A stretch of DNA of 64,000 nucleotides, from positions 3,085,241-3,149,240 of the forward strand of contig NC_021487.1 in assembly GCF_000427095.1 (NCBI RefSeq), in the 5' to 3' direction. Both the position numbers and the translations under genes were made by a program. The notes under the pieces were generated by a model. The model made no database searches. It was not told the DNA's origin and saw only the letters and a list, made by a program, of their open reading frames with translations. This stretch comes from Chthonomonas calidirosea T49. Its GTDB lineage: Bacteria > Armatimonadota > Chthonomonadetes > Chthonomonadales > Chthonomonadaceae. This document shows positions 1-64,000 of this stretch, piece after piece. Within the stretch, counting starts at the first letter, position 1. Every line of letters begins with the position of its first letter.

Positions 1-435
1 ACACCAGAGGTGTCGCAAGCCGCCTCCATTATCTCCACTCACTCACCGGTACGCAAGGCCCTAGTCAAGCGGCAACGCCAGATGGCGCTGGCCGCAGAAA
101 ACGGTGTGGTGCTCGAAGGTCGTGATACAGGAACAGTGGTCGTTCCAGAAGCAGAGCTGAAGATATTTCTAACGGCTTCGCCTCAGGAGCGTGCTCGGCG
201 ACGCGCTGCCGAGCTAAGAGCGCAAGGCTTAGAGGTCTCTGAAGAGGCGATGTTAAAGGAGCAAGAAGAGCGCGACGTGCGTGATAGCCAAAGGACCGAT
301 TCGCCGCTGCGGCGAGCACCCGATGCGATCCTCCTCAATACCGATGGTCTCGACCTCGATGCGGTAGTACAGCAAATACTACGTCTCCATGAAGAGCGTT
401 GTGGTCAGAGTCAATGTGGAGTATCAGAGGCATGA
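1..435 (+). CDS. cmk: cytidylate kinase, 5' end outside the window
   Basis: Phosphorylates CMP and dCMP with ATP in cytosolic pyrimidine nucleotide supply. The frame is open from the first base of the window, so the N-terminal P-loop part lies to the left; about 144 C-terminal residues are visible. Diagnostic parts are EVSQAAS, the VRxxLxxRQRQMA segment, EGRDTGTVVVPEAELKIFLTAS (the NMP-kinase core; families usually have EGRDIGTVV) and the RD..RxxSPLRRAPDAI tail. The TGA stop overlaps the ATG of plsC (ATGA), so the two are translationally coupled, an arrangement common for cmk and plsC. Identity is secure; only the missing start is uncertain. Confidence 0.95.
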   Translation, partial: TPEVSQAASIISTHSPVRKALVKRQRQMALAAENGVVLEGRDTGTVVVPEAELKIFLTASPQERARRRAAELRAQGLEVSEEAMLKEQEERDVRDSQRTDSPLRRAPDAILLNTDGLDLDAVVQQILRLHEERCGQSQCGVSEA

Positions 436-1148
436 AAGCGGGGCAAGCTTGGAAAGAGGTAGGGCTCCCATGTTGGTATCATCGTCTTTGCCGATATCCG
501 CTCGCATGGATATTTCGGCTCTTTTTTCATCTCTACGGGCGACTACAGGTGGTAGGTTTGGAAAATATCCCCAAGACCGGTGCCTTGCTCATTGCGGCTA
601 ACCATGCTAGCGACCTCGATCCTCCGCTGGGATGGGCCGTTATCGCGCAACGGCGCTGGATATGGGGCGTTGCTAAGATCGAGCTCTGGAATCATCCCGT
701 TACTCGGTTTATAACGCGCACAATGCACGGCATTCCTGTGCGACGTGGTAAAGCCGATCTGCGTATGTTCCATCTTGTTCTAGAGCTGTTGGAGAGGGGA
801 GAGGCGATAGGCTTTTTCCCGGAGGGTAGTCGCAGCCGAGACGGAAACCTACAACCTGCGCAGCCGGGTTTGGCGCTATTGGTGCAGAAAAGCGGCGTCC
901 CTGTGGTCCCTGTAGGCGTTGTAGGGACATTCGATATGCTGCCGCCGGGTGCAAAAAAGTTACGGCGGGCACGCCTGGCCATCTGTTTTGGGCCTCCTAT
1001 CCATTTTTCACCCGATGCCTCTCGCGAGCAGATTCTCGAAACGGTTATGACAGCCATTGCCCAGCAGATAGAGGTAGGGAAACGGCAGGTTAGCGAAAAA
1101 AAGCGCGATTTTCCGGGTGAACAGCAGGATGTCCGCAATGGGCTCTAG
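432..1148 (+). CDS. plsC: 1-acyl-sn-glycerol-3-phosphate acyltransferase
   Basis: Transfers an acyl chain to lysophosphatidic acid to give phosphatidic acid at the inner membrane, the second acylation of phospholipid synthesis. The 238-residue protein has the acyltransferase NHASDLD box (HX4D catalytic motif) and FPEGSRSRDG (acyl-acceptor binding), with a hydrophobic segment near the N-terminus (LAWIFRLFFHLY). The frame could start earlier at a TTG, but the ATG at 432 overlaps the cmk stop and follows GGAG/AGAGG, so it is preferred. The C-terminal 20 residues are charged and not part of the domain. The family is certain; the exact acyl substrate is not visible. Confidence 0.9.
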   Translation: MKAGQAWKEVGLPCWYHRLCRYPLAWIFRLFFHLYGRLQVVGLENIPKTGALLIAANHASDLDPPLGWAVIAQRRWIWGVAKIELWNHPVTRFITRTMHGIPVRRGKADLRMFHLVLELLERGEAIGFFPEGSRSRDGNLQPAQPGLALLVQKSGVPVVPVGVVGTFDMLPPGAKKLRRARLAICFGPPIHFSPDASREQILETVMTAIAQQIEVGKRQVSEKKRDFPGEQQDVRNGL

Positions 1149-1213
1149 CAAAAGATGGCTCATTTTGGGTATTTCACTATATCTGTAAAACAGGAGGAAG
1201 GCTGGGGAGAGAG

Positions 1214-1834
1214 ATGCCGCTAACCGTCCTGAACCACGCTCTCGCCGATCACATTGTAACGCGCCTGCGCGATGAAAACACGCCTCCCGAGCAGTTTCGC
1301 CCGCTCACGAGAGCCTTAACGCACATTCTCATTGCGGAGGCCACGAAAAGCCTGCCCACACGCCCCCGTGTCATTCGCACTCCGCTGGAGGAGATGGAAG
1401 GCCGTGAGCTCGATGTGGAGATCGTGGCTGTTCCCGTATTGCGGGCTGGCCTTGGGATGCTGGAACCCACTCTAGAGATGCTCCCCGGTGCGGCCGTTGG
1501 CTATGTGGGTTTAGAGCGTGATGAGGTCACTGCAGAAGCCCATTCTTACTACTGTAAACTGCCGAACATGGCCGGCAAGACAGCATTTTTATTAGATCCC
1601 ATGCTCGCCACTGGCGGGTCCGCCTACCGGGCAGCTAAAAGCCTCTATGAGGCCGGCGCCGAAAAAGTTATCTTACTCTGTGTGGTTGCAGCTCCGCAGG
1701 GCATCGCCCGGTTGGAGGAGGCTTTTCCTTCACTACAGATCGTGGCGGCCGCACGCGATAGAGACTTAAACGCAAAAAGCTTTATATTGCCCGGCCTTGG
1801 CGATTTCGGCGACAGACTTTATGGAACCTTCTAA
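1214..1834 (+). CDS. upp: uracil phosphoribosyltransferase
   Basis: Salvages uracil with PRPP to form UMP. At 206 residues it has the usual length. The PRPP-binding loop appears as LLDPMLATGGSA, preceded by VPVLRAGLGM (dimer and phosphate contact), and the uracil-binding end is PGLGDFGDRLYGTF. A purine-rich GGAGAGAG sequence precedes the ATG. It follows plsC by 65 bases and may be read from the same transcript; with cmk it adds a second pyrimidine nucleotide enzyme to this stretch. No terminator is evident on either side. Confidence 0.95.
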   Translation: MPLTVLNHALADHIVTRLRDENTPPEQFRPLTRALTHILIAEATKSLPTRPRVIRTPLEEMEGRELDVEIVAVPVLRAGLGMLEPTLEMLPGAAVGYVGLERDEVTAEAHSYYCKLPNMAGKTAFLLDPMLATGGSAYRAAKSLYEAGAEKVILLCVVAAPQGIARLEEAFPSLQIVAAARDRDLNAKSFILPGLGDFGDRLYGTF

Positions 1835-1945
1835 GCTCTGTGCCATAATACCACTGTACACGTTAGGACCTGCGCAAAAAGGAGAGGAGCAACCCTGTTA
1901 GTCCCGGCTTGCCGTTCGGGTGATGGGTAAAGCAAATAGCGCACT

Positions 1946-3313
1946 ATGAGCGTATTTGACGGCAAACGCTTGCCTGTAAGCACGTTTAAACTCGACGTGG
2001 AGCGGATGCGCCGCGGCTGGTATTCGGATAAGTATTTCTATAACATTGTGGCCCTCTTGGCCGAGCTTGCTCGGCAGGGGTATCGCTTTGGTGGCAGCTG
2101 CCCCGATCTTTCTGACATCGGGGTTGATGTCTCTAATGTGGATATCGGCAACATTGAGGTCGAGATGCAGTGGTTCCCACGCCGCCAACCGATGTGTATT
2201 GTGGTGGGAGTGGATAAAGCTCTCGCTATATTGCAAACCTGTACCGGCTATTTCAACGAGCACGGTGAATGGGTAGATACGTTTGAAAATCTAGAGGTGC
2301 TGGCCGTTCACGATGGCAATATCGCCACCTACTCCGGTGATCCTATGCAAGTGCAGCCCGTGTTAAAGGTACGAGGGCGCTATCGCGATTTTGCCATTTT
2401 GGAGACACCCACGTTAGGCGCTCTCACGCGCGGTTCCCGTATCGCCACCAACGTCTATCAGGTGCTTGAAGCGGCCAGAGGCAAGGATGTGCTCTTTTTC
2501 CCGGCACGTTTCGATGCCCACGAAGTTCAAGCGGGAGATGGGTACGCCTACCATATCGCCGTGCAGGTCTATAACGCCCATCATGGGCGCACGAACCCCT
2601 CTTTGGTTTCTACCGATGAACAGGGCGATTGGTGGGGTGGGGCAGGAGGGGGCACGGTAGCCCATGCCGCCATCGCCTGTTTTTTGGGAGATACTGCGGA
2701 GACCATGTTGGCCTTCGCCGCGGTTCTACCTCCCTCCATACCGCGTATTGCCTTGGTGGACTTTCATAACAACTGTTTGGGCGATACGCTTACCGTGATG
2801 GAGCGGATGTTTAGCCGCTACATGCAGCTCATAGAGGCCGGTAAGGTTGAAGAGGCCCAGCGCTATGTGCTCTACGGTGTACGCCCAGATACCGGAGGGA
2901 ATATGCGCGATGTAAGCGTCGCTCCTTTAGGTGACCCTCGCCTGGATAATGGGGTAAATCCCCGCCTCTGTTTCGCCTTGCGCGCCGCCATTGATACCGC
3001 TTTTGAGGCGTGGGATCTCCCCACCCGTTGGGTAGATAGGGCGCGTGAATGGTGTCATCGGGTAAAGATCATCGTAAGTGGAGGCTTCAATCCGCAGCGG
3101 ATACGGGCTTTCGAGGAGATGCATGTTCCGGTAGATGCCTATGGGGTAGGCTCAGCGCTCTTCTCGAATTGCGCTGAGTGCGGCACCACAAACGACTATA
3201 CCGCCGATGTCGTGCGGGTCCGTATTCACGGAAAGTGGTATCCTATGGCAAAAAAAGGGCGGCAGGCTTGCGATAACCCCGACCTACAGCCGGTAGACCG
3301 ACTGCCGTCCTAA
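1946..3313 (+). CDS. pncB: nicotinate phosphoribosyltransferase
   Basis: Makes nicotinate mononucleotide from nicotinate and PRPP in NAD salvage. The 455-residue protein shows the NAPRTase pattern: FKLDVERMRRGWYSDKYF near the N-terminus, ILETPTLGALTRGSRIAT in the middle, RFDAHEVQAGDGYAYH, VDFHNNCLGDT and a late IIVSGGFNPQRIRAFEEM (phosphate-binding strand). Near the end, NCAECGTTNDYTADVVR is followed by HGKWYPMAKKGRQ. An in-frame TAG lies six bases before the ATG, so the start cannot be earlier; no good ribosome site sits directly before it, while AAAGGAGAGGAG lies about 55 bases upstream, which is odd. Function is confident at family level. Confidence 0.85.
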   Translation: MSVFDGKRLPVSTFKLDVERMRRGWYSDKYFYNIVALLAELARQGYRFGGSCPDLSDIGVDVSNVDIGNIEVEMQWFPRRQPMCIVVGVDKALAILQTCTGYFNEHGEWVDTFENLEVLAVHDGNIATYSGDPMQVQPVLKVRGRYRDFAILETPTLGALTRGSRIATNVYQVLEAARGKDVLFFPARFDAHEVQAGDGYAYHIAVQVYNAHHGRTNPSLVSTDEQGDWWGGAGGGTVAHAAIACFLGDTAETMLAFAAVLPPSIPRIALVDFHNNCLGDTLTVMERMFSRYMQLIEAGKVEEAQRYVLYGVRPDTGGNMRDVSVAPLGDPRLDNGVNPRLCFALRAAIDTAFEAWDLPTRWVDRAREWCHRVKIIVSGGFNPQRIRAFEEMHVPVDAYGVGSALFSNCAECGTTNDYTADVVRVRIHGKWYPMAKKGRQACDNPDLQPVDRLPS

Positions 3314-3340
3314 CAAATCACTCAACGAGGAAATCGTCAG

Positions 3341-4015
3341 ATGGTTGTTGTTCATCTTCCGACATCTCAAGAAAATCGCCCGTCGTGGAGGCGCTGTCTA
3401 CGCTCTCTGCGGCTTGCTCAACCCTTCATTCACCCGTTGTATAGGGTGCAACGCGATGGGTTAAATGTGCAGCTATGGTCTGCCTCCTATAAGTTGCCAG
3501 CGCGCATGCTGGGGGCGCCCTTCTTTCGAAGAAAGCAGGCCTTCATTGTGCCCGTTTCCCCTGATCTCAAGATGGTTTATGGAGCGGCGAAGCTTGCGCG
3601 CGACTATGGAGCCGATCGCCCTCAAAGGGAGGCCGATCGGTTCGCCCCCCTGCCACCGGGTGAGGCGCTTATTGTTAGTGGCGCGCGCTATCGCTATACT
3701 TATACGGCGCTCGCCGTTATTTTCGATCAGCAAAAACAGAGCTCCCCTGAACGCATTGTTCACGCGGTGCGCAGAGCGATGGAGCTAGCACGTCAACGTG
3801 ATTGCACGGGCGTTATCTTGCCGGATTTCACCAACAACCTCATGCCCCAACCAAACCAAGTTACACCATCTTTGCAAAGGGCTGTTGCCGAAGCGACTGC
3901 GCTGGCTATGGTGGAGGCCATTCGCGCCTGCCGCGGACTTATGGAGCATATTCACCTCTGGTGCTACGATCCAAGCAACGCAGAGGTCTATCTGCGAGAG
4001 CTTAGGCGTCTCTAA
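3341..4015 (+). CDS. macro-domain-like protein
   Basis: A 224-residue soluble protein that I read as a divergent macro domain, a fold that binds ADP-ribose and related nucleotides. The order of elements fits: an early GAAKLARDYGAD helix, APLPPGEALIVSGARY..TYTALAVIFDQ (the strand that often ends in HAVGP), a long helix RIVHAVRRAMELARQRDCTGVILPDFTNNL (the family's A..A...G...SVAFPAIS strand) and a final AMVEAIRACR..EHIHLWCYDPSNAEVY. The usual glycine-rich loop is weak, so activity is uncertain. Its TAA overlaps the ATG of the next gene (TAATG), implying coupled translation with the ComB-type phosphatase. The family call is an inference from pattern only. Confidence 0.5.
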   Translation: MVVVHLPTSQENRPSWRRCLRSLRLAQPFIHPLYRVQRDGLNVQLWSASYKLPARMLGAPFFRRKQAFIVPVSPDLKMVYGAAKLARDYGADRPQREADRFAPLPPGEALIVSGARYRYTYTALAVIFDQQKQSSPERIVHAVRRAMELARQRDCTGVILPDFTNNLMPQPNQVTPSLQRAVAEATALAMVEAIRACRGLMEHIHLWCYDPSNAEVYLRELRRL

Positions 4016-4776
4016 TGCACGTAATGGAGATTCGTGTCGCGCTCTTGCCAGTTTTGGCTGGGGATGTTCAGGACGCTGTCTGCATCGTTATAGACGCCCT
4101 ACGTGCTACCTCGGCCATCGCAGTGCTTTTTGCGCGCAACTGCCCACGTGTGTACGTGGCAGCGGGACATGAAGCTGCTATCCGTTTTGCACGCGAGAAC
4201 CGCCTGTTGCTGTGTGGAGAAACAGGAGGACGAAAGCCGGAAGGGTTCGACTTCGGTAACTCCCCTGTGGAGTTTCTCACACAAGATTTTCAAGGGCGCC
4301 CGGTGGTGCTTTCCACGACCAACGGCACCTATGCTTTATCACAGGTTAGGCAGGCTCGGCACGTTTTTGCAGGGGCGCCCCTCAATCGAACAGCCGTTGC
4401 ACAAGCGGCCTGGACTGCAGCCCAACAGGCTGAGGCGGATATCGTTATCGTGTGCAGCGGAACCGATGGGGATTTCACACTGGAGGACGCCACTTCTGCT
4501 GGTCTCTTTGTGGAAGCGCTCATCGCTCAAGCCACACCCTGGGAACTACCTCTATTAGATGATGCGGCTGTGGCCTGTAAGCGGCTGTGGCAACAAGATC
4601 CTCAACTCCTTCGAAGCTGGCTTGAGGGACGCCATGCGCAACATCTTGCCGAAATAGGTTTTGGCGAGGATGTCGCCTACTGTGCGCAGCTCGATCGGCT
4701 ATCGGTTGTCCCCGAATTGGTAAGAGACTCGTCGGCTGAGCTGCCGACGGCGCCTATCTTTCTCGTTCCGGCTTAA
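4015..4776 (+). CDS. comB: 2-phosphosulfolactate phosphatase (ComB) family
   Basis: ComB enzymes remove phosphate from 2-phosphosulfolactate; in bacteria the same family occurs without coenzyme M synthesis and the physiological substrate is often unknown. The 253-residue protein has the family's signature blocks: VIDALRATSAIAVLFA near the N-terminus (Asp and Arg of the active site), LLCGETGGRKPEGFDFGNSP, VVLSTTNGTYAL and IVCSGTDGDFTLEDATSAG. It begins on the stop codon of the macro-like gene (TAATG), so the two are made together. A second ATG three codons in is an alternative start. Family assignment is strong, substrate unproven. Confidence 0.85.
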   Translation: MHVMEIRVALLPVLAGDVQDAVCIVIDALRATSAIAVLFARNCPRVYVAAGHEAAIRFARENRLLLCGETGGRKPEGFDFGNSPVEFLTQDFQGRPVVLSTTNGTYALSQVRQARHVFAGAPLNRTAVAQAAWTAAQQAEADIVIVCSGTDGDFTLEDATSAGLFVEALIAQATPWELPLLDDAAVACKRLWQQDPQLLRSWLEGRHAQHLAEIGFGEDVAYCAQLDRLSVVPELVRDSSAELPTAPIFLVPA

Positions 4777-4784
4777 ATAAAAGT

Positions 4785-4964
4785 CTAAAGCACCTCTTTG
4801 TTCTTGCTCGTTAGCAGCTTATAGACCTCGGAGATGAGCCACACGAGGAGTGCGATCTCTAAAGCGATGAAAAAGAGATGACCAACCCAGGCGATCACGC
4901 CGAGCAAAAGCTTCCATAGGATGAAGCCGATGATCATCGCAACGATGAGAAACAAGATGCGCAT
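4785..4964 (-). CDS. 59-residue two-helix membrane peptide
   Basis: A short gene that reads MRILFLIVAMIIGF..., with two hydrophobic helices (about residues 2-27 and 29-46) and a charged tail ending KNKEVL. AGGAAGGGG precedes the ATG at a workable distance. It lies 24 bases downstream of the YihY gene on the same strand, so the two probably share a transcript. Length, composition and ribosome site support a real gene, but no family was recognised. It stops 8 bases short of the convergent comB stop, with no clear terminator between. Confidence 0.65.
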   Translation of the reverse strand: MRILFLIVAMIIGFILWKLLLGVIAWVGHLFFIALEIALLVWLISEVYKLLTSKNKEVL

Positions 4965-4988
4965 TGCCGAACCCCTTCCTATTTTTAT

Positions 4989-5951
4989 CTACTCTTGAAT
5001 AGACGTAATTTCTGCACGAGTCGTTTCCTGCGCGTCTTTCCGCGCTTTGCGAGCTAAGTCGGCCGCAATCTCCGCGCCAAGCAGAAAGATGACCATGGAG
5101 TAGTAGGTCCAGATCACCAGCGCTACAAGTTTGCTAAGTGAACCATACAGCTTATCGTAGGAGTGGAAACGAAGAAGGAAGAAGCTGAATGCAATTCGAA
5201 TGAGCTCCCAGAAAATAGCGGCCACGAGGGCACCGATGAAGGCGGGGCGTTTCGGCGGGCGATAGGCGGGCAGGAGCCGGTAAAGCTCGTAGAATAGAAG
5301 CGTTGTAAGGACAAGCGGCAGTAGCGTAAGCCCTACTTGCATAAGAGAACGAAGAGAAGAGGTAAGATAGGGAAAAAGATGAGAGAAGAAGGCCATAATC
5401 ACCGAGGCACTCACGTCAGCACCCATAAAAAGAATGGCAAGCACGGTCGCCTCTAAAGCAACAAGGCGTCTCTGATACCACTTACGCGGTTCATGTACCT
5501 CCCATATGAGGTTAAGTGCGTTTTCGAGCACGAGAAATGCTTGATGCGCCCCATAGAGCAATCCCACCAACCCAATAAGTCCTAGGGTGCCTCGACTTGC
5601 CAGAACATGACCAAGAGTGGACTGCAAAAAGCGCGGATTAAGGGGCAGAAAGCCCTCAACAGAAGCGATAAAGCTATGAAGAGCGCGTTCAGAACCGCCA
5701 ATAAAAAATCCTATAACCGCAATACCAAAAGCAAGCAGCGGCACCAGAGAGAGGAGAATGCAGTAGGCACAGGCGCAGGCCATCATGCTTCCTTCATGCC
5801 GGCTATAGGCCTGGTAAATGGTGTAGAGATAGCGCCAGATGATGTGGCCTATGCGCCTGCTGTAGCGATAAGACTCCGACAACCATTGTCTTTTCAGGTT
5901 CTTTGGGGTCATAAAAAATCTACGCGCGGAAACCACCGGCTTTAGCCACAC
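4989..5951 (-). CDS. YihY/BrkB (RBN-like) inner-membrane protein
   Basis: A 320-residue integral membrane protein of the YihY/virulence factor BrkB family (often mislabelled ribonuclease BN); the function is unsettled. At least six hydrophobic segments follow a basic N-terminus; family landmarks are the A..CAYCILLSLVPLLAF segment, the GLIGLVGLLYGAHQAFLVLENALNLIWEV segment, and RLLPAYRPPKRPAFIGALVAAIFWELIRIAF with YDKLYGSLSKLVALVIWTYYSMVIFLLGAEI near the end. The start is a GTG 13 bases after AGGAGG; an ATG 13 codons later lacks a ribosome site. The ribosome site itself can pair with bases just before the GTG (see 5952-5969). Confidence 0.85.
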   Translation of the reverse strand: MWLKPVVSARRFFMTPKNLKRQWLSESYRYSRRIGHIIWRYLYTIYQAYSRHEGSMMACACAYCILLSLVPLLAFGIAVIGFFIGGSERALHSFIASVEGFLPLNPRFLQSTLGHVLASRGTLGLIGLVGLLYGAHQAFLVLENALNLIWEVHEPRKWYQRRLVALEATVLAILFMGADVSASVIMAFFSHLFPYLTSSLRSLMQVGLTLLPLVLTTLLFYELYRLLPAYRPPKRPAFIGALVAAIFWELIRIAFSFFLLRFHSYDKLYGSLSKLVALVIWTYYSMVIFLLGAEIAADLARKARKDAQETTRAEITSIQE

Positions 5952-5969
5952 GGAGGAAGCGCATCCTCC
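5952..5969 (-). promoter_or_regulatory. hairpin sequestering the YihY ribosome site
   Basis: On the minus strand GGAGGA is followed by a six-base loop and a perfect TCCTCC, ending directly before the GTG start. The only ribosome-binding sequence of the gene is thus one arm of a stem. This may hold translation low or make it conditional; no ligand or factor is implied by the sequence. Confidence 0.4.
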
Positions 5970-5976
5970 TTTGTAA

Positions 5977-6004
5977 GTAGGGGCGCAACACCTTGCGCCC
6001 CTAC
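5977..6004. repeat. 12-bp perfect inverted repeat, REP-like
   Basis: GTAGGGGCGCAA and its exact complement flank a four-base loop. There is no T-run on either side, so it is not a standard terminator. GC-rich palindromes beginning GTAGGGGCGCA are widespread intergenic repeats in many bacteria; no second copy was seen in this window. It lies between the FAH-family gene and the YihY gene, both on the minus strand. Confidence 0.55.
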
Positions 6005-6089
6005 ATTCGCATTGGTTGAGGACAGATATGTCTGTCGCGCTAGAGCAGATCGGCTGCCTTTAAGTGCACGGTTGTTTACTAGGTGTTGC

Positions 6090-7049
6090 TTATACAACCT
6101 GATTCTCTAGGGTTCCAAGCAGATCAACTTCTAAGCGCACGACGTCGCCGGGGCGAAGCCAAGGGTAGGTTCCCGAAGGAAACTCTACCAGACTGCCAGT
6201 GCCCACAGTGCCGGAGCCGATGAGGTCACCTGGTAAGAGGGTTGTATTTCGGGAGGCGTGGGCGATGAGCTCAGCAAACGTCCAGTGCATCTCTTTGAGA
6301 TTGCCATGGGATATCTGCTGTCCGTTTACAAAAGCTTTCATCGTGAGGTCATAACGCCGTCCCCGTCCGCTTTCAGGTAACACTCGTGGCTCCAACTCAT
6401 CGGGCGTTACGAGGTAAGGCCCTAGGGAGGTTGCGAAGTCCTTGCTTTTGGCAGGGCCAAGCCCCACTTTCATTTCACGCCGTTGAATATCGCGTGCGCT
6501 CCAGTCGTTTAAAATGGTGAAGCCGGCAATGTAGTCATCTGCCTCCTCTACAGGAATGTTACAACCTGCCATTCCAATTACCGCTGCAACCTCTAGCTCG
6601 AAGTCGAGCTCCTCCGTTTCTACGGGTTTGGGCACTGCGGCCCCGTGCGGTAGCATACAGGCCGTATTGGAAAAGTAGAAAGCCGGAGCCTCATACCACT
6701 CCGGAATCATGTCGAGCCCTCTATTGCGTCGTGCGTTACGCACATGGGCCTCAAAGGCATAGAAGTCTCGAAAGGAAGTGGGGTGCACGGGCAGATCGAG
6801 GTCTTCAGGGGGGAAGGGTCTACGGAAAGGTCGAAGTTCCTCCGGCCCGATCTTCTCAAGCCGTTTTTGATGACGCTCTAAAAGGTTGCCTCGCTTGCGC
6901 ATTTGGCAGATAATCGGCAGAAACTCGTTGGCGTCAAGCGGCATGGTAAGACGGAGATCGCCGGGCACCGTTACCGCAAAGTCGAATATCTCCTCTCCGA
7001 TCAGAATATAGTAGAAGCGCGGCTCGCTCTTAAGACGAAGCAACTTCAT
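6090..7049 (-). CDS. fumarylacetoacetate hydrolase-family protein
   Basis: Enzymes of this fold cleave carbon-carbon bonds of acylpyruvates; beside hppD the likely role is the last step of tyrosine/homogentisate breakdown. The 319-residue protein has the catalytic core: YFSNTACMLPHG, the metal-binding FELEVAAVIG (E-x-E), GFTILNDWSARDIQRRE with KSKDFATSLGPYLVT, and the C-terminal LLPGDLIGSGTVGTGS. It is shorter than eukaryotic fumarylacetoacetase (about 420 residues), so it could be a related acylpyruvase. Its ATG overlaps the hppD stop (ATGA), which ties it to tyrosine catabolism. A homogentisate dioxygenase is not in the window. Confidence 0.85.
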   Translation of the reverse strand: MKLLRLKSEPRFYYILIGEEIFDFAVTVPGDLRLTMPLDANEFLPIICQMRKRGNLLERHQKRLEKIGPEELRPFRRPFPPEDLDLPVHPTSFRDFYAFEAHVRNARRNRGLDMIPEWYEAPAFYFSNTACMLPHGAAVPKPVETEELDFELEVAAVIGMAGCNIPVEEADDYIAGFTILNDWSARDIQRREMKVGLGPAKSKDFATSLGPYLVTPDELEPRVLPESGRGRRYDLTMKAFVNGQQISHGNLKEMHWTFAELIAHASRNTTLLPGDLIGSGTVGTGSLVEFPSGTYPWLRPGDVVRLEVDLLGTLENQVV

Positions 7050-8152
7050 AAGGTTCCTCGCAACGCCTGCTCCCGCTCGATGGCCTCAAAAAGCGCCTTG
7101 AAGTTTCCTTTACCGAACGATTGCGACCCATGTCGTTGGATGACTTCGAAGAAAAGGGTAGGCCGATCTTCTACCGGTTTCGTAAAAATTTGTAGGAGAT
7201 AGCCCTCATCATCGCGGTCTACGAGGATTCCTAACTGGGCTAACTCGTGAAGGTCTTCTTCAATTTGGCCTACGCGGGCTGGCAGCATCTCGTAATAGGC
7301 GTCGGGGACATGAAGGAAGGAGACGTCGTTATGACGTAAAGCCCGCACGGTGGCGATGATGTCGTCCGTGGAAAGCGCTATGTGCTGTACGCCGGGGCCA
7401 CCGTAGAACTCAAGGAACTCCTCAACCTGCGACCGTTTACGGCCGGGAGCGGGTTCATTGAGAGGAAACTTAATGCGTCCTTGGCCATCCTGTACCACTT
7501 TTGACATAAGGGCCGTATACTCTGTGCTGATGTCCTTATCGTCGAAGCTGATCAACTGCTTAAAGCCAAGCACCTCCTCATAGAAGTGAACCCAACGATC
7601 CATTTGTCCTAGCTCTACGTTTCCGACAATATGGTCTATGCTTTTGAACCCCACCGGATGGAAGGTGCGTGGGCTATAGCGCTCCGGGTCGAGCGGCTTA
7701 AAGCCCGGAGCAAAGAGACCACGATAGCGATCGCGATTGACAAAACTGTGGATGGTATCGCCATAGGTGTGAATGGCTGCGTGAACGTAAACCCCCTCCT
7801 CATCCTCGTGGTAGGTGGGCGCTTTGGCGCTCATGGCGCCTTTGGCTAGGGCGGTTTGATAGGCTGCCTCCACATCGTCCACTTCAAAGGCGATATCCTG
7901 CACGCTATCGCCGTGAATCAGCAGGCGTTGATTATCGGGGTGGTCGGCACGGAGTGGAGAAGCGAGCACAAAATGGATATCGCCTTGGCGCAAAAGATAG
8001 GCGGCCTCATGGCGAACCCCGGTCTCTAGACCGGCGTAGGCAACTACCTCAAAACCAAAGGCATTGCGATAGAAATAAGCCGATTGGCGGGCGTTTCCCA
8101 CAAAAAACCTTATGTGGTCAATGCGACGTATGGGCAGCTCTTGTGTGTTCAT
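7046..8152 (-). CDS. hppD: 4-hydroxyphenylpyruvate dioxygenase
   Basis: Converts 4-hydroxyphenylpyruvate to homogentisate using Fe(II) and oxygen. Two vicinal-oxygen-chelate halves are visible: an N-terminal RRIDHIRFFVGNARQSAYFY and a catalytic half beginning FKSIDHIVGNVELGQMDRWVHFYEEVLGF. The iron ligands fit the H of DHIVGN, the H of VQHIALSTDDI and the E of TLFFEVIQRHG; the end carries FGKGNFKALFEAIEREQ as in the family. The reading frame extends 18 codons further upstream, but ATG 8152 follows GAGGAG by eight bases and gives the usual length of 368 residues. It is first in a two-gene operon with the FAH-family hydrolase. Confidence 0.93.
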   Translation of the reverse strand: MNTQELPIRRIDHIRFFVGNARQSAYFYRNAFGFEVVAYAGLETGVRHEAAYLLRQGDIHFVLASPLRADHPDNQRLLIHGDSVQDIAFEVDDVEAAYQTALAKGAMSAKAPTYHEDEEGVYVHAAIHTYGDTIHSFVNRDRYRGLFAPGFKPLDPERYSPRTFHPVGFKSIDHIVGNVELGQMDRWVHFYEEVLGFKQLISFDDKDISTEYTALMSKVVQDGQGRIKFPLNEPAPGRKRSQVEEFLEFYGGPGVQHIALSTDDIIATVRALRHNDVSFLHVPDAYYEMLPARVGQIEEDLHELAQLGILVDRDDEGYLLQIFTKPVEDRPTLFFEVIQRHGSQSFGKGNFKALFEAIEREQALRGTL

Positions 8153-8211
8153 GTTCGTCTCCTCGATGTGTGCGAGTGTGCTTATAGCAGGCCTTTTGGG
8201 CTTCAAAGACT

Positions 8212-8240
8212 ATTATGGTTTGTTCATTCAACCCTGTCAA
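8212..8240 (-). promoter_or_regulatory. sigma-70 promoter of hppD operon
   Basis: On the minus strand TTGACA (8240-8235) and CATAAT (8217-8212) are 17 bases apart, giving a start near 8205 and a leader of about 50 bases. The -35 is perfect and the -10 matches five of six. It sits in the intergenic space shared with deoC, which is transcribed the other way. Confidence 0.75.
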
Positions 8241-8346
8241 GGGCAACGGGTTTTGCGGTGGGCGCGTTGCTGCGATTTTGCTGCATTATAGAGACTTTAG
8301 ACAGGTATAACATACAGGATTTTGAACTTTGGATGGAGCTAAAAAT

Positions 8347-9042
8347 ATGGCTATCTGTTCTCCACAGGCGCTGGCAAAATGCATAGACCATACGCTTTTA
8401 CGCCCTGAAGCTTCTGCGGACGATATTCGGCGGCTCTGTGCAGAAGCACGTGCATACGGATTCGCTTCGGTCTGTGTTCAGCCGGTGCGCGTAGCTCTTG
8501 CGGTACAGGAGCTTGAGAACACGGGCATCGCCGTAGGCACTGTGATAGGGTTTCCCCATGGGGCGAGTGGAACCGCCGTAAAGGTTTATGAGGTGGAACG
8601 CGCACAAGAGAAGGGAGCCTCTGAGTTCGATATGGTGATTGACCTTGGCGCCGTGCAAGACGGCGATTGGCAGCTGGTTGCCACGGAGGTTCAGCAGGTA
8701 GCAAAGCGCGTGCACGCAACTGGAGGAGTATTGAAAGTTATTTTAGAGTGTGCTCTACTCAACGCCGATCAGAAGCGGCATGCGGCGGAGGTAGCGTTAG
8801 AAGGCGGCGCCGATTATCTCAAAACCTCCACCGGTTTTGCTTCGGGCGGTGCAACCATCGAGGATGTACGCCTGCTGCGGCAAGTGGCCGGGGAGCGGTG
8901 CAAGGTAAAGGCTGCGGGAGGAATTCGTACCTGGCGTGCAGCGTTGGCGATGCTGGAGGCGGGGGCGGATAGAATCGGCTGTAGCGCCAGCGTGATGATC
9001 ATGGAAGAGGCCTTGCAAGCCTTTGATCAGACGGCCCTTTAG
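8347..9042 (+). CDS. deoC: deoxyribose-phosphate aldolase
   Basis: Splits 2-deoxyribose 5-phosphate into glyceraldehyde 3-phosphate and acetaldehyde in deoxynucleoside catabolism. The 231-residue TIM barrel shows CIDHTLLRPEAS, SVCVQPVRV, GFPHGASGT, FDMVIDLGAVQDGDW, the Schiff-base lysine in YLKTSTGFASGGAT and the second active lysine in KAAGGIR. A TTG six codons upstream is possible, but the ATG at 8347 has GGAG eight bases before it. The TAG stop overlaps the TAA of the convergent kinase gene with no terminator between. Confidence 0.95.
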   Translation: MAICSPQALAKCIDHTLLRPEASADDIRRLCAEARAYGFASVCVQPVRVALAVQELENTGIAVGTVIGFPHGASGTAVKVYEVERAQEKGASEFDMVIDLGAVQDGDWQLVATEVQQVAKRVHATGGVLKVILECALLNADQKRHAAEVALEGGADYLKTSTGFASGGATIEDVRLLRQVAGERCKVKAAGGIRTWRAALAMLEAGADRIGCSASVMIMEEALQAFDQTAL

Positions 9043-11528
9043 CGTTTTTGTGAAGGAACAAAGCGAACTGGCACCCTCCAAATATAGAGCGTGCCCCCTT
9101 GAGTTCCTGCGGCGATGAAGCGGCCGTTGGGAGCGTAGGACACGGCATTGACAATGCTGTCTTCCTCCTGAGAGGTGCTGGTCGGCGGAACAAACCGATA
9201 AAGTACCTGACCAGTATCCAGATCCCATAGGCGCACGACACCATCGGTACTGCCGGTTACCGCTTTCGTGCCATCCGGCGAGAGTGCCACCGCATTCAGG
9301 CCGCCAGCTTCATTGTCACTTACCATGCGCAGTAGCTTTCCGGTATGGACATCCCAAACGCGTATCGCGTTGTCTACTCCCGCGCTGTACAGAACCTTAT
9401 CATCCGGAGAGAACGCCACGGAGAGCGCTTGTGCGCCGTGGGCGCGATGATTCCAGAGAAAGCGTGCTGTTGAAAGATCGTATATGCAAACATGGCCGGG
9501 AAGCCCGCTCGTAACCGACCCGCTTGCGATGGCAACGAGACGATTGTCGTTAGAAAAAGCCACGCCGAACACTTCGCCGGGTGCAGGGATTTGCGCCACC
9601 GGATAGAGCCGATGCACGTCCCAAACCTCCACGGTACGTGCGCGCGTGCCTACCGCGAGGCATCGGCTGTCGTGCGAGAAGGCTAAAGCACTTACATCAC
9701 CTTGAAAACCGTTGAGTTCGCCACGGGTTAGATAGCTGTGGGCATCGCGTAGTCGAACGCTCCCGTTAAGAAGAACAGCATCGGTGCCGTTTGCTAACAG
9801 TTTTCCGTTTGGCGAGTAAGCAACGGCGGTGACGCTGCCGATGCCTGTGATAGAGCGATCGAGTGTCCCTTCAACGGTATCGTAAAGGTTCAGCTCACCG
9901 GGAATAAGGCGTTGGTCTTCGTTGCGTCCCATGGCGGTGGCCACCGTACTGCTATCCGGTGAAAAAGCTACGGAGTAGATGGGGCCACTTTCGTTGATAG
10001 TACGCACGTAGGCGGGGATATAGCGCCTTTCCGCCGCGTGGGCAAGCACCACGGTAATCGCTAAGGCGCCTGTAAGGCCGGAGAGAAAGGCCATGGGTCT
10101 ACCGGCCCGGGCGACCTTCCATCCTATGATGGCAGCTATCAGTGCAAACAGACCTGTAACGAGATGCAGTACGGGGAGAAAAATAGCTAGGAGTGCCAAA
10201 ACGCCGGCCGCCCACGTGGCTGCTGGATAGGGTGGTAAGGAGGGTAGGCGGGGCAGGGGGGTGTTATAGGAGTTATAGTAGGCCGAGGGGGCTATAGGCC
10301 ACGACATTGCGGAGGGCACGCTGGCCGATCCAGAAGTGGGAACTGTTTGAGGCGTGGTGATCGCTTGAGGCGATGCTGAAACAGCCGGCGATGCTTGTGT
10401 GGGCTGAGGGGAAGGGAGATTGTGAGGGGGCAGGGTAACCGGGTAGCGTGCCGGCTGCGACCGTGAGGGGCGTTTGATCGGCTCCTGCGGTTCGGGTGGA
10501 AAAGGGTCGCGCCCTCCTAACAATGCCTTGCGTTCGCACCAAGGGCAGCGATTAAGGTGGGCGCCATAGCGGTGGAGGGGGTTCTCAGCGCAAACCGTAA
10601 GTGAAGCCGCAGCCTCTTTTAGGGCGGCGCTCCAGGTGGCTGCGTCTGGACGGGCCGAAGGGTCTTGGAAACCATCCTCAAAACATCGGGCGAAGAGAGC
10701 TCTGAGGGTTGGAGGCAAAAGCGTCATAGGCGGGGCCTGTGGCATGGGCTTATAGGGTACAGGGCGTGCTCCATAGGGATAATGGCCGGCGCGAATGCGT
10801 TCACTGTAGGGGGGAGGGTCTCCGTGGCCTAAATAGATGCCGGAAAAGGGATGCGTGCCCTCCATAAGCAGCTGAAAGATAAGAACGGCTAGCCCAAAGA
10901 GGTCGTGTTCTGGCTTGCGATCTATGGTGCGGAAATTGCAGTTTTGAAGCTCTGGAGGGGTATAGTCCGGCTTTCCAACGGGGCAGCGATAGGTCATCTT
11001 CCGAACAGGGTCATGCACTTGAAACGAGTCGGTATCCACCAGGGTCACGAGGCCGGTGTCTTTAACAAGGATGTTCGATTCGTTGATATCGCCGATCACA
11101 TAGCCTCGTTGGTGCAGAGCGCGAACAGCCCAAGCCACGTTGATGGCAGCCGTATAGAGATATTCGTAAGTAAAGAGAGGGGTCTCCTTGCGGCGAATGG
11201 CCGGATTGTAGACGTTAAAGAGCGGGCGCATACCGCTGACGCGCGGCATAAGGAAGCCGGCAAAACTTCGACTGCCGTAGGCATGATAGAGCAGGTCTAT
11301 CGGCCAAGCGATCGAGTGATGGTCGGCGCCGGAGATAGGGATATCTGGGGGATTTTCCACCATAACGGTAAGCTTACGTACCTGTTCTGGGGTTGGCTGG
11401 TGGTAGATTTTTGCGCAAAGTCGTTCCGCGTCGGTAACCGCAAAAACCCGTGCCTCTCCGCCCGAACCGAGCGGATGATTCATATCAACAAGGATGTTGG
11501 AACCATTAGATTTGCGAATAAGGCGCAT
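9039..11528 (-). CDS. TerY-P-type protein kinase fused to membrane helices and WD40 propeller
   Basis: An 829-residue protein. Residues 15-310 are a Ser/Thr-kinase-like domain: GSGGEARVF glycine loop, Lys40 in CAKIY, catalytic loop VIGDINESNILV (Asp148, Asn152) and DTDSF at 165-169 where DFG is usual. Residues 313-331 hold a C..H..CPWC zinc knuckle that follows this kinase type in vWA/PP2C/kinase triads. A Pro/Ser-rich linker (340-435) leads to two or three membrane helices (438-498), then seven WD40 repeats (about 510-829; FSPD..VRVWD style), a full propeller. With three helices the propeller would be outside the cytoplasm. Last gene of the triad, five bases after PP2C. Confidence 0.85.
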   Translation of the reverse strand: MRLIRKSNGSNILVDMNHPLGSGGEARVFAVTDAERLCAKIYHQPTPEQVRKLTVMVENPPDIPISGADHHSIAWPIDLLYHAYGSRSFAGFLMPRVSGMRPLFNVYNPAIRRKETPLFTYEYLYTAAINVAWAVRALHQRGYVIGDINESNILVKDTGLVTLVDTDSFQVHDPVRKMTYRCPVGKPDYTPPELQNCNFRTIDRKPEHDLFGLAVLIFQLLMEGTHPFSGIYLGHGDPPPYSERIRAGHYPYGARPVPYKPMPQAPPMTLLPPTLRALFARCFEDGFQDPSARPDAATWSAALKEAAASLTVCAENPLHRYGAHLNRCPWCERKALLGGRDPFPPEPQEPIKRPSRSQPARYPVTLPPHNLPSPQPTQASPAVSASPQAITTPQTVPTSGSASVPSAMSWPIAPSAYYNSYNTPLPRLPSLPPYPAATWAAGVLALLAIFLPVLHLVTGLFALIAAIIGWKVARAGRPMAFLSGLTGALAITVVLAHAAERRYIPAYVRTINESGPIYSVAFSPDSSTVATAMGRNEDQRLIPGELNLYDTVEGTLDRSITGIGSVTAVAYSPNGKLLANGTDAVLLNGSVRLRDAHSYLTRGELNGFQGDVSALAFSHDSRCLAVGTRARTVEVWDVHRLYPVAQIPAPGEVFGVAFSNDNRLVAIASGSVTSGLPGHVCIYDLSTARFLWNHRAHGAQALSVAFSPDDKVLYSAGVDNAIRVWDVHTGKLLRMVSDNEAGGLNAVALSPDGTKAVTGSTDGVVRLWDLDTGQVLYRFVPPTSTSQEEDSIVNAVSYAPNGRFIAAGTQGGTLYIWRVPVRFVPSQKR

Positions 11529-11533
11529 CGAAG

Positions 11534-12328
11534 TTAAAGGGTTCGGCCATGCGGTTCACAACGGCGTACGGCAAGCACAAGCGTTAAGTCGTCGTCGGTG
11601 CGTTCTGCGATGCGTGGCGATCGAAGAAAGTTTTCCAGCTGTTGTCGGCTATCGGAGCCTGTATTGGCGGCGAATCGAAAGAGCGGAAGAAAGAAGGGCG
11701 CGTGGGGTTCACCCTGCGGCAGTTTGAGCGCGAGGCGTTGCAGGCCGTCGGTAGTGACAGCGATGCCCCAAGGCGCCTCTGGCTGGAAGACAAATTGAGC
11801 CGCTTCCAGGCTAGAGGAAGAGGTCAAGAACAGGGTCTCATTAACGTACTCGGTTTGTGGAGGGCGGGTAAGGGTGCGTAAGGTATCGTTAGGGAAAAGC
11901 CCAACGCTAGTGCCGTCACCTATTTGCGCGGCGGCAACGAAGCGAGGGGTTGCGGCTACAAGGAGCAGCGTGCAGGCCAGCTCACGCAGCTCTACCTGTT
12001 GTGTTTCGGCCTCGTGTTCTAGGCGCTCTCGTGCCGCGCAGAGGCCGCCAATGAGATGTTTTTGTACCTGCAATTCCTCATGAAGGCCCTCTGCCTGCTC
12101 GGCGCAGAAGCGAAGAGAGCTTTCTACGGCCAAGCTCGCGCCGAGTTGGCCGTACTGCGCAGAACCGGCGCCATCGGCAACGGCGATCAAGAGCAGGCCT
12201 CTTGGTAAGACGAGGCAGTCATGAGCGTCCTGACAAGGCAATCCGGCACGCACATGACCTGTTCCCGCAACAGAAGCCGAGATGACCTTCCAAACCCCAC
12301 TGTATGTCACCGTTAAACCGTACCCCAT
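11534..12328 (-). CDS. PP2C-family Ser/Thr phosphatase of the TerY-P triad
   Basis: A 264-residue metal-dependent phosphatase expected to remove phosphates placed by the neighbouring kinase. Motifs in order: GTGHVRAGLPCQDAH (residues 22-36), metal-binding AVADGAGSAQYGQLGA (49-64), LLLVAATPRFVAAAQIGDG, AVTTDGLQRLALKL and TDDDLTLVLAVRR near the end. These are the signature of the PP2C_2 group seen beside vWA proteins. The ATG overlaps the last 16 bases of the vWA gene; no good ribosome site precedes it, which suggests coupled translation. It is the middle gene of the triad. Confidence 0.9.
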   Translation of the reverse strand: MGYGLTVTYSGVWKVISASVAGTGHVRAGLPCQDAHDCLVLPRGLLLIAVADGAGSAQYGQLGASLAVESSLRFCAEQAEGLHEELQVQKHLIGGLCAARERLEHEAETQQVELRELACTLLLVAATPRFVAAAQIGDGTSVGLFPNDTLRTLTRPPQTEYVNETLFLTSSSSLEAAQFVFQPEAPWGIAVTTDGLQRLALKLPQGEPHAPFFLPLFRFAANTGSDSRQQLENFLRSPRIAERTDDDLTLVLAVRRCEPHGRTL

Positions 12329-12987
12329 CCTGGTGGTGGAAGGGCCACCTGTTCATCCACTTGAGATTGCGATACCTTTTGCATGGAGGCTGAGAGCCAA
12401 ACAAACATCTCAACAAAATTCAGGCCAACGAGTTTGACGGGCGTTCGTACAGCGATTTGAGCCAGTTTGTTCATATCCGCGTTTTCCACACCAACGGCAA
12501 AAAAGGCAACCCGTTTGGCGGCCTCTTCTTCTCGAACCCTTTGGGCGGCACGCTCCACAACCTCTTCCGGCTCGCCTTGTGGGGCTCCATCGGTGATGAG
12601 AAAGACCCAGGGGCGATAGTAAGCGATGCCGTTGGCGCGATATTGAGCTTTTCGGGCGGCGATCATGTCAAGGGCTTTGTTGATGGCGGTTCCCATATGG
12701 GTCATGCCGCCCGCAGTCAGGGTAGGCGGATCGAACTGATCGGCTGTGACGAAATCTTGAACCACCGTCACGTCGTTATTGAAGGCCACTATGGCAACCT
12801 CCACTCTCTTTGAGGCGAGCGGGTCGCGCATAAGGTCGTTTTTAAATGTTTTTAACCCTTCATTGAGGGCATCTATCGCAGGGCCGTTCATTGAGCCGGA
12901 TGTATCGAGCAGAAGAACACAAGGGCATCGGGGTTCCGGATTTTCCGCAAACTCAACGGCCTCTTCCAAGGCAGAAGGAACACTCAT
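12313..12987 (-). CDS. von Willebrand A domain protein (TerY-like)
   Basis: A 224-residue vWA protein with an intact metal-ion-dependent adhesion site: DTSGSM at 28-33, the MTHMGTAI threonine and TDGAPQGEP. The close of the domain is VAFFAVGVENADMNKLAQIA, which is the TerY pattern. In tellurite-resistance-type systems such proteins bind metal and partner proteins, and a vWA-PP2C-kinase set is called the TerY-P triad. The start at 12987 follows AGGTAGG by eight bases; a GTG three codons earlier is less likely. First gene of the operon, divergent from dnaK. Confidence 0.9.
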   Translation of the reverse strand: MSVPSALEEAVEFAENPEPRCPCVLLLDTSGSMNGPAIDALNEGLKTFKNDLMRDPLASKRVEVAIVAFNNDVTVVQDFVTADQFDPPTLTAGGMTHMGTAINKALDMIAARKAQYRANGIAYYRPWVFLITDGAPQGEPEEVVERAAQRVREEEAAKRVAFFAVGVENADMNKLAQIAVRTPVKLVGLNFVEMFVWLSASMQKVSQSQVDEQVALPPPGWGTV

Positions 12988-13040
12988 ATGCAACACCTAC
13001 CTTTTCTGTCCGTTACGAATCGGGTACTGTAGTCTCTAGA

Positions 13041-13046
13041 ATTATA
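13041..13046 (-). promoter_or_regulatory. -10 element of the vWA-PP2C-kinase operon
   Basis: A perfect TATAAT lies on the minus strand about 54 bases before the vWA start, predicting a transcript start near 13034. The sequence 17 bases further upstream (TTTCTT) is a poor -35, so the promoter may need an activator. The -10 of dnaK on the other strand is 95 bases away. Confidence 0.45.
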
Positions 13047-13117
13047 CTACGCTTTCGGAAGGGAAGAAATCTCGAAGGTCATTGAGCAGGGAACCGTCCT
13101 TCTTGGCTGTGCGTAAT

Positions 13118-13146
13118 TTGATAATGACATACTAAAATGGTATAAT
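13118..13146 (+). promoter_or_regulatory. sigma-70 promoter of dnaK
   Basis: TTGATA (13118-13123) and TATAAT (13141-13146) are exactly 17 bases apart, with a TG extended -10. A transcript start near 13153 is expected, giving a leader of about 50 bases. There is no CIRCE element and no canonical HAIR (CTTGAGT-N7-ACTCAAG) element nearby. Confidence 0.85.
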
Positions 13147-13147
13147 A

Positions 13148-13168
13148 CTAGTGTCTTCAAGACAATAG
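13148..13168. promoter_or_regulatory. operator-like palindrome at the dnaK transcription start
   Basis: A 21-base imperfect palindrome centred on TGTCTTCAAGACA with flanking CTA and TAG; only the pair 13151/13165 fails to match. It starts two bases after the -10 and covers the predicted start, the ideal place for a repressor. HspR is encoded at the end of this gene cluster and is the obvious candidate. A similar TGTCT..AGACA palindrome lies upstream of clpC. Confidence 0.6.
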
Positions 13169-13204
13169 CGACGAAAAAAACGAACCCTGGAGGATTTAAA
13201 GGAT

Positions 13205-15064
13205 ATGGGAAAAGCGGTTGGTATTGACTTGGGTACTACCAACTCGGTCATCGCCGTGGTGGAGGGTGGTGAGGTTACGGTTATCCCCAACTCGGAAGGA
13301 AGCCGTTTGACGCCATCGGTGGTGGCGTTTACCAAAACCGGGGAGCGCCTTGTGGGCGCGCCTGCCAAACGCCAGGCCATCATTAACCCCGACCGAACGG
13401 TCATCTCCGTCAAACGAAAAATGGGAACCTCCGAGGTCATCACCATTGGGGATAGAACCTATAAGCCCGAAGAGATCTCGGCGATGATCCTGCAAAAACT
13501 AAAAGCGGACGCTGAGGCCTATTTAGGCGAACCGGTAACGGAGGCCGTCATCACGGTTCCTGCCTACTTTAACGATGCCCAGCGAACCGCCACCAAGAAC
13601 GCCGGTGAAATCGCCGGGCTTAAGGTGCTTCGCATTATCAATGAGCCGACAGCAGCGGCGCTCGCTTACGGGCTTGATAAGAAGAAAGAGGAGCGCGTAC
13701 TAGTGTTTGACCTCGGCGGCGGTACTTTTGATGTCTCCCTACTTGAGATCGGTACCACCGAAGATGGAGGCTCCGTGCTAGAAGTGCTGGCCACGAGCGG
13801 CGATACGCATCTCGGAGGGGATGACTGGGATCAGCGTATCGTAGACTATGTGGCCGAAGAGTTCAAGCGTGAAACCGGTATTGATGTGCGCAAAGATAGA
13901 CAGGCGCTGCAGCGCTTGCGGGAGGCCGCTGAAAAAGCCAAAATAGAGCTTTCTACGGTTACACAAACGAACATCAACTTGCCCTTCATCTCTTCTACGC
14001 CGGACGGGCCGGTGCATCTGGATATAACCCTGACGCGGGCGAAATTCGAGGACATTACACGCGACCTCGTGGAGCGCTGCAAAGGGCCCTTCGAGCGCGC
14101 CCTTGCCGATGCAAAGCTGAAGCCTTCCGATATTGACGAGATCGTCTTGGTGGGTGGTTCCACACGCATGCCGATGATTCAGGAGTTGGTGCGCCAACTC
14201 AGCGGTGGCAAGGAGCCTAACAAAACGGTGAACCCGGATGAGGTGGTCGCCGTGGGGGCCGCCATTCAAGCTAGCGTGCTCGCCAGCGAAGGAGGCAGCA
14301 AAGGCACCAACATCCTGTTGCTGGATGTGACCCCGCTGTCGCTTGGTATCGAGACGCTGGGCGGTGTTATGACCAAACTCATCGAGCGCAACACCACCAT
14401 CCCGACCCGCAAGAGCCAGATATTTACCACGGCAGAGGATGGGCAAACCAGCGTTCATGTAAAAGTCTATCAAGGTGAACGTGAGATCGCTGCGGCCAAC
14501 AAGTTCTTAGGAGACTTCCAGCTCACCGGCATTCCGCCAGCGCCGCGTGGCGTGCCGCAGATCGAGGTCACCTTCGATATTGACGCGAACGGCATCCTTA
14601 GCGTGTCGGCACGCGACCTCGGTACCGGGCGTGAGCAGAAGATCACCATTACCGGCAGTAGCAACCTGACCCGCGAGGAGATTGACCGCATGATGCGTGA
14701 GGCCGCACAGCACGCTGAAGAAGACCGCAAACAGCGCGAGCGGGCGGAGGCGCGCAACCGTGCCGAATCGGCTGTCTATGCGGCGGAGAAACAGATACGT
14801 GACCTTGGTGACAAGGTGCCGCTAGACCTCAAGGCCACCCTTGAGAAGCAGATCAGCGACCTGAAATCGGCTATTAACGCGAGCGATACCTCCGTTGAGC
14901 GCTTGCAAGAGCTAACCCAAGCGCTAGAGCAGACCATGTATCGCCTCTCGGAAGCGGTCTATCAACACGCCACGGCGGGCACACATAACACGCATAGCTC
15001 GGATGGTGCTGCCGGCGGGCAGGGATCGCCTGAAGAGACCGTGATTGACACGGAGTTCAAGTAA
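13205..15064 (+). CDS. dnaK: Hsp70 chaperone DnaK
   Basis: ATP-driven cytosolic chaperone that binds exposed hydrophobic peptides. At 619 residues it has the standard length: [17 protein letters not shown] at the N-terminus, [44 protein letters not shown], the linker into [17 protein letters not shown], the peptide-binding domain with [16 protein letters not shown], and a helical lid after [15 protein letters not shown] stands 11 bases before the ATG. It heads a dnaK-dnaJ-hspR set; grpE, usually between dnaK and dnaJ in hspR-containing operons, is absent here. Confidence 0.98.
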
Positions 15065-15074
15065 TCTTTCGTTC

Positions 15075-15102
15075 CCCTTCGCCGCTATATAGCGGCGAAG
15101 GG
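15075..15102. repeat. 28-bp perfect palindrome between dnaK and dnaJ
   Basis: CCCTTCGCCGCTAT is followed at once by its exact complement. As RNA it gives a 12-bp stem with a four-base loop. No T-run follows, so it may be a weak terminator or an mRNA stability/processing element that separates dnaK from the less abundant dnaJ-hspR message. Confidence 0.6.
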
Positions 15103-15159
15103 TACCTTGCTTTCACACGTTTCTTCGTAGAGAGAAGAGCACCATAGGAAGGTGGGGTG

Positions 15160-16203
15160 ATGCCAACGGTGAACGAAAAGGACTACTACGAAATATTGGG
15201 TGTAGCGCGCAATGCAACTGCGGACGAGATCAAGAAGGCTTATCGCCGACTTGCGCGCAAATATCACCCCGATCTCAACCCTGGTAATAAAGAAGCAGAG
15301 GAGCGCTTTAAGCGCATCCAGGAGGCCTATGATGTGCTCTCCGACCCGGAGAAACGCGCTCGCTACGATCAGTTTGGAGACGCATGGCAACAAGCTCCCT
15401 TTGGTGGAGGACCTGGGGATTCAGGTGGCTATTCCTCACCCTTCGGTGACTTTCAGTCCGAAAGCTTTCGGTTTTCCGAAGGAATTAACCTTGAAGACAT
15501 TTTTCGCATGTTCCGCGGAGGCGATGCGGGCTTCGGTTTTGGGTTTCGCTCGCCGACTGCCACCGCGGAAGACATCGAGTTTGCACTCGATATGACGCTG
15601 GAGGAGGCCTATCGAGGTGCGACCAAACAGGCCCGTTTCGTTGTAGAGGATGTCTGTCCAGAGTGCGGAGGTTCTGGGCATAAACGAACGTCTCAAGGAC
15701 GTTTTGACCTTAGTGCTACCGTGTGCCCACGCTGTCGTGGGACAGGACACATAGCCTCTCCACGCAACGTGCAGGTGAATATTCCACCAGGTGCTTGGGA
15801 TGGCCTACGGCTGCGATTGCAGGGAATGGGGCCGGCAGATGCCAAAGGGCGACGTGCCGATCTCTACATCACGTTGCGTCAGTTGCCTCATCCGCGCTTT
15901 GAGCGGGATGGACAAGACCTCTACTTTGATTTAGAGGTGCCCTTCACCGTGGCTGCTCTAGGCGGTGAAGCCACTGTAGAGATGTTGGACGGGCAGCGCC
16001 GGCAGATCGTGATTCCACCAGGGGTTCAATCCGGTCAAAAGTTGCGATTGGCCGGAAAAGGGATGCCACCTTTGAATGGAAGAAAGGCCGGAGATGCGTA
16101 TGCTCGTGTGCTCATTACCGTGCCACGCAATCTAAGTGAACGAGAGAAGAGTTTACTATTAGAACTAGCGCGTCTGCGCGGCGACGCTGTACGCAGTAAG
16201 TGA
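15160..16203 (+). CDS. dnaJ: DnaJ-type co-chaperone with a half zinc finger
   Basis: Stimulates the DnaK ATPase and delivers substrates. Residues 6-70 form the J domain with HPD at 36-38; a Gly/Phe-rich region follows; then come the two C-terminal substrate-binding domains ([46 protein letters not shown]). Between them only two CxxCxGxG repeats are present (CPECGGSG near residue 165, CPRCRGTG near 188), while classical DnaJ has four and CbpA none. The ATG at 15160, just after AGGAAGGTGGGG, is preferred to the GTG one codon earlier. The TGA stop is followed at 17 bases by hspR. Confidence 0.92.
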
Positions 16204-16220
16204 GAGAGGGGGGAGAGACG

Positions 16221-16568
16221 ATGGCAGCGCACGACAAAAATGAACCGGTTTATATGATTGGAGTTGTAGCCGAATTGACCAACATGCATGCACAGACCAT
16301 TCGGCTGTACGAGCGACTTGGACTGATAAAGCCGGTGCGACGAAACAAAAATCGGCTCTACTCCCAAGCCGACGTGGAGCGACTGCTGCAAATTCGCCGC
16401 CTTACTCAGGATATGGGGGTGAACTTGGCCGGTGTAGAGGTTATTCTGGACCTCCTGAACCGCCTCGAACAGGTTACCGCAGAACGGGATGCCCTCTACA
16501 GACGGGCCACAGAGTTTGAAGCACGCGTGAAAGAGTTCTTAGCGAAATACGGTGGTGAGTTCCCTTGA
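16221..16568 (+). CDS. hspR: HspR, MerR-family heat-shock repressor
   Basis: A 115-residue transcription repressor. The N-terminal MerR helix-turn-helix is clear: EPVYMIGVVAELTNMHAQTIRLYERLGLIKP, then NRLYSQADVERLLQIRRLTQDMGVNLAGVEVIL, which matches HspR proteins (VNLAG is diagnostic), followed by a coiled-coil end. HspR represses dnaK operons and works with DnaK as co-repressor in actinobacteria. The ATG at 16221 follows AGGGGGGAGAG. Its place directly after dnaJ is the classical one. Its operator here is unlikely to be the standard HAIR sequence (see the palindrome at 13148). Confidence 0.92.
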   Translation: MAAHDKNEPVYMIGVVAELTNMHAQTIRLYERLGLIKPVRRNKNRLYSQADVERLLQIRRLTQDMGVNLAGVEVILDLLNRLEQVTAERDALYRRATEFEARVKEFLAKYGGEFP

Positions 16569-16798
16569 CTAGACAACCTAGAGCCGCTTCCCCCCGGTCG
16601 GCCTCTACCGGAGCTACTGCCGCCCCCCCTGAGAACGGAGATAAAGTCACTAGCACCCCCTCCGATCGTTTTACCGTCTCCAGCTAAGCAGCGGAGACGA
16701 TCGCTGAAAGGTAAGCAGAACACTCCCTCCGAATCGTAATAACTTAAAGCAGGGAGTGTGGCGCGTAACGGAGTGACACCTCCCTTGCGGAGGAAAAA
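16569..16798 (+). other. structured intergenic region between hspR and pcp
   Basis: 230 bases without a gene but with nested inverted repeats: CGTCTCC...GGAGACG (flanked by a further CGAT...ATCG) near 16670-16710, then ACACTCCCT...AGGGAGTGT spanning about 16720-16760, and CCTCCC...GGAGG at the pcp ribosome site. There is no T-run. It could be a structured 5' leader of pcp-pdxS or a 3' element of hspR; no known riboswitch class was recognised. Confidence 0.4.
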
Positions 16799-17488
16799 AT
16801 GGGCGTGCAGATTTTGCTTACCGGTTTCGGGCCGTTTGGCGCCGTTGTACAGAACCCTTCACAGCGACTCGTGCGCTATTTCGGAAGGCACCCGATGGAG
16901 GGTATTGGCCTTACAGCCATTACGCTTCCTGTCTCGTATACGCAGGCGCCCTGCACCGTTGAAACGCTGATTCGCCAACGTGCCGAGATCGGCCATCCGT
17001 TTGATTATGTGCTGATGCTCGGTGTAGCTGCCAACTCCTCTTTTTGGCGTGTGGAGCGTAAAGCACACAATAGAGCGTCCGCAAAGCTCGATGTGGATGA
17101 AACGCGCCTAGCGCCAGGACCTATTACTCCGGGAGCTCCCGCGACTTTAGAGGCAACACTGCCCGTCCAACAGCTTGTCGAGGCAATGAACGGACGTGGC
17201 ATTCCCGCACATCTTTCCGACGATGCAGGCGATTATCTTTGCAACTATCTGTTCTTTCGTGTTCTCTATTTGCTCGCTCAGCTCCCAACTCCACCCCGAG
17301 CCGGGTTTCTCCACATTCCTGCGGATGAATCTACCTTCCGTGACCCTGAACATTCACCTGCCCCTATTTTCCCTTTTGAGCAACATGTTTTGGCCTTGGA
17401 GACCGTACTGCACACCCTTGCCGCTCTCTCAACGGGAAGAGGCGCAGATGCGGGTACAATGTCTGTGCGGAAAGGAGATGAGAGATGA
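16799..17488 (+). CDS. pcp: pyroglutamyl-peptidase I family (peptidase C15)
   Basis: C15 peptidases remove N-terminal pyroglutamate from peptides in the cytosol. The 229-residue protein begins [18 protein letters not shown] and keeps the catalytic triad in family context: Glu in [10 protein letters not shown], Cys in [10 protein letters not shown] and His in GFLHIPAD. The stretch [12 protein letters not shown] differs from the usual GQAGGRS, so specificity may differ. The C-terminal tail is longer than needed. GCGGAGG lies five bases before the ATG. Its stop codon overlaps the pdxS ATG (ATGA), so the two are co-translated. Confidence 0.8.
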
Positions 17489-18387
17489 GCGTGTCTGAAT
17501 ATGAGGCCCAAAAGGCTACATGGCGCACAAAGGTGGGCCTGGCCGAAATGCTGAAGGGCGGCGTGATTATGGACGTCGTCAACGCCGAGCAGGCCGTTAT
17601 CGCGGAAGAGGCGGGAGCTGTGGCCGTGATGGCCCTCGAGCGCGTGCCGGCCGACATACGAAAGCAAGGCGGTGTCGCCCGAATGTCCGACCCTAAAATG
17701 ATCAAGGAGATCATGGAGGCCGTTACTATTCCGGTGATGGCCAAGTGCCGAATCGGGCATTTCGTAGAGGCGCAGATCCTTGAGGCCATTGGGGTGGACT
17801 TCATAGATGAGAGCGAGGTGCTAACTCCTGCAGATGAGGAAAACCACATTAATAAGCACGCTTTCAAGGTCCCCTTCGTTTGCGGTTGTCGCGATTTAGG
17901 CGAGGCTTTACGGCGTATTGGGGAGGGCGCTGCCATGATCCGCACGAAAGGCGAAGCGGGCACAGGCAACGTCGTCGAGGCAGTACGGCACATGCGCACG
18001 GTAATGCGCGACATTCGCCGCATTCAGTCTCTGCGAGAAGATGAGCTTATGGCGGTGGCGAAGGAGTTACGTGCTCCTTATGAGCTGGTTGTTGAGGTAC
18101 ATCGAACAGGCAAACTGCCCGTCCCTAACTTCTCTGCGGGAGGCATCGCGACCCCAGCCGACGCAGCGCTGATGATGCAGCTTGGAGCTGAGGCTGTGTT
18201 CGTGGGATCGGGCATCTTCAAGTCGGAAAACCCCAAAGCCAGGGCACGCGCTATTGTGGATGCGGTGGCTCACTATAACGATCCCAAAATCTTGGCCGAG
18301 ATCTCTGAAGGCCTTGGGGAGCCCATGCCTAGCCTTGACATTCATACCTTAGAAGAGAAGGAGCTTCTCGCCACCCGCGGTTGGTAG
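17485..18387 (+). CDS. pdxS: pyridoxal 5'-phosphate synthase lyase subunit PdxS
   Basis: Condenses ribose 5-phosphate, glyceraldehyde 3-phosphate and ammonia to PLP; the ammonia normally comes from the glutaminase PdxT. The 300-residue barrel has [20 protein letters not shown], the active lysine in [25 protein letters not shown], the second lysine in [20 protein letters not shown] and [17 protein letters not shown] with VGSGIF. Length and motifs are entirely normal. pdxT is not adjacent, which is unusual but known; instead the gene is coupled to pcp by an ATGA overlap. A strong terminator follows. Confidence 0.97.
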
Positions 18388-18435
18388 GGGAGCCATGAGC
18401 TTGTTGGGTTCGCTCTGTCTTGTAAGGCCAGGCGC

Positions 18436-18480
18436 AAAAAGAGGGACCGATCAGAGTCGCTGAACGGTCCCTTCTTTTTG
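18436..18480. terminator. bidirectional intrinsic terminator, pdxS / metK
   Basis: GGGACCG and CGGTCCC form a 7-bp stem around 15 bases; CTTCTTTTT follows on the plus strand and an A-run precedes it, giving CTCTTTTT on the minus strand. It serves the convergent pdxS and metK transcripts. Confidence 0.85.
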
Positions 18481-18497
18481 CTAAATTGCTAAACCCT

Positions 18498-19655
18498 CTA
18501 TGCGATTTCAACGGCTAGATCGAGCTGCTCCCAGGGAAAATCTGGATTGCCAAAATGCCCATTGCGAGCCGTTTCGATGTAGCGTACTCGGGCAGGATTG
18601 AGCAGCTGAAGCCGCTCGATCATAGCGCGAGGCCGCAAGTCCACCTTTTCTAGCACCCGCTTCACGATCTTTTCATCGGGGATTTTGCCGGTACCGAAGG
18701 TGTCCAGCATAACGCTTACAGGTCGTGCCACGCCAATGGCATAGGCGAGCTGAATCTCCGCTCGGTCAGCTAGCCCGGCAGCCACAATGTTTTTTGCGAT
18801 ATAGCGTGCGGTATAGGCCGCCGAGCGATCGACCTTAGAGGGGTCTTTTCCGGAAAAAGCACCGCCTCCATGACGTGCGGCCCCACCGTACGTATCCACA
18901 ATGATTTTTCTGCCGGTGACACCGGTGTCTGCTTGAGGCCCCCCAATGACGAATCGGCCGGTTGGATTGATGAAATAGCGAATGTTTCCATGATCATAGC
19001 GCTCATAACGCTGGAGCACCGGGCCGATAACATAGTTGCATACCCGCTCCTTCACATCCTCTTGCGAGAGCGCCTCATCATGTTGGGTAGAGACCACAAT
19101 GGTCTCAATGTGATGGGGACGCCCCGCTTCATCTAGCGCGATGGTCACCTGCGCTTTTCCATCTGGTCGAAATCCCAGCTCTGGGTGGCTGCGGCGCACG
19201 GCAGCCAGCTGGCGCGTGAGGTCATGGGCGATGGTGATGGCCAGCGGCATAAGCTGTTCGGTTTCGCGTGTTGCGTAACCGAACATCAATCCCTGATCAC
19301 CGGCACCCTGCTCGTTGGGGTCTTCGCGATCCACTCCCTGGGCAATATCCGGCGACTGCTGTTGGATGGCGAGCATGACGCCAGTGGTATGACCATCGAA
19401 CCCGTAGGCGGTGTCGGTATAGCCTACACTGACAATGGTTTTGCGCACAACGTCGGCGATCTCTACGTAGGCGGATGTGGTAAGCTCGCCAGCAACAACG
19501 CAGAGGCCGCGAGTAAGGAGGGTTTCAAGGGCCACGCGCGCGTTAGGATCTTGCTCGATCAGGGCATCAAGTACCGCATCGCTGATCTGATCGGCCAGCT
19601 TATCGGGATGGCCTTCCGTGACACTTTCTGATGTAAACAGACGGAATTCGGACAT
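18498..19655 (-). CDS. metK: S-adenosylmethionine synthetase
   Basis: Makes S-adenosylmethionine from methionine and ATP. The 385-residue protein has [30 protein letters not shown] (the family hexapeptide-type loop), [21 protein letters not shown] and [19 protein letters not shown]. The frame runs 17 codons further up, but the ATG at 19655 ([15 protein letters not shown]) matches the family start and follows AAAGGAA. Expression is controlled by a SAM-I riboswitch with a terminator just upstream, so synthesis falls when SAM is plentiful. Confidence 0.98.
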
Positions 19656-19709
19656 AGTCGTTTGTTCCTTTCTTTGAGAGTCCGGCCGAAAAAGCCGCGC
19701 AAGCAAGCG

Positions 19710-19739
19710 AAAAGCCTCTTCCGCAGAGCAGAAGAGGCT
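19710..19739 (-). terminator. riboswitch-controlled terminator of metK
   Basis: On the minus strand GCCTCTTC and GAAGAGGC pair over a nine-base loop and are followed by TTTT. The first arm (AGCCTCTT, 19739-19732) is also complementary to the 3' strand of riboswitch helix P1 (AAGAGGCT, 19822-19815), with three more pairs across a bulged U, which gives an antiterminator when SAM is absent. Confidence 0.85.
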
Positions 19740-19815
19740 GCAGACGCGCCAGAAAAAACGTTTTTATCGGACGGACTCCCTAACAAGTCCCTATGTCCCT
19801 ACTCCGCGCGTGCAA

Positions 19816-19940
19816 GCCTCTTATCTGCGCAGTAGGTGCCAAAGCACCTCTGCCCGGATTTAGCACCTGCCTGGCCGAAAAACCAGGTGGTTGTTGCGGC
19901 GTCATTGGGCCGGCTCCCTCGACCGCTCTCGATAAGAAGC
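19816..19940 (-). promoter_or_regulatory. SAM-I (S-box) riboswitch
   Basis: The minus-strand RNA shows the S-box core in order: CUUAUCGAGAG, CGAGGGAGCCGGCCC, AUGACGCCGCAACAACC, a variable hairpin, GGUGCUAAAUCC and the closing GAUAAGAGG. Helix P1 is 10 bp (19940-19931 with 19825-19816). A terminator that competes with P1 for pairing lies 75 bases downstream, followed by metK, so binding of S-adenosylmethionine should end transcription early. Recognition rests on the consensus; a covariance-model search would be expected to confirm it. Confidence 0.93.
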
Positions 19941-19972
19941 TTCTCGCTATGCTATTGTTGAATTCAAAAAGG

Positions 19973-20002
19973 ATAATACTTCATTTAGGTCAAGTGTGTC
20001 AA
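19973..20002 (-). promoter_or_regulatory. sigma-70 promoter of metK
   Basis: On the minus strand TTGACA (20002-19997) and TATTAT (19978-19973) are 18 bases apart. The predicted start, near 19966, lies about 25 bases before riboswitch helix P1. Confidence 0.75.
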
Positions 20003-20020
20003 GAAGGAGGTTGGTCAGAA

Positions 20021-23000
20021 CTAGGGAGGATTTTGGTCATCACGGGGCTCCGTTGAGACTTCCACCTGAGAACGGGCGCGTTGTTTAGCCGCCATAAGGC
20101 GAGAAAGCCCAGCCATCTCCGCTTCTTCGGAAGGAGCGAGTTCTTCGGCTGCCTCCGGCTCTTTTAGAGGCAAGTTTGGCTCGCCCCGCATTGGCTCTTC
20201 AAGGCGAGAGAACACGATAGAGGGGCGCGACATCGACTGTGCAGAAGGAGCCTCTTTGGTAACGGCGCGCTGCGCTGTGGCCGGTTGCTCGCTGAAAGCT
20301 GCCTGTTTGGCCTTCTTAAGACGCGAAAGACGCCTGCGCTCAACATCTTCTGCAGGCTTTCTACGCCATCGAAGCCGGTTCCATGCGCGTTGCAGCGCTT
20401 TGGCATCTATGGCAAGTCGGCGTAAGGCAATGTCTACCGGTAAGAGCAGCAAAGCGGCGATCACAAGTGGAAGGGTGAGGTCTACCGGGCTGGCCTCCTC
20501 TGGCCGATCGGCGCCAAAGATGGCCTGCGGGGATGGGTTATACCGACCAAGACCGAGTTCCGCTAGCCGACTGAGCAGGTAGCGATTTACGTCCAGCTCG
20601 CGATATTCTGCTGGATAGGGGTTTACGAGATCAGTAGGCATGGAGACCAACTGGCTGCTGCTCGGTGTCTTATAGAGTACATTAATAGCATAAGTGCCTG
20701 TATCTGGAGCGTCGAAGGTGCCCTCATAGTGACCGGGAGCGGTTTGCCGCAGCGGGATATCAAAGGGTTTTGGAGGCGTTGGATTGCCATTATCTGGAGG
20801 AACGATATGGGCTTGGACTTTGAGGTTGTCCACGAAATGCCCTTGTGTGTCCACAGCATCGAGAGTGATGTGCCCTAAACCGTTTTCTTGAGTGGTTTGT
20901 AAGTCGTAATCATAGGCCGGGGAGGGACGCATCGTCCAACGCACCGTTTGTGCCCAGAACTTGGCATAGCCAGGCCAATGAAGCCATTGGGCTGCCCAGC
21001 GTGCGCGGTCGTCCGACATGAACGCCACAGAACGCCCTAGCCCATAGCGCCAACTAGCAAAGATGGGGTTGTTACGCCCTGGTGAGGCGTCAAGAAGCCC
21101 CAAAGTCGCCGTGGGTTTGAGCGAAACCACGTCGTAGCCGAGAAGTGGAGGGGCGTCGCTCCAATTGATGCCCTTGAGCGCGCCGCTTGTATCTACAGGA
21201 GTTGGGTCGAAAGGCTCTTCGATGATAGGGGGTTGACTGATGGTCTCTTGGTCTTTCAGAAGCAGACGAGGCAACTCTTGCGGCGAGTCGGCCACGTAGG
21301 CCTGGCCATGTCCGAGAATGGCCATGGCTTCCATGTAGCGCTTACCCATAGCATCGGCACCGGATGCGATGGTAGATACCGTAATCCCCTCTGATGTCAC
21401 TTTCTTGAAGGCCGCTATAGTCTGTTTCTGATTGGCCTCATAGATAGCGTCCCCATCCCCCAAAAAGATGATATGTTTGATCTTGGCGTCGGTGTTGTTA
21501 AGCACACGGGCTGCTTCCAGCAGGAAGGGAATGTAGCTAGGCGGATCGCCCATATTGGTGAGGTCTTGCATTTGGGCTTTAATGGCATTGGGGTCGGTGA
21601 CATGCTGCATGGGAATGCGCCAGGTGCCGGCGGGGCTTTGTCCGTTGGTGTTCTGCCCAAAATAGAATCCGTTGCAGTCGAGGACTCCTAGCTGATCAAT
21701 AGGTTCGAGAAGGTCTACAATGGCTTTTGCGGCTTCGATAGACATGTTGACCGTAGTGGGAATTTCCAGATCTTCAATCACGAGCGCTACCGCCACAGAG
21801 GGGAGGCGCTTTTGCTTCTTGACATCCATGCTAACCGGAAGCGCCTCCTCAATGGGGGTATGCCGATAATAGCCGGCCCCGAAGCTCTGGTCGCCGCCCA
21901 CCATCCCGAGGCCGATGCCAAAATCTCTACAGGCTGTTTGCAGGGCGCGCATCTGAGCATCTGACAACTCGGTGGCCGAAACATTGCTGAGGAAGATGCT
22001 ATCGAAGCCTTCTAGGGAGGCTGCATCGGTCGGTAAGGCCTGAGGGGGGGCGTAGGCAACGTCAATATTCTCTTTTCGAAGGGTTTGTTGCAGAAAGCTG
22101 GTGAGGGCCGGACTATCCGCCACATAGAGCAGCGTTGGCTTACCGCGCACCCATACCAATCCCTCCCCCTTATTGTTTTCAGAAAAGGTATCTTGGGGAG
22201 CGTTCAGAGTAACGGTATAGCGATAGGTTCCCGGATGAGCTATGGTTTGAGAAAACGATATAAGATTTTTACCGGGATGAAGAGTTACATGCTTTTGAGG
22301 GGCGGCTGGTTCGCCGTTGCGTAAAAGGACAAGTGTGGCGGGTTGTGCTGTAAGGCTCTCCACAACAGCTCGCACGGCAAACGGTTCTCCGATCTTCACA
22401 CGACTTGGGAGGGCAAGGCGCTCTATCAGCGCCTCTTGCTTGAGATGGTGTGGCAGCACCACTGTATCTAGAAGAATATGATTAGCTTGCAGTTCCGATA
22501 GGGTCCCAAGCGCGTTTCCAGTTGTCTCATCTCCATCGGAGAGAAGTACAATGCGCTTGCCAGGGTTACCCGGTATGCTGTTGAGGAGCGCTTTCGCTTC
22601 CCGCAAGGCATCGGCGATGTTGGTGGCGTCTGTGGGGCCGGGCTCTTGCAGATAGTTTGTCGGAAAGGAGTGCGCCGGCAGCGCTTGGATATGCGGCTCC
22701 TTAGCAAAGGTTATAAGGCCGGCTAAATCCTGAGCGTGCATGCCTTTTTGCGCGTCAGCAAGGTAGTGCTTTGCCCATTCTAAGTCCTCCGCAGGAATGG
22801 ATCGGGAGCTATCTACGGCGAAGATAACGGCCAGACGATGTCCCCTTCGCACCCACTGAAAGCCGGCAAGGGCCAAGATCAGCAGCGTGACGAGAAGGCA
22901 TCGCACCAGCAGTGCCAGGCGCCGTCGAGGGAGTGGCAGATCGGAGAACGTGTTACGATTGAGCCACGCGAAGAAGAGATAAAGCGGTGGCAGTAAGAGA

Positions 23001-23032
23001 AGCCAGAACCAGGTTGTGAATTGAAACGGCAC
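20021..23032 (-). CDS. large membrane protein with two vWA domains and a GATase-like domain
   Basis: A 1003-residue protein of the BatA-like type. Two N-terminal helices (8-24, 39-58) precede a vWA domain with an intact metal site (DSSRS at 74-78, TDATN, LLSDGDETTG). A glutamine-amidotransferase-like domain follows (about 320-400; FDSIFLSNVSATELS, GLGMVGGDQSFGAGYY), then a second vWA domain (from about 414) whose DxSxS motif is replaced by EDLEIPTT although LGDGDAI remains. A helix near 845-870 leads to a long charged cytoplasmic tail. The GTG start follows an in-frame stop two codons earlier. Function is unknown; such proteins are thought to sense or assemble envelope components. Confidence 0.75.
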   Translation of the reverse strand: MPFQFTTWFWLLLLPPLYLFFAWLNRNTFSDLPLPRRRLALLVRCLLVTLLILALAGFQWVRRGHRLAVIFAVDSSRSIPAEDLEWAKHYLADAQKGMHAQDLAGLITFAKEPHIQALPAHSFPTNYLQEPGPTDATNIADALREAKALLNSIPGNPGKRIVLLSDGDETTGNALGTLSELQANHILLDTVVLPHHLKQEALIERLALPSRVKIGEPFAVRAVVESLTAQPATLVLLRNGEPAAPQKHVTLHPGKNLISFSQTIAHPGTYRYTVTLNAPQDTFSENNKGEGLVWVRGKPTLLYVADSPALTSFLQQTLRKENIDVAYAPPQALPTDAASLEGFDSIFLSNVSATELSDAQMRALQTACRDFGIGLGMVGGDQSFGAGYYRHTPIEEALPVSMDVKKQKRLPSVAVALVIEDLEIPTTVNMSIEAAKAIVDLLEPIDQLGVLDCNGFYFGQNTNGQSPAGTWRIPMQHVTDPNAIKAQMQDLTNMGDPPSYIPFLLEAARVLNNTDAKIKHIIFLGDGDAIYEANQKQTIAAFKKVTSEGITVSTIASGADAMGKRYMEAMAILGHGQAYVADSPQELPRLLLKDQETISQPPIIEEPFDPTPVDTSGALKGINWSDAPPLLGYDVVSLKPTATLGLLDASPGRNNPIFASWRYGLGRSVAFMSDDRARWAAQWLHWPGYAKFWAQTVRWTMRPSPAYDYDLQTTQENGLGHITLDAVDTQGHFVDNLKVQAHIVPPDNGNPTPPKPFDIPLRQTAPGHYEGTFDAPDTGTYAINVLYKTPSSSQLVSMPTDLVNPYPAEYRELDVNRYLLSRLAELGLGRYNPSPQAIFGADRPEEASPVDLTLPLVIAALLLLPVDIALRRLAIDAKALQRAWNRLRWRRKPAEDVERRRLSRLKKAKQAAFSEQPATAQRAVTKEAPSAQSMSRPSIVFSRLEEPMRGEPNLPLKEPEAAEELAPSEEAEMAGLSRLMAAKQRARSQVEVSTEPRDDQNPP

Positions 23033-23075
23033 CTCTTAGCCTCTTACCAAAGGGTTCCTACAAAACATCTGCGAG

Positions 23076-24185
23076 TCACTTCGTACCGTCTGAAGGTTGC
23101 AGGAGGACTTTAATGGACTCGCGCCCTGCTTGCACCATACGAAAGCCTTCTAGGTATCGTTCCAAAGGCAACTTATGCGTCACGATGCCATCCGTTTTTA
23201 GCAGGCCGCGATTCAGGTAGTCAATCACTTTTGGGTAGCAGCCCGGCCCCAAGTGCGCACCGTAGATGTTCAACTCTTTGGTGTCGCCGATGATCGTCCA
23301 GTCGGTGGTGGTTGGTTCTTTCATCACAGAGAACTCCACAAAGTTGCCTCCTTTACGGATGGCACGTAGCCCCTGGTTCACCGCGTCCGGATGGCCCGTT
23401 GCCTCGATATAGACATCGCAGCCATATCCGTCGGTAAGATCGAGGATCTCCTGTACGACATCGGTCTTATCTGGGTTCAAGATGCGGTCGGCGCCCAGGT
23501 TTTGAGCTAGCTGCAGCCGTTGGTCGCTTTTATCCACGGAGATAAGGCATCCTGGGTTCTTGAGACGGGCGCAGGCGATCATGCCGAGCCCTAGCGGTCC
23601 AGCCCCTGCGATAACGACGACATCGCCAAACTGAATTTGCGCTCGCTCTACGGCGTGCATCGAGCAGGCAAGCGGTTCGATAAGAGCGGCCTTTTCCACC
23701 GGCAGTTCGTCGGGCACTTTGTAGACAAGGGCGCGATCAGGGAAGAGCATGTAATCGGCCATGCCCCCATGCGTGTAGGTATGGAAGCCATAGATATCAT
23801 GAACGAGGCAGAGCCAGTAACGGCCGGTGCGGCAGTAGCGGCAGTTACCACAAGGCACAATCTGTTCAGAAATAGCCCTATCGCCCACTTTAAGACCGTG
23901 TCGCTCTGCAGCCCCTTCTCCTAAAGCAACGACCCGCCCGATGAACTCATGGCCGGCGGTAACGGGGGCTTGCACATATCCTTTTCGAAAGGCATCGCCC
24001 CAAAAGAGGGGCGCACCCATAAAGCACTTCACATCAGACGCACAGATCCCACATGCCTCCACACGCACAAGAACTTCGCCGGGGCCGGGCATGGGCACAC
24101 CTACTTCCTCTAAACGATAGTCTTCGGGGCCGTGGCATCGAACGGCCTTCATCGTTTTCGGTAGTTCACCATGGATAGAGACCAT
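23076..24185 (-). CDS. zinc-dependent medium-chain dehydrogenase, probably polyol type
   Basis: Oxidises an alcohol or polyol with NAD(P). The 369-residue MDR protein has the catalytic zinc site (CGICASD, GHEFIGRV), the structural zinc lobe CGNCRYCRTGRYWLC, the Rossmann loop VVIAGAGPLGLGMIACA and an acidic residue in ISVDKSD that favours NAD. The segment between the zinc sites (GAPLFWGDAFRKGYVQAPV) resembles enzymes annotated as threitol/erythritol or sorbitol dehydrogenases, but the substrate cannot be fixed from sequence. AAAGGAG is well placed before the ATG. It is 43 bases upstream of the large vWA gene on the same strand and could be co-transcribed. Confidence 0.82.
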   Translation of the reverse strand: MVSIHGELPKTMKAVRCHGPEDYRLEEVGVPMPGPGEVLVRVEACGICASDVKCFMGAPLFWGDAFRKGYVQAPVTAGHEFIGRVVALGEGAAERHGLKVGDRAISEQIVPCGNCRYCRTGRYWLCLVHDIYGFHTYTHGGMADYMLFPDRALVYKVPDELPVEKAALIEPLACSMHAVERAQIQFGDVVVIAGAGPLGLGMIACARLKNPGCLISVDKSDQRLQLAQNLGADRILNPDKTDVVQEILDLTDGYGCDVYIEATGHPDAVNQGLRAIRKGGNFVEFSVMKEPTTTDWTIIGDTKELNIYGAHLGPGCYPKVIDYLNRGLLKTDGIVTHKLPLERYLEGFRMVQAGRESIKVLLQPSDGTK

Positions 24186-24480
24186 TTCTGAAGCTCCTTT
24201 CCTCCTGTGCCCTCTGTTACTAAGGACGTCGTCGAGACGATATTTGTTATCTTGTATCTTGGATAGAGGGGCACATAAAACAGTTTCGTCTTTCTGGAGG
24301 AACTCTCCTGCTTCAAAAAAGTTGAGCTCACAAAATACATCTATGGTTGTTTGTGGAGTGGTGATAAGACGAGTTCTTTGTCATCTAAAGACAATGGATC
24401 GTTTTTACAAGTACGGGCAGCTGGATACTCCAGCTGCCCGTACACGTATCAGTTTTTCGTAGCCCTACTGCAAATTTCCT
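24186..24480. other. gene-free stretch with a 15-bp hairpin
   Basis: No supported gene. The notable part is a perfect inverted repeat at 24411-24443 (arm GTACGGGCAGCTGGA, loop TAC), which lies just after the stop of the propeller gene and is probably its terminator although T-runs are poor on the minus side. TTGTC and GACAA flank ATCTAAA at 24378-24394, distantly like the TGTCT..AGACA palindromes of dnaK and clpC. Confidence 0.5.
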
Positions 24481-25482
24481 CTACTCAGCATGAAACGCCT
24501 GAAGGTAGCTATGTGTGCTGTCGCCATAGCAAACCCATACGGTGTGCGTGCGAGGGTCTACAGCGAGCGTGTGAGATCCGCGATGATCGGCTACGTTGCC
24601 AAGCAGCTTTAGACCGGTGCTTGTCTCTTGAAGCACCGCCAAATCGCCGTTGCCACAGGCGCAATAGAGCCGCTTCAGGCCGGCGTCGAACGCGATCTGG
24701 TCTACATAGTTGGAGCCGAAAGTGACAGAGGCGATGACCTTTCCTGTTTTTAAGTCTATGGCTGCGGCTTTCCCCTCACCCGCCACAAAAAGCCAGCCTC
24801 GCTTTGCATCTAGCGCCTGACCATGGGGCGACTCCACTGGGGCGGTAGACCAGGTGGCGACAACGGTGTTTGTGGATGGATCTATGACCTGCACCTCATT
24901 GGCCGTTTTAATGTTCTGGTAAAGGCGATGTGTTTTTGAGTCGTACTCGATGTACTCTGGGGCACCGGCGATAGCGATGTTACCGGTCACTTTCTGCTGA
25001 TCGACATCTACCGTCCATAGCTCAGTGCCGTCATCATGGGTTACGTAGAGCGTGCGATTATCCGGATCAAATTCGATATCGTCCGCGGGACCGGGAAGGG
25101 GTATTTCCCCGATCTTGTTCATCGTTCGGTAGTCGAAAATAACTACTTTTTGGTTGCCTCCTGCGGCGTAGAAACGATTCGCACGGTAGTCAATGGCGAT
25201 GCCATTGACCCTTCCGTCGGTGTCGTACTCGGTGATGTGATTGTCTTTGACGGAGAGCATGGTAAGGCGGCCAGCACCCGGATGGGACGCGTAGACACGG
25301 TTTCCCCGAGCGTCAAAGAGCATGTAGTCGAAGCCGCCTGAACTATTAGGGACTTCCATAGGAGGCTCTGCGACGAGCGGTGTCATGTCTTTGGCGATGG
25401 CGTGGAAACGTCCGAAAACCAGCCATGTGAGGCTTGCTCCCAAGATAGTCAGCCTACTGAGAGTGAGGTTACGTGGACGCAT
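24481..25482 (-). CDS. secreted YncE-like beta-propeller protein
   Basis: A 333-residue exported protein. The N-terminus has basic residues and a hydrophobic core (LTILGASLTWLVFG) ending near FHAIA-KD, a plausible signal peptide. The rest is a string of about 40-residue repeats of the YVTN/YncE type (for example YDTDGRVNGIAIDYRANRFY, ALDAKRGWLFVAGEG), forming a propeller. Such proteins are often redox-pathway or binding partners in the periplasm; nothing identifies a ligand. It stands downstream of the small lipoprotein and prepilin-like genes on the same strand, separated by 128 bases. Confidence 0.75.
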   Translation of the reverse strand: MRPRNLTLSRLTILGASLTWLVFGRFHAIAKDMTPLVAEPPMEVPNSSGGFDYMLFDARGNRVYASHPGAGRLTMLSVKDNHITEYDTDGRVNGIAIDYRANRFYAAGGNQKVVIFDYRTMNKIGEIPLPGPADDIEFDPDNRTLYVTHDDGTELWTVDVDQQKVTGNIAIAGAPEYIEYDSKTHRLYQNIKTANEVQVIDPSTNTVVATWSTAPVESPHGQALDAKRGWLFVAGEGKAAAIDLKTGKVIASVTFGSNYVDQIAFDAGLKRLYCACGNGDLAVLQETSTGLKLLGNVADHRGSHTLAVDPRTHTVWVCYGDSTHSYLQAFHAE

Positions 25483-25610
25483 TGTACAGGAATCCTTTCT
25501 TATAAGATGGTTTACAGGCAGAGCGAACCTCTGTGCGGCGTAGAGAATAAGGGGAGAGGGGCCAGCAGGGCCGCAACCTACTGACCCCGTTCAAAAAGAT
25601 AGACTGAAGT

Positions 25611-25790
25611 TTATTTGTCTTTGTTTCGCTCGATAGTGGCTTGGCGACGTGCCGTCATGGTATTAAGGGTGCTGCTGCTCATTCCGGGGGTGGTGCGCAT
25701 CCCCTGCGGAACGTCGGCCGATCTGCCGCAACCGGCGCAGAGCAGAGCGGCTAACAGCACCAACGCCCACGCTTTGGTTTTCCATGTCAT
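25611..25790 (-). CDS. 59-residue lipoprotein
   Basis: Reads MTWKTKAWALVLLAALLCAGCGRS..., a basic start, a hydrophobic core and a lipobox-like CAGC (cysteine at 21; Cys at -3 is unusual), then a short polar chain rich in Ser/Thr/Arg. AGGGGA lies eight bases before the ATG. It starts 12 bases after the stop of the prepilin-like gene, so it should share that gene's Pho-box promoter. No family was recognised. A longer frame on the opposite strand covers the same bases but has no ribosome site. Confidence 0.7.
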   Translation of the reverse strand: MTWKTKAWALVLLAALLCAGCGRSADVPQGMRTTPGMSSSTLNTMTARRQATIERNKDK

Positions 25791-25802
25791 GGCGTGTGTC
25801 CC

Positions 25803-26708
25803 CTAAGGGTTAACCGTGGAATGGGAATAGAGGTCATCTACAGCTTGTGCGCAGGTCTCTCCGTCGCTTTGGAGGGGGTAGGATGGAAAGACAGGGGTAT
25901 TGCCGCCGATGGCGTAGTTTCCAACAGCATCGGGGCTATAGCAGAAGTCGAAAGCATCCTGCTTATTGGCTGGAAGGCCGACGAGACCATATCCGCTATA
26001 CTCTGCCGCTGTGAACTTAATGGGTTTGGCATGCCCGTCGGCAAAGCAGAAGCCTAGCATCTGCATATGGCGGATATTGCTGGTGCTGAACCCATCTGGT
26101 AAAGTGCTGAAGATATTGTCTGCGGTAATGGAGTAGGTAGGGGTATCGTAGGAGTCGCCAAAGACGGCCAGAGAAGCTGGGTTTGCAAACTCGGCGATCG
26201 CTCTGCCAGGGCGATAGGAGCTGCCAGGGTTGCCAGGGTCGGGCTGATCGGGTCCTACAACCCCATAACCGCCATCGCTTACCAATCCCTGATTGTAGCC
26301 GTAACCCAAGCAGACGTGTCTGGGATTTATACCGTCTTCACAGTAGGGCTTGCCATTTCGACGGAGAGGCCAGTCGGTTCGGTCGGGGCAGTAGAACATA
26401 TCTACGTTCTTGATGTAGGGCTGCAGGATGACATAGTAGTCCTGGATGATCAGCCCGTTTGGGTTTGTTGGCGTTTTGATGCCTCCAGGAAGTCTCACAT
26501 GCGAGACCATCGGCATGGTCTCATCGTAGTCTTGGGTGTACATAATCGTTGCAAGACCTATTTGGTGTAAGTTGCTGATACAGGTGATGGCGCGCGCCTT
26601 CTCGCGCGCCTGTGCGAAAACGGGGAACAGAATAGCTGCGAGTATCGCTATAATCGCGATGACAACAAGCAGCTCAATGAGGGTGAATCCACGAACGAGT
26701 CGTTTCAT
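25803..26708 (-). CDS. prepilin-like protein with DUF1559-type architecture
   Basis: Exported through the type IV pilin/type II secretion pathway. The 301-residue protein starts [18 protein letters not shown], where prepilin peptidase cuts after Gly and methylates Phe; the helix continues to [15 protein letters not shown]. The globular part has [23 protein letters not shown], a YCPDR motif after a [10 protein letters not shown] segment, and a late [11 protein letters not shown], the common layout of these large pseudopilin-like proteins in Armatimonadota and Planctomycetota. Their role is unknown. The frame extends 25 codons up, but the ATG at 26708 has AGGAGAAGAG before it. A four-repeat Pho box upstream suggests phosphate-starvation control. 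Confidence 0.85.
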
Positions 26709-26781
26709 CGTCTCTTCTCCTTTGCTTAGCGTTCCGAGGGTATTTAGGGTTAACGGACTGATGTATCCGATAACCAAGATC

Positions 26782-26836
26782 ATTGTGCGACGCTGCAGGT
26801 TAAGTTCGTGTTAAATTGCTGTTAAGGGAATGTTAA
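26782..26836 (-). promoter_or_regulatory. Pho box and promoter of the prepilin-like gene
   Basis: On the minus strand TTAACA-N5-TTAACA-N5-TTAACA-N5-TTAACC (26836-26798) gives four direct repeats in exact 11-base register, the layout bound by two dimers of PhoB/PhoP-type response regulators. A -10-like CACAAT (26787-26782) follows the last repeat by about 10 bases, with no -35, as expected for an activator-dependent Pho promoter. Confidence 0.75.
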
Positions 26837-27006
26837 GCTAGGAGGCCTCGTTTGCCAAAGGAGTTTAGGGCGAGCTGGTGCCACTTTATATTGCAATAGG
26901 AATAGATAGCTCTAGAGAGCGTTGAGTTGGCAGGTACCATCTCGCTTATCCTTGCATTCCTCGGGTAAGATAAAGACAATAGCTAGGACAAAATCGGGGA
27001 GAGCAG

Positions 27007-28383
27007 ATGGATTTTGAAGAGGCGATAGCCTATATGTCGAGCCTGCTACGATTCGGGTGGAAGCTAGGCCTCGACCGTTTTGAGGCGCTGTGCGAGCGTT
27101 TGGGAAACCCTCATCGGCGCTACCATGTGATTCATGTGACCGGCACGAAAGGAAAAGGCTCGACGACGGCAATGGCGGCGGCCATCCTGCGTGAAGCAGG
27201 ATATCGAGTCGGAGGTTACTATTCGCCCTACGTCTACGACCCCTGTGAGCGTGTGGTGGTAGATGGCGAGAAGATCCCCCGTGAGGACTTCGCGCGTCTG
27301 GTTACCCTGATTCGGCCCTATGTCGAGGAGCTCGCCAGGGGGCCTCACGGCCAAACCACAGAGTTTGAGCTGAAAACCGCGCTAGGCTTCTGCTATTTTG
27401 CTGAGCAGAAAGTGGATTGGGCCTGTGTGGAAGTGGGTTTAGGAGGACGTTTGGATGCCACTAATGTGGTACAGCCCGATGCAACCGTGATCACCAACAT
27501 CGGCCTCGATCATATGCATATTTTAGGCGACACCCATGCCAAAATCGCTGCCGAGAAGGCCGGCATCATCAAATGCGGCATACCCTGTTTCACCGCCACC
27601 GATCATCCCGATGCTTTGGAGGTCATTCAGCGCACAGCGCTTCAGCGGGAGGCGCCTCTGGCACGTGTTTTACCTGGTCAAGCTTCACACCCTACCTTCG
27701 ATCCAACTCGAGTGATTTGGCAGTTAGAGGTATCCGACTCGGCGTCGGATTTAGAAAAACAGACGGCTCGTGTAACCATTGCGACGCCGGCACGCCTCTA
27801 TTCAGGGCTAGAGGTTCGAATGGAGGGCATCTATCAACGGGCAAATGCCGCTTGTGCGGTAGCCGCTGTGGAGAGTGCACTCCTACGACAGGGGGTTCAA
27901 CTCGACGAGGAGGCCGTCCGTAGAGGCTTGGCACGCTGCACCCTTCCAGGACGTATGGAGGTAACCAAGCTGACTAATCAGCGGGTTTTAGTGCGTGACG
28001 GCGCGCATAACGGCATGGCAGCTCAAGCGCTTATAGGGCCTGTAGACGCGATTTACCGACGAGAAAACCTAAAGCGCATCCTCTTCGTTACCGGTATGCT
28101 AAGCGGTCACGACCCCGATGAGGTGCTCTCTCTCTTTGCTGCTAAGGCCGCTCATGTCTACTGCTCACAGCCCGATTGGAAGCGTGCTCTACCTAAAGAG
28201 CAGGTTGCCGAGGTCGCACGACGCTATTGTTCGTCGGTGAGCCTTCATCCTACCGTGCGGGACGCTCTACAGGCAGCATTAGACGACTCCCGGGCTGGCG
28301 ACCTTATTCTCGTAACCGGCTCTTTCTACACCGTTGGTGAGGCACGTATTGAGGAGATTGCCAGCGATCAGATTCTTCGTTAA
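27007..28383 (+). CDS. folC: folylpolyglutamate synthase / dihydrofolate synthase
   Basis: Adds glutamate to folates, and in many bacteria also to dihydropteroate. The 458-residue Mur-ligase-family protein has the P-loop HVTGTKGKGSTTAMAAAIL, SPYVYDPCERVVVDGEKIP, the metal/ATP block VGLGGRLDATNVV and TNIGLDHMHILGDTHAKIAAEKAGIIK, and a C-terminal ligase domain with LVRDGAHNGMAAQAL (family DGAHN). GGGGAGAG precedes the ATG. The TAA stop overlaps the stop of the convergent oxygenase gene (TTAA), with no terminator. Confidence 0.95.
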   Translation: MDFEEAIAYMSSLLRFGWKLGLDRFEALCERLGNPHRRYHVIHVTGTKGKGSTTAMAAAILREAGYRVGGYYSPYVYDPCERVVVDGEKIPREDFARLVTLIRPYVEELARGPHGQTTEFELKTALGFCYFAEQKVDWACVEVGLGGRLDATNVVQPDATVITNIGLDHMHILGDTHAKIAAEKAGIIKCGIPCFTATDHPDALEVIQRTALQREAPLARVLPGQASHPTFDPTRVIWQLEVSDSASDLEKQTARVTIATPARLYSGLEVRMEGIYQRANAACAVAAVESALLRQGVQLDEEAVRRGLARCTLPGRMEVTKLTNQRVLVRDGAHNGMAAQALIGPVDAIYRRENLKRILFVTGMLSGHDPDEVLSLFAAKAAHVYCSQPDWKRALPKEQVAEVARRYCSSVSLHPTVRDALQAALDDSRAGDLILVTGSFYTVGEARIEEIASDQILR

Positions 28384-29261
28384 TCCACCGGCGTTTGTAG
28401 GGCAAGGTTTCGCGGCACGATATTTAAGGAGTACCGGCGCCAGTAATACTTCAAATCCTCGTTTTGCCAGCCTTCGTATATCTGCTCCCAGCTTAACCGT
28501 CCATAATGGGGCATCAACGAATCTTCCACAATCGGTTGGGAAGCACCTTGGTAACGATAGTCAGCTGATATGCGCAGCCGATTCGTGGTGCGATTGGGCA
28601 GTGCACGGTGAACGGTATAGCTGTGGAAGATCAGCACATCGCCCACCTGCATGTCACTGGCGTGCCAGCGGAGATTCATCGTTTCCGTCTCCACTCGCAG
28701 CCCGCCCGGCCCTGTTGCCGAATGAACCGGCATGAGGCCAAAACGATGGGAACCTGCCAGAACCGCCAAAACACCTAGCTCTATGGGGCAGTCGGTAAGG
28801 GGAATCCAGGCGGTATAGGTGTTTGGTGTCCCTTGAATCAGTGGGTAGTCTTGATGGGGAGGGGTGCTAAAGAACTCGGCATCGGGAAACACGATGCGTG
28901 CAATGTTACGAGGATGAACAAGCACGGTTTCCTCCAAGAGGGCTTCCATAAGCTGTAACAGCTCAGGGCGATGGGCAAGCGCGTGGAAGACCTCCTGTTT
29001 TTGAAGCGGATCGTAGACTTCCCACCAGGTGTCGCTGCCTTCTAAACGCGCCGGGCCATGGGCGTAGCCCTGCTGATCGGCCCATTCATAGGCCTGACAT
29101 AACTTTAGGACGGTTGCATAGACCTCATGAACCACATCCTTAGGAAGCAGCAAGGAGAGGTAGAGGTAGCCCTCCTCCTGCATCTGCCGGCTCAGGGCTT
29201 CCGGGTTTGGCAAGAGGTCACGCGAATCGCGAAAGGGATGAAGCTCCTGTCGATCCGTCAT
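28380..29261 (-). CDS. phytanoyl-CoA dioxygenase (PhyH) family oxygenase
   Basis: Non-haem Fe(II)/2-oxoglutarate oxygenase that hydroxylates an unknown substrate. The 293-residue protein has the facial triad: His and Asp in PPHQDYPL, distal His in VLIFHSYTVHRALPN, and the 2-oxoglutarate arginine in NRLRISADYRY. The MPHYG and WEQIYEGW end is seen in several bacterial PhyH proteins. AAGGAGG precedes the ATG at 29261. Bacterial members act on secondary metabolites, ectoine or lipids; the sterol-desaturase-family hydroxylase upstream on the same strand has its own terminator, so a shared pathway is only a guess. Confidence 0.8.
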   Translation of the reverse strand: MTDRQELHPFRDSRDLLPNPEALSRQMQEEGYLYLSLLLPKDVVHEVYATVLKLCQAYEWADQQGYAHGPARLEGSDTWWEVYDPLQKQEVFHALAHRPELLQLMEALLEETVLVHPRNIARIVFPDAEFFSTPPHQDYPLIQGTPNTYTAWIPLTDCPIELGVLAVLAGSHRFGLMPVHSATGPGGLRVETETMNLRWHASDMQVGDVLIFHSYTVHRALPNRTTNRLRISADYRYQGASQPIVEDSLMPHYGRLSWEQIYEGWQNEDLKYYWRRYSLNIVPRNLALQTPVD

Positions 29262-29421
29262 AAAGTCGGCCTCCTTAAACGTGGATAAAAATAACCTTCC
29301 ATACAGCTTTTTTTCTTTTCCTACCGCATTTTACCTCTTTTGCAGGTAGCCGTAGACTCTTTTAAGCTTCCTCGAATGGAGGCGGGATCGGCTCTTACCT
29401 GTTCACCCAGCCTATGAACTC

Positions 29422-29457
29422 AAAAAACCCTTAGATCGCACGAACGACCTAAGGGTT
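29422..29457 (-). terminator. intrinsic terminator of the hydroxylase gene
   Basis: On the minus strand AACCCTTAG-G-TCG pairs with CGA-T-CTAAGGGTT over a six-base loop and runs into TTTTTT. It lies 24 bases past the stop at 29481 and separates the hydroxylase from the PhyH gene. Confidence 0.85.
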
Positions 29458-29480
29458 CCAGCCTACAAATGTGAAAACAG

Positions 29481-30059
29481 TTAACTGGCGATGTGGCTCT
29501 CTTTGAGGCTCGACTCCACGGTAGCCCGTGTTTTTTGAAGGCTTGAGGCGCTGACGAAAGTACCTAGGCAGACATCGGCCAAAGGAAAGAACACGTTGAG
29601 GTTCTTCAGCATGTATTTGTGGTGAATACGATGATGCTCTTTCACAAAAGTGAACGGCCAGCGATTTTCAAACCAGCGATTCCCGGGAATATGCATGCAG
29701 TAGTGGAAATACTCGTAGACGGCGTAGTAAGTTGTGACAGCGGCCAGTCCCCCCCACATGCTCTGCCAGCCCGTCAACGCTTGAACAGTCCAAAAGAGCG
29801 GTGCATGGAAAGCCAGAAAGAGCACAAGGGCAAACCAGTTCATCGCCACATGATCTTTCTCTTGTCCTTCCTGCCACTCGTATGATGTCGGCTCGTACTT
29901 GTAGCGTTGGTGATGGACTAACTGATGCGCACGGAAGGTGCTCTTAACAAATCGCGGTGAATGGAACAGATACCGATGAAACGCCCACTCGAAAAAGCTT
30001 CCATAAAGGAAGTAAAAGACGAAGGCGAGCGCCTCCTGCCCTAGAAAGTTCCAATTCAT
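29481..30059 (-). CDS. sterol desaturase / fatty acid hydroxylase family membrane enzyme
   Basis: A 192-residue integral membrane di-iron enzyme. The histidine clusters are in order: HRYLFH, HQLVHHQRY, YEYFHYCMH and EHHRIHHKY, on a frame of about four hydrophobic helices (ALAFVFYFLYGSFFEWAF, WFALVLFLAFHAPLFW). Members hydroxylate carotenoids, ceramide fatty acids or sterols; the short length and EWAFHRYLFH fit the carotenoid- or fatty-acid-hydroxylase side, but substrate is open. Start ATG at 30059 after GAGGG. The message probably has a leader of about 150 bases with a strong hairpin near its 5' end. Confidence 0.8.
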   Translation of the reverse strand: MNWNFLGQEALAFVFYFLYGSFFEWAFHRYLFHSPRFVKSTFRAHQLVHHQRYKYEPTSYEWQEGQEKDHVAMNWFALVLFLAFHAPLFWTVQALTGWQSMWGGLAAVTTYYAVYEYFHYCMHIPGNRWFENRWPFTFVKEHHRIHHKYMLKNLNVFFPLADVCLGTFVSASSLQKTRATVESSLKESHIAS

Positions 30060-30162
30060 AAAGGTGTTTTTCCCTCTCTATTTTTCAGCATCGGCATGCG
30101 CGGAAACTTGCGAGCCGCGATGCATACTTCAGTAGTACTCGGTTGTGCTTCTGCTTGTTAGC

Positions 30163-30223
30163 AAGCTAAACGGAAAAGTACCGCTTTTCTGTTTGTGGTT
30201 AGCTTCCGAGCAGATACATTATA
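30163..30223 (-). promoter_or_regulatory. -10 element and 5' hairpin of the hydroxylase leader
   Basis: Within the 330-base gap 30060-30389, a perfect TATAAT lies at 30223-30218 (minus) with a weak -35. Immediately downstream, 30205-30163 folds into a long hairpin: AAGCTAA with TTAGCTT, and AAACAGAAAAG with CTTTTCCGTTT. A stem at the extreme 5' end commonly protects mRNA; a regulatory role is possible. The rest of the gap shows nothing supported. Confidence 0.45.
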
Positions 30224-30389
30224 CCCGAATAATAGGTAGAAGACGTTCTTTTCTGTAGAGGTGGCCAGCTCTACAACACCAAGCGCGATAGATAGAGACG
30301 ATTCTGCAGGCAGGCTTGCGGTGCATCAAAGCTAAAACACTCTTGCTTTAACGGGCGCGGAGAGCGACGTTGGTAAAGGTGCCTAACAA

Positions 30390-31163
30390 CTAGTGGGCAC
30401 CGGAGCCGGTGAGAACGGCTGGAATGGTTTGAAGCAAAATTTTTACATCGGTAAGGAAGGACATCGTTTCGATATAGAGAAGATCTAGCTCGACCCAGCG
30501 CTCAAAGCTGATGTTACTGCGCCCGCTTACCTGCCAAAGACAAGTGAGGCCGGGAAGGACGGCCAGGCGCTGTCGAGCATAGTCATCGTACTGCTCGACT
30601 TCGCTGGGGAGAGGAGGGCGCGGGCCTACAATGGACATATCGCCTTTCAGTACGTTGATAAGTTGCGGCAGTTCATCAATACTTAATTTGCGTAGAATGG
30701 CGCCTACGGGGGTAACCCGAGGGTCTCGCTTCATCTTGAACACAGGGCCTTTGGCCTCGTTCAGGTGAAGCAGCTGTTGTTTCTTCTGTTCGGCGTCTAC
30801 GCACATGGAGCGAAACTTATAGCACCAAAAGTAGCGCCCGCCCTTGCCAACACGCACCTGTCGGAAGATGATGGGGCCTGGTGAGGTAAGGCGGATCAGA
30901 AGAGCAGCAAGCAGCATGATAGGAGAAAAAAGGATGAGCGCAAATAAGGCAACGACGATGTCAAAAATACGTTTTAGGCGTGCGTAAGGCACCTCTTTGC
31001 AAGGGAAGCGCGGGTCAACGTAGTCTTTAGCGAACCGACGGATCTCTTGCTCATAGGAGGGTCTAACAGAGTATGACCGGGATTTTTGGTTCTCTATTAA
31101 GTCCGTGCGTTCCTCTTGAACAGTAACGAAAGGCGAGGCACTGTTTTGACTCATTACTCCCAT
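30390..31163 (-). CDS. polyprenyl-phosphate sugar-1-phosphate transferase
   Basis: Starts an exopolysaccharide or O-antigen repeat by moving a hexose phosphate to undecaprenyl phosphate at the inner membrane. The 257-residue protein has the bacterial sugar transferase domain: [27 protein letters not shown] (single helix), [53 protein letters not shown] (catalytic Asp-Glu) and [25 protein letters not shown]. The N-terminal 70 residues are polar and lack the extra helices of WbaP. ATG at 31163 follows GGAGGA. A full-consensus sigma-54 promoter lies upstream. No other EPS genes are adjacent. Confidence 0.88.
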
Positions 31164-31221
31164 CCTAACTTTCCTCCGCACGCTGTCTAGTTCTGTTCGA
31201 TACGCTGTCACTAAACCTTAG

Positions 31222-31238
31222 TGCAATTTCCGTGCCAA
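31222..31238 (-). promoter_or_regulatory. sigma-54 (RpoN) promoter of the sugar transferase
   Basis: The minus strand reads TTGGCACGGAAATTGCA, which fits every position of the YTGGCACGrNNNTTGCW consensus, with ten bases between GG and GC. The predicted start is near 31211, about 48 bases before the ATG. No competing sigma-70 -35/-10 pair was found. CACTAA...TTAGTG (31209-31223) is a small palindrome at the same place. Confidence 0.75.
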
Positions 31239-31264
31239 ATTAGCGGGCAAAGAAGCCATTTGAG

Positions 31265-31285
31265 GGAAATTTAGAAAAAATTTCC
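31265..31285. promoter_or_regulatory. inverted repeat, possible enhancer-binding site
   Basis: GGAAATTT and AAATTTCC flank five bases. It lies 54-74 bases upstream of the predicted sigma-54 transcript start, a possible, somewhat close, position for an NtrC-type activator. Inference from position and symmetry only. Confidence 0.4.
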
Positions 31286-31382
31286 GATTGCCCCGAAGCA
31301 GACTAAAACAGTGAGTTTTCGGCCGTCGTACCCTTTTTCTTTAGGGAATCGATTCGAGAGAGAAGAGAACAGATAAGGCAGG

Positions 31383-31412
31383 TTGACAGATGACGGAGGC
31401 AAAGAGTATAAT
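31383..31412 (+). promoter_or_regulatory. sigma-70 promoter of tRNA-Lys
   Basis: TTGACA (31383-31388) and TATAAT (31407-31412), both perfect, are 18 bases apart, 19 bases before the tRNA. Strong promoters of this kind are normal for single tRNA genes. Confidence 0.9.
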
Positions 31413-31430
31413 CCAAAAACTGTGGACCTT

Positions 31431-31503
31431 GAGAGCATAGCTCAGGTGGTAGAGCAACGCCCTTTTAAGGCGTGGGCCCTGGGTTCGAATCCCAGTGCTC
31501 TCA
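31431..31503 (+). tRNA. tRNA-Lys (TTT)
   Basis: Full cloverleaf: acceptor GAGAGCA / TGCTCTC, D arm with AGCTCAGGTGGTAGAGC, anticodon stem ACGCC / GGCGT around CTTTTAA (anticodon TTT), T arm CTGGGTTCGAATCCCAG and discriminator A. CCA is not encoded. It has its own promoter and terminator. Confidence 0.97.
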
Positions 31504-31511
31504 GAAACGAG

Positions 31512-31546
31512 AACGCGGAAGGGTATCCCTTCCGCGTTAAATTTTT
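31512..31546 (+). terminator. intrinsic terminator of tRNA-Lys
   Basis: AACGCGGAAGGG and its exact complement form a 12-bp stem with loop TAT, followed by AAATTTTT. It ends 15 bases before the stop of the convergent glyA. Confidence 0.92.
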
Positions 31547-31560
31547 CATGGCCTCTACGA

Positions 31561-32961
31561 TTATATCTCGATCCCTGGCACGGGGAACTTTCCGCTAGTA
31601 CAGAGAGCTCGCACCTCTTCCCGAATCTCCCGTAGCTTGATCTCGTCGAATCGGTACTCTCCTCCCACTTTCGTGCAGGCAGCGGCCACGCGGTCCATCC
31701 AGTCCGCGATCTGCACCATCTGCTCCTCTTTGAACCCACGGGTGGTAACGGCAGGGGTGCCGATGCGAAGGCCGGAAGGGGAGAAGGGCTTGCGCGGGTC
31801 GTTTGGAACCGAGTTAAAGTTGGTCTCAATTCCCGCCATATAGAGCGCTTTGGCAAAGGGTTTGCCAGGAATTTTGCGAGAGCGCATAACATCTATGAGA
31901 ATGAGGTGGTTGTCTGTACCGCCTGTTACCAGTACAAAGCCTCTATCCAACAGGGCTTGTGCGAGCGCCTTAGCGTTTTTTACGATCTGGTGTGCGTAGG
32001 CACGGAATTCCTCGGTAGCCGCCTCCGCAAAGCAGACGGCGAGGGCCGCCATAGTGTTTCCATGGGGGCCTCCTTGGAGACCAGGAAAGACCGCTTTATC
32101 TATGCGATCGGGTAGGCGTTGTGATGGATCATCTTTCATCGGCTCATCTTTACACAAAATGAAACCGCCTCGCGGCCCGCGAATGGCTTTGTGCGAGGTA
32201 GAGGTAACCACGTGCGCATAGGGAACAGGGTCTGGGTGTACACCGCCGATAATGAGCCCGTTAATGTGGGCGATGTCGGCAACAAGATAGGCATCCACTT
32301 CGTCGGCAATTGCGCGGAATCGCGCGAAGTCCCAATAACGCGGATAGGCGGTACCGCCTGCAAAGATCACTTTGGGACGCACACGCTTCGCAATGGCAAG
32401 TATCTCTTCGTAGTCCAGCATTCCCGTTTCGGGGTCCATGCCCGTAACGCCCTGCTCTTCGTTGTACCCGTAGAAATGTGAGCGATAGAGCATCCCGCTG
32501 AAGTTTACATTCCAACCGTGGGTAAGATGGCCGCCACTCGGAAGGTGCATGCCAAGCACGCTGTCGCCGGGGTGCATGAGAGCGAGATAGGCTGCCTGAT
32601 TGGCTGGTGAGCCGCTGAGCGGCTGTACATTGGCGTGATCCGCCTTAAAAAGCTGCTTTAGACGTTGGCGCGCCAACTCCTCCACCGCATCTATAATCTC
32701 ATTGCCTTCGTAATAGCGCTTCCCTGGATAGCCCTCCGAATATTTGTTGCAAAAAGGGGTAGCCATCGCCTGCATAACGGCAGCCGATGTGTAGTTTTCT
32801 GAGGGAATCAGTCGCACGATCTCGGTTTGACGTTGTACTTCGCGCTGGATGAGGTCGTAAAGCACAGGATCGATGGCACGGATCGCTTCAAAGGCAGATG
32901 CCGTTGTCATTGGAGGGTTTTCGGGCGCCAAGGAACGCTCAGAGGTTTCTGCAGGCAACAT
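31561..32961 (-). CDS. glyA: serine hydroxymethyltransferase
   Basis: PLP enzyme that converts serine and tetrahydrofolate to glycine and methylene-tetrahydrofolate. The 466-residue protein shows LIPSENYTSAAVMQAMATPFCNKYSEGYPGKRYYEGNE, VQPLSGSPANQAAYLALMHPGD, the PLP Asp/His block LVADIAHINGLI and the lysine loop STSHKAIRGPRGGFIL (usually TTTHKTLRGPRGG). It is some 40 residues longer than the E. coli type, mostly from internal insertions. The ATG at 32961 has GGGAG seven bases before it; an ATG 17 codons later has no ribosome site. Confidence 0.95.
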   Translation of the reverse strand: MLPAETSERSLAPENPPMTTASAFEAIRAIDPVLYDLIQREVQRQTEIVRLIPSENYTSAAVMQAMATPFCNKYSEGYPGKRYYEGNEIIDAVEELARQRLKQLFKADHANVQPLSGSPANQAAYLALMHPGDSVLGMHLPSGGHLTHGWNVNFSGMLYRSHFYGYNEEQGVTGMDPETGMLDYEEILAIAKRVRPKVIFAGGTAYPRYWDFARFRAIADEVDAYLVADIAHINGLIIGGVHPDPVPYAHVVTSTSHKAIRGPRGGFILCKDEPMKDDPSQRLPDRIDKAVFPGLQGGPHGNTMAALAVCFAEAATEEFRAYAHQIVKNAKALAQALLDRGFVLVTGGTDNHLILIDVMRSRKIPGKPFAKALYMAGIETNFNSVPNDPRKPFSPSGLRIGTPAVTTRGFKEEQMVQIADWMDRVAAACTKVGGEYRFDEIKLREIREEVRALCTSGKFPVPGIEI

Positions 32962-33022
32962 TCAGAACTCCCTTTCCAAAACAAAATAATGACAAAGAGC
33001 CAAACCGGCTTTTGTCCATTTT

Positions 33023-33051
33023 ATTCTACCTAGTAGAAACGATAAACGCAA
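33023..33051 (-). promoter_or_regulatory. probable glyA promoter
   Basis: On the minus strand TTGCGT (33051-33046) and TAGAAT (33028-33023) are 17 bases apart, giving a leader of about 55 bases. The -10 matches five of six, the -35 only half. Confidence 0.5.
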
Positions 33052-33078
33052 ACCTCTACGCCCAACTCTCCAATCGTT

Positions 33079-33462
33079 CTAGCGCTCGGAGGGCGTCTCG
33101 GTGCCACCGTGATGACCGGCACAAAGGAAGAGGTTAATACCCTTTTGGGTGATGAGCGACCCGGAGAAAGCCATAATCATCAGAAGAATTACACGAAACA
33201 GCAACCAGCCGAATCGCGCCGCAATAAGAGCAAGGGTCGGATCGGTTTTAGGGTTACCGGTGAAGCGTAAGTCAAGCGCTGTTGAGGCCGGCGCGGTAAA
33301 AAGGCCGTAAGCGATATAAAAGACCCATCCGAGCAGCCCAACGCCGCCCAGAAACACAAGCACTCCTAAAACGCGCCCTACAAGGCTACCACGTGCCTGT
33401 AACTTCACAGCTCGTTCTCCTGTATGCAGTGTGGCAGCCAGGTCTGCATCCCATACTTGCAC
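33079..33462 (-). CDS. small membrane protein of unknown function
   Basis: A 127-residue protein with a polar N-terminus (ATLHTGERAVKLQARGS) and two or three hydrophobic segments: VGRVLGVLVFLGGVGLLGWVFYIAYGLF and FGWLLFRVILLMIMAFSGSLI. No motif was recognised. The start is a GTG 11 bases after GGAGGG. It lies 52 bases after the deacetylase gene on the same strand and may be co-transcribed with it. Confidence 0.6.
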   Translation of the reverse strand: MQVWDADLAATLHTGERAVKLQARGSLVGRVLGVLVFLGGVGLLGWVFYIAYGLFTAPASTALDLRFTGNPKTDPTLALIAARFGWLLFRVILLMIMAFSGSLITQKGINLFLCAGHHGGTETPSER

Positions 33463-33514
33463 AGACGTTTATCCCTCCAAATAGTTTCTCCATAAACCGA
33501 AATCTATTGCCCGC

Positions 33515-34456
33515 TTAATTCGACTGCGAAAGCTTGTATTCCTTCTTCATACGTACTTTTACGACACTCGGGGATACCAAATTGGTTCCACACGAGGCGA
33601 CCATAGGGCCGAAGTAAGGGTCGCCCTGTTGCCGAAGAAACTGAACCGCCGCAAGACGTGGCTTGAGTGGCAAGTGTGCGATCATCTCTGAAATGGTAAC
33701 AACATGGTAGCCTCTTTTGGCTAAGCCCTCTAGAATAGAGGGAAGGGCACGTGCGGTGTCAGGGTAGTCATGTAGCAGAAGAATACTGCCGTTCTCTAGG
33801 CGATCGAGCGTTCGGTGCACAATAAAGGATGCCGACTCATCGGTGACAAAGTCTTTGGCGCCCACGGTATACCCTACAACGATATAACCCATCTGTTTCG
33901 CCTCGGCGAGTACCCGATCGTTATAGTCCATTCCCGGTGGGCGTAGCAAGTAGAGATGCTGACCGGTGATACGATAGAAAGTGATGTCGGCATCGTTGAT
34001 CTCGTGATGAAGTTCGAGAGGGGAGAGGCGTGGCAGACGCAGATGGGTGCTCGTATGGTTGCCGATCTCGTTGCCCTGCGCAAGCGTCTCGCGCACCAAG
34101 TTTGGATAGACTGCCATATTCTCTCCAACGTCGAAGAAAGTAGCGTGCACATGAAAGCGCTGCAGGGTAGCTAAGATAGAGGGGAGGCTTTGTGGATGAG
34201 GACCGTCGTCAAATGTGAGGGCTACCTCCGGCAGTTGATGGTTTCCGTGGAGCAGTAGATCTTGTTGAGGTAGGTAGAGGTCTTCGTTGTGCCAGCGACG
34301 CCACCAATAAAAAGGATCCAGCGTGTCTTTCCAGCTGATTGCGCGATGCTCGTTATACCATAAGGCACCTATGAGACCTGCGACGAGCAAAACACCCCCT
34401 ATAAGCCAGCGCAGGAGCAATTGGTTCGTATGTCGATTTGGCACGTTGGAAGGCAT
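33515..34456 (-). CDS. membrane-anchored polysaccharide deacetylase
   Basis: Removes N-acetyl (or other acetyl) groups from a cell-wall or exopolysaccharide chain outside the cytoplasm. The 313-residue protein has an N-terminal anchor helix (LLLRWLIGGVLLVAGLIGALWY) and a NodB domain: motif 1 TFDDGPH, motif 2 HTSTHLRL (the two metal histidines), motif 3 LRPPGMDYN, and a late SILLLHDYPDTARALPSIL. The C-terminal 60 residues lie outside the domain. A perfect TATAAT ends six bases before the ATG, so the message may be leaderless. Confidence 0.88.
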   Translation of the reverse strand: MPSNVPNRHTNQLLLRWLIGGVLLVAGLIGALWYNEHRAISWKDTLDPFYWWRRWHNEDLYLPQQDLLLHGNHQLPEVALTFDDGPHPQSLPSILATLQRFHVHATFFDVGENMAVYPNLVRETLAQGNEIGNHTSTHLRLPRLSPLELHHEINDADITFYRITGQHLYLLRPPGMDYNDRVLAEAKQMGYIVVGYTVGAKDFVTDESASFIVHRTLDRLENGSILLLHDYPDTARALPSILEGLAKRGYHVVTISEMIAHLPLKPRLAAVQFLRQQGDPYFGPMVASCGTNLVSPSVVKVRMKKEYKLSQSN

Positions 34457-34462
34457 AGTTCC

Positions 34463-34468
34463 ATTATA
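34463..34468 (-). promoter_or_regulatory. -10 element immediately before the deacetylase start
   Basis: Perfect TATAAT on the minus strand with GTCACA 18 bases further upstream (four of six matches). Transcription would start at or next to the A of the ATG at 34456, predicting a leaderless mRNA, in keeping with the lack of a ribosome site. Confidence 0.5.
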
Positions 34469-34573
34469 CTTGAAGCAGCTGCAGGATGTGACACCTTCTT
34501 CGTCGAATCTATGTCAGAATGATTAATATAGGAGAAAGAGGTCAAGTTTTGGAGAGGATAAAAGCACGTTAGT

Positions 34574-35290
34574 ATGGGAATTCAAGCGGAATTGGAAGCC
34601 TTGTACCGTTTGCAGGAGATTGACAACGCGATTGCTGACCTACGTAGGGAGTATGCTCGGTTAGACCGGGGAGAGGCCGAACGCAAAGCGTATGAAGAGG
34701 CAAAGGCGGCATTTTCTACACTACAGGAGACCGTGAAGAAGTTGGAGGCTGAGCTGCGCGACGCCGAGTTGGAGTTGAAGGGGGTTGAGAGCAAACGGGC
34801 GCGTGAAGAGGCGCGGCTGAAGAGCGGTGCGGTGCGTTCTCCACGTGAACTGCAGGCTTTGGAAGCCGAAGTGGAGGCCCTAGGACGACAGAGAGCACGC
34901 CTCGATGAGAAGGTACTGATGCTGATGGAGGCTTTGGAGCAGCGACGAACCGAAGAGAAAGAGGCCCGACAAGCGCTTTCCGTCGCGGCCAAGCAGCTGC
35001 AAGCTAAAATAGATGCCTTTAACACGGCGGCGACCCAAATAAAGGCCGAGTCGCAAGAGCTTACAGAGGCACGCAAAGAGGCACTAGCGAAGGTCCCGTC
35101 TAGCCTCTTGCGCACCTACGAGCGTCTCCGGGAAACGAAAGAGGGCGTGGCAGTGGCTGCCGTTATCAACGGAACATGCACGGCCTGCCATCTTACTCTG
35201 CCAACCAACACGGTAGACCGCGCACGACGCTACGAGACCTTTGTCCATTGCGACAGTTGCGGGCGCATTCTCTATGTGCCGGAGGATTAA
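34574..35290 (+). CDS. coiled-coil zinc-ribbon protein (DUF164/CT398 type)
   Basis: A 238-residue protein: residues 5-180 form a long charged coiled coil of Ala, Glu, Arg and Lys heptads (EIDNAIADLRREYARLDRG...), and the end is a C4 zinc ribbon, GTCTACHLTLPTN...FVHCDSCGRILYVPED. This architecture is widespread and conserved; members of the family have been linked to flagellar or RNA-related roles but the function is not settled. It lies directly before an RNase HI gene, with 10 bases between, an association seen in several phyla. Confidence 0.82.
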   Translation: MGIQAELEALYRLQEIDNAIADLRREYARLDRGEAERKAYEEAKAAFSTLQETVKKLEAELRDAELELKGVESKRAREEARLKSGAVRSPRELQALEAEVEALGRQRARLDEKVLMLMEALEQRRTEEKEARQALSVAAKQLQAKIDAFNTAATQIKAESQELTEARKEALAKVPSSLLRTYERLRETKEGVAVAAVINGTCTACHLTLPTNTVDRARRYETFVHCDSCGRILYVPED

Positions 35291-35300
35291 GGAGAGAACG

Positions 35301-35741
35301 GTGGGCCATAAAATATGTACAGCGTACGTGGATGGGGCGGCCAAGGGCAACCCAGGCCCAGCAGGCTTAGGAGTGGTGCTATTGGACGACAATGGCAATA
35401 CGCTGCGAGAAATAGCCGAACCTCTTGGGTGCACGACGAACAACGTGGCCGAATACCACGCGCTTATTCGTGCGCTTGAGGAGGCGCGTGCGTTAGGCTG
35501 TGAGTGTATTCGCATCTTTACCGACAGTGAACTGATGGCAAGACAGGTCGAGGGCACCTATCGGATAAGGACGGCCCACCTTTGGCCGCTCTATCAGAAA
35601 GTGCAAGCGCTTATGGGGCAGTTTAAAGAGGCCACGCTAACATCGGTTCCCCGTGAGCAGAACAAAAGGGCCGATAAGCTCTCCAACATTGGGGTTAGCC
35701 AGGCAGAGTCGAACGCATCTGGCAACGCGCAAACGGTTTAA
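35301..35741 (+). CDS. rnhA: ribonuclease HI family protein
   Basis: Cuts the RNA strand of RNA-DNA hybrids. The 146-residue protein has the four acidic active-site positions: Asp in YVDGAAKGNPGPAG, Glu in NNVAEYHALIRALEEA, Asp in IFTDSELMARQVEG and Asp in EQNKRADKLSNIG. This is the archaeal/Gram-positive YpdQ-like HI subtype rather than the E. coli one, since the basic handle is absent. The start is GTG 35301 after AAGGAG; the open frame upstream overlaps the zinc-ribbon gene. The stop shares TTAA with the convergent ferredoxin gene. Confidence 0.88.
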   Translation: MGHKICTAYVDGAAKGNPGPAGLGVVLLDDNGNTLREIAEPLGCTTNNVAEYHALIRALEEARALGCECIRIFTDSELMARQVEGTYRIRTAHLWPLYQKVQALMGQFKEATLTSVPREQNKRADKLSNIGVSQAESNASGNAQTV

Positions 35742-36070
35742 GGACGAGGACGAGGGCCAGGGCTTACTCCCTCAAGGTGCGGGGGTCTTGGCGGGATACG
35801 TATGGTGAGATCGCTCTCGACCCTAATCTGACATGAAAGCCGATAGTGTTCAATTAAACCAGGCTCTTTCATAAGGGCCGCCCGTTCCTTATCTCCCATC
35901 GGGGGCGGTGTGCCTTCAACGATCTCCACGCGGCAGGTGGTGCAGCGTGCCTGTCCACCACAACGATGCAGCATAGGAACGCCGTTATCTTCTAAGGCTA
36001 AAACCAACTTGGTGCCATTAGGTACTTCGAAACTCTTTTCATTCTCTCCGACAACGGTAATACGGGGCAT
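35738..36070 (-). CDS. 2Fe-2S ferredoxin
   Basis: A 110-residue electron carrier of the plant/adrenodoxin fold. The cluster ligands are in HRCGGQARCTTCRVEI (three Cys) and LSCQIRVESDLTIRIPP (fourth Cys). A Pro/Arg-rich tail follows. Only GAAGAGG, directly against the ATG, serves as ribosome site. Partner reductase or oxygenase is not adjacent; the oxygenases in the window (PhyH, hydroxylase) are 6 kb away. Confidence 0.9.
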   Translation of the reverse strand: MPRITVVGENEKSFEVPNGTKLVLALEDNGVPMLHRCGGQARCTTCRVEIVEGTPPPMGDKERAALMKEPGLIEHYRLSCQIRVESDLTIRIPPRPPHLEGVSPGPRPRP

Positions 36071-36197
36071 CCTCTTCTCTTTTCCTTATAGACGACAATG
36101 ATACAGCCGTAGGATACCTGAATTCAGGTGTGGCTGTTGCAGCGGAATAGGCACGTAGCGAATGGTTTGCGCGATGCCGAGGGGAAGAACACTAAAA

Positions 36198-36270
36198 AGG
36201 GGCCGACCAGAATCGAACTGGTGAATCGCGGTTTTGCAGACCGCTCCCTTAGCCACTTGGGTACGGCCCC
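36198..36270 (-). tRNA. tRNA-Cys (GCA)
   Basis: Acceptor GGGGCCG / CGGCCCC with discriminator T (the Cys identity base), anticodon stem GCGGT / ACCGC around CTGCAAA (anticodon GCA), and T arm CCAGTTCGATTCTGG. CCA is not encoded. It follows tRNA-Gly by 32 bases on the same strand. Confidence 0.96.
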
Positions 36271-36302
36271 TTGTAGAAGGCGCCGAACTGCCGACGCCCC
36301 AA

Positions 36303-36374
<72 letters not shown>

Positions 36375-36518
36375 ATTGCACCCTACATTTTACGCCGAAT
36401 CGAGGCCGTCTGTCAAGTTGGTTCGGACGTCCTCGCGGAGAATCAGACGCAAAATCCGATACTGCGCTACAGGACAGCCGCCGTTCTTATCCCTCGCAGA
36501 TTCCGAAGGATGTAGTGG

Positions 36519-37310
36519 CTACAGCGCGTGGTCAGGGCCTTCCACATCAATGTGAGCGAAGCAGCGATCGCCCTTCAGAAATTCGATGCGCCCTTTGAGA
36601 TACCTCATCCGAATCGTGCCTGTATCCTCCAGCTCGATGCAGGTGCCCTCGCTCAGGCGAATAGGGTTTTGGTGTGCGTGCACCCCCACATCGAATTTCC
36701 CGCCGAGGTCTAAACCGATGGATCCAGAACCGTTTAGCCCAATGCTGCGCTCGAAAGCGCCATCTCCATGAATCTGAATGCCATATTGGGTTTTTTGAGG
36801 GCCCTTGGCTTGAATATTGAGCCCGATCGCTAAGGTTGCATCCGGCCCTTGATAGTCGTTGCTAACTTCGATATTGCATCCTATAACGACAGCACGGGAG
36901 TGGGTGAACACTTCGGAGTGCAGGCCTGTAGACCACCCCGGCCCGTATTTATGTAGGCGTGAGCAGACCACACACGCGTCGCCTTCTGTGTGGTGCGTCT
37001 CCAAGCTGGCGTAGAGCGTCCATGGATAGGAGCGTGCTCCTTTTTCCTGATGGATTAGCGAGAGCACTTCATGGGTCTCTGCACGACCGTTGTTGTTGTC
37101 GCCGCGTTCAAAAAGGATCATGGTATCGAGAGGCTGCACGGGTGGATTACCCATCCGCATGTGAGCATGAAGAGGGAGTCCAGATGCGCTCAGTGGAGGG
37201 GATGACGGCGCGTTGTTCTCTTTTTGCCAAAACCGCAAAAAGTAGGCCAGAAAGCCCCCGCCCAAAAAACGTCTGCGTGCTGCCGATACGGCAAAGCGAG
37301 GCCAAAGCAT
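36519..37310 (-). CDS. protein of unknown function with glycine-rich beta-type repeats
   Basis: A 263-residue protein not recognised. The first 30 residues (AARRRFLGGGFLAYFLRFW) look like a Tat-like or anchor segment. After a polar stretch comes LPLHAHMRMGNPPVQPLDTMILFERGDN and then a region of short beta-type repeats: ALETHHTEGDACVV, AIGLNIQAKGPQKTQYGIQIHGDGAFERSIGLNGSGSIGLDLGG and a final EGTCIELEDTGTIRMRYLKGRIEFLKGDRCFAHIDV. It recalls the fibre-like beta regions of phage or surface proteins, but this is impression only. AAGGAG is nine bases before the ATG, and the gene ends the strand's run after the TPM gene (23-base gap). Confidence 0.6.
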   Translation of the reverse strand: MLWPRFAVSAARRRFLGGGFLAYFLRFWQKENNAPSSPPLSASGLPLHAHMRMGNPPVQPLDTMILFERGDNNNGRAETHEVLSLIHQEKGARSYPWTLYASLETHHTEGDACVVCSRLHKYGPGWSTGLHSEVFTHSRAVVIGCNIEVSNDYQGPDATLAIGLNIQAKGPQKTQYGIQIHGDGAFERSIGLNGSGSIGLDLGGKFDVGVHAHQNPIRLSEGTCIELEDTGTIRMRYLKGRIEFLKGDRCFAHIDVEGPDHAL

Positions 37311-37333
37311 GGGTTCTTGCTCCTTAGACGAAG

Positions 37334-39001
37334 TTAAAAATCGCCGCCACCGAAGTCCGAGCTGCCGCTATCTCCACCAAAATCGGCCCCACCGGTATCT
37401 CCACCGAAATCCACGCCTCCGGTGTCGGCGCTGATATCAGAGCCAGATCCGAAGTCCACGCTGCCGGTATCTATGCCGCCGTTACTATTGAAGTCCACGC
37501 TGCCGGTATCCGACAGCCCCGAATCGGTGAAGGTGGTGTCGGGGAAGATCGGCTCGACCATCTGTGCCGGTGTAGCAACCTCTACGGGATCTACGAAGAT
37601 CGGATAGGGAAGCGGGGCGGGTGGAGAAAGCAGGGATCCGAGAAGGAAGCCTTCAAAGAATCCATCGCTCGAGGCATATACAGGGGCGTAGGTGACGGTA
37701 GGGGCGTAGTAATCGCGATAGGGATCGTAATTCGGCGCTGCGTACCATGGCACAGCTTTCCCTCCTACCGATACCGTTCGAATTTGAGGAATAGCGCCCT
37801 GTTGAACGATGCGCACATCCTCCGCACAGGCAAGCACCTTACGACGCTTGCCATCTATAGCGATGGTGATGGGCGTTAGGTCGGAGATACGGGCCGGTCG
37901 TGAGCAGAAAAAGCAGACGGCTCTCTCTTCTGGTGGAATCTCGTCGGGAAGCTCTGGGGCCGACAGGGGAGCGGCCTTCGAGGGGGCGTTCGCCGGCGTA
38001 ACCCGATAGTCGGTGCCCTCTACAGCCATGGCCACACCCGTGCCGCCCGTTGCTATGTCAATCTGTTGTCTACAGAGTTGAACCTGTTGCAGCGCCTCTT
38101 GTAAAAGCGCTTCAGCACGCCCATAGTCTTGTGGGTTTCGGGAGGTGCGTAGCAGTTGTACGGCTTGTGCATCCAGCTCGGCGGCACGTTGGCGCGCCTC
38201 TTTAGCCGCTTGAGCCGCAGCAGAGGCCGGTAGAAGATCGAGATAGTTATCAGCATAGGAGATATTCTCCACAATTTGACGGTGAAGCCTCTCTAGTCGG
38301 TATTTTATGGCGGTCTTGATACGATTGCGATTGACGGCAGAGGCGATCTGGCCGGCGATCGCCATGAAGATCACCAGCAAGGCGAAGATGCCGAAAATGG
38401 CAAAAACGATACCTGCAACGATAGGAGATGGTGAACGTCGCACGGGCATGCCGGTTTCTCCAAATACTGGCGCCTGCGAGCCTGCCGTGGTGGTTTGGGA
38501 AGAAGCGGTTGAGGTCGCTTCTGCCGTTTGAATGAGGGCCTCGACCACATCCTTAAGCCCTTGTGTGGGATCTGTTTGAAGCTCAGAGAGATGCTGCCGG
38601 AGCACATCTCGTATCTGAGTGCCCGAAAGAGCCGATGAGCTTGCGGAGATACCGTGCTTGGTTTCGATAATAAGCAGTCCACGACCCAGTTTCAACCAGG
38701 AGTGAAGGGCATGGGTATAGGCGTCGCGTGTGCCAAACGCACGGGCCTGACTTGGAAGACCGGAGATCACCGCGATCTTAACCGGCATATCGGCAGGCGC
38801 GTTATGCGCGACCTCTAAAAGCGTTCGAACATCCACGTCGGCCCGACGGGTACGCCCTACGAACACATCTTGGCGCTGCAGCGCGCGGGCGAGGGGGTCT
38901 TGTAAGAAGTTGGTAGGCTGAGACAAAGCGTTGGTTACAGCAAATAGACCCACCAACAGTAGCCCAAAGGAAAGCGTCCTCTGTTTTGGTTGCGGCCGCA
39001 T
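37334..39001 (-). CDS. exported TPM-type membrane protein with Gly/Asp repeat tail
   Basis: A 555-residue protein. A signal peptide (1-27, ending ALSQP) precedes a domain resembling TPM (30-165: ARALQRQDVFVG, VKIAVISGLPSQARAFGTRD, GRGLLIIETKHGISASSSAL). A helix at about 195-220 (VAGIVFAIFGIFALLVIFMAI) leads to a helical segment, a CFFCSRPAR..ACAED zinc-like motif, a Tyr/Pro-rich part and a tail of repeats such as DTGSVDFGSG and DFGGDTGG ending SDFGGGDF. Gly-rich ends after TPM and a helix are typical of YgcG-like proteins. AAAGGAG precedes the ATG. Function unknown; possibly envelope repair. Confidence 0.65.
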   Translation of the reverse strand: MRPQPKQRTLSFGLLLVGLFAVTNALSQPTNFLQDPLARALQRQDVFVGRTRRADVDVRTLLEVAHNAPADMPVKIAVISGLPSQARAFGTRDAYTHALHSWLKLGRGLLIIETKHGISASSSALSGTQIRDVLRQHLSELQTDPTQGLKDVVEALIQTAEATSTASSQTTTAGSQAPVFGETGMPVRRSPSPIVAGIVFAIFGIFALLVIFMAIAGQIASAVNRNRIKTAIKYRLERLHRQIVENISYADNYLDLLPASAAAQAAKEARQRAAELDAQAVQLLRTSRNPQDYGRAEALLQEALQQVQLCRQQIDIATGGTGVAMAVEGTDYRVTPANAPSKAAPLSAPELPDEIPPEERAVCFFCSRPARISDLTPITIAIDGKRRKVLACAEDVRIVQQGAIPQIRTVSVGGKAVPWYAAPNYDPYRDYYAPTVTYAPVYASSDGFFEGFLLGSLLSPPAPLPYPIFVDPVEVATPAQMVEPIFPDTTFTDSGLSDTGSVDFNSNGGIDTGSVDFGSGSDISADTGGVDFGGDTGGADFGGDSGSSDFGGGDF

Positions 39002-39091
39002 AGCTTGCTCCTTTCAAAACACCACCGATCCGTTTGAGAATACGGAAAGGACAGGCCTGTGGTGTCGCGACACCTCACCCGCGCTTATAAA

Positions 39092-40177
39092 CTAGATCAC
39101 TTCTAGGCCGTCACGGTCGGGTAGAGGTGGAAACGGCGCGTGCGGTTCCCGTTGATACCACCATACGGTGGAGGAGATATCGTCTTGTAGAGGGAGATAG
39201 CGGCCCCCGCTGCGCCACCCAAGCGCTTGAATGGTGACCCGGATGTCGTTTTCAAAACGGATGGGGTCTGGAATATGCCAGCGGTACATGCCGTGGCGCT
39301 GCTGCGACTGATACATACCACCTTCTCCGGCCATGATCACCTGAGGCATGCCGAGGAAGGGTGTGGAGTAGACTCCATACTGTCCTGGTGGGTGTTCGAA
39401 GTTCCAGGCACCTCCGAAATAGTCCTCCGTGCCTGTTCCGACGATGGTGGCGAAATCGCCGTCGCCGTCCAGGTAGAACTTCATTTCACCTTCTCCCCAC
39501 CAACCGTTATTGTTGACCTGCCAGGCCAAGTAGGTGCCCACGTAGTGCCCTTGTCCCTGAACGCCGTCGAGCAGGGTATGTACCTGCTTGTAGGGAAGAG
39601 GATTTGAACGGCGGAACTGGGCATGCAGATAACCCGCGTCCTCAGGTACCTCCGTGAGGGCATAGGTGATCTGGTAGTAGTAGCCATGGCAGTCTTCATC
39701 CCAGAGGTTTTCGATGCAGATGCGGGCGGATTGGCGAAACGGCATCGGCCAATAGGAGTTGAAGCCGCCCGCAGGGTTCACGACGATGGGCAGCGAGTTC
39801 ACATTGCAACGTCGGCACCAACCATTACAAAAGAAGTCGCCTAGGGGTGTTTCTATGGAGGGAGTCGGTTCATCGTCCCAGTAGACACGGAAAACGAGGC
39901 GACGCCACCAGTCCGGGTGCACCGTGTTCCAAATATGTTGGATAGTGCCGGGGCCTTGGATTTCGGCAAGGGTTACCGTTGTTCGAGCGGGTAGCGTGAT
40001 GCAGGGAGAGACTTTCCAGCCTTGTCCCAAGTCCCGTGCGGCGCGCGCACCGGCTCCTTCCGTGGCCATGCCCCCCTTGCCTTTTTCCCCAGTGGGATTT
40101 TCCGCGCTTATAGAGCGCGTTTTGGCTTGAGAAAGTAGAAAGATGTTGTGGAGCGCAGGTCCCCAAAAAGGTTCCAT
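39092..40177 (-). CDS. GH172 / DUF2961 family glycoside hydrolase
   Basis: DUF2961 proteins are GH172 enzymes acting on fructofuranosides or arabinofuranosides, sometimes as hexamers. The 361-residue protein has the double-jelly-roll landmarks: ITLPARTTVTLAEIQGPGTIQHIW, LVFRVYWDDEPTPSIETPLGDFFCNG, NPAGGFNSYWPMPFRQSARI, GEGEMKFYLDGDG, IVGTGTEDYFGGAWNF and FENDIRVTIQALGW. The catalytic acids known in the family fall in GEGE and GTEDY. No signal peptide is visible, so it may act in the cytosol. GAGAGG lies before the ATG. Confidence 0.85.
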   Translation of the reverse strand: MEPFWGPALHNIFLLSQAKTRSISAENPTGEKGKGGMATEGAGARAARDLGQGWKVSPCITLPARTTVTLAEIQGPGTIQHIWNTVHPDWWRRLVFRVYWDDEPTPSIETPLGDFFCNGWCRRCNVNSLPIVVNPAGGFNSYWPMPFRQSARICIENLWDEDCHGYYYQITYALTEVPEDAGYLHAQFRRSNPLPYKQVHTLLDGVQGQGHYVGTYLAWQVNNNGWWGEGEMKFYLDGDGDFATIVGTGTEDYFGGAWNFEHPPGQYGVYSTPFLGMPQVIMAGEGGMYQSQQRHGMYRWHIPDPIRFENDIRVTIQALGWRSGGRYLPLQDDISSTVWWYQREPHAPFPPLPDRDGLEVI

Positions 40178-40337
40178 CGTAACCTCTCATTGGCAGAAAA
40201 TTTCTAGCTCTATTTCGTTGAGTAAACGCTCATTTCCTGCAAAAGCTTGTACGAGTGCCTCTTTCCCTTACTTGTAGTCAGCGAAAGACCAGAGAGATAA
40301 AATCCAGACTGGCTGTAGCGCGCCCCATCGTTGAATG

Positions 40338-40367
40338 TTGACAGGAAGGATGGTTTCGTGCCACAAT
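40338..40367 (+). promoter_or_regulatory. promoter of rplJL
   Basis: TTGACA (40338-40343) and CACAAT (40362-40367) are 18 bases apart. It precedes the L10 leader RNA. The rest of the gap 40178-40337 holds nothing I can support. Confidence 0.55.
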
Positions 40368-40389
40368 AATTTCGAAAACGAGAGTTCCT

Positions 40390-40470
40390 TCGCTTGCCGC
40401 AGACAGCAGGTGTTCGCCCGGGCGAACTTAAGTCTCGAAGAGAGGGCCTGCCGAGGAGAAGCCAGGAGTC
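40390..40470 (+). promoter_or_regulatory. ribosomal protein L10 leader
   Basis: The leader RNA contains the two conserved blocks GACAGCAGGTGTT and CCTGCCGAGGAG in the order and spacing of the L10 leader, with a GC-rich hairpin (TTCGCCCGGGCGAA) between. Free L10(L12)4 complex binds this RNA and reduces expression of rplJL. An intrinsic terminator follows 40 bases later. Confidence 0.8.
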
Positions 40471-40508
40471 AACGGAAGAGAGTTCTCGCGAGTTTCTCGC
40501 GTTAACGC

Positions 40509-40553
40509 GCCCGGTACTTCTCTTGCATGCGCAAGTGGAAGGCCGGGCTTTTT
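40509..40553 (+). terminator. attenuator between L10 leader and rplJ
   Basis: GCCCGG pairs with CCGGGC, and CTTGC with GCAAG inside it, followed by TTTTT; it lies 70 bases before the rplJ start. This suggests that L10 binding to the leader controls transcription termination, as proposed for Firmicutes L10 leaders, rather than translation. Confidence 0.8.
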
Positions 40554-40622
40554 GCATCTGGCCGATCTTTCTGCCGCAATCGGGAACAAGGCAGCCCATA
40601 GAAAGGTTGCAGAGGAAACGTT

Positions 40623-41150
40623 ATGCCAAACCCAGAGAAAGTACAGAAGGTTGAGGAGTTGCGCCAGCTCATTGCGCAGAGCGACGGAGCGATCCTTACG
40701 GAGTATCGGGGGCTGACGGTTGCTGAGATCACCGCTTTGCGCAAAAGACTGCGTGAAACGGGTGGCGAATACCATGTGGTGAAAAACACCCTCTTCAAGT
40801 TGGCGTTAGGTCGCGAGCAGGGTCAAAAGCTGGACCAGCTGCTCCAGGGCCCGACAGCTATTGTGTTTTCCACAAGGGATCTCGTAGCGACAGCAAAAGC
40901 CACCTCCGACTTCTTCCGTGAACTCCGCCGCCCCGGTGTGCAGATAAAGGCGGGCTGGATTGACGGGAAGGTCTATTCGGCCGAACAGGTCGCCGAGATC
41001 GCGAAGTTGCCGCCTAAAGAGCAGATCGTGGCGCAGCTCATCGGCTCCCTAAACGCGCCTGCATCGAACTTTGTGGGCACGCTCAACAACATCATCGGTG
41101 AGTTTGTACGCACCGTTCAGGCCATCGCCGATAAAAAGGCTGCGGCCTAG
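40623..41150 (+). CDS. rplJ: 50S ribosomal protein L10
   Basis: Base of the ribosomal stalk that carries the L7/L12 dimers and recruits translation GTPases. The 175-residue protein has the usual sequence: EYRGLTVAEITALRKRLRETGGEYHVVKNTLFKLAL, GPTAIVFS and a C-terminal helix NNIIGEFVRTVQAIADKKAAA that binds L12. GAGGAAAC stands before the ATG. It is autoregulated through the leader RNA upstream and is followed by rplL after 47 bases. Confidence 0.97.
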   Translation: MPNPEKVQKVEELRQLIAQSDGAILTEYRGLTVAEITALRKRLRETGGEYHVVKNTLFKLALGREQGQKLDQLLQGPTAIVFSTRDLVATAKATSDFFRELRRPGVQIKAGWIDGKVYSAEQVAEIAKLPPKEQIVAQLIGSLNAPASNFVGTLNNIIGEFVRTVQAIADKKAAA

Positions 41151-41197
41151 GAAAACATAGCAGCAGAGGAACTGCCTAAGAGAGGAGAAAAGAGAAA

Positions 41198-41605
41198 ATG
41201 GCTGTTACCAAAGAAGAGATTATCGAAGCGATTAAGAACATGTCGGTTTTAGAGCTATCGGAGCTTTCTAAAGAGCTGCAGGAGATTTTTGGTGTCTCCG
41301 CGGCCGCACCGGTAATGGGTGTGGCCGTGGCCCCAGCTGCCGCTGCGACCGATGGCGGGGCTGCTCCTGCCGAAGAGGCTCCCACTAGCTTCGATGTGAT
41401 TCTGGCGTCCTATCCTGCCGATAAGAAGATCGCGGTTATTAAGGTGGTGCGCGAAGTTACCAGCCTTGGGTTGAAAGAGGCCAAAGATCTCGTCGAGTCC
41501 GCGCCTGCCAAGATCAAAGAGGGCGTGAATCAGGACGAGGCGAAGGCACTGCAGGCCAAGTTCGAGGCCGAAGGCGCCAAGATCGAGATCAAGCCCGCCG
41601 CCTAG
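41198..41605 (+). CDS. rplL: 50S ribosomal protein L7/L12
   Basis: Stalk protein that stimulates elongation-factor GTP hydrolysis. The 135-residue protein has the N-terminal dimerisation helix ([17 protein letters not shown]), an Ala/Pro-rich hinge and the C-terminal domain [61 protein letters not shown] precedes the ATG. A strong terminator follows, so rplJL is a closed transcription unit without rpoBC next to it. Confidence 0.98.
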
Positions 41606-41621
41606 ATGGATTCCGATGTGG

Positions 41622-41656
41622 AACTTCCACCCTTCTGAGAAGGGTGGAAGTTTTTT
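41622..41656 (+). terminator. intrinsic terminator of rplJL
   Basis: AACTTCCACCCTT and its exact complement form a 13-bp stem with a five-base loop, running into TTTTTT. Confidence 0.95.
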
Positions 41657-41836
41657 ATTGATGTATCGGTTCGCTTTCAAGCACAAAGTATGCAGATAAG
41701 GCTCTATTATTCTTCATTGTCATCCTGCCGTTTTAAAGGTAAGAGACACTCTAACTGCCCATTTGAGATTAAAAAGCACCTGAAAGATCGGCATGTTGTG
41801 GAGCATTGAGTATGTCGTCGTAATTATGTTCTAAAC

Positions 41837-41865
41837 TTGACATACCAAAGGTTTGGTGTTATAAT
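41837..41865 (+). promoter_or_regulatory. consensus sigma-70 promoter with palindromic spacer
   Basis: TTGACA (41837-41842), 17 bases, TATAAT (41860-41865) with TG extension: as strong as promoters get. The spacer holds a perfect palindrome ACCAAA-GG-TTTGGT (41844-41857), the position where a repressor would block RNA polymerase. It drives the gene for the small membrane protein at 41944 and probably the genes after it. The gap 41657-41836 shows nothing else. Confidence 0.8.
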
Positions 41866-41943
41866 ATGTATAGGAGAGAAGGAATATGGATACCGCGTGG
41901 TGTAACTGTATTCCGAAGCTCATTCGAAAATGGAGGCTCTACA

Positions 41944-42258
41944 ATGAAACAATCAATTAGTGGGCCTGTGGCGTTCATCATTGTCGTGGTGGTGCTTGCC
42001 CTCATCGTTGGGCTAGGATACTACTGGATGAATCGGCCACAGCCGGTCAAAGGCGCCGCAGCAAAGCTGATGGAGGCCTATCGCCAAGGACACAACCCGC
42101 GTGCCGTGGGGCCTGGCGGTCAGCCGCCCCCTGGAGTGGACATTCAATCGGCTCCTGCACCAGCCTCAAGTAGTGCAGCACAACGCATGATGCAGATGTA
42201 CCGTGCGATGCATGCCGGTACCCCTAGCGGACCACCCCCGAGTGGTTCTAACCCCTAA
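41944..42258 (+). CDS. small membrane-anchored Pro/Ala-rich protein
   Basis: A 104-residue protein with one helix (residues 7-30, [23 protein letters not shown]) and a polar, Pro/Ala/Ser-rich outer part containing two similar segments, [14 protein letters not shown] and [14 protein letters not shown], which look like a small internal duplication. No family was recognised. GGAGG precedes the ATG at 41944; the frame is open further up but lacks a ribosome site. It is the first gene after the consensus promoter and lies 34 bases before the prepilin-like gene. Confidence 0.65.
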
Positions 42259-42292
42259 ACACAAAAAAAATCGAATGCAAAGGAGACTGCTT

Positions 42293-42997
42293 ATGAAAAA
42301 GACCTCAGCTTTTACCCTTATTGAGCTGCTCGTAGTGATAGCTATTATCGCAATATTAGCAGCGATTCTCTTTCCCGTGTTCGCGAAAGCGCGACTTATG
42401 GCGCGTCGCACTGCCTGCTTAAGTAACCTAAAGCAGCTCGGCTTGGCCGCCCTCATGTATGTGCAAGATTGGGATGAGGAGTTCCCTGACGGCGACAACT
42501 GGCATGCTCCGGACACGACCACTGATCCCAATGCGGCCTGCGGAAACGCCATGCAGATCTACCCCTACATTAAAAACAAGCAGATGTACATCTGTCCCAA
42601 CGATGCCTCTTGGGCAACCAATGGCACCAAGTCATGGCCCTATACGAGCTACGGCACTATGTTCGATTCGTGGTACGACCATGACTACTGGGACTTGCGA
42701 ACGCTGTTGGATCAAACATGGCAAACAGGCCAAAACGCTTCTTTAGGTATTACCATTGCTCAATGGAACGGTTGCGGTGCTTCTGTGCGCCGTGGAGTCT
42801 CGATGGCCGCTATTCAGGAACCAACCACTAAGGCCATGATATTTGATGAGCTTGGCTACGATAGCCAGGTCTTCGATATCGCTGTGCCGCCCGGCGGGCA
42901 GCGCAACCTGGTGTTCGTGGATGGTCATGCGAAGTTCGCCCCGATGAAGGACTGGGCGCCATCGCAGTATGCTGGCACGAATGCACCAACCCATTAG
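42293..42997 (+). CDS. prepilin-like protein with DUF1559-type architecture
   Basis: A second secreted pseudopilin-like protein, 234 residues. The N-terminus [18 protein letters not shown] has Ala rather than Gly before the methylated Phe, a tolerated variant; then [44 protein letters not shown], a YICPNDASW segment and [17 protein letters not shown] at the end. It is shorter than the copy at 25803 but shares all landmarks. AAAGGAGA lies eight bases before the ATG. Its neighbours are the small membrane protein upstream and the TPR protein downstream. Confidence 0.88.
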
Positions 42998-43039
42998 TTT
43001 CAACTGGCGATCATACTTTCAGCGGCTAAGGAGAGGAGG

Positions 43040-43102
43040 ATGCGTCCTTCTTTCCTGGCCGCTTTCGATGTAGAGAGAGGGGTTGAAGAGCTGCTCCGGT
43101 GA
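43040..43102 (+). CDS. possible 20-residue leader peptide before the TPR gene
   Basis: ATG 43040 has an excellent AAGGAG six bases upstream and encodes MRPSFLAAFDVERGVEELLR. Its TGA overlaps the GTG start of the TPR gene (GTGA), and that gene has no ribosome site of its own. This fits a translational-coupling leader. It is short, so it could also be chance. Confidence 0.4.
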   Translation: MRPSFLAAFDVERGVEELLR

Positions 43103-44364
43103 TACGGATGAAGCTTTTGATGCATCGTCGCCAAGATCAAGGGTTAGAAGCAGCGTCCTCGCTTGGCTTCGCCAAAACGAAGCGAGGGAGAGGCTTCTTG
43201 CTCTGTTTGTGTCTCCTTGGAGGAGCTTTGGCAATAGGCTATCTTATTTGGTTCTGGATGCAGTGGCATCGTCCAGGCATGCGCTACTATGTGGCCGGTA
43301 TGAAAGCGATGGCCTCTAACAAACCCTTTGTTGCGGAACGGCTCTGGTTACAAGGGGTGAAGCGTGACCCACGCTTTTATGGTTGCTATGAGCAGTTAGG
43401 CCTACTCTACGGGGAGATTTTTCGCTATCCTCAGGCCACCTACTACTTGAAGAGGGCTGCCGAACTCAATCCCAATGATGGAGAATTACAGCTCGAATTG
43501 GCCAGAGCTGCCCATCAAGAGGGGCGTATGGACATCGCAGAGGCTGCTGCGAAGCGGGCAATGGAGCTGCTGCCAAATAATCCGGAGGCTGTTGGCGGTT
43601 ACGGTATGATCGAGGCTGAACTGCATAATCGAGAAAAGGCTATTTGGGCGCTAAGACGGGCCTATCACTTAAAAAAAGACCCGCGATTTCTCATCGCGTT
43701 GGTGGCAAATGAGATGGATGACCTCCAGCTTGCTCAGGCCGAAAAAGACCTTACTCCCTACCTCCAAAAGCACCAAAACGACCCGAATGCTTGCTATCTT
43801 ATGGGGGTGCTCTACGAACATAAGCCGCACACGCCCTTCAACCTAAGAAAAGCGATGGCCTACGCGATCTTGGCAGGCAAAGGGATGCCCAACGACGTGC
43901 GCCCCTATACGCTTCTCGGGCGCCTGCTGGTGGAAGCAGGATTCCCTAAAAAGGCTCTCAAATTCTATCTCGCCGGGAGCACTATCTCGCCCAACGACAA
44001 CGGCATCTTAAACGGGCTATTAGAGTGCTATCGTCTTTTGGGGGACCGACAGCATGAGCGAGCCGTAGCCCTTCAGTACCAGAAGGTGCTGCAGTGGCGC
44101 AACGATGTGGATCAGTTGATACATCGAATGCAGTTTAACCCACACGATGTCGCTTCAGGGCTGCAGCTTGCTCATACGGAGGAGCTGCTTGGAGATTATG
44201 CCAAAGCGTTGGAGTACTACGAGCTGATGGTAGAGCAGGATCCCACAAACAAGCGCACCCGTGCAGCATTAATAGATTACTGTAAACGCCATCACCTGAC
44301 CAAGTTGGCTAAAAGGCTGGCCGATCCTAACTACGTTCCTTTGGTGAACCCTGCAGAGCTATGA
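43099..44364 (+). CDS. membrane-anchored TPR protein
   Basis: A 421-residue protein: short cytoplasmic start, one helix (about 32-55, GFLLCLCLLGGALAIGYLIWFW), then tetratricopeptide repeats on the outer side, for example YEQLGLLYGEIFRYPQATYYLKRAAELNPND, ELARAAHQEGRMDIAEAAAKRAMELLPNN and YTLLGRLLVEAGFPKKALKFYLAGSTISPND. It should act as a protein-binding scaffold. The GTG start overlaps the stop of a possible leader peptide; ATGs at 43108 and 43120 are alternatives. The stop overlaps the ATG of the VCBS/ASPIC lipoprotein (ATGA), and TPR/ASPIC pairs are common in these phyla. Confidence 0.8.
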   Translation: MIRMKLLMHRRQDQGLEAASSLGFAKTKRGRGFLLCLCLLGGALAIGYLIWFWMQWHRPGMRYYVAGMKAMASNKPFVAERLWLQGVKRDPRFYGCYEQLGLLYGEIFRYPQATYYLKRAAELNPNDGELQLELARAAHQEGRMDIAEAAAKRAMELLPNNPEAVGGYGMIEAELHNREKAIWALRRAYHLKKDPRFLIALVANEMDDLQLAQAEKDLTPYLQKHQNDPNACYLMGVLYEHKPHTPFNLRKAMAYAILAGKGMPNDVRPYTLLGRLLVEAGFPKKALKFYLAGSTISPNDNGILNGLLECYRLLGDRQHERAVALQYQKVLQWRNDVDQLIHRMQFNPHDVASGLQLAHTEELLGDYAKALEYYELMVEQDPTNKRTRAALIDYCKRHHLTKLAKRLADPNYVPLVNPAEL

Positions 44365-46151
44365 TAACTCGCCGAGAGCTTTTGTTAATGCTGCTAGGAG
44401 GTGCCTTAAACGCCGCGGGATGCCGTCGCCACGACCCCAAGCTGTCCGTTTTTCCCATCTCCACCGTTTACAAACCTCAGCAGATTGATAACGCGCCATT
44501 GCTTACCAACCACTCTCTTCGTTTCACCGACGTAACGGCGGCTGCCGGTCTCCACTGGTATTTCAGTAATGGTGCGACGGGACATCACTATTTCATCGAA
44601 TCGACGGGAGGAGGAGTGGCCTTCCTCGATTACAATAACGATGGCCTGCTCGATATTTTTGCCGTACAGGGTGGGCCGGTGCCGGGCGCTCCGGCTTCTA
44701 AAGTCGCCTTCCCTACACGCAACGCGCTCTACAGAAATAACGGAGACGGCACGTTCACCGATGTAACCGCCGGATCGGGCCTCGACGTCTATACGGGCTA
44801 TGGGCAGGGGGTGTCGGTGGCCGACTACGATAACGACGGTTGGCCCGATATCTATATCACGGCCTATGGTGGCAATCGTCTCTTTCGTAACAACAGAAAC
44901 GGCACCTTTACCGACGTTACCGAGCGTGCCGGCTTGGCAGATACCGCAGGGCCGGAGTGGCCTTGGCCCCTCTCAAGTGCCTGGGGCGACTACGATAACG
45001 ATGGCTATCTTGATCTCTTTGTGTGTCACTACGCACATTGGTCGCTTGCGCTTGATCGCCCCTGTCCCTTGCGCGGCGAACCCTCTTACTGTCGTCCTCA
45101 GGTCTACACCCCTAATTTCTGCCGTCTCTTTCATAACAACGGAGATGGCACCTTTACCGATGTTACCTCAAAGTCGGGCATCGCAAAGGCGCTTGGCAAA
45201 GCGATGAGCGCGCTTTGGTTCGACTACGATGAGGATGGCTGGCTCGATCTTTTTGTGACCAACGATACCATGCCCAATTTCCTCTTTCACAATAATCACG
45301 ACGGTACTTTTACCGATAAGGCCCTACAAGCGGGGGTTGCCGTAGGTCCGGACGGGCAGGCGCTTTCAGGCATGGGCATTGCCGCTGGCGACTTCTTCGA
45401 CGATGGCCGCGATAGCCTTATCGTGGTCAACTTTTCGGGCGAGCCAAAGTCGGTCTACCATAATGTGGGTGACGGGCTATTTGATGACAGCACCTATCAG
45501 TCGGGCATGATGAGCACCAATCTGCAGTTTCTTGGGTTTGGTTTGGAGAGTTTGGACTACGACCTCGATGGGCATCTCGATATCGTGGTGGGCAACGGGC
45601 ATGTGCTTGATCATATCGAGATTTTGGGGTCTGGGGCGAGCTATGCTCAAAGTCAGCAGCTGTTTCATAACGCGGGGCGTGGTCAGTTTTCCGAAGACCT
45701 CCGATCGTTGGGCGACCTAGCTAAACCACGAGTAACTCGCGGTCTTGCCGTGGGCGATTACGACAACGATGGCGACCCCGATGTCGTCATGGTAGCTCAA
45801 AACGGTCCGCTACAACTGTTCCGCAACGATGGAGGCAACCAGAATAACTGGATCACCTTTCGTTTGGAGGGAGTGCATTGTAATAGAGATGCTATTGGCG
45901 CGAAGCTCGTTGTTCACACCCGCTATGGCAAGCAGACGCGCTGGGTGCACGGGGGCGGGAGCTATGTGTCGCACAGCGACACACGCCTCAACTTTGGGTT
46001 AGCCGATGCAGTGGAGATAGAGGGCGGGGAGATTCTTTGGCCACGAGGGGGACGTCAAACTTTTGGGCCTCTGAAGGCCAATGCCTTCTATTGGATTAGA
46101 GAAGGAGAGAAACCACGTTTAGACCCTCGAGTCCATCGGCAGGGGAGCTGA
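44361..46151 (+). CDS. lipoprotein with VCBS/FG-GAP repeats and ASPIC/UnbV domain
   Basis: A 596-residue exported protein of the CRTAC1 type. The signal (RRELLLMLLGGALNAAGC, Tat-like RR and a lipobox ending in Cys21) predicts a lipid anchor. About seven integrin-like calcium-binding repeats follow (DYNNDGLLDIF, DYDNDGWPDIY, DYDNDGYLDLF, DYDEDGWLDLF, DYDLDGHLDIV, DYDNDGDPDVV), interleaved with NNGDGTFTDVT, making a propeller. The C-terminal ASPIC/UnbV domain is NWITFRLEGVHCNRDAIGAKLVV...GGGSYVSHSDTRLNFGL. Such proteins bind surfaces or partners outside the cell. Co-translated with the TPR gene. Confidence 0.88.
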   Translation: MITRRELLLMLLGGALNAAGCRRHDPKLSVFPISTVYKPQQIDNAPLLTNHSLRFTDVTAAAGLHWYFSNGATGHHYFIESTGGGVAFLDYNNDGLLDIFAVQGGPVPGAPASKVAFPTRNALYRNNGDGTFTDVTAGSGLDVYTGYGQGVSVADYDNDGWPDIYITAYGGNRLFRNNRNGTFTDVTERAGLADTAGPEWPWPLSSAWGDYDNDGYLDLFVCHYAHWSLALDRPCPLRGEPSYCRPQVYTPNFCRLFHNNGDGTFTDVTSKSGIAKALGKAMSALWFDYDEDGWLDLFVTNDTMPNFLFHNNHDGTFTDKALQAGVAVGPDGQALSGMGIAAGDFFDDGRDSLIVVNFSGEPKSVYHNVGDGLFDDSTYQSGMMSTNLQFLGFGLESLDYDLDGHLDIVVGNGHVLDHIEILGSGASYAQSQQLFHNAGRGQFSEDLRSLGDLAKPRVTRGLAVGDYDNDGDPDVVMVAQNGPLQLFRNDGGNQNNWITFRLEGVHCNRDAIGAKLVVHTRYGKQTRWVHGGGSYVSHSDTRLNFGLADAVEIEGGEILWPRGGRQTFGPLKANAFYWIREGEKPRLDPRVHRQGS

Positions 46152-46219
46152 GGTAGAGCATGAGATGCAAAGTTTGGGAAGGCGAGGGGGCATGGTGCCA
46201 TCCCTCGCCGTTTGATTTA

Positions 46220-46975
46220 CTAGACGCGACGCGCACACCAAAGCACGGCATTATAGATGATCCGACGCACGGTAGGATGGAAATAGGTAGGAAAGGTTTC
46301 GTGACCAGGCCGGAAATAGAACACTCGGCCAGCCCCTTCACCTTCGTTCTCTCCACCCCCGCGGCCGGAGGTAAACCCTTCCTTTTTGCCAACTCCTACC
46401 GTCCAACACAAGCCGGAGGGAAAGTACTCGCCCCCCAAAGGAAAGTAGGATTGGAAGACCACACAAAGCGGGGGCGGCACATCGAAGGGAGCACCGTACA
46501 TCTCTTCCTGAGGCAATATAAAATCCTCTACACCTTTGGCAATAGGGTGTTTTGGGGCGCAGACTCGAATCTCTTCGGTGTCGGGTGGGTCGGCTTCACG
46601 CCAGCCTCCTTTTAGGTGGCCTGGGCAGGCGAGAACGGCTTGGAAAGGTTTTGAGTAGTGGGCTGAATGCAGGGCGATGAAGCCCATTCCCCGCTGATGC
46701 ACATGGTCGTAGATGCGCATCATGGTTTCGTCAGTAACCTCACGATGGCGGGCGTGGCCCCACCATATAAGCACATCGGTCTCTTGAAGGGCCTGTTCGC
46801 TGCAGCCCTGCTCTGGGCCATCGAGATTAGACGGAAATGCGAGGATACTTCCTTCCCCAAGTTCATTAAGCGCCTCTACAATGGCTCCATTGATGCTGTT
46901 GGGGTACACCTTTTTAGGGGCATGAGGGGGATTCTCGTCCCAGACCATTACACGCAGTGGTGTCGAACTGTTCAT
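46220..46975 (-). CDS. ThuA-domain protein
   Basis: ThuA-like proteins have a class I glutamine-amidotransferase-like fold and occur with trehalose or sugar-degradation genes; activity is not defined. The 251-residue protein has VMVWDENPPHAPKKVYPNSINGAIVEAL, the conserved TDVLIWWGHARHREV, GMGFIALHSAHYSKPFQ (the family's GLHSAHYSK) and a late GRVFYFRPGHETFPTYFHPTVRRIIYNAVLWCA. GGAGGAG precedes the ATG. It is convergent with the VCBS/ASPIC gene and has no sugar genes next to it. A GC hairpin (GCGCCG/CGGCGC, near 47000-47018) sits in its leader. Confidence 0.88.
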   Translation of the reverse strand: MNSSTPLRVMVWDENPPHAPKKVYPNSINGAIVEALNELGEGSILAFPSNLDGPEQGCSEQALQETDVLIWWGHARHREVTDETMMRIYDHVHQRGMGFIALHSAHYSKPFQAVLACPGHLKGGWREADPPDTEEIRVCAPKHPIAKGVEDFILPQEEMYGAPFDVPPPLCVVFQSYFPLGGEYFPSGLCWTVGVGKKEGFTSGRGGGENEGEGAGRVFYFRPGHETFPTYFHPTVRRIIYNAVLWCARRV

Positions 46976-47236
46976 ATCTATCCATACTCCTCCAAGGGCG
47001 CCGCTCTCCTTCGGCGCTTTTCACAATAAGTATACACGAGTTTTGACCGGCTTTTAATGGATATGGCGAAAAAGCAATCTTGGCGCCATACCAATTTGCG
47101 AAGATTGAGGGGTAAGAAGAGCTTGAATGGGAAAGAGAGGCGCTAGAACGGCGTTTTAGCTCGTCACTGTTCGATTCGATATGTCTCTAATAAGAAGTGA
47201 TCATGTCGAAAACGCTAGATATTTCCGTCATTTTGA

Positions 47237-47245
47237 TGTTATAAT
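47237..47245 (+). promoter_or_regulatory. extended -10 promoter of the deoR-type gene and glmS
   Basis: TGTTATAAT is a perfect extended -10; no good -35 is present, which such promoters do not require. The predicted start is near 47252, giving a 40-base leader. The rest of the gap 46976-47291 shows only the hairpin noted for the ThuA gene. Confidence 0.65.
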
Positions 47246-47291
47246 ATGTCTAAATCTCCCCATGAAGGGAGTTTCAAAGGAGAGAACCATC

Positions 47292-48257
47292 ATGGCCGAA
47301 AACGCGGATGCGCGGAGAATGCGCTTGTTAAAGGTTTTAGAGGAGAGTGAAGAACACCTCCATCTTGAAGACCTTGCGGCCCTCATGCGTTGCGACTCGC
47401 GCACAATTCGCAGAGACTTAGACTATCTACAGCAGCTGCTAAGCCGTGTTCGAGGGTTAGAGGTGCGACGTGGGCGAGTCATGGTGGCACGTTCGCCCTA
47501 CAGCCCAGGCTACTTTACCGATCAACTGGATCGCAATCTCGAAGCAAAACAGGCCATCGCTCGTGCCATTGTTCGTTCGCTTCCCGATGAGATGGCCATT
47601 GCGCTCACCGCCGGCAGTACCACCTACGCTGTGGCCTGCGAGATTCGGCGTTCTGTTGTGGAAGGGCGACCTCCGCATAATCTTATTGTCTTTACGAACA
47701 GCGTGCCCTCGCTGCTGGAACTTGTGGCCGCAGGGGTGGCCACTGGAGTGCTTGGCGAAATCTACGATCCGGACGACTGCGCCTTTCACGCGCCTGAGTT
47801 CCGCAGTACCTTTCAGCCTGGTATCGCCATTGTGGGCGCAAGCGGTGTCCTGTTTGGGCCTGCGGCGCCGTTGGGTGGGCTTGATCTCTTCTCCCATCGC
47901 GCCGAAGAGGCCGCGTTTCTCAAACAGTTGCTGCAGGGCGTGCCGGAGATTCTGATCGCGGCCGACAGCCATAAGCTGGGGCGGCGGCATCCCTGGAGTT
48001 TTGGAGGTACTGTGCTTCACGGCAAGGTCGTGCGTCTCTTCACCGATGCCGTAACCGCCGAGCAGGCCGAGGAGCTGCAGAAGTTGGCTGAACGCCTTGC
48101 GGAGTGCGGTACCCACTTCGAGTATATTGTGGCGCCGCCTATAGAGGCGGAGCCTACGGAAACTCCGCTTGAGGTGGAATATAGTGCCCAGGAGCGCAGA
48201 GGCCGGAATAACGGCTCAAGGCGCAAAACGTTAGAGAAATTAAAAGGTAAGGAGTAG
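47292..48257 (+). CDS. DeoR-family transcriptional regulator, probable glmS regulator
   Basis: A 321-residue regulator. The N-terminal DeoR-type winged helix reads RRMRLLKVLEESEEHLHLEDLAALMRCDSRTIRRDLDYLQQLL. The sugar-phosphate sensor domain has AIALTAGSTTYAVACEIR and a late LLQGVPEILIAADSHKLGRRH (usual D.SK.G). The long C-terminal tail is charged. AAGGAG is nine bases before the ATG. It is eight bases upstream of glmS; in Pseudomonas the DeoR-type GlmR beside glmS represses it, so control by glucosamine 6-phosphate or a related sugar phosphate is likely here. Confidence 0.85.
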   Translation: MAENADARRMRLLKVLEESEEHLHLEDLAALMRCDSRTIRRDLDYLQQLLSRVRGLEVRRGRVMVARSPYSPGYFTDQLDRNLEAKQAIARAIVRSLPDEMAIALTAGSTTYAVACEIRRSVVEGRPPHNLIVFTNSVPSLLELVAAGVATGVLGEIYDPDDCAFHAPEFRSTFQPGIAIVGASGVLFGPAAPLGGLDLFSHRAEEAAFLKQLLQGVPEILIAADSHKLGRRHPWSFGGTVLHGKVVRLFTDAVTAEQAEELQKLAERLAECGTHFEYIVAPPIEAEPTETPLEVEYSAQERRGRNNGSRRKTLEKLKGKE

Positions 48258-48265
48258 CAAATCCC

Positions 48266-50107
48266 ATGTGTGGAATCACCGGCTATATCGGTGCTAGAGA
48301 GGCCGTTTCCACGGCGCTAAATAATCTGAAACGCTTGGAATACCGCGGCTACGACTCGGCAGGCATCGCCTATCTCTCCTCCCAAGGACTTGAGGTGGTG
48401 CGAGCGGAGGGCCGCATCGTAAACCTTGAAAAGCTGCTGTCTCAGGTGCCAGCACAGGCATCGGCAGCCATCGCGCACACGCGTTGGGCAACACACGGGC
48501 GACCCTGTGAGACGAATGCCCACCCTCATACCGATTGCAAGAAGCGACTTGCTGTCGTGCATAACGGTATCATCGAAAACTATGTGGAGCTGCGACAGCA
48601 GCTCCTCGCACAGGGGCATGTTTTTGCCTCTGAAACCGATACCGAAACGCTGGCACACCTTATCGAGGCCAACTTACCGTCCACCACGGCCTCCCAAAAA
48701 GAGATCGCACGTGCCATTCGCGCCGCACTGAGCCGTGTAAGAGGCTCCTATGCCATTGCGGTGATCTGTACCGACACGCCCCAAGCGCTGTATGTGGCGC
48801 GACAAGACTCGCCGCTCATCATCGGCTTAGGTCACGAAGAAAAGCTGATTGCTTCCGATATAACGGCGCTTCTGCAACACACGCGCCATATGGTGCCGTT
48901 GGAAGACGGCGATTTTGCCGTCATAACTCCTCAGCGGGTGATCATCACCGATAGACAAGGGAGCGTGCAAGAGCGCGCCGTTCTCCATGTGGACTGGGAT
49001 GATCAAGCCGCGGAAAAGGGCGGCTATGCCCATTTCATGTTGAAGGAGATACACGAAGGGCCACGCACCGTGCAGGACACATTAAGAGGAAGACTCGCCA
49101 AAGAGGAGCGCATTGCTTTTCCGGGCCTGTCCCTTACGCCTCAAGACCTGCAACGGTTTGAGCGGATCGCCATTGTGGGGTGCGGCACGGCCTACCATGC
49201 CGGTGCGGTGGGGAAACGGTGGCTAGAGCAGTGGCTACGTCGCCCTGTGGAGATCTCAGTGGCAAGTGAGTTCCGCTATTCCGATCCCATTGTCGGCCCC
49301 GACACCCTGGTGATCCTTATCTCTCAGTCGGGCGAGACAGCCGATACCCTGGCCGCGATGCGAGAGGCGAAGGCGCGCGGTGCCACCACACTGGCCATTG
49401 TGAACGTTATTGGCAGCACTTTGGCGCGTGAGGCGGATGCGGTGATATTAACTCAAGCGGGCCCTGAGATCGGCGTGGCCTCTACCAAAGCTTACCTGGC
49501 ACAACTGGTGGTGTTGGCTCTACTAGGGCTATTTTTAGCTCAGCTTGAATCCCCTGGCGGTCTACCACCTCACCTACAAACGCTCGTGAGTGCCTTGCCG
49601 GAGATGCCTCAGCTGCTAGAGCGCTGTTTGCAGCAGGAGGAGGCCATTAAGGCGTTGGCCCGTAAGCTCGTTAGCAGCAAATCCTTCTTCTATCTGGGAC
49701 GTGGGCTGGACTATGCCACGGCGCTGGAGGCGGCTCTGAAGCTGAAGGAGATATCCTATCTTCATGCGGAGGCCTATCCAGCCGGTGAGATGAAACATGG
49801 GCCTTTAGCGCTGATCGAGCCAGGCGTGGCCGTCATCGGCATCTCGACGCAGAGCCTTACCCGTGAAAAGATGGAGAGCAATCTGAAAGAGGTCAAAGCC
49901 AGGCAGGGCACCGTGGTGGTTGTAGAGCCGGAAGGCGTCGTTTCCGATGGGGCCGACGAGCGCATTGTTCTGCCTTCGGCACCAGACTACCTGATGCCGA
50001 TTCTCGCCATTGCTCCGCTCCAGCTTTTGGCCTACTACATCGCCCGCGAGCGCGGATGTGATATAGACCAACCCCGTAACTTGGCCAAGAGCGTCACCGT
50101 TGAGTAG
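48266..50107 (+). CDS. glmS: glutamine-fructose-6-phosphate aminotransferase
   Basis: Makes glucosamine 6-phosphate, the first step towards UDP-GlcNAc for peptidoglycan and LPS. The 613-residue protein starts MCGITGYIGAREA (Cys nucleophile after Met removal) and has HTRWATHGRPCETNAHPH, the SIS domains with CGTAYHAGAVGKRWLE, ISQSGETADTLAAMREAKARGA and ASTKAYLAQL, and the C-terminal PRNLAKSVTVE, all standard. GGAG lies about ten bases before the ATG. No glmS ribozyme is present; control probably comes from the adjacent DeoR-type protein. Confidence 0.98.
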   Translation: MCGITGYIGAREAVSTALNNLKRLEYRGYDSAGIAYLSSQGLEVVRAEGRIVNLEKLLSQVPAQASAAIAHTRWATHGRPCETNAHPHTDCKKRLAVVHNGIIENYVELRQQLLAQGHVFASETDTETLAHLIEANLPSTTASQKEIARAIRAALSRVRGSYAIAVICTDTPQALYVARQDSPLIIGLGHEEKLIASDITALLQHTRHMVPLEDGDFAVITPQRVIITDRQGSVQERAVLHVDWDDQAAEKGGYAHFMLKEIHEGPRTVQDTLRGRLAKEERIAFPGLSLTPQDLQRFERIAIVGCGTAYHAGAVGKRWLEQWLRRPVEISVASEFRYSDPIVGPDTLVILISQSGETADTLAAMREAKARGATTLAIVNVIGSTLAREADAVILTQAGPEIGVASTKAYLAQLVVLALLGLFLAQLESPGGLPPHLQTLVSALPEMPQLLERCLQQEEAIKALARKLVSSKSFFYLGRGLDYATALEAALKLKEISYLHAEAYPAGEMKHGPLALIEPGVAVIGISTQSLTREKMESNLKEVKARQGTVVVVEPEGVVSDGADERIVLPSAPDYLMPILAIAPLQLLAYYIARERGCDIDQPRNLAKSVTVE

Positions 50108-50136
50108 AGTGAGCTACCGGCGGGTTTCACCTAACC

Positions 50137-50940
50137 TTACCCGCTGCGTGTGGCGGTTTTTAGAGTGTGGGCAAAACGATAGACTTCGGAGAGAAGTTCA
50201 GGCGAGTTACGATGGGCATAGATAAGGTCTACTAAGGCGCTGCCTACCACCACACCGTCCGCGAAGCTGCAGATGGCGCGCACATGTTCGGGCTGGGATA
50301 CACCGAACCCGACGCAGATGGGCAGATTCGTGTGGTGTCGAATGCGCGCGACCACCTCCGTTAACTCCTGAGGCACATCTCGCCTTGCCCCTGTAACTCC
50401 GGTGCGGGAGACACAATAGACGAAGCCGCTGCAGAGCTGCGCGGCGCTTTGAATGCGCGCCTCGGTGCTGGTGGGGGCGAGCAGAAAGATGGTGTCGAGC
50501 TGGTGCTCGTTGGACAGGCGCTTCCACAGCTCTGCCTCCTCAGGAATAAGGTCGGTAACGATATGTCCGTCAACCCCAGCCTGCTTAGCGTCCGCGGCGT
50601 AGCGCGCAAGGCCGTAGCGCAGGATGGGGTTGTAGTAGGTCATCACAATGAGGGGCAGATGAGGGCATTTGATACGAATCTGGTGGAGGATATCGAGCGA
50701 TTTGGCCACCGTGATGCCGTTTTGAAGGGCGCGTTGAGAGGAGGCCTGAATAGAGGGCCCATCAGCAAGTGGGTCGCTGAAAGGAATACCAAGCTCCACC
50801 ACGTCCACACCGGCCTCGGCAAGGGTTACCACGAGAGGCACAGTCTGCTCGGGGGTAGGGTCACCTAGCGTGATAAAACCAACAAGCGCTTTCTCGTTGC
50901 GGGCTTGTAGATCGGCGAAACGTTGGACTATTCGGCTCAT
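50137..50940 (-). CDS. trpA: tryptophan synthase alpha subunit
   Basis: Cleaves indole-3-glycerol phosphate to indole, which passes to TrpB. The 267-residue barrel has [15 protein letters not shown], the catalytic Glu in [26 protein letters not shown], the catalytic Asp in [35 protein letters not shown] and [29 protein letters not shown]. The ATG overlaps the trpB stop (ATGA). Only trpB and trpA are here; the rest of the trp pathway is elsewhere. Confidence 0.97.
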
Positions 50941-52157
50941 TGTAACTTCAGAACTCGTGCGATGGTGTTCATGTCTTTATCTCCGCGCCCCGAGCAGTTG
51001 ATGACGACGATGGTCTCTTTGGTAAGCTGCTGGGTTTTGGCTAGGGTATTAAGGTAGGCGAAGGCATGAGCGGTTTCGAGGGCTGCGATAATGCCCTCCA
51101 GTCGGGCAAGCTGTTGGACAGCCTGAATCGCCTCCTCATCCGTAACCGCAACGTACTCGGCACGCCCCGTCTCTTTCAAATAGGAGTGTTCCGGCCCCAC
51201 ACCCGGATAGTCAAGGCCGGCCGAAATAGAGTGCGAGGGGGCTACCTGCCCATCCTCATTTTGAATGAGATAGCTTGCAGAACCTTGGAAGACGCCCGGG
51301 GTGCCGGCAGTGAGCGTGGCGCAATGACGCCCTGTTTCAATGCCCTCACCGGCGGCCTCCACCCCGATGAGCCGCACCCCACTGTCGTTGAGGAAGGGAT
51401 AGAAAAGCCCAATTGAGTTTGAGCCACCGCCCACGCAGGCCAGCAGAATGTCGGGCAGCCGACCCTCTTTCTCCAGAATTTGACTTCGTGTCTCCTGCCC
51501 AATGACGGATTGAAAATCGCGTACCAACATGGGGTACGGGTGAGGACCTACCACCGAACCGATAATGTAGTGCGTCGTACGTACGTTGGTAACCCAATCG
51601 CGTATCGCTTCGTTGGTCGCGTCCTTCAACGTGCCGGTGCCGCTAGAGACCGGCGTCACTTTGGCGCCGAGCAGGCGCATTCGAAAGACATTCAGCTCCT
51701 GGCGACGCACATCCTCTTCGCCCATGTAGACCTCACATTCGAGGCCGAAGCGGGCGCAGACCGTGGCTGTAGCCACTCCATGCTGGCCGGCCCCCGTCTC
51801 TGCGATGATGCGGGGCTTGCGCATGCGACGTGCCAAAAGGATTTGGCCTAGCGTGTTGTTGATCTTATGGGCGCCGGTGTGGCAAAGATCCTCGCGCTTT
51901 AGGTAGATGCGAGCGCCATAGTGCTCCGAAAGCCGTTGCGCAAAATAGAGCGGTGTGGGACGTCCCACGAAGTCACGTAGGTGGAGATCTAGCTCTTTTT
52001 GAAAGTCGGGGTCGGCTTTCGCCTTATGGTACTCGGTCACCAGTTCATCGAGCGCGGGGATAAGGGTCTCCGGCACAAACCGCCCCCCAAAAGGGCCAAA
52101 ATGCCCCCGCTCATCGGGCAGCGAGGCAAGTGATGTGGGCACGTTCGGCATGGACAT
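50937..52157 (-). CDS. trpB: tryptophan synthase beta subunit
   Basis: PLP enzyme that joins indole and serine to tryptophan. The 406-residue protein has [20 protein letters not shown], the PLP lysine in [55 protein letters not shown] (phosphate loop), [22 protein letters not shown] and a C-terminal [10 protein letters not shown]. It is of the TrpB1 type that pairs with TrpA. The start is ATG 52157, eight bases after GGAG; a TTG one codon upstream is less likely. A TATAAT lies 29 bases upstream. Confidence 0.97.
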
Positions 52158-52185
52158 CAAAGATTCTCCGTAGATACAGTGCTTA

Positions 52186-52191
52186 ATTATA
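52186..52191 (-). promoter_or_regulatory. -10 element of trpBA
   Basis: Perfect TATAAT on the minus strand with no good -35; the transcript would start near 52179 and have a 20-base leader. No trp attenuator or T-box is present. Confidence 0.45.
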
Positions 52192-52268
52192 CCTCCGAGC
52201 TAATGACGTAGAAACCTCTTGCCGATAGGTATAAAGAGAGTAGAGACTCTCAAAAGGAGCATTAGGTT

Positions 52269-54038
<1,770 letters not shown>

Positions 54039-54156
54039 CGGCTGGCGTGGCACGACGTTGCCTAAGGTGGAAATAGTCTTCGAGAAGGGGGTATACTTCA
54101 AATAGCGCCGACCTTTCAGAGTTGGTGAGGAGCGAAACAAAGAGGACTGAGACGCG

Positions 54157-55068
54157 GTGCGAAAAACAGAAAAGAGCCATCCGGCTCCCTCCGATCAACA
54201 GTGGGTACATATTAACGGGAAGCTGGTGCCCAAAGCCGAGGCCCATCTTTCCATTTACGACCATGGCTTTCTCTATGGCGATGGCGCTTTTGAGGGGATT
54301 CGTGTCTACGATGGCAACATCTTTCGGCTCGAACCGCACCTCACAAGGCTCTTTCGCTCGGTGCGGGCGCTTGGTATCGAGCTTTGTGTGGACAAACCAG
54401 TTCTCCAACAGCAGATAGCGGAGTTGGTGCGGAAGAATGGGCACTACTCCGGCTATATACGGCTTTCGGTATCAAGGGGGGTCGGGTTAGGCCTCGATCC
54501 GGCGCATATCGGAAAGACCCCCACGCTGGTTATCTCTACCGAACAGCTGCGACTTTACCCTCAGGAGATGTATGAGAACGGTTTGCACGTGATAACCGCC
54601 TCGACGCGGGTTCCTCCCGCTGTTTGTATAGACCCTCAGATAAAGTCGTTGGGCCGCTATGTCAATAATATCATGGCAAAGATGGAGGCCAACCGCATGG
54701 GGGCTGGAGAGGCCCTTATGCTGAACATGCAGGGCTATGTGGCTGAGGCGACCGGCGATAACATCTTTGTGGTTTCCGGTGGCATGCTTCTAACGCCGCC
54801 CACAACTGATGGCGCTCTGCCAGGAATTACGCGCCAAGCTGTGATGGATTTGGCCCGCGATATGGGCATTGCCTGCCGCGAAACGAGCCTTACCTTATAC
54901 GACGTCTACAATGCCGATGAGGCGTTTCTTACTGGTACGGCAGCCGAGGTGATCCCGATGGTCACGTGCGACCAGCGTAAGATAGGAGAGGGCAAACCTG
55001 GGCGCATTACCCAGCGAATCATCGCGGCCTTTCGCGAGCTCACGAAGGTGGATGGCCTGAAGGTTTAA
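54157..55068 (+). CDS. ilvE: branched-chain amino acid aminotransferase
   Basis: PLP class IV enzyme that interconverts branched-chain amino acids and their keto acids. The 303-residue protein has VHINGKLVPKAEAHLSIYDHGFLYGDGAFEGIRVYDGNIFRLEPHL, GYIRLSVSRGVG, the lysine region IKSLGRYVNNIMAKMEANRMGAGEALMLNMQGYVAEATGDNIF and FLTGTAAEVIPMV. The YVNN/NIMAK pattern fits IlvE-type enzymes more than D-amino acid transaminase. The start is GTG 54157 with a modest purine-rich site. A TATACT (54092-54097) upstream may be its -10. Confidence 0.9.
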   Translation: MRKTEKSHPAPSDQQWVHINGKLVPKAEAHLSIYDHGFLYGDGAFEGIRVYDGNIFRLEPHLTRLFRSVRALGIELCVDKPVLQQQIAELVRKNGHYSGYIRLSVSRGVGLGLDPAHIGKTPTLVISTEQLRLYPQEMYENGLHVITASTRVPPAVCIDPQIKSLGRYVNNIMAKMEANRMGAGEALMLNMQGYVAEATGDNIFVVSGGMLLTPPTTDGALPGITRQAVMDLARDMGIACRETSLTLYDVYNADEAFLTGTAAEVIPMVTCDQRKIGEGKPGRITQRIIAAFRELTKVDGLKV

Positions 55069-55136
55069 GCACGGCTCGCAACACGGTGAAGGATGCCTCA
55101 GCAACGTAGACGAGAGACTTCGGGGGATGAAAACAG

Positions 55137-55709
55137 ATGTTGCAATACTTTACCGAACATAGCCGTCTTGCCTTCGTGTTAGCGCAGGAAGAGGCGGGGA
55201 AGAGAGGGCTTGTATTGATAGAGCCGGAACATATTCTGCTGGGCATCTTGCGCCAAGGGGATTGTAGAGGAGCGCATGTGCTGGCGCATTCCGGAGTGGA
55301 TGTAGAGAAGTTGCGTGACGAATTGAGCACACACCTTTCGGAACGGTCTGCCCACGCGCCGCTACAGCAGGAGATGCAGTTGCACCCGAAAAGCAAACCG
55401 GTGATTGATGCGGCCTATGAAGAGGCACGTCTGCTGAACCATGCCGATGTGGGTACCGATCATCTTTTATTGGGGCTATTGCATCTCGATGGAGGGCTAG
55501 CCGTGGAAGCGTTGCTCCTGAGCGGTATAGATAGGGACAAGCTTCGTGAGACCGTGCGCAATTGGCAGGGCGAATCGGCTGAACCGAGAAGCGCGAAAAA
55601 AACGGAACAGTCTAAGAAGGCTAGCTTCTTTGAGGGCTTACACCAAACGATCGGGAGGATGGAACAAAGCTCATCTTCAGATTCCGATCGGGGCTCGGAG
55701 CCTACGTAA
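55137..55709 (+). CDS. stand-alone ClpC N-domain protein
   Basis: A 190-residue protein made of the double Clp repeat (N) domain without any AAA module: FTEHSRLAFVLAQEEAGKRGLVLIEPEHILLGILRQG and KPVIDAAYEEARLLNHADVGTDHLLLGLLHLDGGLAVEALLLSG, with a low-complexity Ser/Lys tail. It resembles the N-domain of the ClpC encoded 265 bases downstream and probably arose from it. Free N-domain proteins can bind substrates or adaptors (ClpS-like role) or compete with ClpC for them. GGGGGATG lies upstream of the ATG used. Confidence 0.8.
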   Translation: MLQYFTEHSRLAFVLAQEEAGKRGLVLIEPEHILLGILRQGDCRGAHVLAHSGVDVEKLRDELSTHLSERSAHAPLQQEMQLHPKSKPVIDAAYEEARLLNHADVGTDHLLLGLLHLDGGLAVEALLLSGIDRDKLRETVRNWQGESAEPRSAKKTEQSKKASFFEGLHQTIGRMEQSSSSDSDRGSEPT

Positions 55710-55824
55710 AGACAGGCTGGAGCGTTTTCAAGCGCTTTCCTGTTCGTAAGTATAGGAGATCCTTTTAGAATTCAAGGGAACTTTTTAGGGGTGATAGACG
55801 CCCTTAAAAATAGAGTACAAATAT

Positions 55825-55836
55825 TGTCTAAAGACA
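55825..55836. promoter_or_regulatory. operator-like palindrome upstream of clpC
   Basis: TGTCT-AA-AGACA, flanked by GTAC on both sides. It closely resembles the palindrome at the dnaK start (TGTCTTCAAGACA) and, like it, follows a -10-like hexamer (TACAAA, 55816-55821) within a few bases. A common stress repressor such as HspR is plausible. The rest of the 264-base gap is AT-rich and otherwise unremarkable; no CtsR site is seen. Confidence 0.45.
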
Positions 55837-55973
55837 GTACTTGGGTTCTCCTCTAAAACACGGTATTTAATCCGGTAGGGGAAGCCGAAAATAAAATGAA
55901 AAGGAAAAGAACTGTAGCGTTGGCTGTGCAAAGCGATTTTAACTACATGGCGTTACAGAGAGAGGAATAGACT

Positions 55974-58487
55974 ATGTGGCAGCGATTTACGGAGCGTGCT
56001 CGGCGCGTTGTCTTCTTCGCCCAGGAGGAGGCAGGAAGATTGGGGGAGAACTACGTCTCCACGGAGCATCTTCTGCTAGGTCTGGTGCGAGAGAGCGATA
56101 GTGTTGCTGCCCGTATCCTGGAGCGTATGGGGGTCTCCTTAGGGAGGATCCGCAGTGAGATAGAGCGACAGGTGTCGCATGGGGATGGTCGTCCCACCCA
56201 AGATATGCAGTTAACGCCCCGAGCCAAGCGGGTAATAGATTTAGCCTACGATGAGGCCCGTCAGCTCAACAACAACTACATTGGAACGGAGCATCTGTTG
56301 TTAGGGCTGATTCGTGAGGGAGAGGGGCTGGCTGGTCGCGTTCTTGCCAAACTTGGGGTGGATTTGGAGCGCACACGGCGCGAAGTTCAGGCGTTGCAGG
56401 ATACGGATGCGCCGTCGAATTCGCGACCGACGACTCGGTCTCGTACGCCCACTTTGGATGAGTTCGGGCGAGACTATACCGAGCTTGCGCGTAACGACAA
56501 GCTCGACCCGGTGGTGGGACGCCACACGGAGATCGAGCGCGTTATTCAGATTCTGAGCCGAAGAACCAAAAATAACCCGGTGCTGCTCGGCGAACCAGGG
56601 GTAGGAAAGACGGCCATCGCCGAAGGGTTGGCGCAACGCATTGTTTCTGGGGATATTCCGGAGACCCTCAAAGACAAGCGCATCGTTTCGCTCGATCTGG
56701 CCAGCCTGGTTGCCGGGACGAAGTATCGAGGTGAATTCGAAGAGCGGATGAAGAGGGTGTTAGAAGAGGTTCGCAAAGCCCAAGGGGAGGTGATCCTCTT
56801 CATAGATGAGTTGCACACGTTGGTAGGTGCCGGGGCTGCCGAGGGCGCCATCGACGCCTCCAACATCATGAAGCCGGCTCTTGCGCGCGGAGAGCTGCAG
56901 TGCATCGGTGCGACCACCCTCGATGAGTTCCGCAAGTACATCGAACGGGATGCTGCTCTGCAGAGGCGCTTCCAACCGGTGAAGGTGAGCGAGCCGACAC
57001 CGGATGAGACCGTTGAGATCCTCAAAGGGCTTCGGGAGCGCTATGAGGCGCACCATCGGGTAAAGATCACCGATGATGCCTTGGTGGCTGCCGCTCATCT
57101 TGCCGATCGCTACATTACCGACCGCTTCTTGCCGGATAAGGCTATTGACCTTATTGATGAAGCCGCAAGTCGCGTGCGGTTGCAATATGCGCTGCCACCG
57201 GCGGAGCTGCGGCAAGCGAAGGCACGGCTCGCCGAGATAGAGAAGGAGCTGAGTGCCACCCAAGAGCGCGGGCGATTTAGCTCCAGCGAAGATATGGATG
57301 AAGACCTCCTTGCGCTTAAGAGAGAGCTGCAGGAGCGCATTGAGAAGCTGGAGATGGAGTGGCGAGACCAGCGCGAGAGCATGCCGCGCATCGTCACCCA
57401 GGATGAGGTTGCCCAGATCGTTCAGTCGTGGACGGGCATCCCAGTAAGCCGTCTCGTGGAGACGGAGACCCAGAAGCTGCTTCGTATGGAGGAGGAGCTC
57501 CATAAGCGGATTATCGGCCAGCACGAGGCGATCGCGGCCGTAAGCCGTGCCGTACGAAGAGCGCGTTCGGGCATGAAAGATCCGAAGCGTCCTATGGGCA
57601 CCTTCATCTTTATGGGGCCCACAGGAACAGGAAAAACAGAGCTGGCGCGCGCTTTGGCTGCCTTCCTCTTCGATAACGAAAACGCCCTGATCCGCATAGA
57701 TATGAGCGAATACTCCGAGCGGTTCAACGTCTCCCGTTTGGTGGGAGCGCCTCCGGGCTATGTCGGATACGAGGAGGGTGGACAGCTTACCGAGGCCGTG
57801 CGCCGCAATCCTTACTCGGTGGTGCTGCTCGATGAGATCGAAAAAGCCCACCCAGAGGTTTTCAATATCCTCCTGCAAGTTGCCGAGGATGGGCGCCTTA
57901 CCGACAGTCAGGGGCGAGTGGTGGACTTTAAAAACACCGTTATTATCATGACCTCCAATATCGGGGCGGCGCGCATCCAGCAGGAACGCGGGATGGGCAT
58001 CCGCAGCGACGCAGAGCGGAAAGCGAACGATGAGAAAGCCATTGAGGCGATGAAGAACCGGGTGATGGAGGAGGTGAAGAAAACCTTCCGTCCCGAGTTC
58101 ATTAACCGCATTGATGAGCTGATCGTGTTCCATCCGCTAACGCGTGAGGAGATACTCCAGATCGTCGATCTGATGCTGAACCGTGTAGCAAAACAGCTGA
58201 AGGGACAGGAGCTTGCCCTCGAAGTCACGCAGCCTGTAAAGGAGAAGTTGGCCGAGGAAGGTTTCGATCCGAACCTAGGAGCACGGCCATTGCGACGTGC
58301 GGTACAGCGTCTGATCGAAGATCCTCTGGCGGATGAGATTCTGCGAGGGACTTTCCGACCCGGCGATACCGTGGTCGCCGATCTGGAGGAAGGACGCATT
58401 GTGTTCCGACCGAAAGCTGCAGATGCGCTGCCTACCGGCGGCGACGGTGGGTTACCGCCTTTGGAAGCTCCGGCGACGGTTGGCTAG
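55974..58487 (+). CDS. clpC: ATP-dependent Clp protease ATPase subunit ClpC
   Basis: Hexameric AAA+ unfoldase that feeds ClpP. The 837-residue protein has the N domain ([33 protein letters not shown]), AAA-1 with Walker [14 protein letters not shown] and Walker [11 protein letters not shown], a UVR-bearing middle coiled coil ([20 protein letters not shown]) that marks ClpC, AAA-2 with [12 protein letters not shown] and [14 protein letters not shown], and the D2-small domain [24 protein letters not shown]. All catalytic residues are intact. mcsA/mcsB/ctsR, the Firmicutes partners, are absent. A terminator follows. Confidence 0.97.
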
Positions 58488-58516
58488 GTCAGCGTAAGCG
58501 AACGTTCGATGAAGAA

Positions 58517-58544
58517 GGCGACAGGTCAGAACCTGTCGCCTTTC
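58517..58544 (+). terminator. intrinsic terminator of clpC
   Basis: GGCGACAGGT and its complement form a 10-bp stem with loop CAGA, followed by TTTCT. Confidence 0.8.
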
Positions 58545-58656
58545 TGTTGGCTATGGGAAAAAAGTCTAAGCTGGCAACGTAGAAGAGAGATGGCGCCTCT
58601 CTAAGCGGTTGTGAGTTAAAATAGAGTTCCATCGAGAAAGAAAAAGAGGACAGGGA

Positions 58657-58740
58657 ATGCCTATCACCCGACGTCAGTGTCTCTGCACGGCCCCCGTTGT
58701 TGCTGTTACGTGCTTCGCCGTCTTCTGCATTGCGTGCTGA
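58657..58740 (+). other. out-of-frame Tat-like signal peptide before the glycosidase
   Basis: ATG 58657 follows AGGACAGGGA and encodes MPITRRQCLCTAPVVAVTCF..., a twin-arginine, hydrophobic start that stops after 27 codons. The glycosidase frame is one base off. Removing one C of the CCCCC run at 58691-58695 would join them into a full signal followed by LLLLRASPSSALRAEPA. Either a sequence error, a real frameshift mutation, or frameshifting during expression. Confidence 0.55.
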
Positions 58741-60097
58741 GCCGGCCCAGTGGTCTGAAGCCTTTTTGGAGAGCATCGGGGTTTGTACGCACTGGACTTA
58801 CAACGATACCCCTTATGGGTACGCCTATGACCAGGTCAAACGCCTTTTGATCGATTCGGGCATCCGCCATATCCGCGATGGGTTTTCGGAGCGAATCACC
58901 GATTTAGGGCAACATGGCATAACAACCTGTTTGTGCGTAGGCCCTGAGGCTTCTCAAAAGCCGGATGCGATGAAAGTGGCGGACATCGTACAACGTATTA
59001 AAGCCATTAATGCGCAACAACCCTCTATTGATGCTGTCGAAGGGCCTAACGAGCCCGACCTGTTCTGGCCGCGATTTCATATCTCTTATAAAGGAGAGGG
59101 AGCTGACCGAGGAACAGCCAGTATCGTCAAAGGGGTAACGGCTTTTATGGCCGACCTCTATTTTGCCGTGAAGTCAGAGCCAGCCACAGCAAAACTAACC
59201 GTGATAGGCCCCTCCCTTGGAGTAACCTACGATCCGGGAGCAGGCCATCCCAACCCTTTTCCGAAAGCAAGCCTTACGAACTATGTGGATTGGGGAAACT
59301 TTCATCCCTACTGTGGCGGAAATCCTTTTAGTTTTCCTTTCCCCTACGACACGCTTGAAAAGTACTACTGGCAGGGGGACTTCCCGTCTTCAAAGCTCGA
59401 TGAGTTTCCCTATGCCTTCCGCACCTATGCGCCGCCATTTGCGCCGAAACCCATGGCGGCCACGGAGACCGGCTACTCCACAGACCGCGCCGGCCCATCG
59501 GAGGCCGTTCACGCGAAATACATGCCCCGTCTCTTCTGCGAAAACTTTCGTTTGGGCATACAGCGTTCCTACAGTTATGAGTTCATAGATGAGTTTAACG
59601 ATCCGGACGGCACCAATCGGGAGGCGCACTTTGGGCTAGTGCGTCGCGATCTTACGCCGAAACCGGCCTACTATGCCGTTAAAAACCTCATCACACTGTT
59701 GCGAGATAAGCGGCCTCACGCCGGTTTCAAGCCGTCCACGTTGCCGCTGACTATTCATGTTTCTCCGGTAAAAGACTATCGTGAGCCAATTTCCGGCCAG
59801 GTAACCAACTACGATCGAACGCAATATGTTCATCACCTCCTACTGCAAAAAAGCGATGGACAGTTTTGGATCCTCCTATGGCATGAGATAGCCGATGAAG
59901 ATGCCAGCGTTACTCCACCTAGGCCCATTCAGCCGCCTGCAATGCCCACCGAGGTCTTTTTGCCCTCGAACTTCCATAAAGCCGTTATCTATCGTCCCAA
60001 CAACGGCATCCATGGAGTTGAGAGCGATATAATAAAAGGGCATCTTTCGCTCGCGGTGCCCGACGAGTTGCTCGTCGTTCAACTTTTTCATCACTAA
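58697..60097 (+). CDS. glycoside hydrolase-like TIM-barrel protein, N-terminus frameshifted
   Basis: A clan GH-A-like glycosidase, about 466 residues in the open frame. Candidate catalytic acids are Glu in VEGPNEPDLFW (acid/base, NEP motif) and Glu in MAATETGYS (nucleophile). The barrel starts GIRHIRDGFSERITDLG; a C-terminal beta-sandwich follows ALVRRDLTPKPAYYAVKNL-like sequence, with FWILLWHE. Substrate is unknown. The open frame begins with TTG and no ribosome site, while a proper start and Tat-like signal lie one frame away at 58657, so export depends on resolving that shift. kdsB follows after nine bases. Confidence 0.7.
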   Translation: MLLLRASPSSALRAEPAQWSEAFLESIGVCTHWTYNDTPYGYAYDQVKRLLIDSGIRHIRDGFSERITDLGQHGITTCLCVGPEASQKPDAMKVADIVQRIKAINAQQPSIDAVEGPNEPDLFWPRFHISYKGEGADRGTASIVKGVTAFMADLYFAVKSEPATAKLTVIGPSLGVTYDPGAGHPNPFPKASLTNYVDWGNFHPYCGGNPFSFPFPYDTLEKYYWQGDFPSSKLDEFPYAFRTYAPPFAPKPMAATETGYSTDRAGPSEAVHAKYMPRLFCENFRLGIQRSYSYEFIDEFNDPDGTNREAHFGLVRRDLTPKPAYYAVKNLITLLRDKRPHAGFKPSTLPLTIHVSPVKDYREPISGQVTNYDRTQYVHHLLLQKSDGQFWILLWHEIADEDASVTPPRPIQPPAMPTEVFLPSNFHKAVIYRPNNGIHGVESDIIKGHLSLAVPDELLVVQLFHH

Positions 60098-60106
60098 GGA
60101 GATTTC

Positions 60107-60856
60107 ATGCTAGATATTGTCGGCATCATTCCCGCGCGCCTAGCTGCTACCCGTCTGCCCAACAAGCCGTTGGCAGATATTGGGGGACAGCCCATGATCG
60201 TGCACGTTTGGCAACGCGCTCAGCAGTCGGCTTCTTTGCAAGAGGTTTGGGTAGCTACCCCAGACGCAGCCATCGTGGAGGTGGTTGAGAAGAGGGGAGG
60301 GAAGGCTCTCTTGACCTCTAAGGAGCACCGCACGGGTACCGATAGGGTTGCGGAGGCCGCAAGGCTACTAGGGCTCTCCGAGGAGGCGATCGTTGTGAAC
60401 ATTCAGGGGGATGAGCCTCTTTTGGAGGCGGAGAGTATTGACCGCATGGTAGAGTTGCTTCGTGCCAACCTCTCACTTGATATGGCCAGTGTGATGTGTC
60501 CCTGCCCGCAAGAGAGTTGGGAAGACCCTGCGTGTGTCAAGGTAGTCTGTGGACGGCAGGGCGATGCGCTCTACTTTTCCCGCTCCCGCATTCCCTATCC
60601 ACGGCAAGAGCCCTCCCTACCGGTAATGCAGCATATTGGGCTATATGCCTACCGGAATCGCTTTTTGCAGCTTTTTACCACCCTAGAGCCGACTCCATTG
60701 GAGTGCACCGAATCTTTAGAGCAGTTGCGAGCGCTGGAGTGGGGCTATCGCATTCGGATGGTGCGTGTGGAGAGGGCTCCTATTGCAGTAGATACACCAG
60801 AGGATTTAGAAAAGGTGCGACAACTTCTCAAGACCAGTCCTCCTTCCCTAGAGTAG
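60107..60856 (+). CDS. kdsB: 3-deoxy-manno-octulosonate cytidylyltransferase
   Basis: Activates Kdo to CMP-Kdo for the lipopolysaccharide inner core, so the organism has an outer membrane with LPS. The 249-residue protein has the nucleotidyltransferase start IIPARLAATRLPNKPLADIGGQPMIVHVWQRA, HRTGTDRVAEAA, VNIQGDEPLLEAESID, YFSRSRIPYPR and QHIGLYAYRNRFLQLF, RAPIAVDTPEDLEKVRQ. AAGGAG is well placed before the ATG. The glycosidase upstream, nine bases away, may be co-transcribed by chance of packing. Confidence 0.95.
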   Translation: MLDIVGIIPARLAATRLPNKPLADIGGQPMIVHVWQRAQQSASLQEVWVATPDAAIVEVVEKRGGKALLTSKEHRTGTDRVAEAARLLGLSEEAIVVNIQGDEPLLEAESIDRMVELLRANLSLDMASVMCPCPQESWEDPACVKVVCGRQGDALYFSRSRIPYPRQEPSLPVMQHIGLYAYRNRFLQLFTTLEPTPLECTESLEQLRALEWGYRIRMVRVERAPIAVDTPEDLEKVRQLLKTSPPSLE

Positions 60857-61187
60857 GGAGAGATGCTTAGCAAAAAAATCGTTATTGCCTTTGCTTTCTA
60901 ATATTCTACGGGTTGGGTTCCTTCGGTAGTGAGAAAACCCAATACATGCGCATCCAGAGATCTTCTTAGAAGGTTCTTCCAAGTGAAGCGCTTTCTTAAC
61001 GACATCTTGCAACGTGCTTGTCCTCGGTGGTGTTCGCACTGTTACTGCGCATAAAGCGTGGAAGCGCCCGTTGACAATTCGGTGAGAAGAAGGGTATACT
61101 CGCTAGGCTACGGCGGGCGTCGAGCCTTTTGTTGAGAAGCGGAAGGGTGCCCGCTGGGGTGTTCGTTGAGAAAAAGGACCTGCGGCC
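60857..61187 (+). promoter_or_regulatory. gene-free stretch with the ffh operon promoter
   Basis: Most of the stretch holds nothing I can support apart from a weak TGGGTT...AACCCA hairpin. At 61071-61100 TTGACA and TATACT are 18 bases apart, a good sigma-70 promoter; the start is near 61107, leaving an 80-base leader before ffh. The SRP RNA gene was looked for and not found. Confidence 0.75.
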
Positions 61188-62591
61188 GTGTTCGATAGCC
61201 TTTCCGAAAAACTACAAAATGTCTTTATGCGCCTGCGCGGTAAGGGGCGCGTCACCGAGGCGGACGTTAATGAGGCCGTGCGTGAGGTGCGGCTGGCACT
61301 GCTGGAAGCCGATGTAAGCCTGCCTGTGGTGCGCGACTTTATTGGGCGCATTCGAGAGAAGGCCCTTGGGGTGGAGGTTTTAGAGAGCCTTCAGCCCTGG
61401 CAGCAGGTCATAGACATCGTCTATAAAGAGATGGTAGCCCTGTTGGGGCAGCAGCAGGCTCCTCTGAACGTGGCCTCCACGCCTCCTACCATCGTGATGC
61501 TTTGTGGCCTGCAAGGAACCGGGAAAACGACCCTTGCGGCGAAGCTGGGCACCTTTCTAAAAAAGCAGGGTCATCGGCCCCTGCTGGTGGCCTGCGATAT
61601 CTACCGCCCCGCGGCAATTAAACAACTGCAAGTGCTGGGTGAGCAGGCGGAGTTGCCGGTCTATGCGTTGCCAGAAGACCAACGTAAAGGCCCGCCTACC
61701 ATCGCCCGTATGGCTGTAGAGTACGCGCGGCAACACGCCAACGATTTCGTGATTTTGGATACAGCCGGGCGTTTGGCCATTGACGATGAGCTCATGGATG
61801 AACTAGGCCAGATGCGCGCGTTTGTCCAGCCCCACGAGGTGATCCTTGTGGTGGATGCGATGGTAGGCCAAGATGCGGTAAACTTTGCCGAACAGTTTCA
61901 TAAACGACTTGCCCTCACCGGCTTCGTTATGACGAAGTTAGACGGGGACACGCGCGGTGGCGCGGCGCTCTCTATCCGTGCGGTGACCGGCGTTCCCATT
62001 AAGTTCATCGGAACCGGTGAGAAGCTCGATGCGTTTGAGCCGTTCTATCCGGATCGCATGGCGCAGCGTATTCTCGGAATGGGCGACATTTTGAGCCTCA
62101 TCGAGAAAGCGCAAGAGGCCGTGGATGAGAAAAAGGCGGCCGCCTTAGAGGCGAAGCTGCGTGAGAATCGATTTGACTTCAACGACCTGCTGGAACAGCT
62201 CGAGCAGATGAAGAAGTTGGGGCCTATCGAGAACCTGCTAAAGCTTATCCCCGGCGTTAATAACAAAATGCTGGAGGGGATGAACCTCGATCCGAAAGTG
62301 GTGGAGCGTCGTAAGGCCATCATTCTTTCGATGACTCCCCAAGAGCGTGCTAACCCGACGATTATCAATGCGTCGCGAAGACGGCGGATTGCCGCGGGAT
62401 GCGGACAAAGCGTTCACGAGGTGAACCAACTGCTCAACGATTTTGAGCGGATGCGACGTATGATGCGCACGCTGATTCAGCAGGTTCCTGGCGCAAAACC
62501 CAACAACAAATTGCCCTCCGCGCGTAAGCTCCCCGGAGCGCTTAAAAAGATGTCGCGAGGGCAAAGTAAAGGGTGGTTTTCCCGACAATAA
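61188..62591 (+). CDS. ffh: signal recognition particle protein Ffh
   Basis: SRP54 GTPase that binds signal sequences and 4.5S RNA and brings ribosomes to FtsY. The 467-residue protein has the N domain (TEADVNEAVREVRLALLEADVSLPVV), G domain motifs GLQGTGKTTLAAKLG (Thr where Ser is usual), DIYRPAAIKQL, DTAGRL and TKLDGDTRGGAALS, then the Met-rich M domain GMGDILSLIEKAQ...NASRRRRIAAGCGQSVHEVNQLL. The start is GTG with AAGGA 11 bases upstream. First gene of the ffh-rpsP-khpA-rimM-trmD operon. Confidence 0.97.
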   Translation: MFDSLSEKLQNVFMRLRGKGRVTEADVNEAVREVRLALLEADVSLPVVRDFIGRIREKALGVEVLESLQPWQQVIDIVYKEMVALLGQQQAPLNVASTPPTIVMLCGLQGTGKTTLAAKLGTFLKKQGHRPLLVACDIYRPAAIKQLQVLGEQAELPVYALPEDQRKGPPTIARMAVEYARQHANDFVILDTAGRLAIDDELMDELGQMRAFVQPHEVILVVDAMVGQDAVNFAEQFHKRLALTGFVMTKLDGDTRGGAALSIRAVTGVPIKFIGTGEKLDAFEPFYPDRMAQRILGMGDILSLIEKAQEAVDEKKAAALEAKLRENRFDFNDLLEQLEQMKKLGPIENLLKLIPGVNNKMLEGMNLDPKVVERRKAIILSMTPQERANPTIINASRRRRIAAGCGQSVHEVNQLLNDFERMRRMMRTLIQQVPGAKPNNKLPSARKLPGALKKMSRGQSKGWFSRQ

Positions 62592-62681
62592 CCGTTGCGA
62601 TACCGATATCCTTTATGCAGACTGAAACATCGTTGAAGACGTGCATAGGGGAGAACGTATCGAAAGGAGTGACAAGGAAGA

Positions 62682-62975
62682 GTGGTTAAAATACGTTTGA
62701 AGCGAATGGGCGCAAGAAACCGTCCGTTCTATCGTCTTGTGGTGGCCAACAGCACATCACCACGCGATGGACGGTTTATTGAGACCATCGGTACCTACAA
62801 TCCTTTGACAGACCCGCCCAGCATTACCGTGAAAGAGGAGCGGGCGCTCTACTGGCTCAGTGTGGGGGCTCAACCAACCGACATCGCCCGAGCCCTCTTG
62901 AAAAAAACTGGGGTGCTGGAGAAGTTCCAGCAACAAAAAGCACAAAGCAAGAAGAAGGTGGAAGCAGGTGTCTAG
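62682..62975 (+). CDS. rpsP: 30S ribosomal protein S16
   Basis: Small-subunit assembly protein of 97 residues: [40 protein letters not shown], then [24 protein letters not shown] and a Lys/Gln-rich tail. The start is GTG with AAGGAAGA close before it. The last eight bases overlap the KH-domain gene. Identity is certain and the operon position is canonical. Confidence 0.97.
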
Positions 62976-63234
62976 TATTGCTGCCGAGTCGAAATCCATA
63001 TCGGGTTTGCTCGAATATCTCATTAAGTCGTTAGTGGACGATCCGGAAAGCGTTACGATTACGGAAGTAGAGCGACCGGATATCACCGTCTACGAGGTGC
63101 GTGTGGCTCCCGGAGACCTTGGGCGTATCATAGGAAAACAAGGACGCGTGGTGAATGCCCTGCGCACCGTAGCGCGAGCCGCTGCACGCGGCGAACGTCG
63201 CGTGCAAGTAGAAGTTATCTCTGATGCTTCTTAA
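62968..63234 (+). CDS. khpA: KH-domain RNA-binding protein KhpA
   Basis: An 88-residue single KH domain that binds RNA and, in Gram-positive bacteria, forms a pair with KhpB linked to cell division. Landmarks are [18 protein letters not shown], the [25 protein letters not shown] loop (GxxG as GKQG) and RRVQVEVI. The GTG start lies inside the end of rpsP (frame shift, eight-base overlap), so it is translated by coupling. Its place between rpsP and rimM is conserved widely. Confidence 0.93.
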
Positions 63235-63260
63235 TCGGGCCTAAACATCTCTATAGAGCT

Positions 63261-63809
63261 ATGTCGCTTGAGGAGTGGACTCTTGTTATCGGGGAGATCG
63301 TAGCGCCGTTTGGCATTCGTGGAGAGGTGAAGGTTCGCCTTGAAACCGATTTTCCCGATAGGTTCTACTCTCTCAAACAGGTCTGTGTGCGTCTGCCATC
63401 CGGAGCCATGCGGCTCATGGAGATCGAGAGTGTGCGCCTTCATGGGCTGCATAAAGGGCAGATCCTGCTGCGCTTCCGGAATGTGGGCACCGTCGAGATG
63501 GCAGAGACGCTTCGGGGTGGGGTGCTGCGTATTCGCCCCGAAGAGGCTGTGCCCCTGCCACCGAATGAGTTCTATATTCATGAGCTTATCGGCTTTGACG
63601 TGGTGACCCACGAGGGCACCTTCATCGGACGATTGAAGGAGGTGCTTCGCTATCCGGCACACGACATCTATGTGGTGAGCCGAGTAGGAAAAAACGAGGT
63701 GCTTCTTCCTGCCGTCCACGAGATCGTGCGCGCTATAGACCCGCAAGCGAAGCGAATCGAGGTGCAATTGCTGCCCGGCTTGCTCTCGCCCGACGAATCG
63801 GAAGTGTAA
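63261..63809 (+). CDS. rimM: 16S rRNA processing protein RimM
   Basis: Helps 30S head assembly and binds S19. The 182-residue protein has the N-terminal barrel ([48 protein letters not shown]) and the C-terminal PRC barrel ([57 protein letters not shown]). All family landmarks are present. It precedes trmD by 23 bases. Confidence 0.95.
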
Positions 63810-63832
63810 GTGGGCACGTCGCCCGCAAAGAA

Positions 63833-64000
63833 ATGCGTATAGACATTGTCACTCTCTTCCCCGAAATGGTGGAGGCCGTGTTAAACACGAGCATCCTCGG
63901 ACGGGCTAGAGAGAAGGGGCTTGTGACGTTTCGGGTGGTAAATCTGCGCGATTATGCCACCGATAAACACCGTACCACCGACGATGTGCCCTATGGTGGC
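63833..64000 (+). CDS. trmD: tRNA (guanine-37-N1)-methyltransferase, 3' end outside the window
   Basis: Methylates G37 of tRNAs that read CNN codons and prevents frameshifting. The first 56 residues are visible: [31 protein letters not shown], then [20 protein letters not shown], the exact start of the SPOUT-class TrmD. The rest lies beyond the right edge. Last visible gene of the ffh operon. Confidence 0.96.

Follow-up and report, generated by a model that had tools for sequence, protein, structure and literature searches.

The question raised by this locus is what a run of short repeats does upstream of a prepilin-like gene of Chthonomonas calidirosea T49 and what the genes behind it may be for. 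We analyzed a 64,000-nucleotide stretch (the window), which corresponds to positions 3085241 to 3149240 of a genome that consists of a single contig of 3,437,861 bases. A preliminary description had read TTAAC(A/C), repeated four times with an exact 11-base period, as a PhoP/PhoB-type binding site and had suggested that the genes behind it, for a pseudopilin-like protein and a 59-residue lipoprotein, are expressed in phosphate starvation. The operator, the promoter geometry, its conservation, its presence ahead of known phosphate genes, the gene unit and its neighbors were all computed, and the features are collected in Table 1.

Table 1. Features of the window and genes found behind Pho boxes in T49 and its relatives
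Feature	Coordinates or locus	Strand	Basis or genome
TTAAC copies	26836-26832, 26825-26821, 26814-26810, 26803-26799	-	Sequence reading
Pho box, direct repeats TTAACA/TTAACA/TTAACA/TTAACC, 11-base period	26799..26836	-	Pattern match
-10-like CACAAT	26782..26787	-	Pho box in -35 place; similar T/C-A-N-A-A-T element across 68 aligned sites
Prepilin-like protein, 301 aa	25803..26708	-	Prepilin cleavage motif, DUF1559/SBP_bac_10 N-terminal match, H-x9-DG
Small lipoprotein, 59 residues, lipobox LLCAGC	25611..25790	-	Sequence; weak match to positional counterpart L170:4868-5059
Secreted YncE/YVTN-type beta-propeller, 333 aa, third gene of unit	24481..25482	-	Propeller domain matches
YncE-phosphoesterase behind Pho-box prepilin	L014 (T49), L111, L134, L174, L322, L327
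Metallophosphatase or purple acid phosphatase behind Pho-box prepilin	L153 (T49), L057, L059, L068
Phytase behind Pho-box prepilin	L107
pstS behind box	L067, L077, L081, L117, L122		Relatives
pit and PhoU_div behind box	L073		Relative
phoU behind box	L087		Relative
PhoB-like regulator and kinase (phoB-phoR) behind box	L072		Relative
PhoX behind box	L135		Relative
Phytase behind box	L132		Relative
YncE-phosphoesterase behind box	L130		Relative
Phosphate-selective (Porin_O_P) or OprD porins behind box	L076, L119, L123		Relatives
MFS transporters behind box	L071, L136		Relatives

The repeats, the promoter and the genes behind them

Read 5' to 3', the minus strand shows cTTAACAttcccTTAACAgcaatTTAACAcgaacTTAACCtgcagcgtcgCACAATgatc, with four copies of TTAAC at an exact 11-base period (26836-26799), and the reading cTTAACAttcccTTAACAgcaatTTAACAcgaacTTAACCtgcagcgtcgCACAAT has the four TTAAC cores and the -10-like element. 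The repeats were recovered exactly as first described, and the CACAAT proposed as a -10 element was found at 26787-26782, 9 to 10 bases past the last repeat and without a -35 element. PhoB-type regulators use tandem 11-base units in the -35 place, about 10 bp from the -10 element (PMC1906773, PMC4415409), and the Pho box of SphR, the cyanobacterial PhoB, has at least three 8-mers near CTTAACCT with 3-base linkers (PMC1906773). A Pho box is expected to have at least two to three tandem direct repeats with an 11-base period, and the window has four; its 8-mers and 3-base linkers read CTTAACAT-tcc-CTTAACAG-caa-TTTAACAC-gaa-CTTAACCT, and the array lies about 10 bp ahead of CACAAT (10 bases from the last TTAACC and 9 from the last 8-mer). 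By its sequence, the window element is a four-repeat Pho box, the predicted operator for a PhoB-type regulator. It resembles the cyanobacterial SphR box in sequence, 11-base period and target class (pst genes and phosphatases), whereas it differs in having four near-perfect copies, in that the strongest sites of this genome are on pseudopilin-like genes, and in coming from a different phylum. The E. coli PhoB box consists of two repeats of 11 bases, located roughly 10 bp ahead of the -10 element (PMC1906773, PMC4415409); there, too, tandem 11-base units replace the -35 element at an equal distance to the -10, but the E. coli core is CTGTCAT and that of the window is TTAAC.

The mechanical open reading frame of the prepilin-like gene begins at 26783 and encodes 326 amino acids, and the frame from the ATG at 26708 encodes 301. 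The ATG at 26708, which is preceded by AAAGGAGAAGAG, is probably the true start, because the ATG at 26783 sits inside the -10/TSS region. The product carries the prepilin cleavage/N-methylation motif (PF07963, 34.7 bits with a cut-off of 21.2; TIGR02532, 32.4 with a cut-off of 16.3), a DUF1559 (PF07596) match of 35.3 bits (cut-off, 23.3) that is confined to the N-terminal positions 2 to 49 of 268, and a literal H-X9-DG (H214-x9-D224-G225) that is invariant across 11 homologues; despite this motif, the profile search reported no match to the TIGR04294 model. A structure model built with 49 sequences (pLDDT, 82.8; an earlier model was poor, with a pLDDT of 59.6) pairs an N-terminal helix of 51 residues with an alpha/beta head, and a PDB fold search with it matched only pilin helices, at E values of >0.8. 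Assignment of the protein as the GspG major pseudopilin was rejected, with 33 bits for TIGR01710 against an equivalog cut-off of 88.85.

Both genes named in the preliminary description are present behind the box, but a third member of the unit, the secreted YncE propeller at 24481-25482, had been overlooked. We took prepilin, lipoprotein and propeller as the unit because the locus of the nearest homologue of the window prepilin (L170; 69% identity; box score, 14/15) keeps that order and because the propellers of L170 and L171 are like that of the window. At L170, the box is followed by the prepilin, a 63-aa lipoprotein and the propeller, the last two genes overlapping by four bases. The window propeller is 42% identical to the L170 propeller and 45% identical to the L171 propeller, both of which stand behind Pho-box prepilins, and the window and L170 lipoproteins are alike only in kind (a weak match, with an E value of 4e-4 in a single comparison). 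The closest homologues come from Chthonomonadaceae and other Armatimonadota. A phytase or phosphoesterase identity was rejected for the window propeller, which has neither PF02333 nor PF04185 and gave propeller matches only.

Targets of the box in T49 and its relatives

The T49 genome was surveyed by pattern searches and in selected stretches. Only three four-repeat sites occur genome-wide, namely, the window site and those at 2566793-2566830 and 2723034-2723082, and the reversed-pattern control gave zero four-repeat matches. Each of the three lies upstream of a DUF1559-type prepilin-like gene. The genome has 55 such genes, so that the chance probability of three out of three is about 7e-6 (approximately 2,800 to 3,000 genes assumed). 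Additionally, a degenerate fourth site at 176533 lies upstream of another prepilin gene that is followed by a metallophosphatase gene, and a two-repeat site at 2416331 lies ahead of a fifth prepilin gene, the orthologues of which carry full boxes in three relatives. Counting that of the window, T49 has at least four Pho-box prepilins among about 55 paralogues. The pstS promoter of T49 reads TTAACA-N5-TTAATA, 10 bases ahead of TATAAT, and the spacer to the -10 element is 9 to 10 bases at the four certain T49 sites and at pstS. The expectation that the repeats would also stand ahead of phosphate genes in this genome was borne out at pstS, in a two-repeat form, and not at phoU; no clear Pho box was found upstream of either phoB or phoU.

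In the survey of relatives, 61 genomes were searched and 80 stretches were read, with 90 sites. In family f1 (17 genomes), the pattern gave 87 matches, compared with 6 for the reversed control. A same-strand gene start lies within 330 bases of 68 of the 90 sites, and 32 of these 68 genes encode prepilins, 29 of them outside T49. In the alignment of these 68 sites, a -10 consensus, T/C-A-N-A-A-T, appears at a near-fixed offset, 15 to 20 bases from the last TTAA. The three- to four-repeat form precedes pstS, pit, phoU, phoB-phoR, PhoX, phytase and Porin_O_P genes in relatives, which upholds the original reading of the repeats as a Pho box. In three relatives, the box is found ahead of a DinB-like gene and a gene for an isochorismatase-like hydrolase, both named by eye (L084:728-2031, L094:5048-6328 and L105:793-2073), which are not obviously phosphate genes. 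The pst operons have an apparent fused PstC-PstA permease of 640 to 691 aa (L013:8308-10383 in T49 and L067, L081, L117 and L123) and a small lipoprotein of BON-like sequence, the gene for which lies ahead of pstB in several genomes.

T49 has three full-length OmpR-type regulators, and PhoB is the best family only for L053:8946-9632, with 267 bits, below the curated equivalog cut-off of 296.2. The adjoining kinase is PnpS/PhoR-like, with a score of 369.9, below the curated equivalog cut-off of 400. We counted these scores against Pho control, along with the two-repeat form of the box at pstS and the lack of a clear box at phoB and phoU. Two other explanations of the repeats were weighed. They might be the target of some other regulator of the OmpR/PhoB family, one that responds to a different signal, since tandem repeats are bound by PhoB-family regulators generally and the genome offers three candidates. 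This is quite improbable, however: apart from the prepilins, the genes that the box precedes in relatives are classic phosphate genes, the motif is identical to the SphR box of cyanobacteria, 3-base linkers included (PMC1906773), and the single regulator with PhoB as its best family adjoins a PhoR-like kinase. The notion that the repeats are a chance run of functionless AT-rich sequence is scarcely credible. The core motif is short, and as many as 4 loose matches turn up in a shuffled window when 3 mismatches are tolerated, but the three-repeat pattern matches perfectly at a single place in the window (shuffled mean, 0.63, even when up to 3 mismatches are allowed), the observed TTAAC frequency predicts 3e-7 occurrences of four in-register TTAAC per whole genome, the reversed-pattern control is clean, and the box is kept upstream of orthologues in other genera. 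The window unit is thus very likely to be under Pho control.

Pho-box prepilins and their secreted partners

The window prepilin is 41 to 46% identical to pattern-selected prepilins of other genera (L080, L092, L057 and L116). The Pho-box prepilin of T49 locus L143 matches pattern-selected L121, L079 and L070, and that of L153 is 59 to 61% identical to L059 and L068, giving an overall range of 41 to 61% between the Pho-box prepilins of T49 and the pattern-selected relatives. The exception is L162, the prepilin of T49 locus L014, which has only distant matches to this set. Other prepilin paralogues of T49 had no comparable partner among the pattern-selected relatives. When homologues were picked by protein sequence alone, box scores of at least 12/15 were found in 9 of the 10 closest versus 5 of the next 62 (Fisher P, 2e-7). 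In a tree of 120 prepilins, 12 changes suffice to account for the box label, versus 31.5 after shuffling; this is a quick tree, in which near-copies inflate the contrast and the pattern-scan rows were chosen for having a box. The window prepilin groups with a subfamily that has Pho boxes in other genera, and the unit as a whole likely belongs, under PhoB control, to a phosphate-starvation regulon that has a distinct pseudopilin-like set among its members.

The preliminary description also overlooked the recurrent pairing of a Pho-box prepilin with a secreted phosphatase. Twice in T49 (L014 and L153) a secreted phosphatase gene lies directly behind a Pho-box prepilin gene, and the L014 enzyme has PF04185, unlike the window propeller. 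The six YncE-phosphoesterase genes with a prepilin upstream all have box scores of 12 to 14/15, and scores of at least 12 occur in 6 of the 32 others (Fisher P, 3e-4). A general tie between YncE-phosphoesterases and prepilins was rejected, as a prepilin is upstream in only 6 of the 38 genes of the family. Separately, a 444- to 445-aa secreted protein with no Pfam match is encoded directly behind a Pho-box prepilin in L090:2759-4096, L098:3064-4398 and L101:1625-2959 and is a candidate new phosphate-starvation exoprotein. A further YncE-type propeller gene of T49 (L054:6180-7915) lies directly ahead of genes for a CopR-like response regulator and a kinase.

Possible role of the pseudopilin-like proteins

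We infer PhoB binding, induction in phosphate starvation, processing by prepilin peptidase and a working role for the unit as follows. At low phosphate levels, phosphorylated PhoB (candidate, L053:8946-9632) would sit head to tail on the 11-base repeats, which substitute for a -35 element, and bring RNA polymerase to the -10 element at 26787-26782. This would switch on the three-gene unit for the pseudopilin-like protein, the small lipoprotein and the secreted YncE-type propeller. The prepilin would then be cut by prepilin peptidase and join a type II secretion/type IV pilus filament, where the pseudopilin may help to export or display its partner enzyme. The genome has two secretins and six secretion ATPase matches over the cut-off, including type IV pilus-like ATPases. 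We hold such a role in the export or display of phosphate-scavenging enzymes to be the likeliest one, although at somewhat less than an even chance. Counted against it were the lack of a phosphatase domain in the window propeller and of a PDB match for the prepilin head beyond the pilin helix.

Two alternatives keep Pho control and see the task of the pseudopilins otherwise, and we consider each of them rather doubtful. Instead of aiding secretion, the pseudopilin may build or decorate a surface filament that attaches, in starvation, to surfaces, minerals or phosphate compounds, with the lipoprotein and propeller as surface proteins in the same structure. Such a filament would fit a unit with a propeller and no phosphatase domain, the L015 locus, where the Pho-box prepilin has no same-strand gene behind it and only a convergent ClC-type gene, and the presence of type IV pilus-like ATPases and two secretins; it fits less well with the phosphatases directly behind Pho-box prepilins at many loci, twice in T49 itself, and with the window clade, whose conserved partners are secreted proteins too. 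In a stricter version of the export reading, Pho-box prepilins could be dedicated cargo-specific adaptors for the secretion machine, each co-inherited with its one enzyme. The metallophosphatase behind the orthologous prepilins of L153 (T49), L059 and L068 agrees with this, as do the propeller common to the window, L170 and L171 and the 444- to 445-aa protein common to L090, L098 and L101. However, several Pho-box prepilins stand alone, partners differ between clades, and most YncE-phosphoesterases have no prepilin.

For the export or display reading, the Hxc system of Pseudomonas is the best-known parallel, by analogy. In P. aeruginosa, Hxc exports the alkaline phosphatase LapA. The Hxc type II secretion system of Pseudomonas exports Psp/DING, which is made in phosphate starvation, and in SBW25 hxcR itself is not Pi regulated (PMC2225411). 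In both cases, type II secretion would serve phosphate-scavenging exoproteins of phosphate starvation, as proposed here; whereas Hxc is a whole second machine, T49 has single dispersed Pho-box pseudopilin-like genes, with the machine genes elsewhere.

Prepilin-like paralogues of the DUF1559/SBP_bac_10 (H-X9-DG) kind in Planctomycetes have no known function and have secreted or lipid-anchored neighbors (PMC8567305, PMC10632474, PMC2754498); some Planctomycetes have 68 to 100 DUF1559 prepilin-like proteins per genome. The T49 set is similar in its prepilin cleavage motif, its N-terminal DUF1559 match, its dozens of paralogues and the genes for secreted or lipid-anchored proteins that often lie alongside, but differs in that some of its members have a Pho box and are partnered with a phosphatase or a propeller. 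The Pho box and the DUF1559 paralogues are already known, and the Pho box on prepilin-like genes is apparently new: we found no report in the literature of phosphate control of DUF1559 prepilin-like genes and no published Pho regulon for Armatimonadota. It is conceivable, though we would not expect it, that the large DUF1559/H-X9-DG families supply one secretion machine with interchangeable pseudopilin adaptors, each specific to a cargo and coregulated with it, in which case the Pho-box set would be the module for phosphate starvation, with phosphatases, phytase and propeller proteins as its exports.

The conserved Pho operator and the phosphatase neighbors give a prepilin family of unknown role an inducing condition, a few genes to delete and an extracellular phosphatase readout. 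They also extend Pho-regulon analysis to Armatimonadota, a little-studied phylum, in a soil bacterium. At the four isolate sites of C. calidirosea, dissolved reactive phosphorus lay under the detection limit (PMC4959169), so the species would naturally meet phosphate starvation there.

Small partners were also seen more widely. Of the 30 prepilin-like genes of T49 in L140 to L169, at least 13 have behind them a gene that encodes either a tiny lipoprotein or a tiny protein with a single helix. The single-helix proteins begin like MKxxVNPxxA (L142, L144, L156, L165 and L168 and, in a relative, L061). Pairs of a prepilin and a small membrane partner look like a general module of two genes, in the Pho set and beyond.
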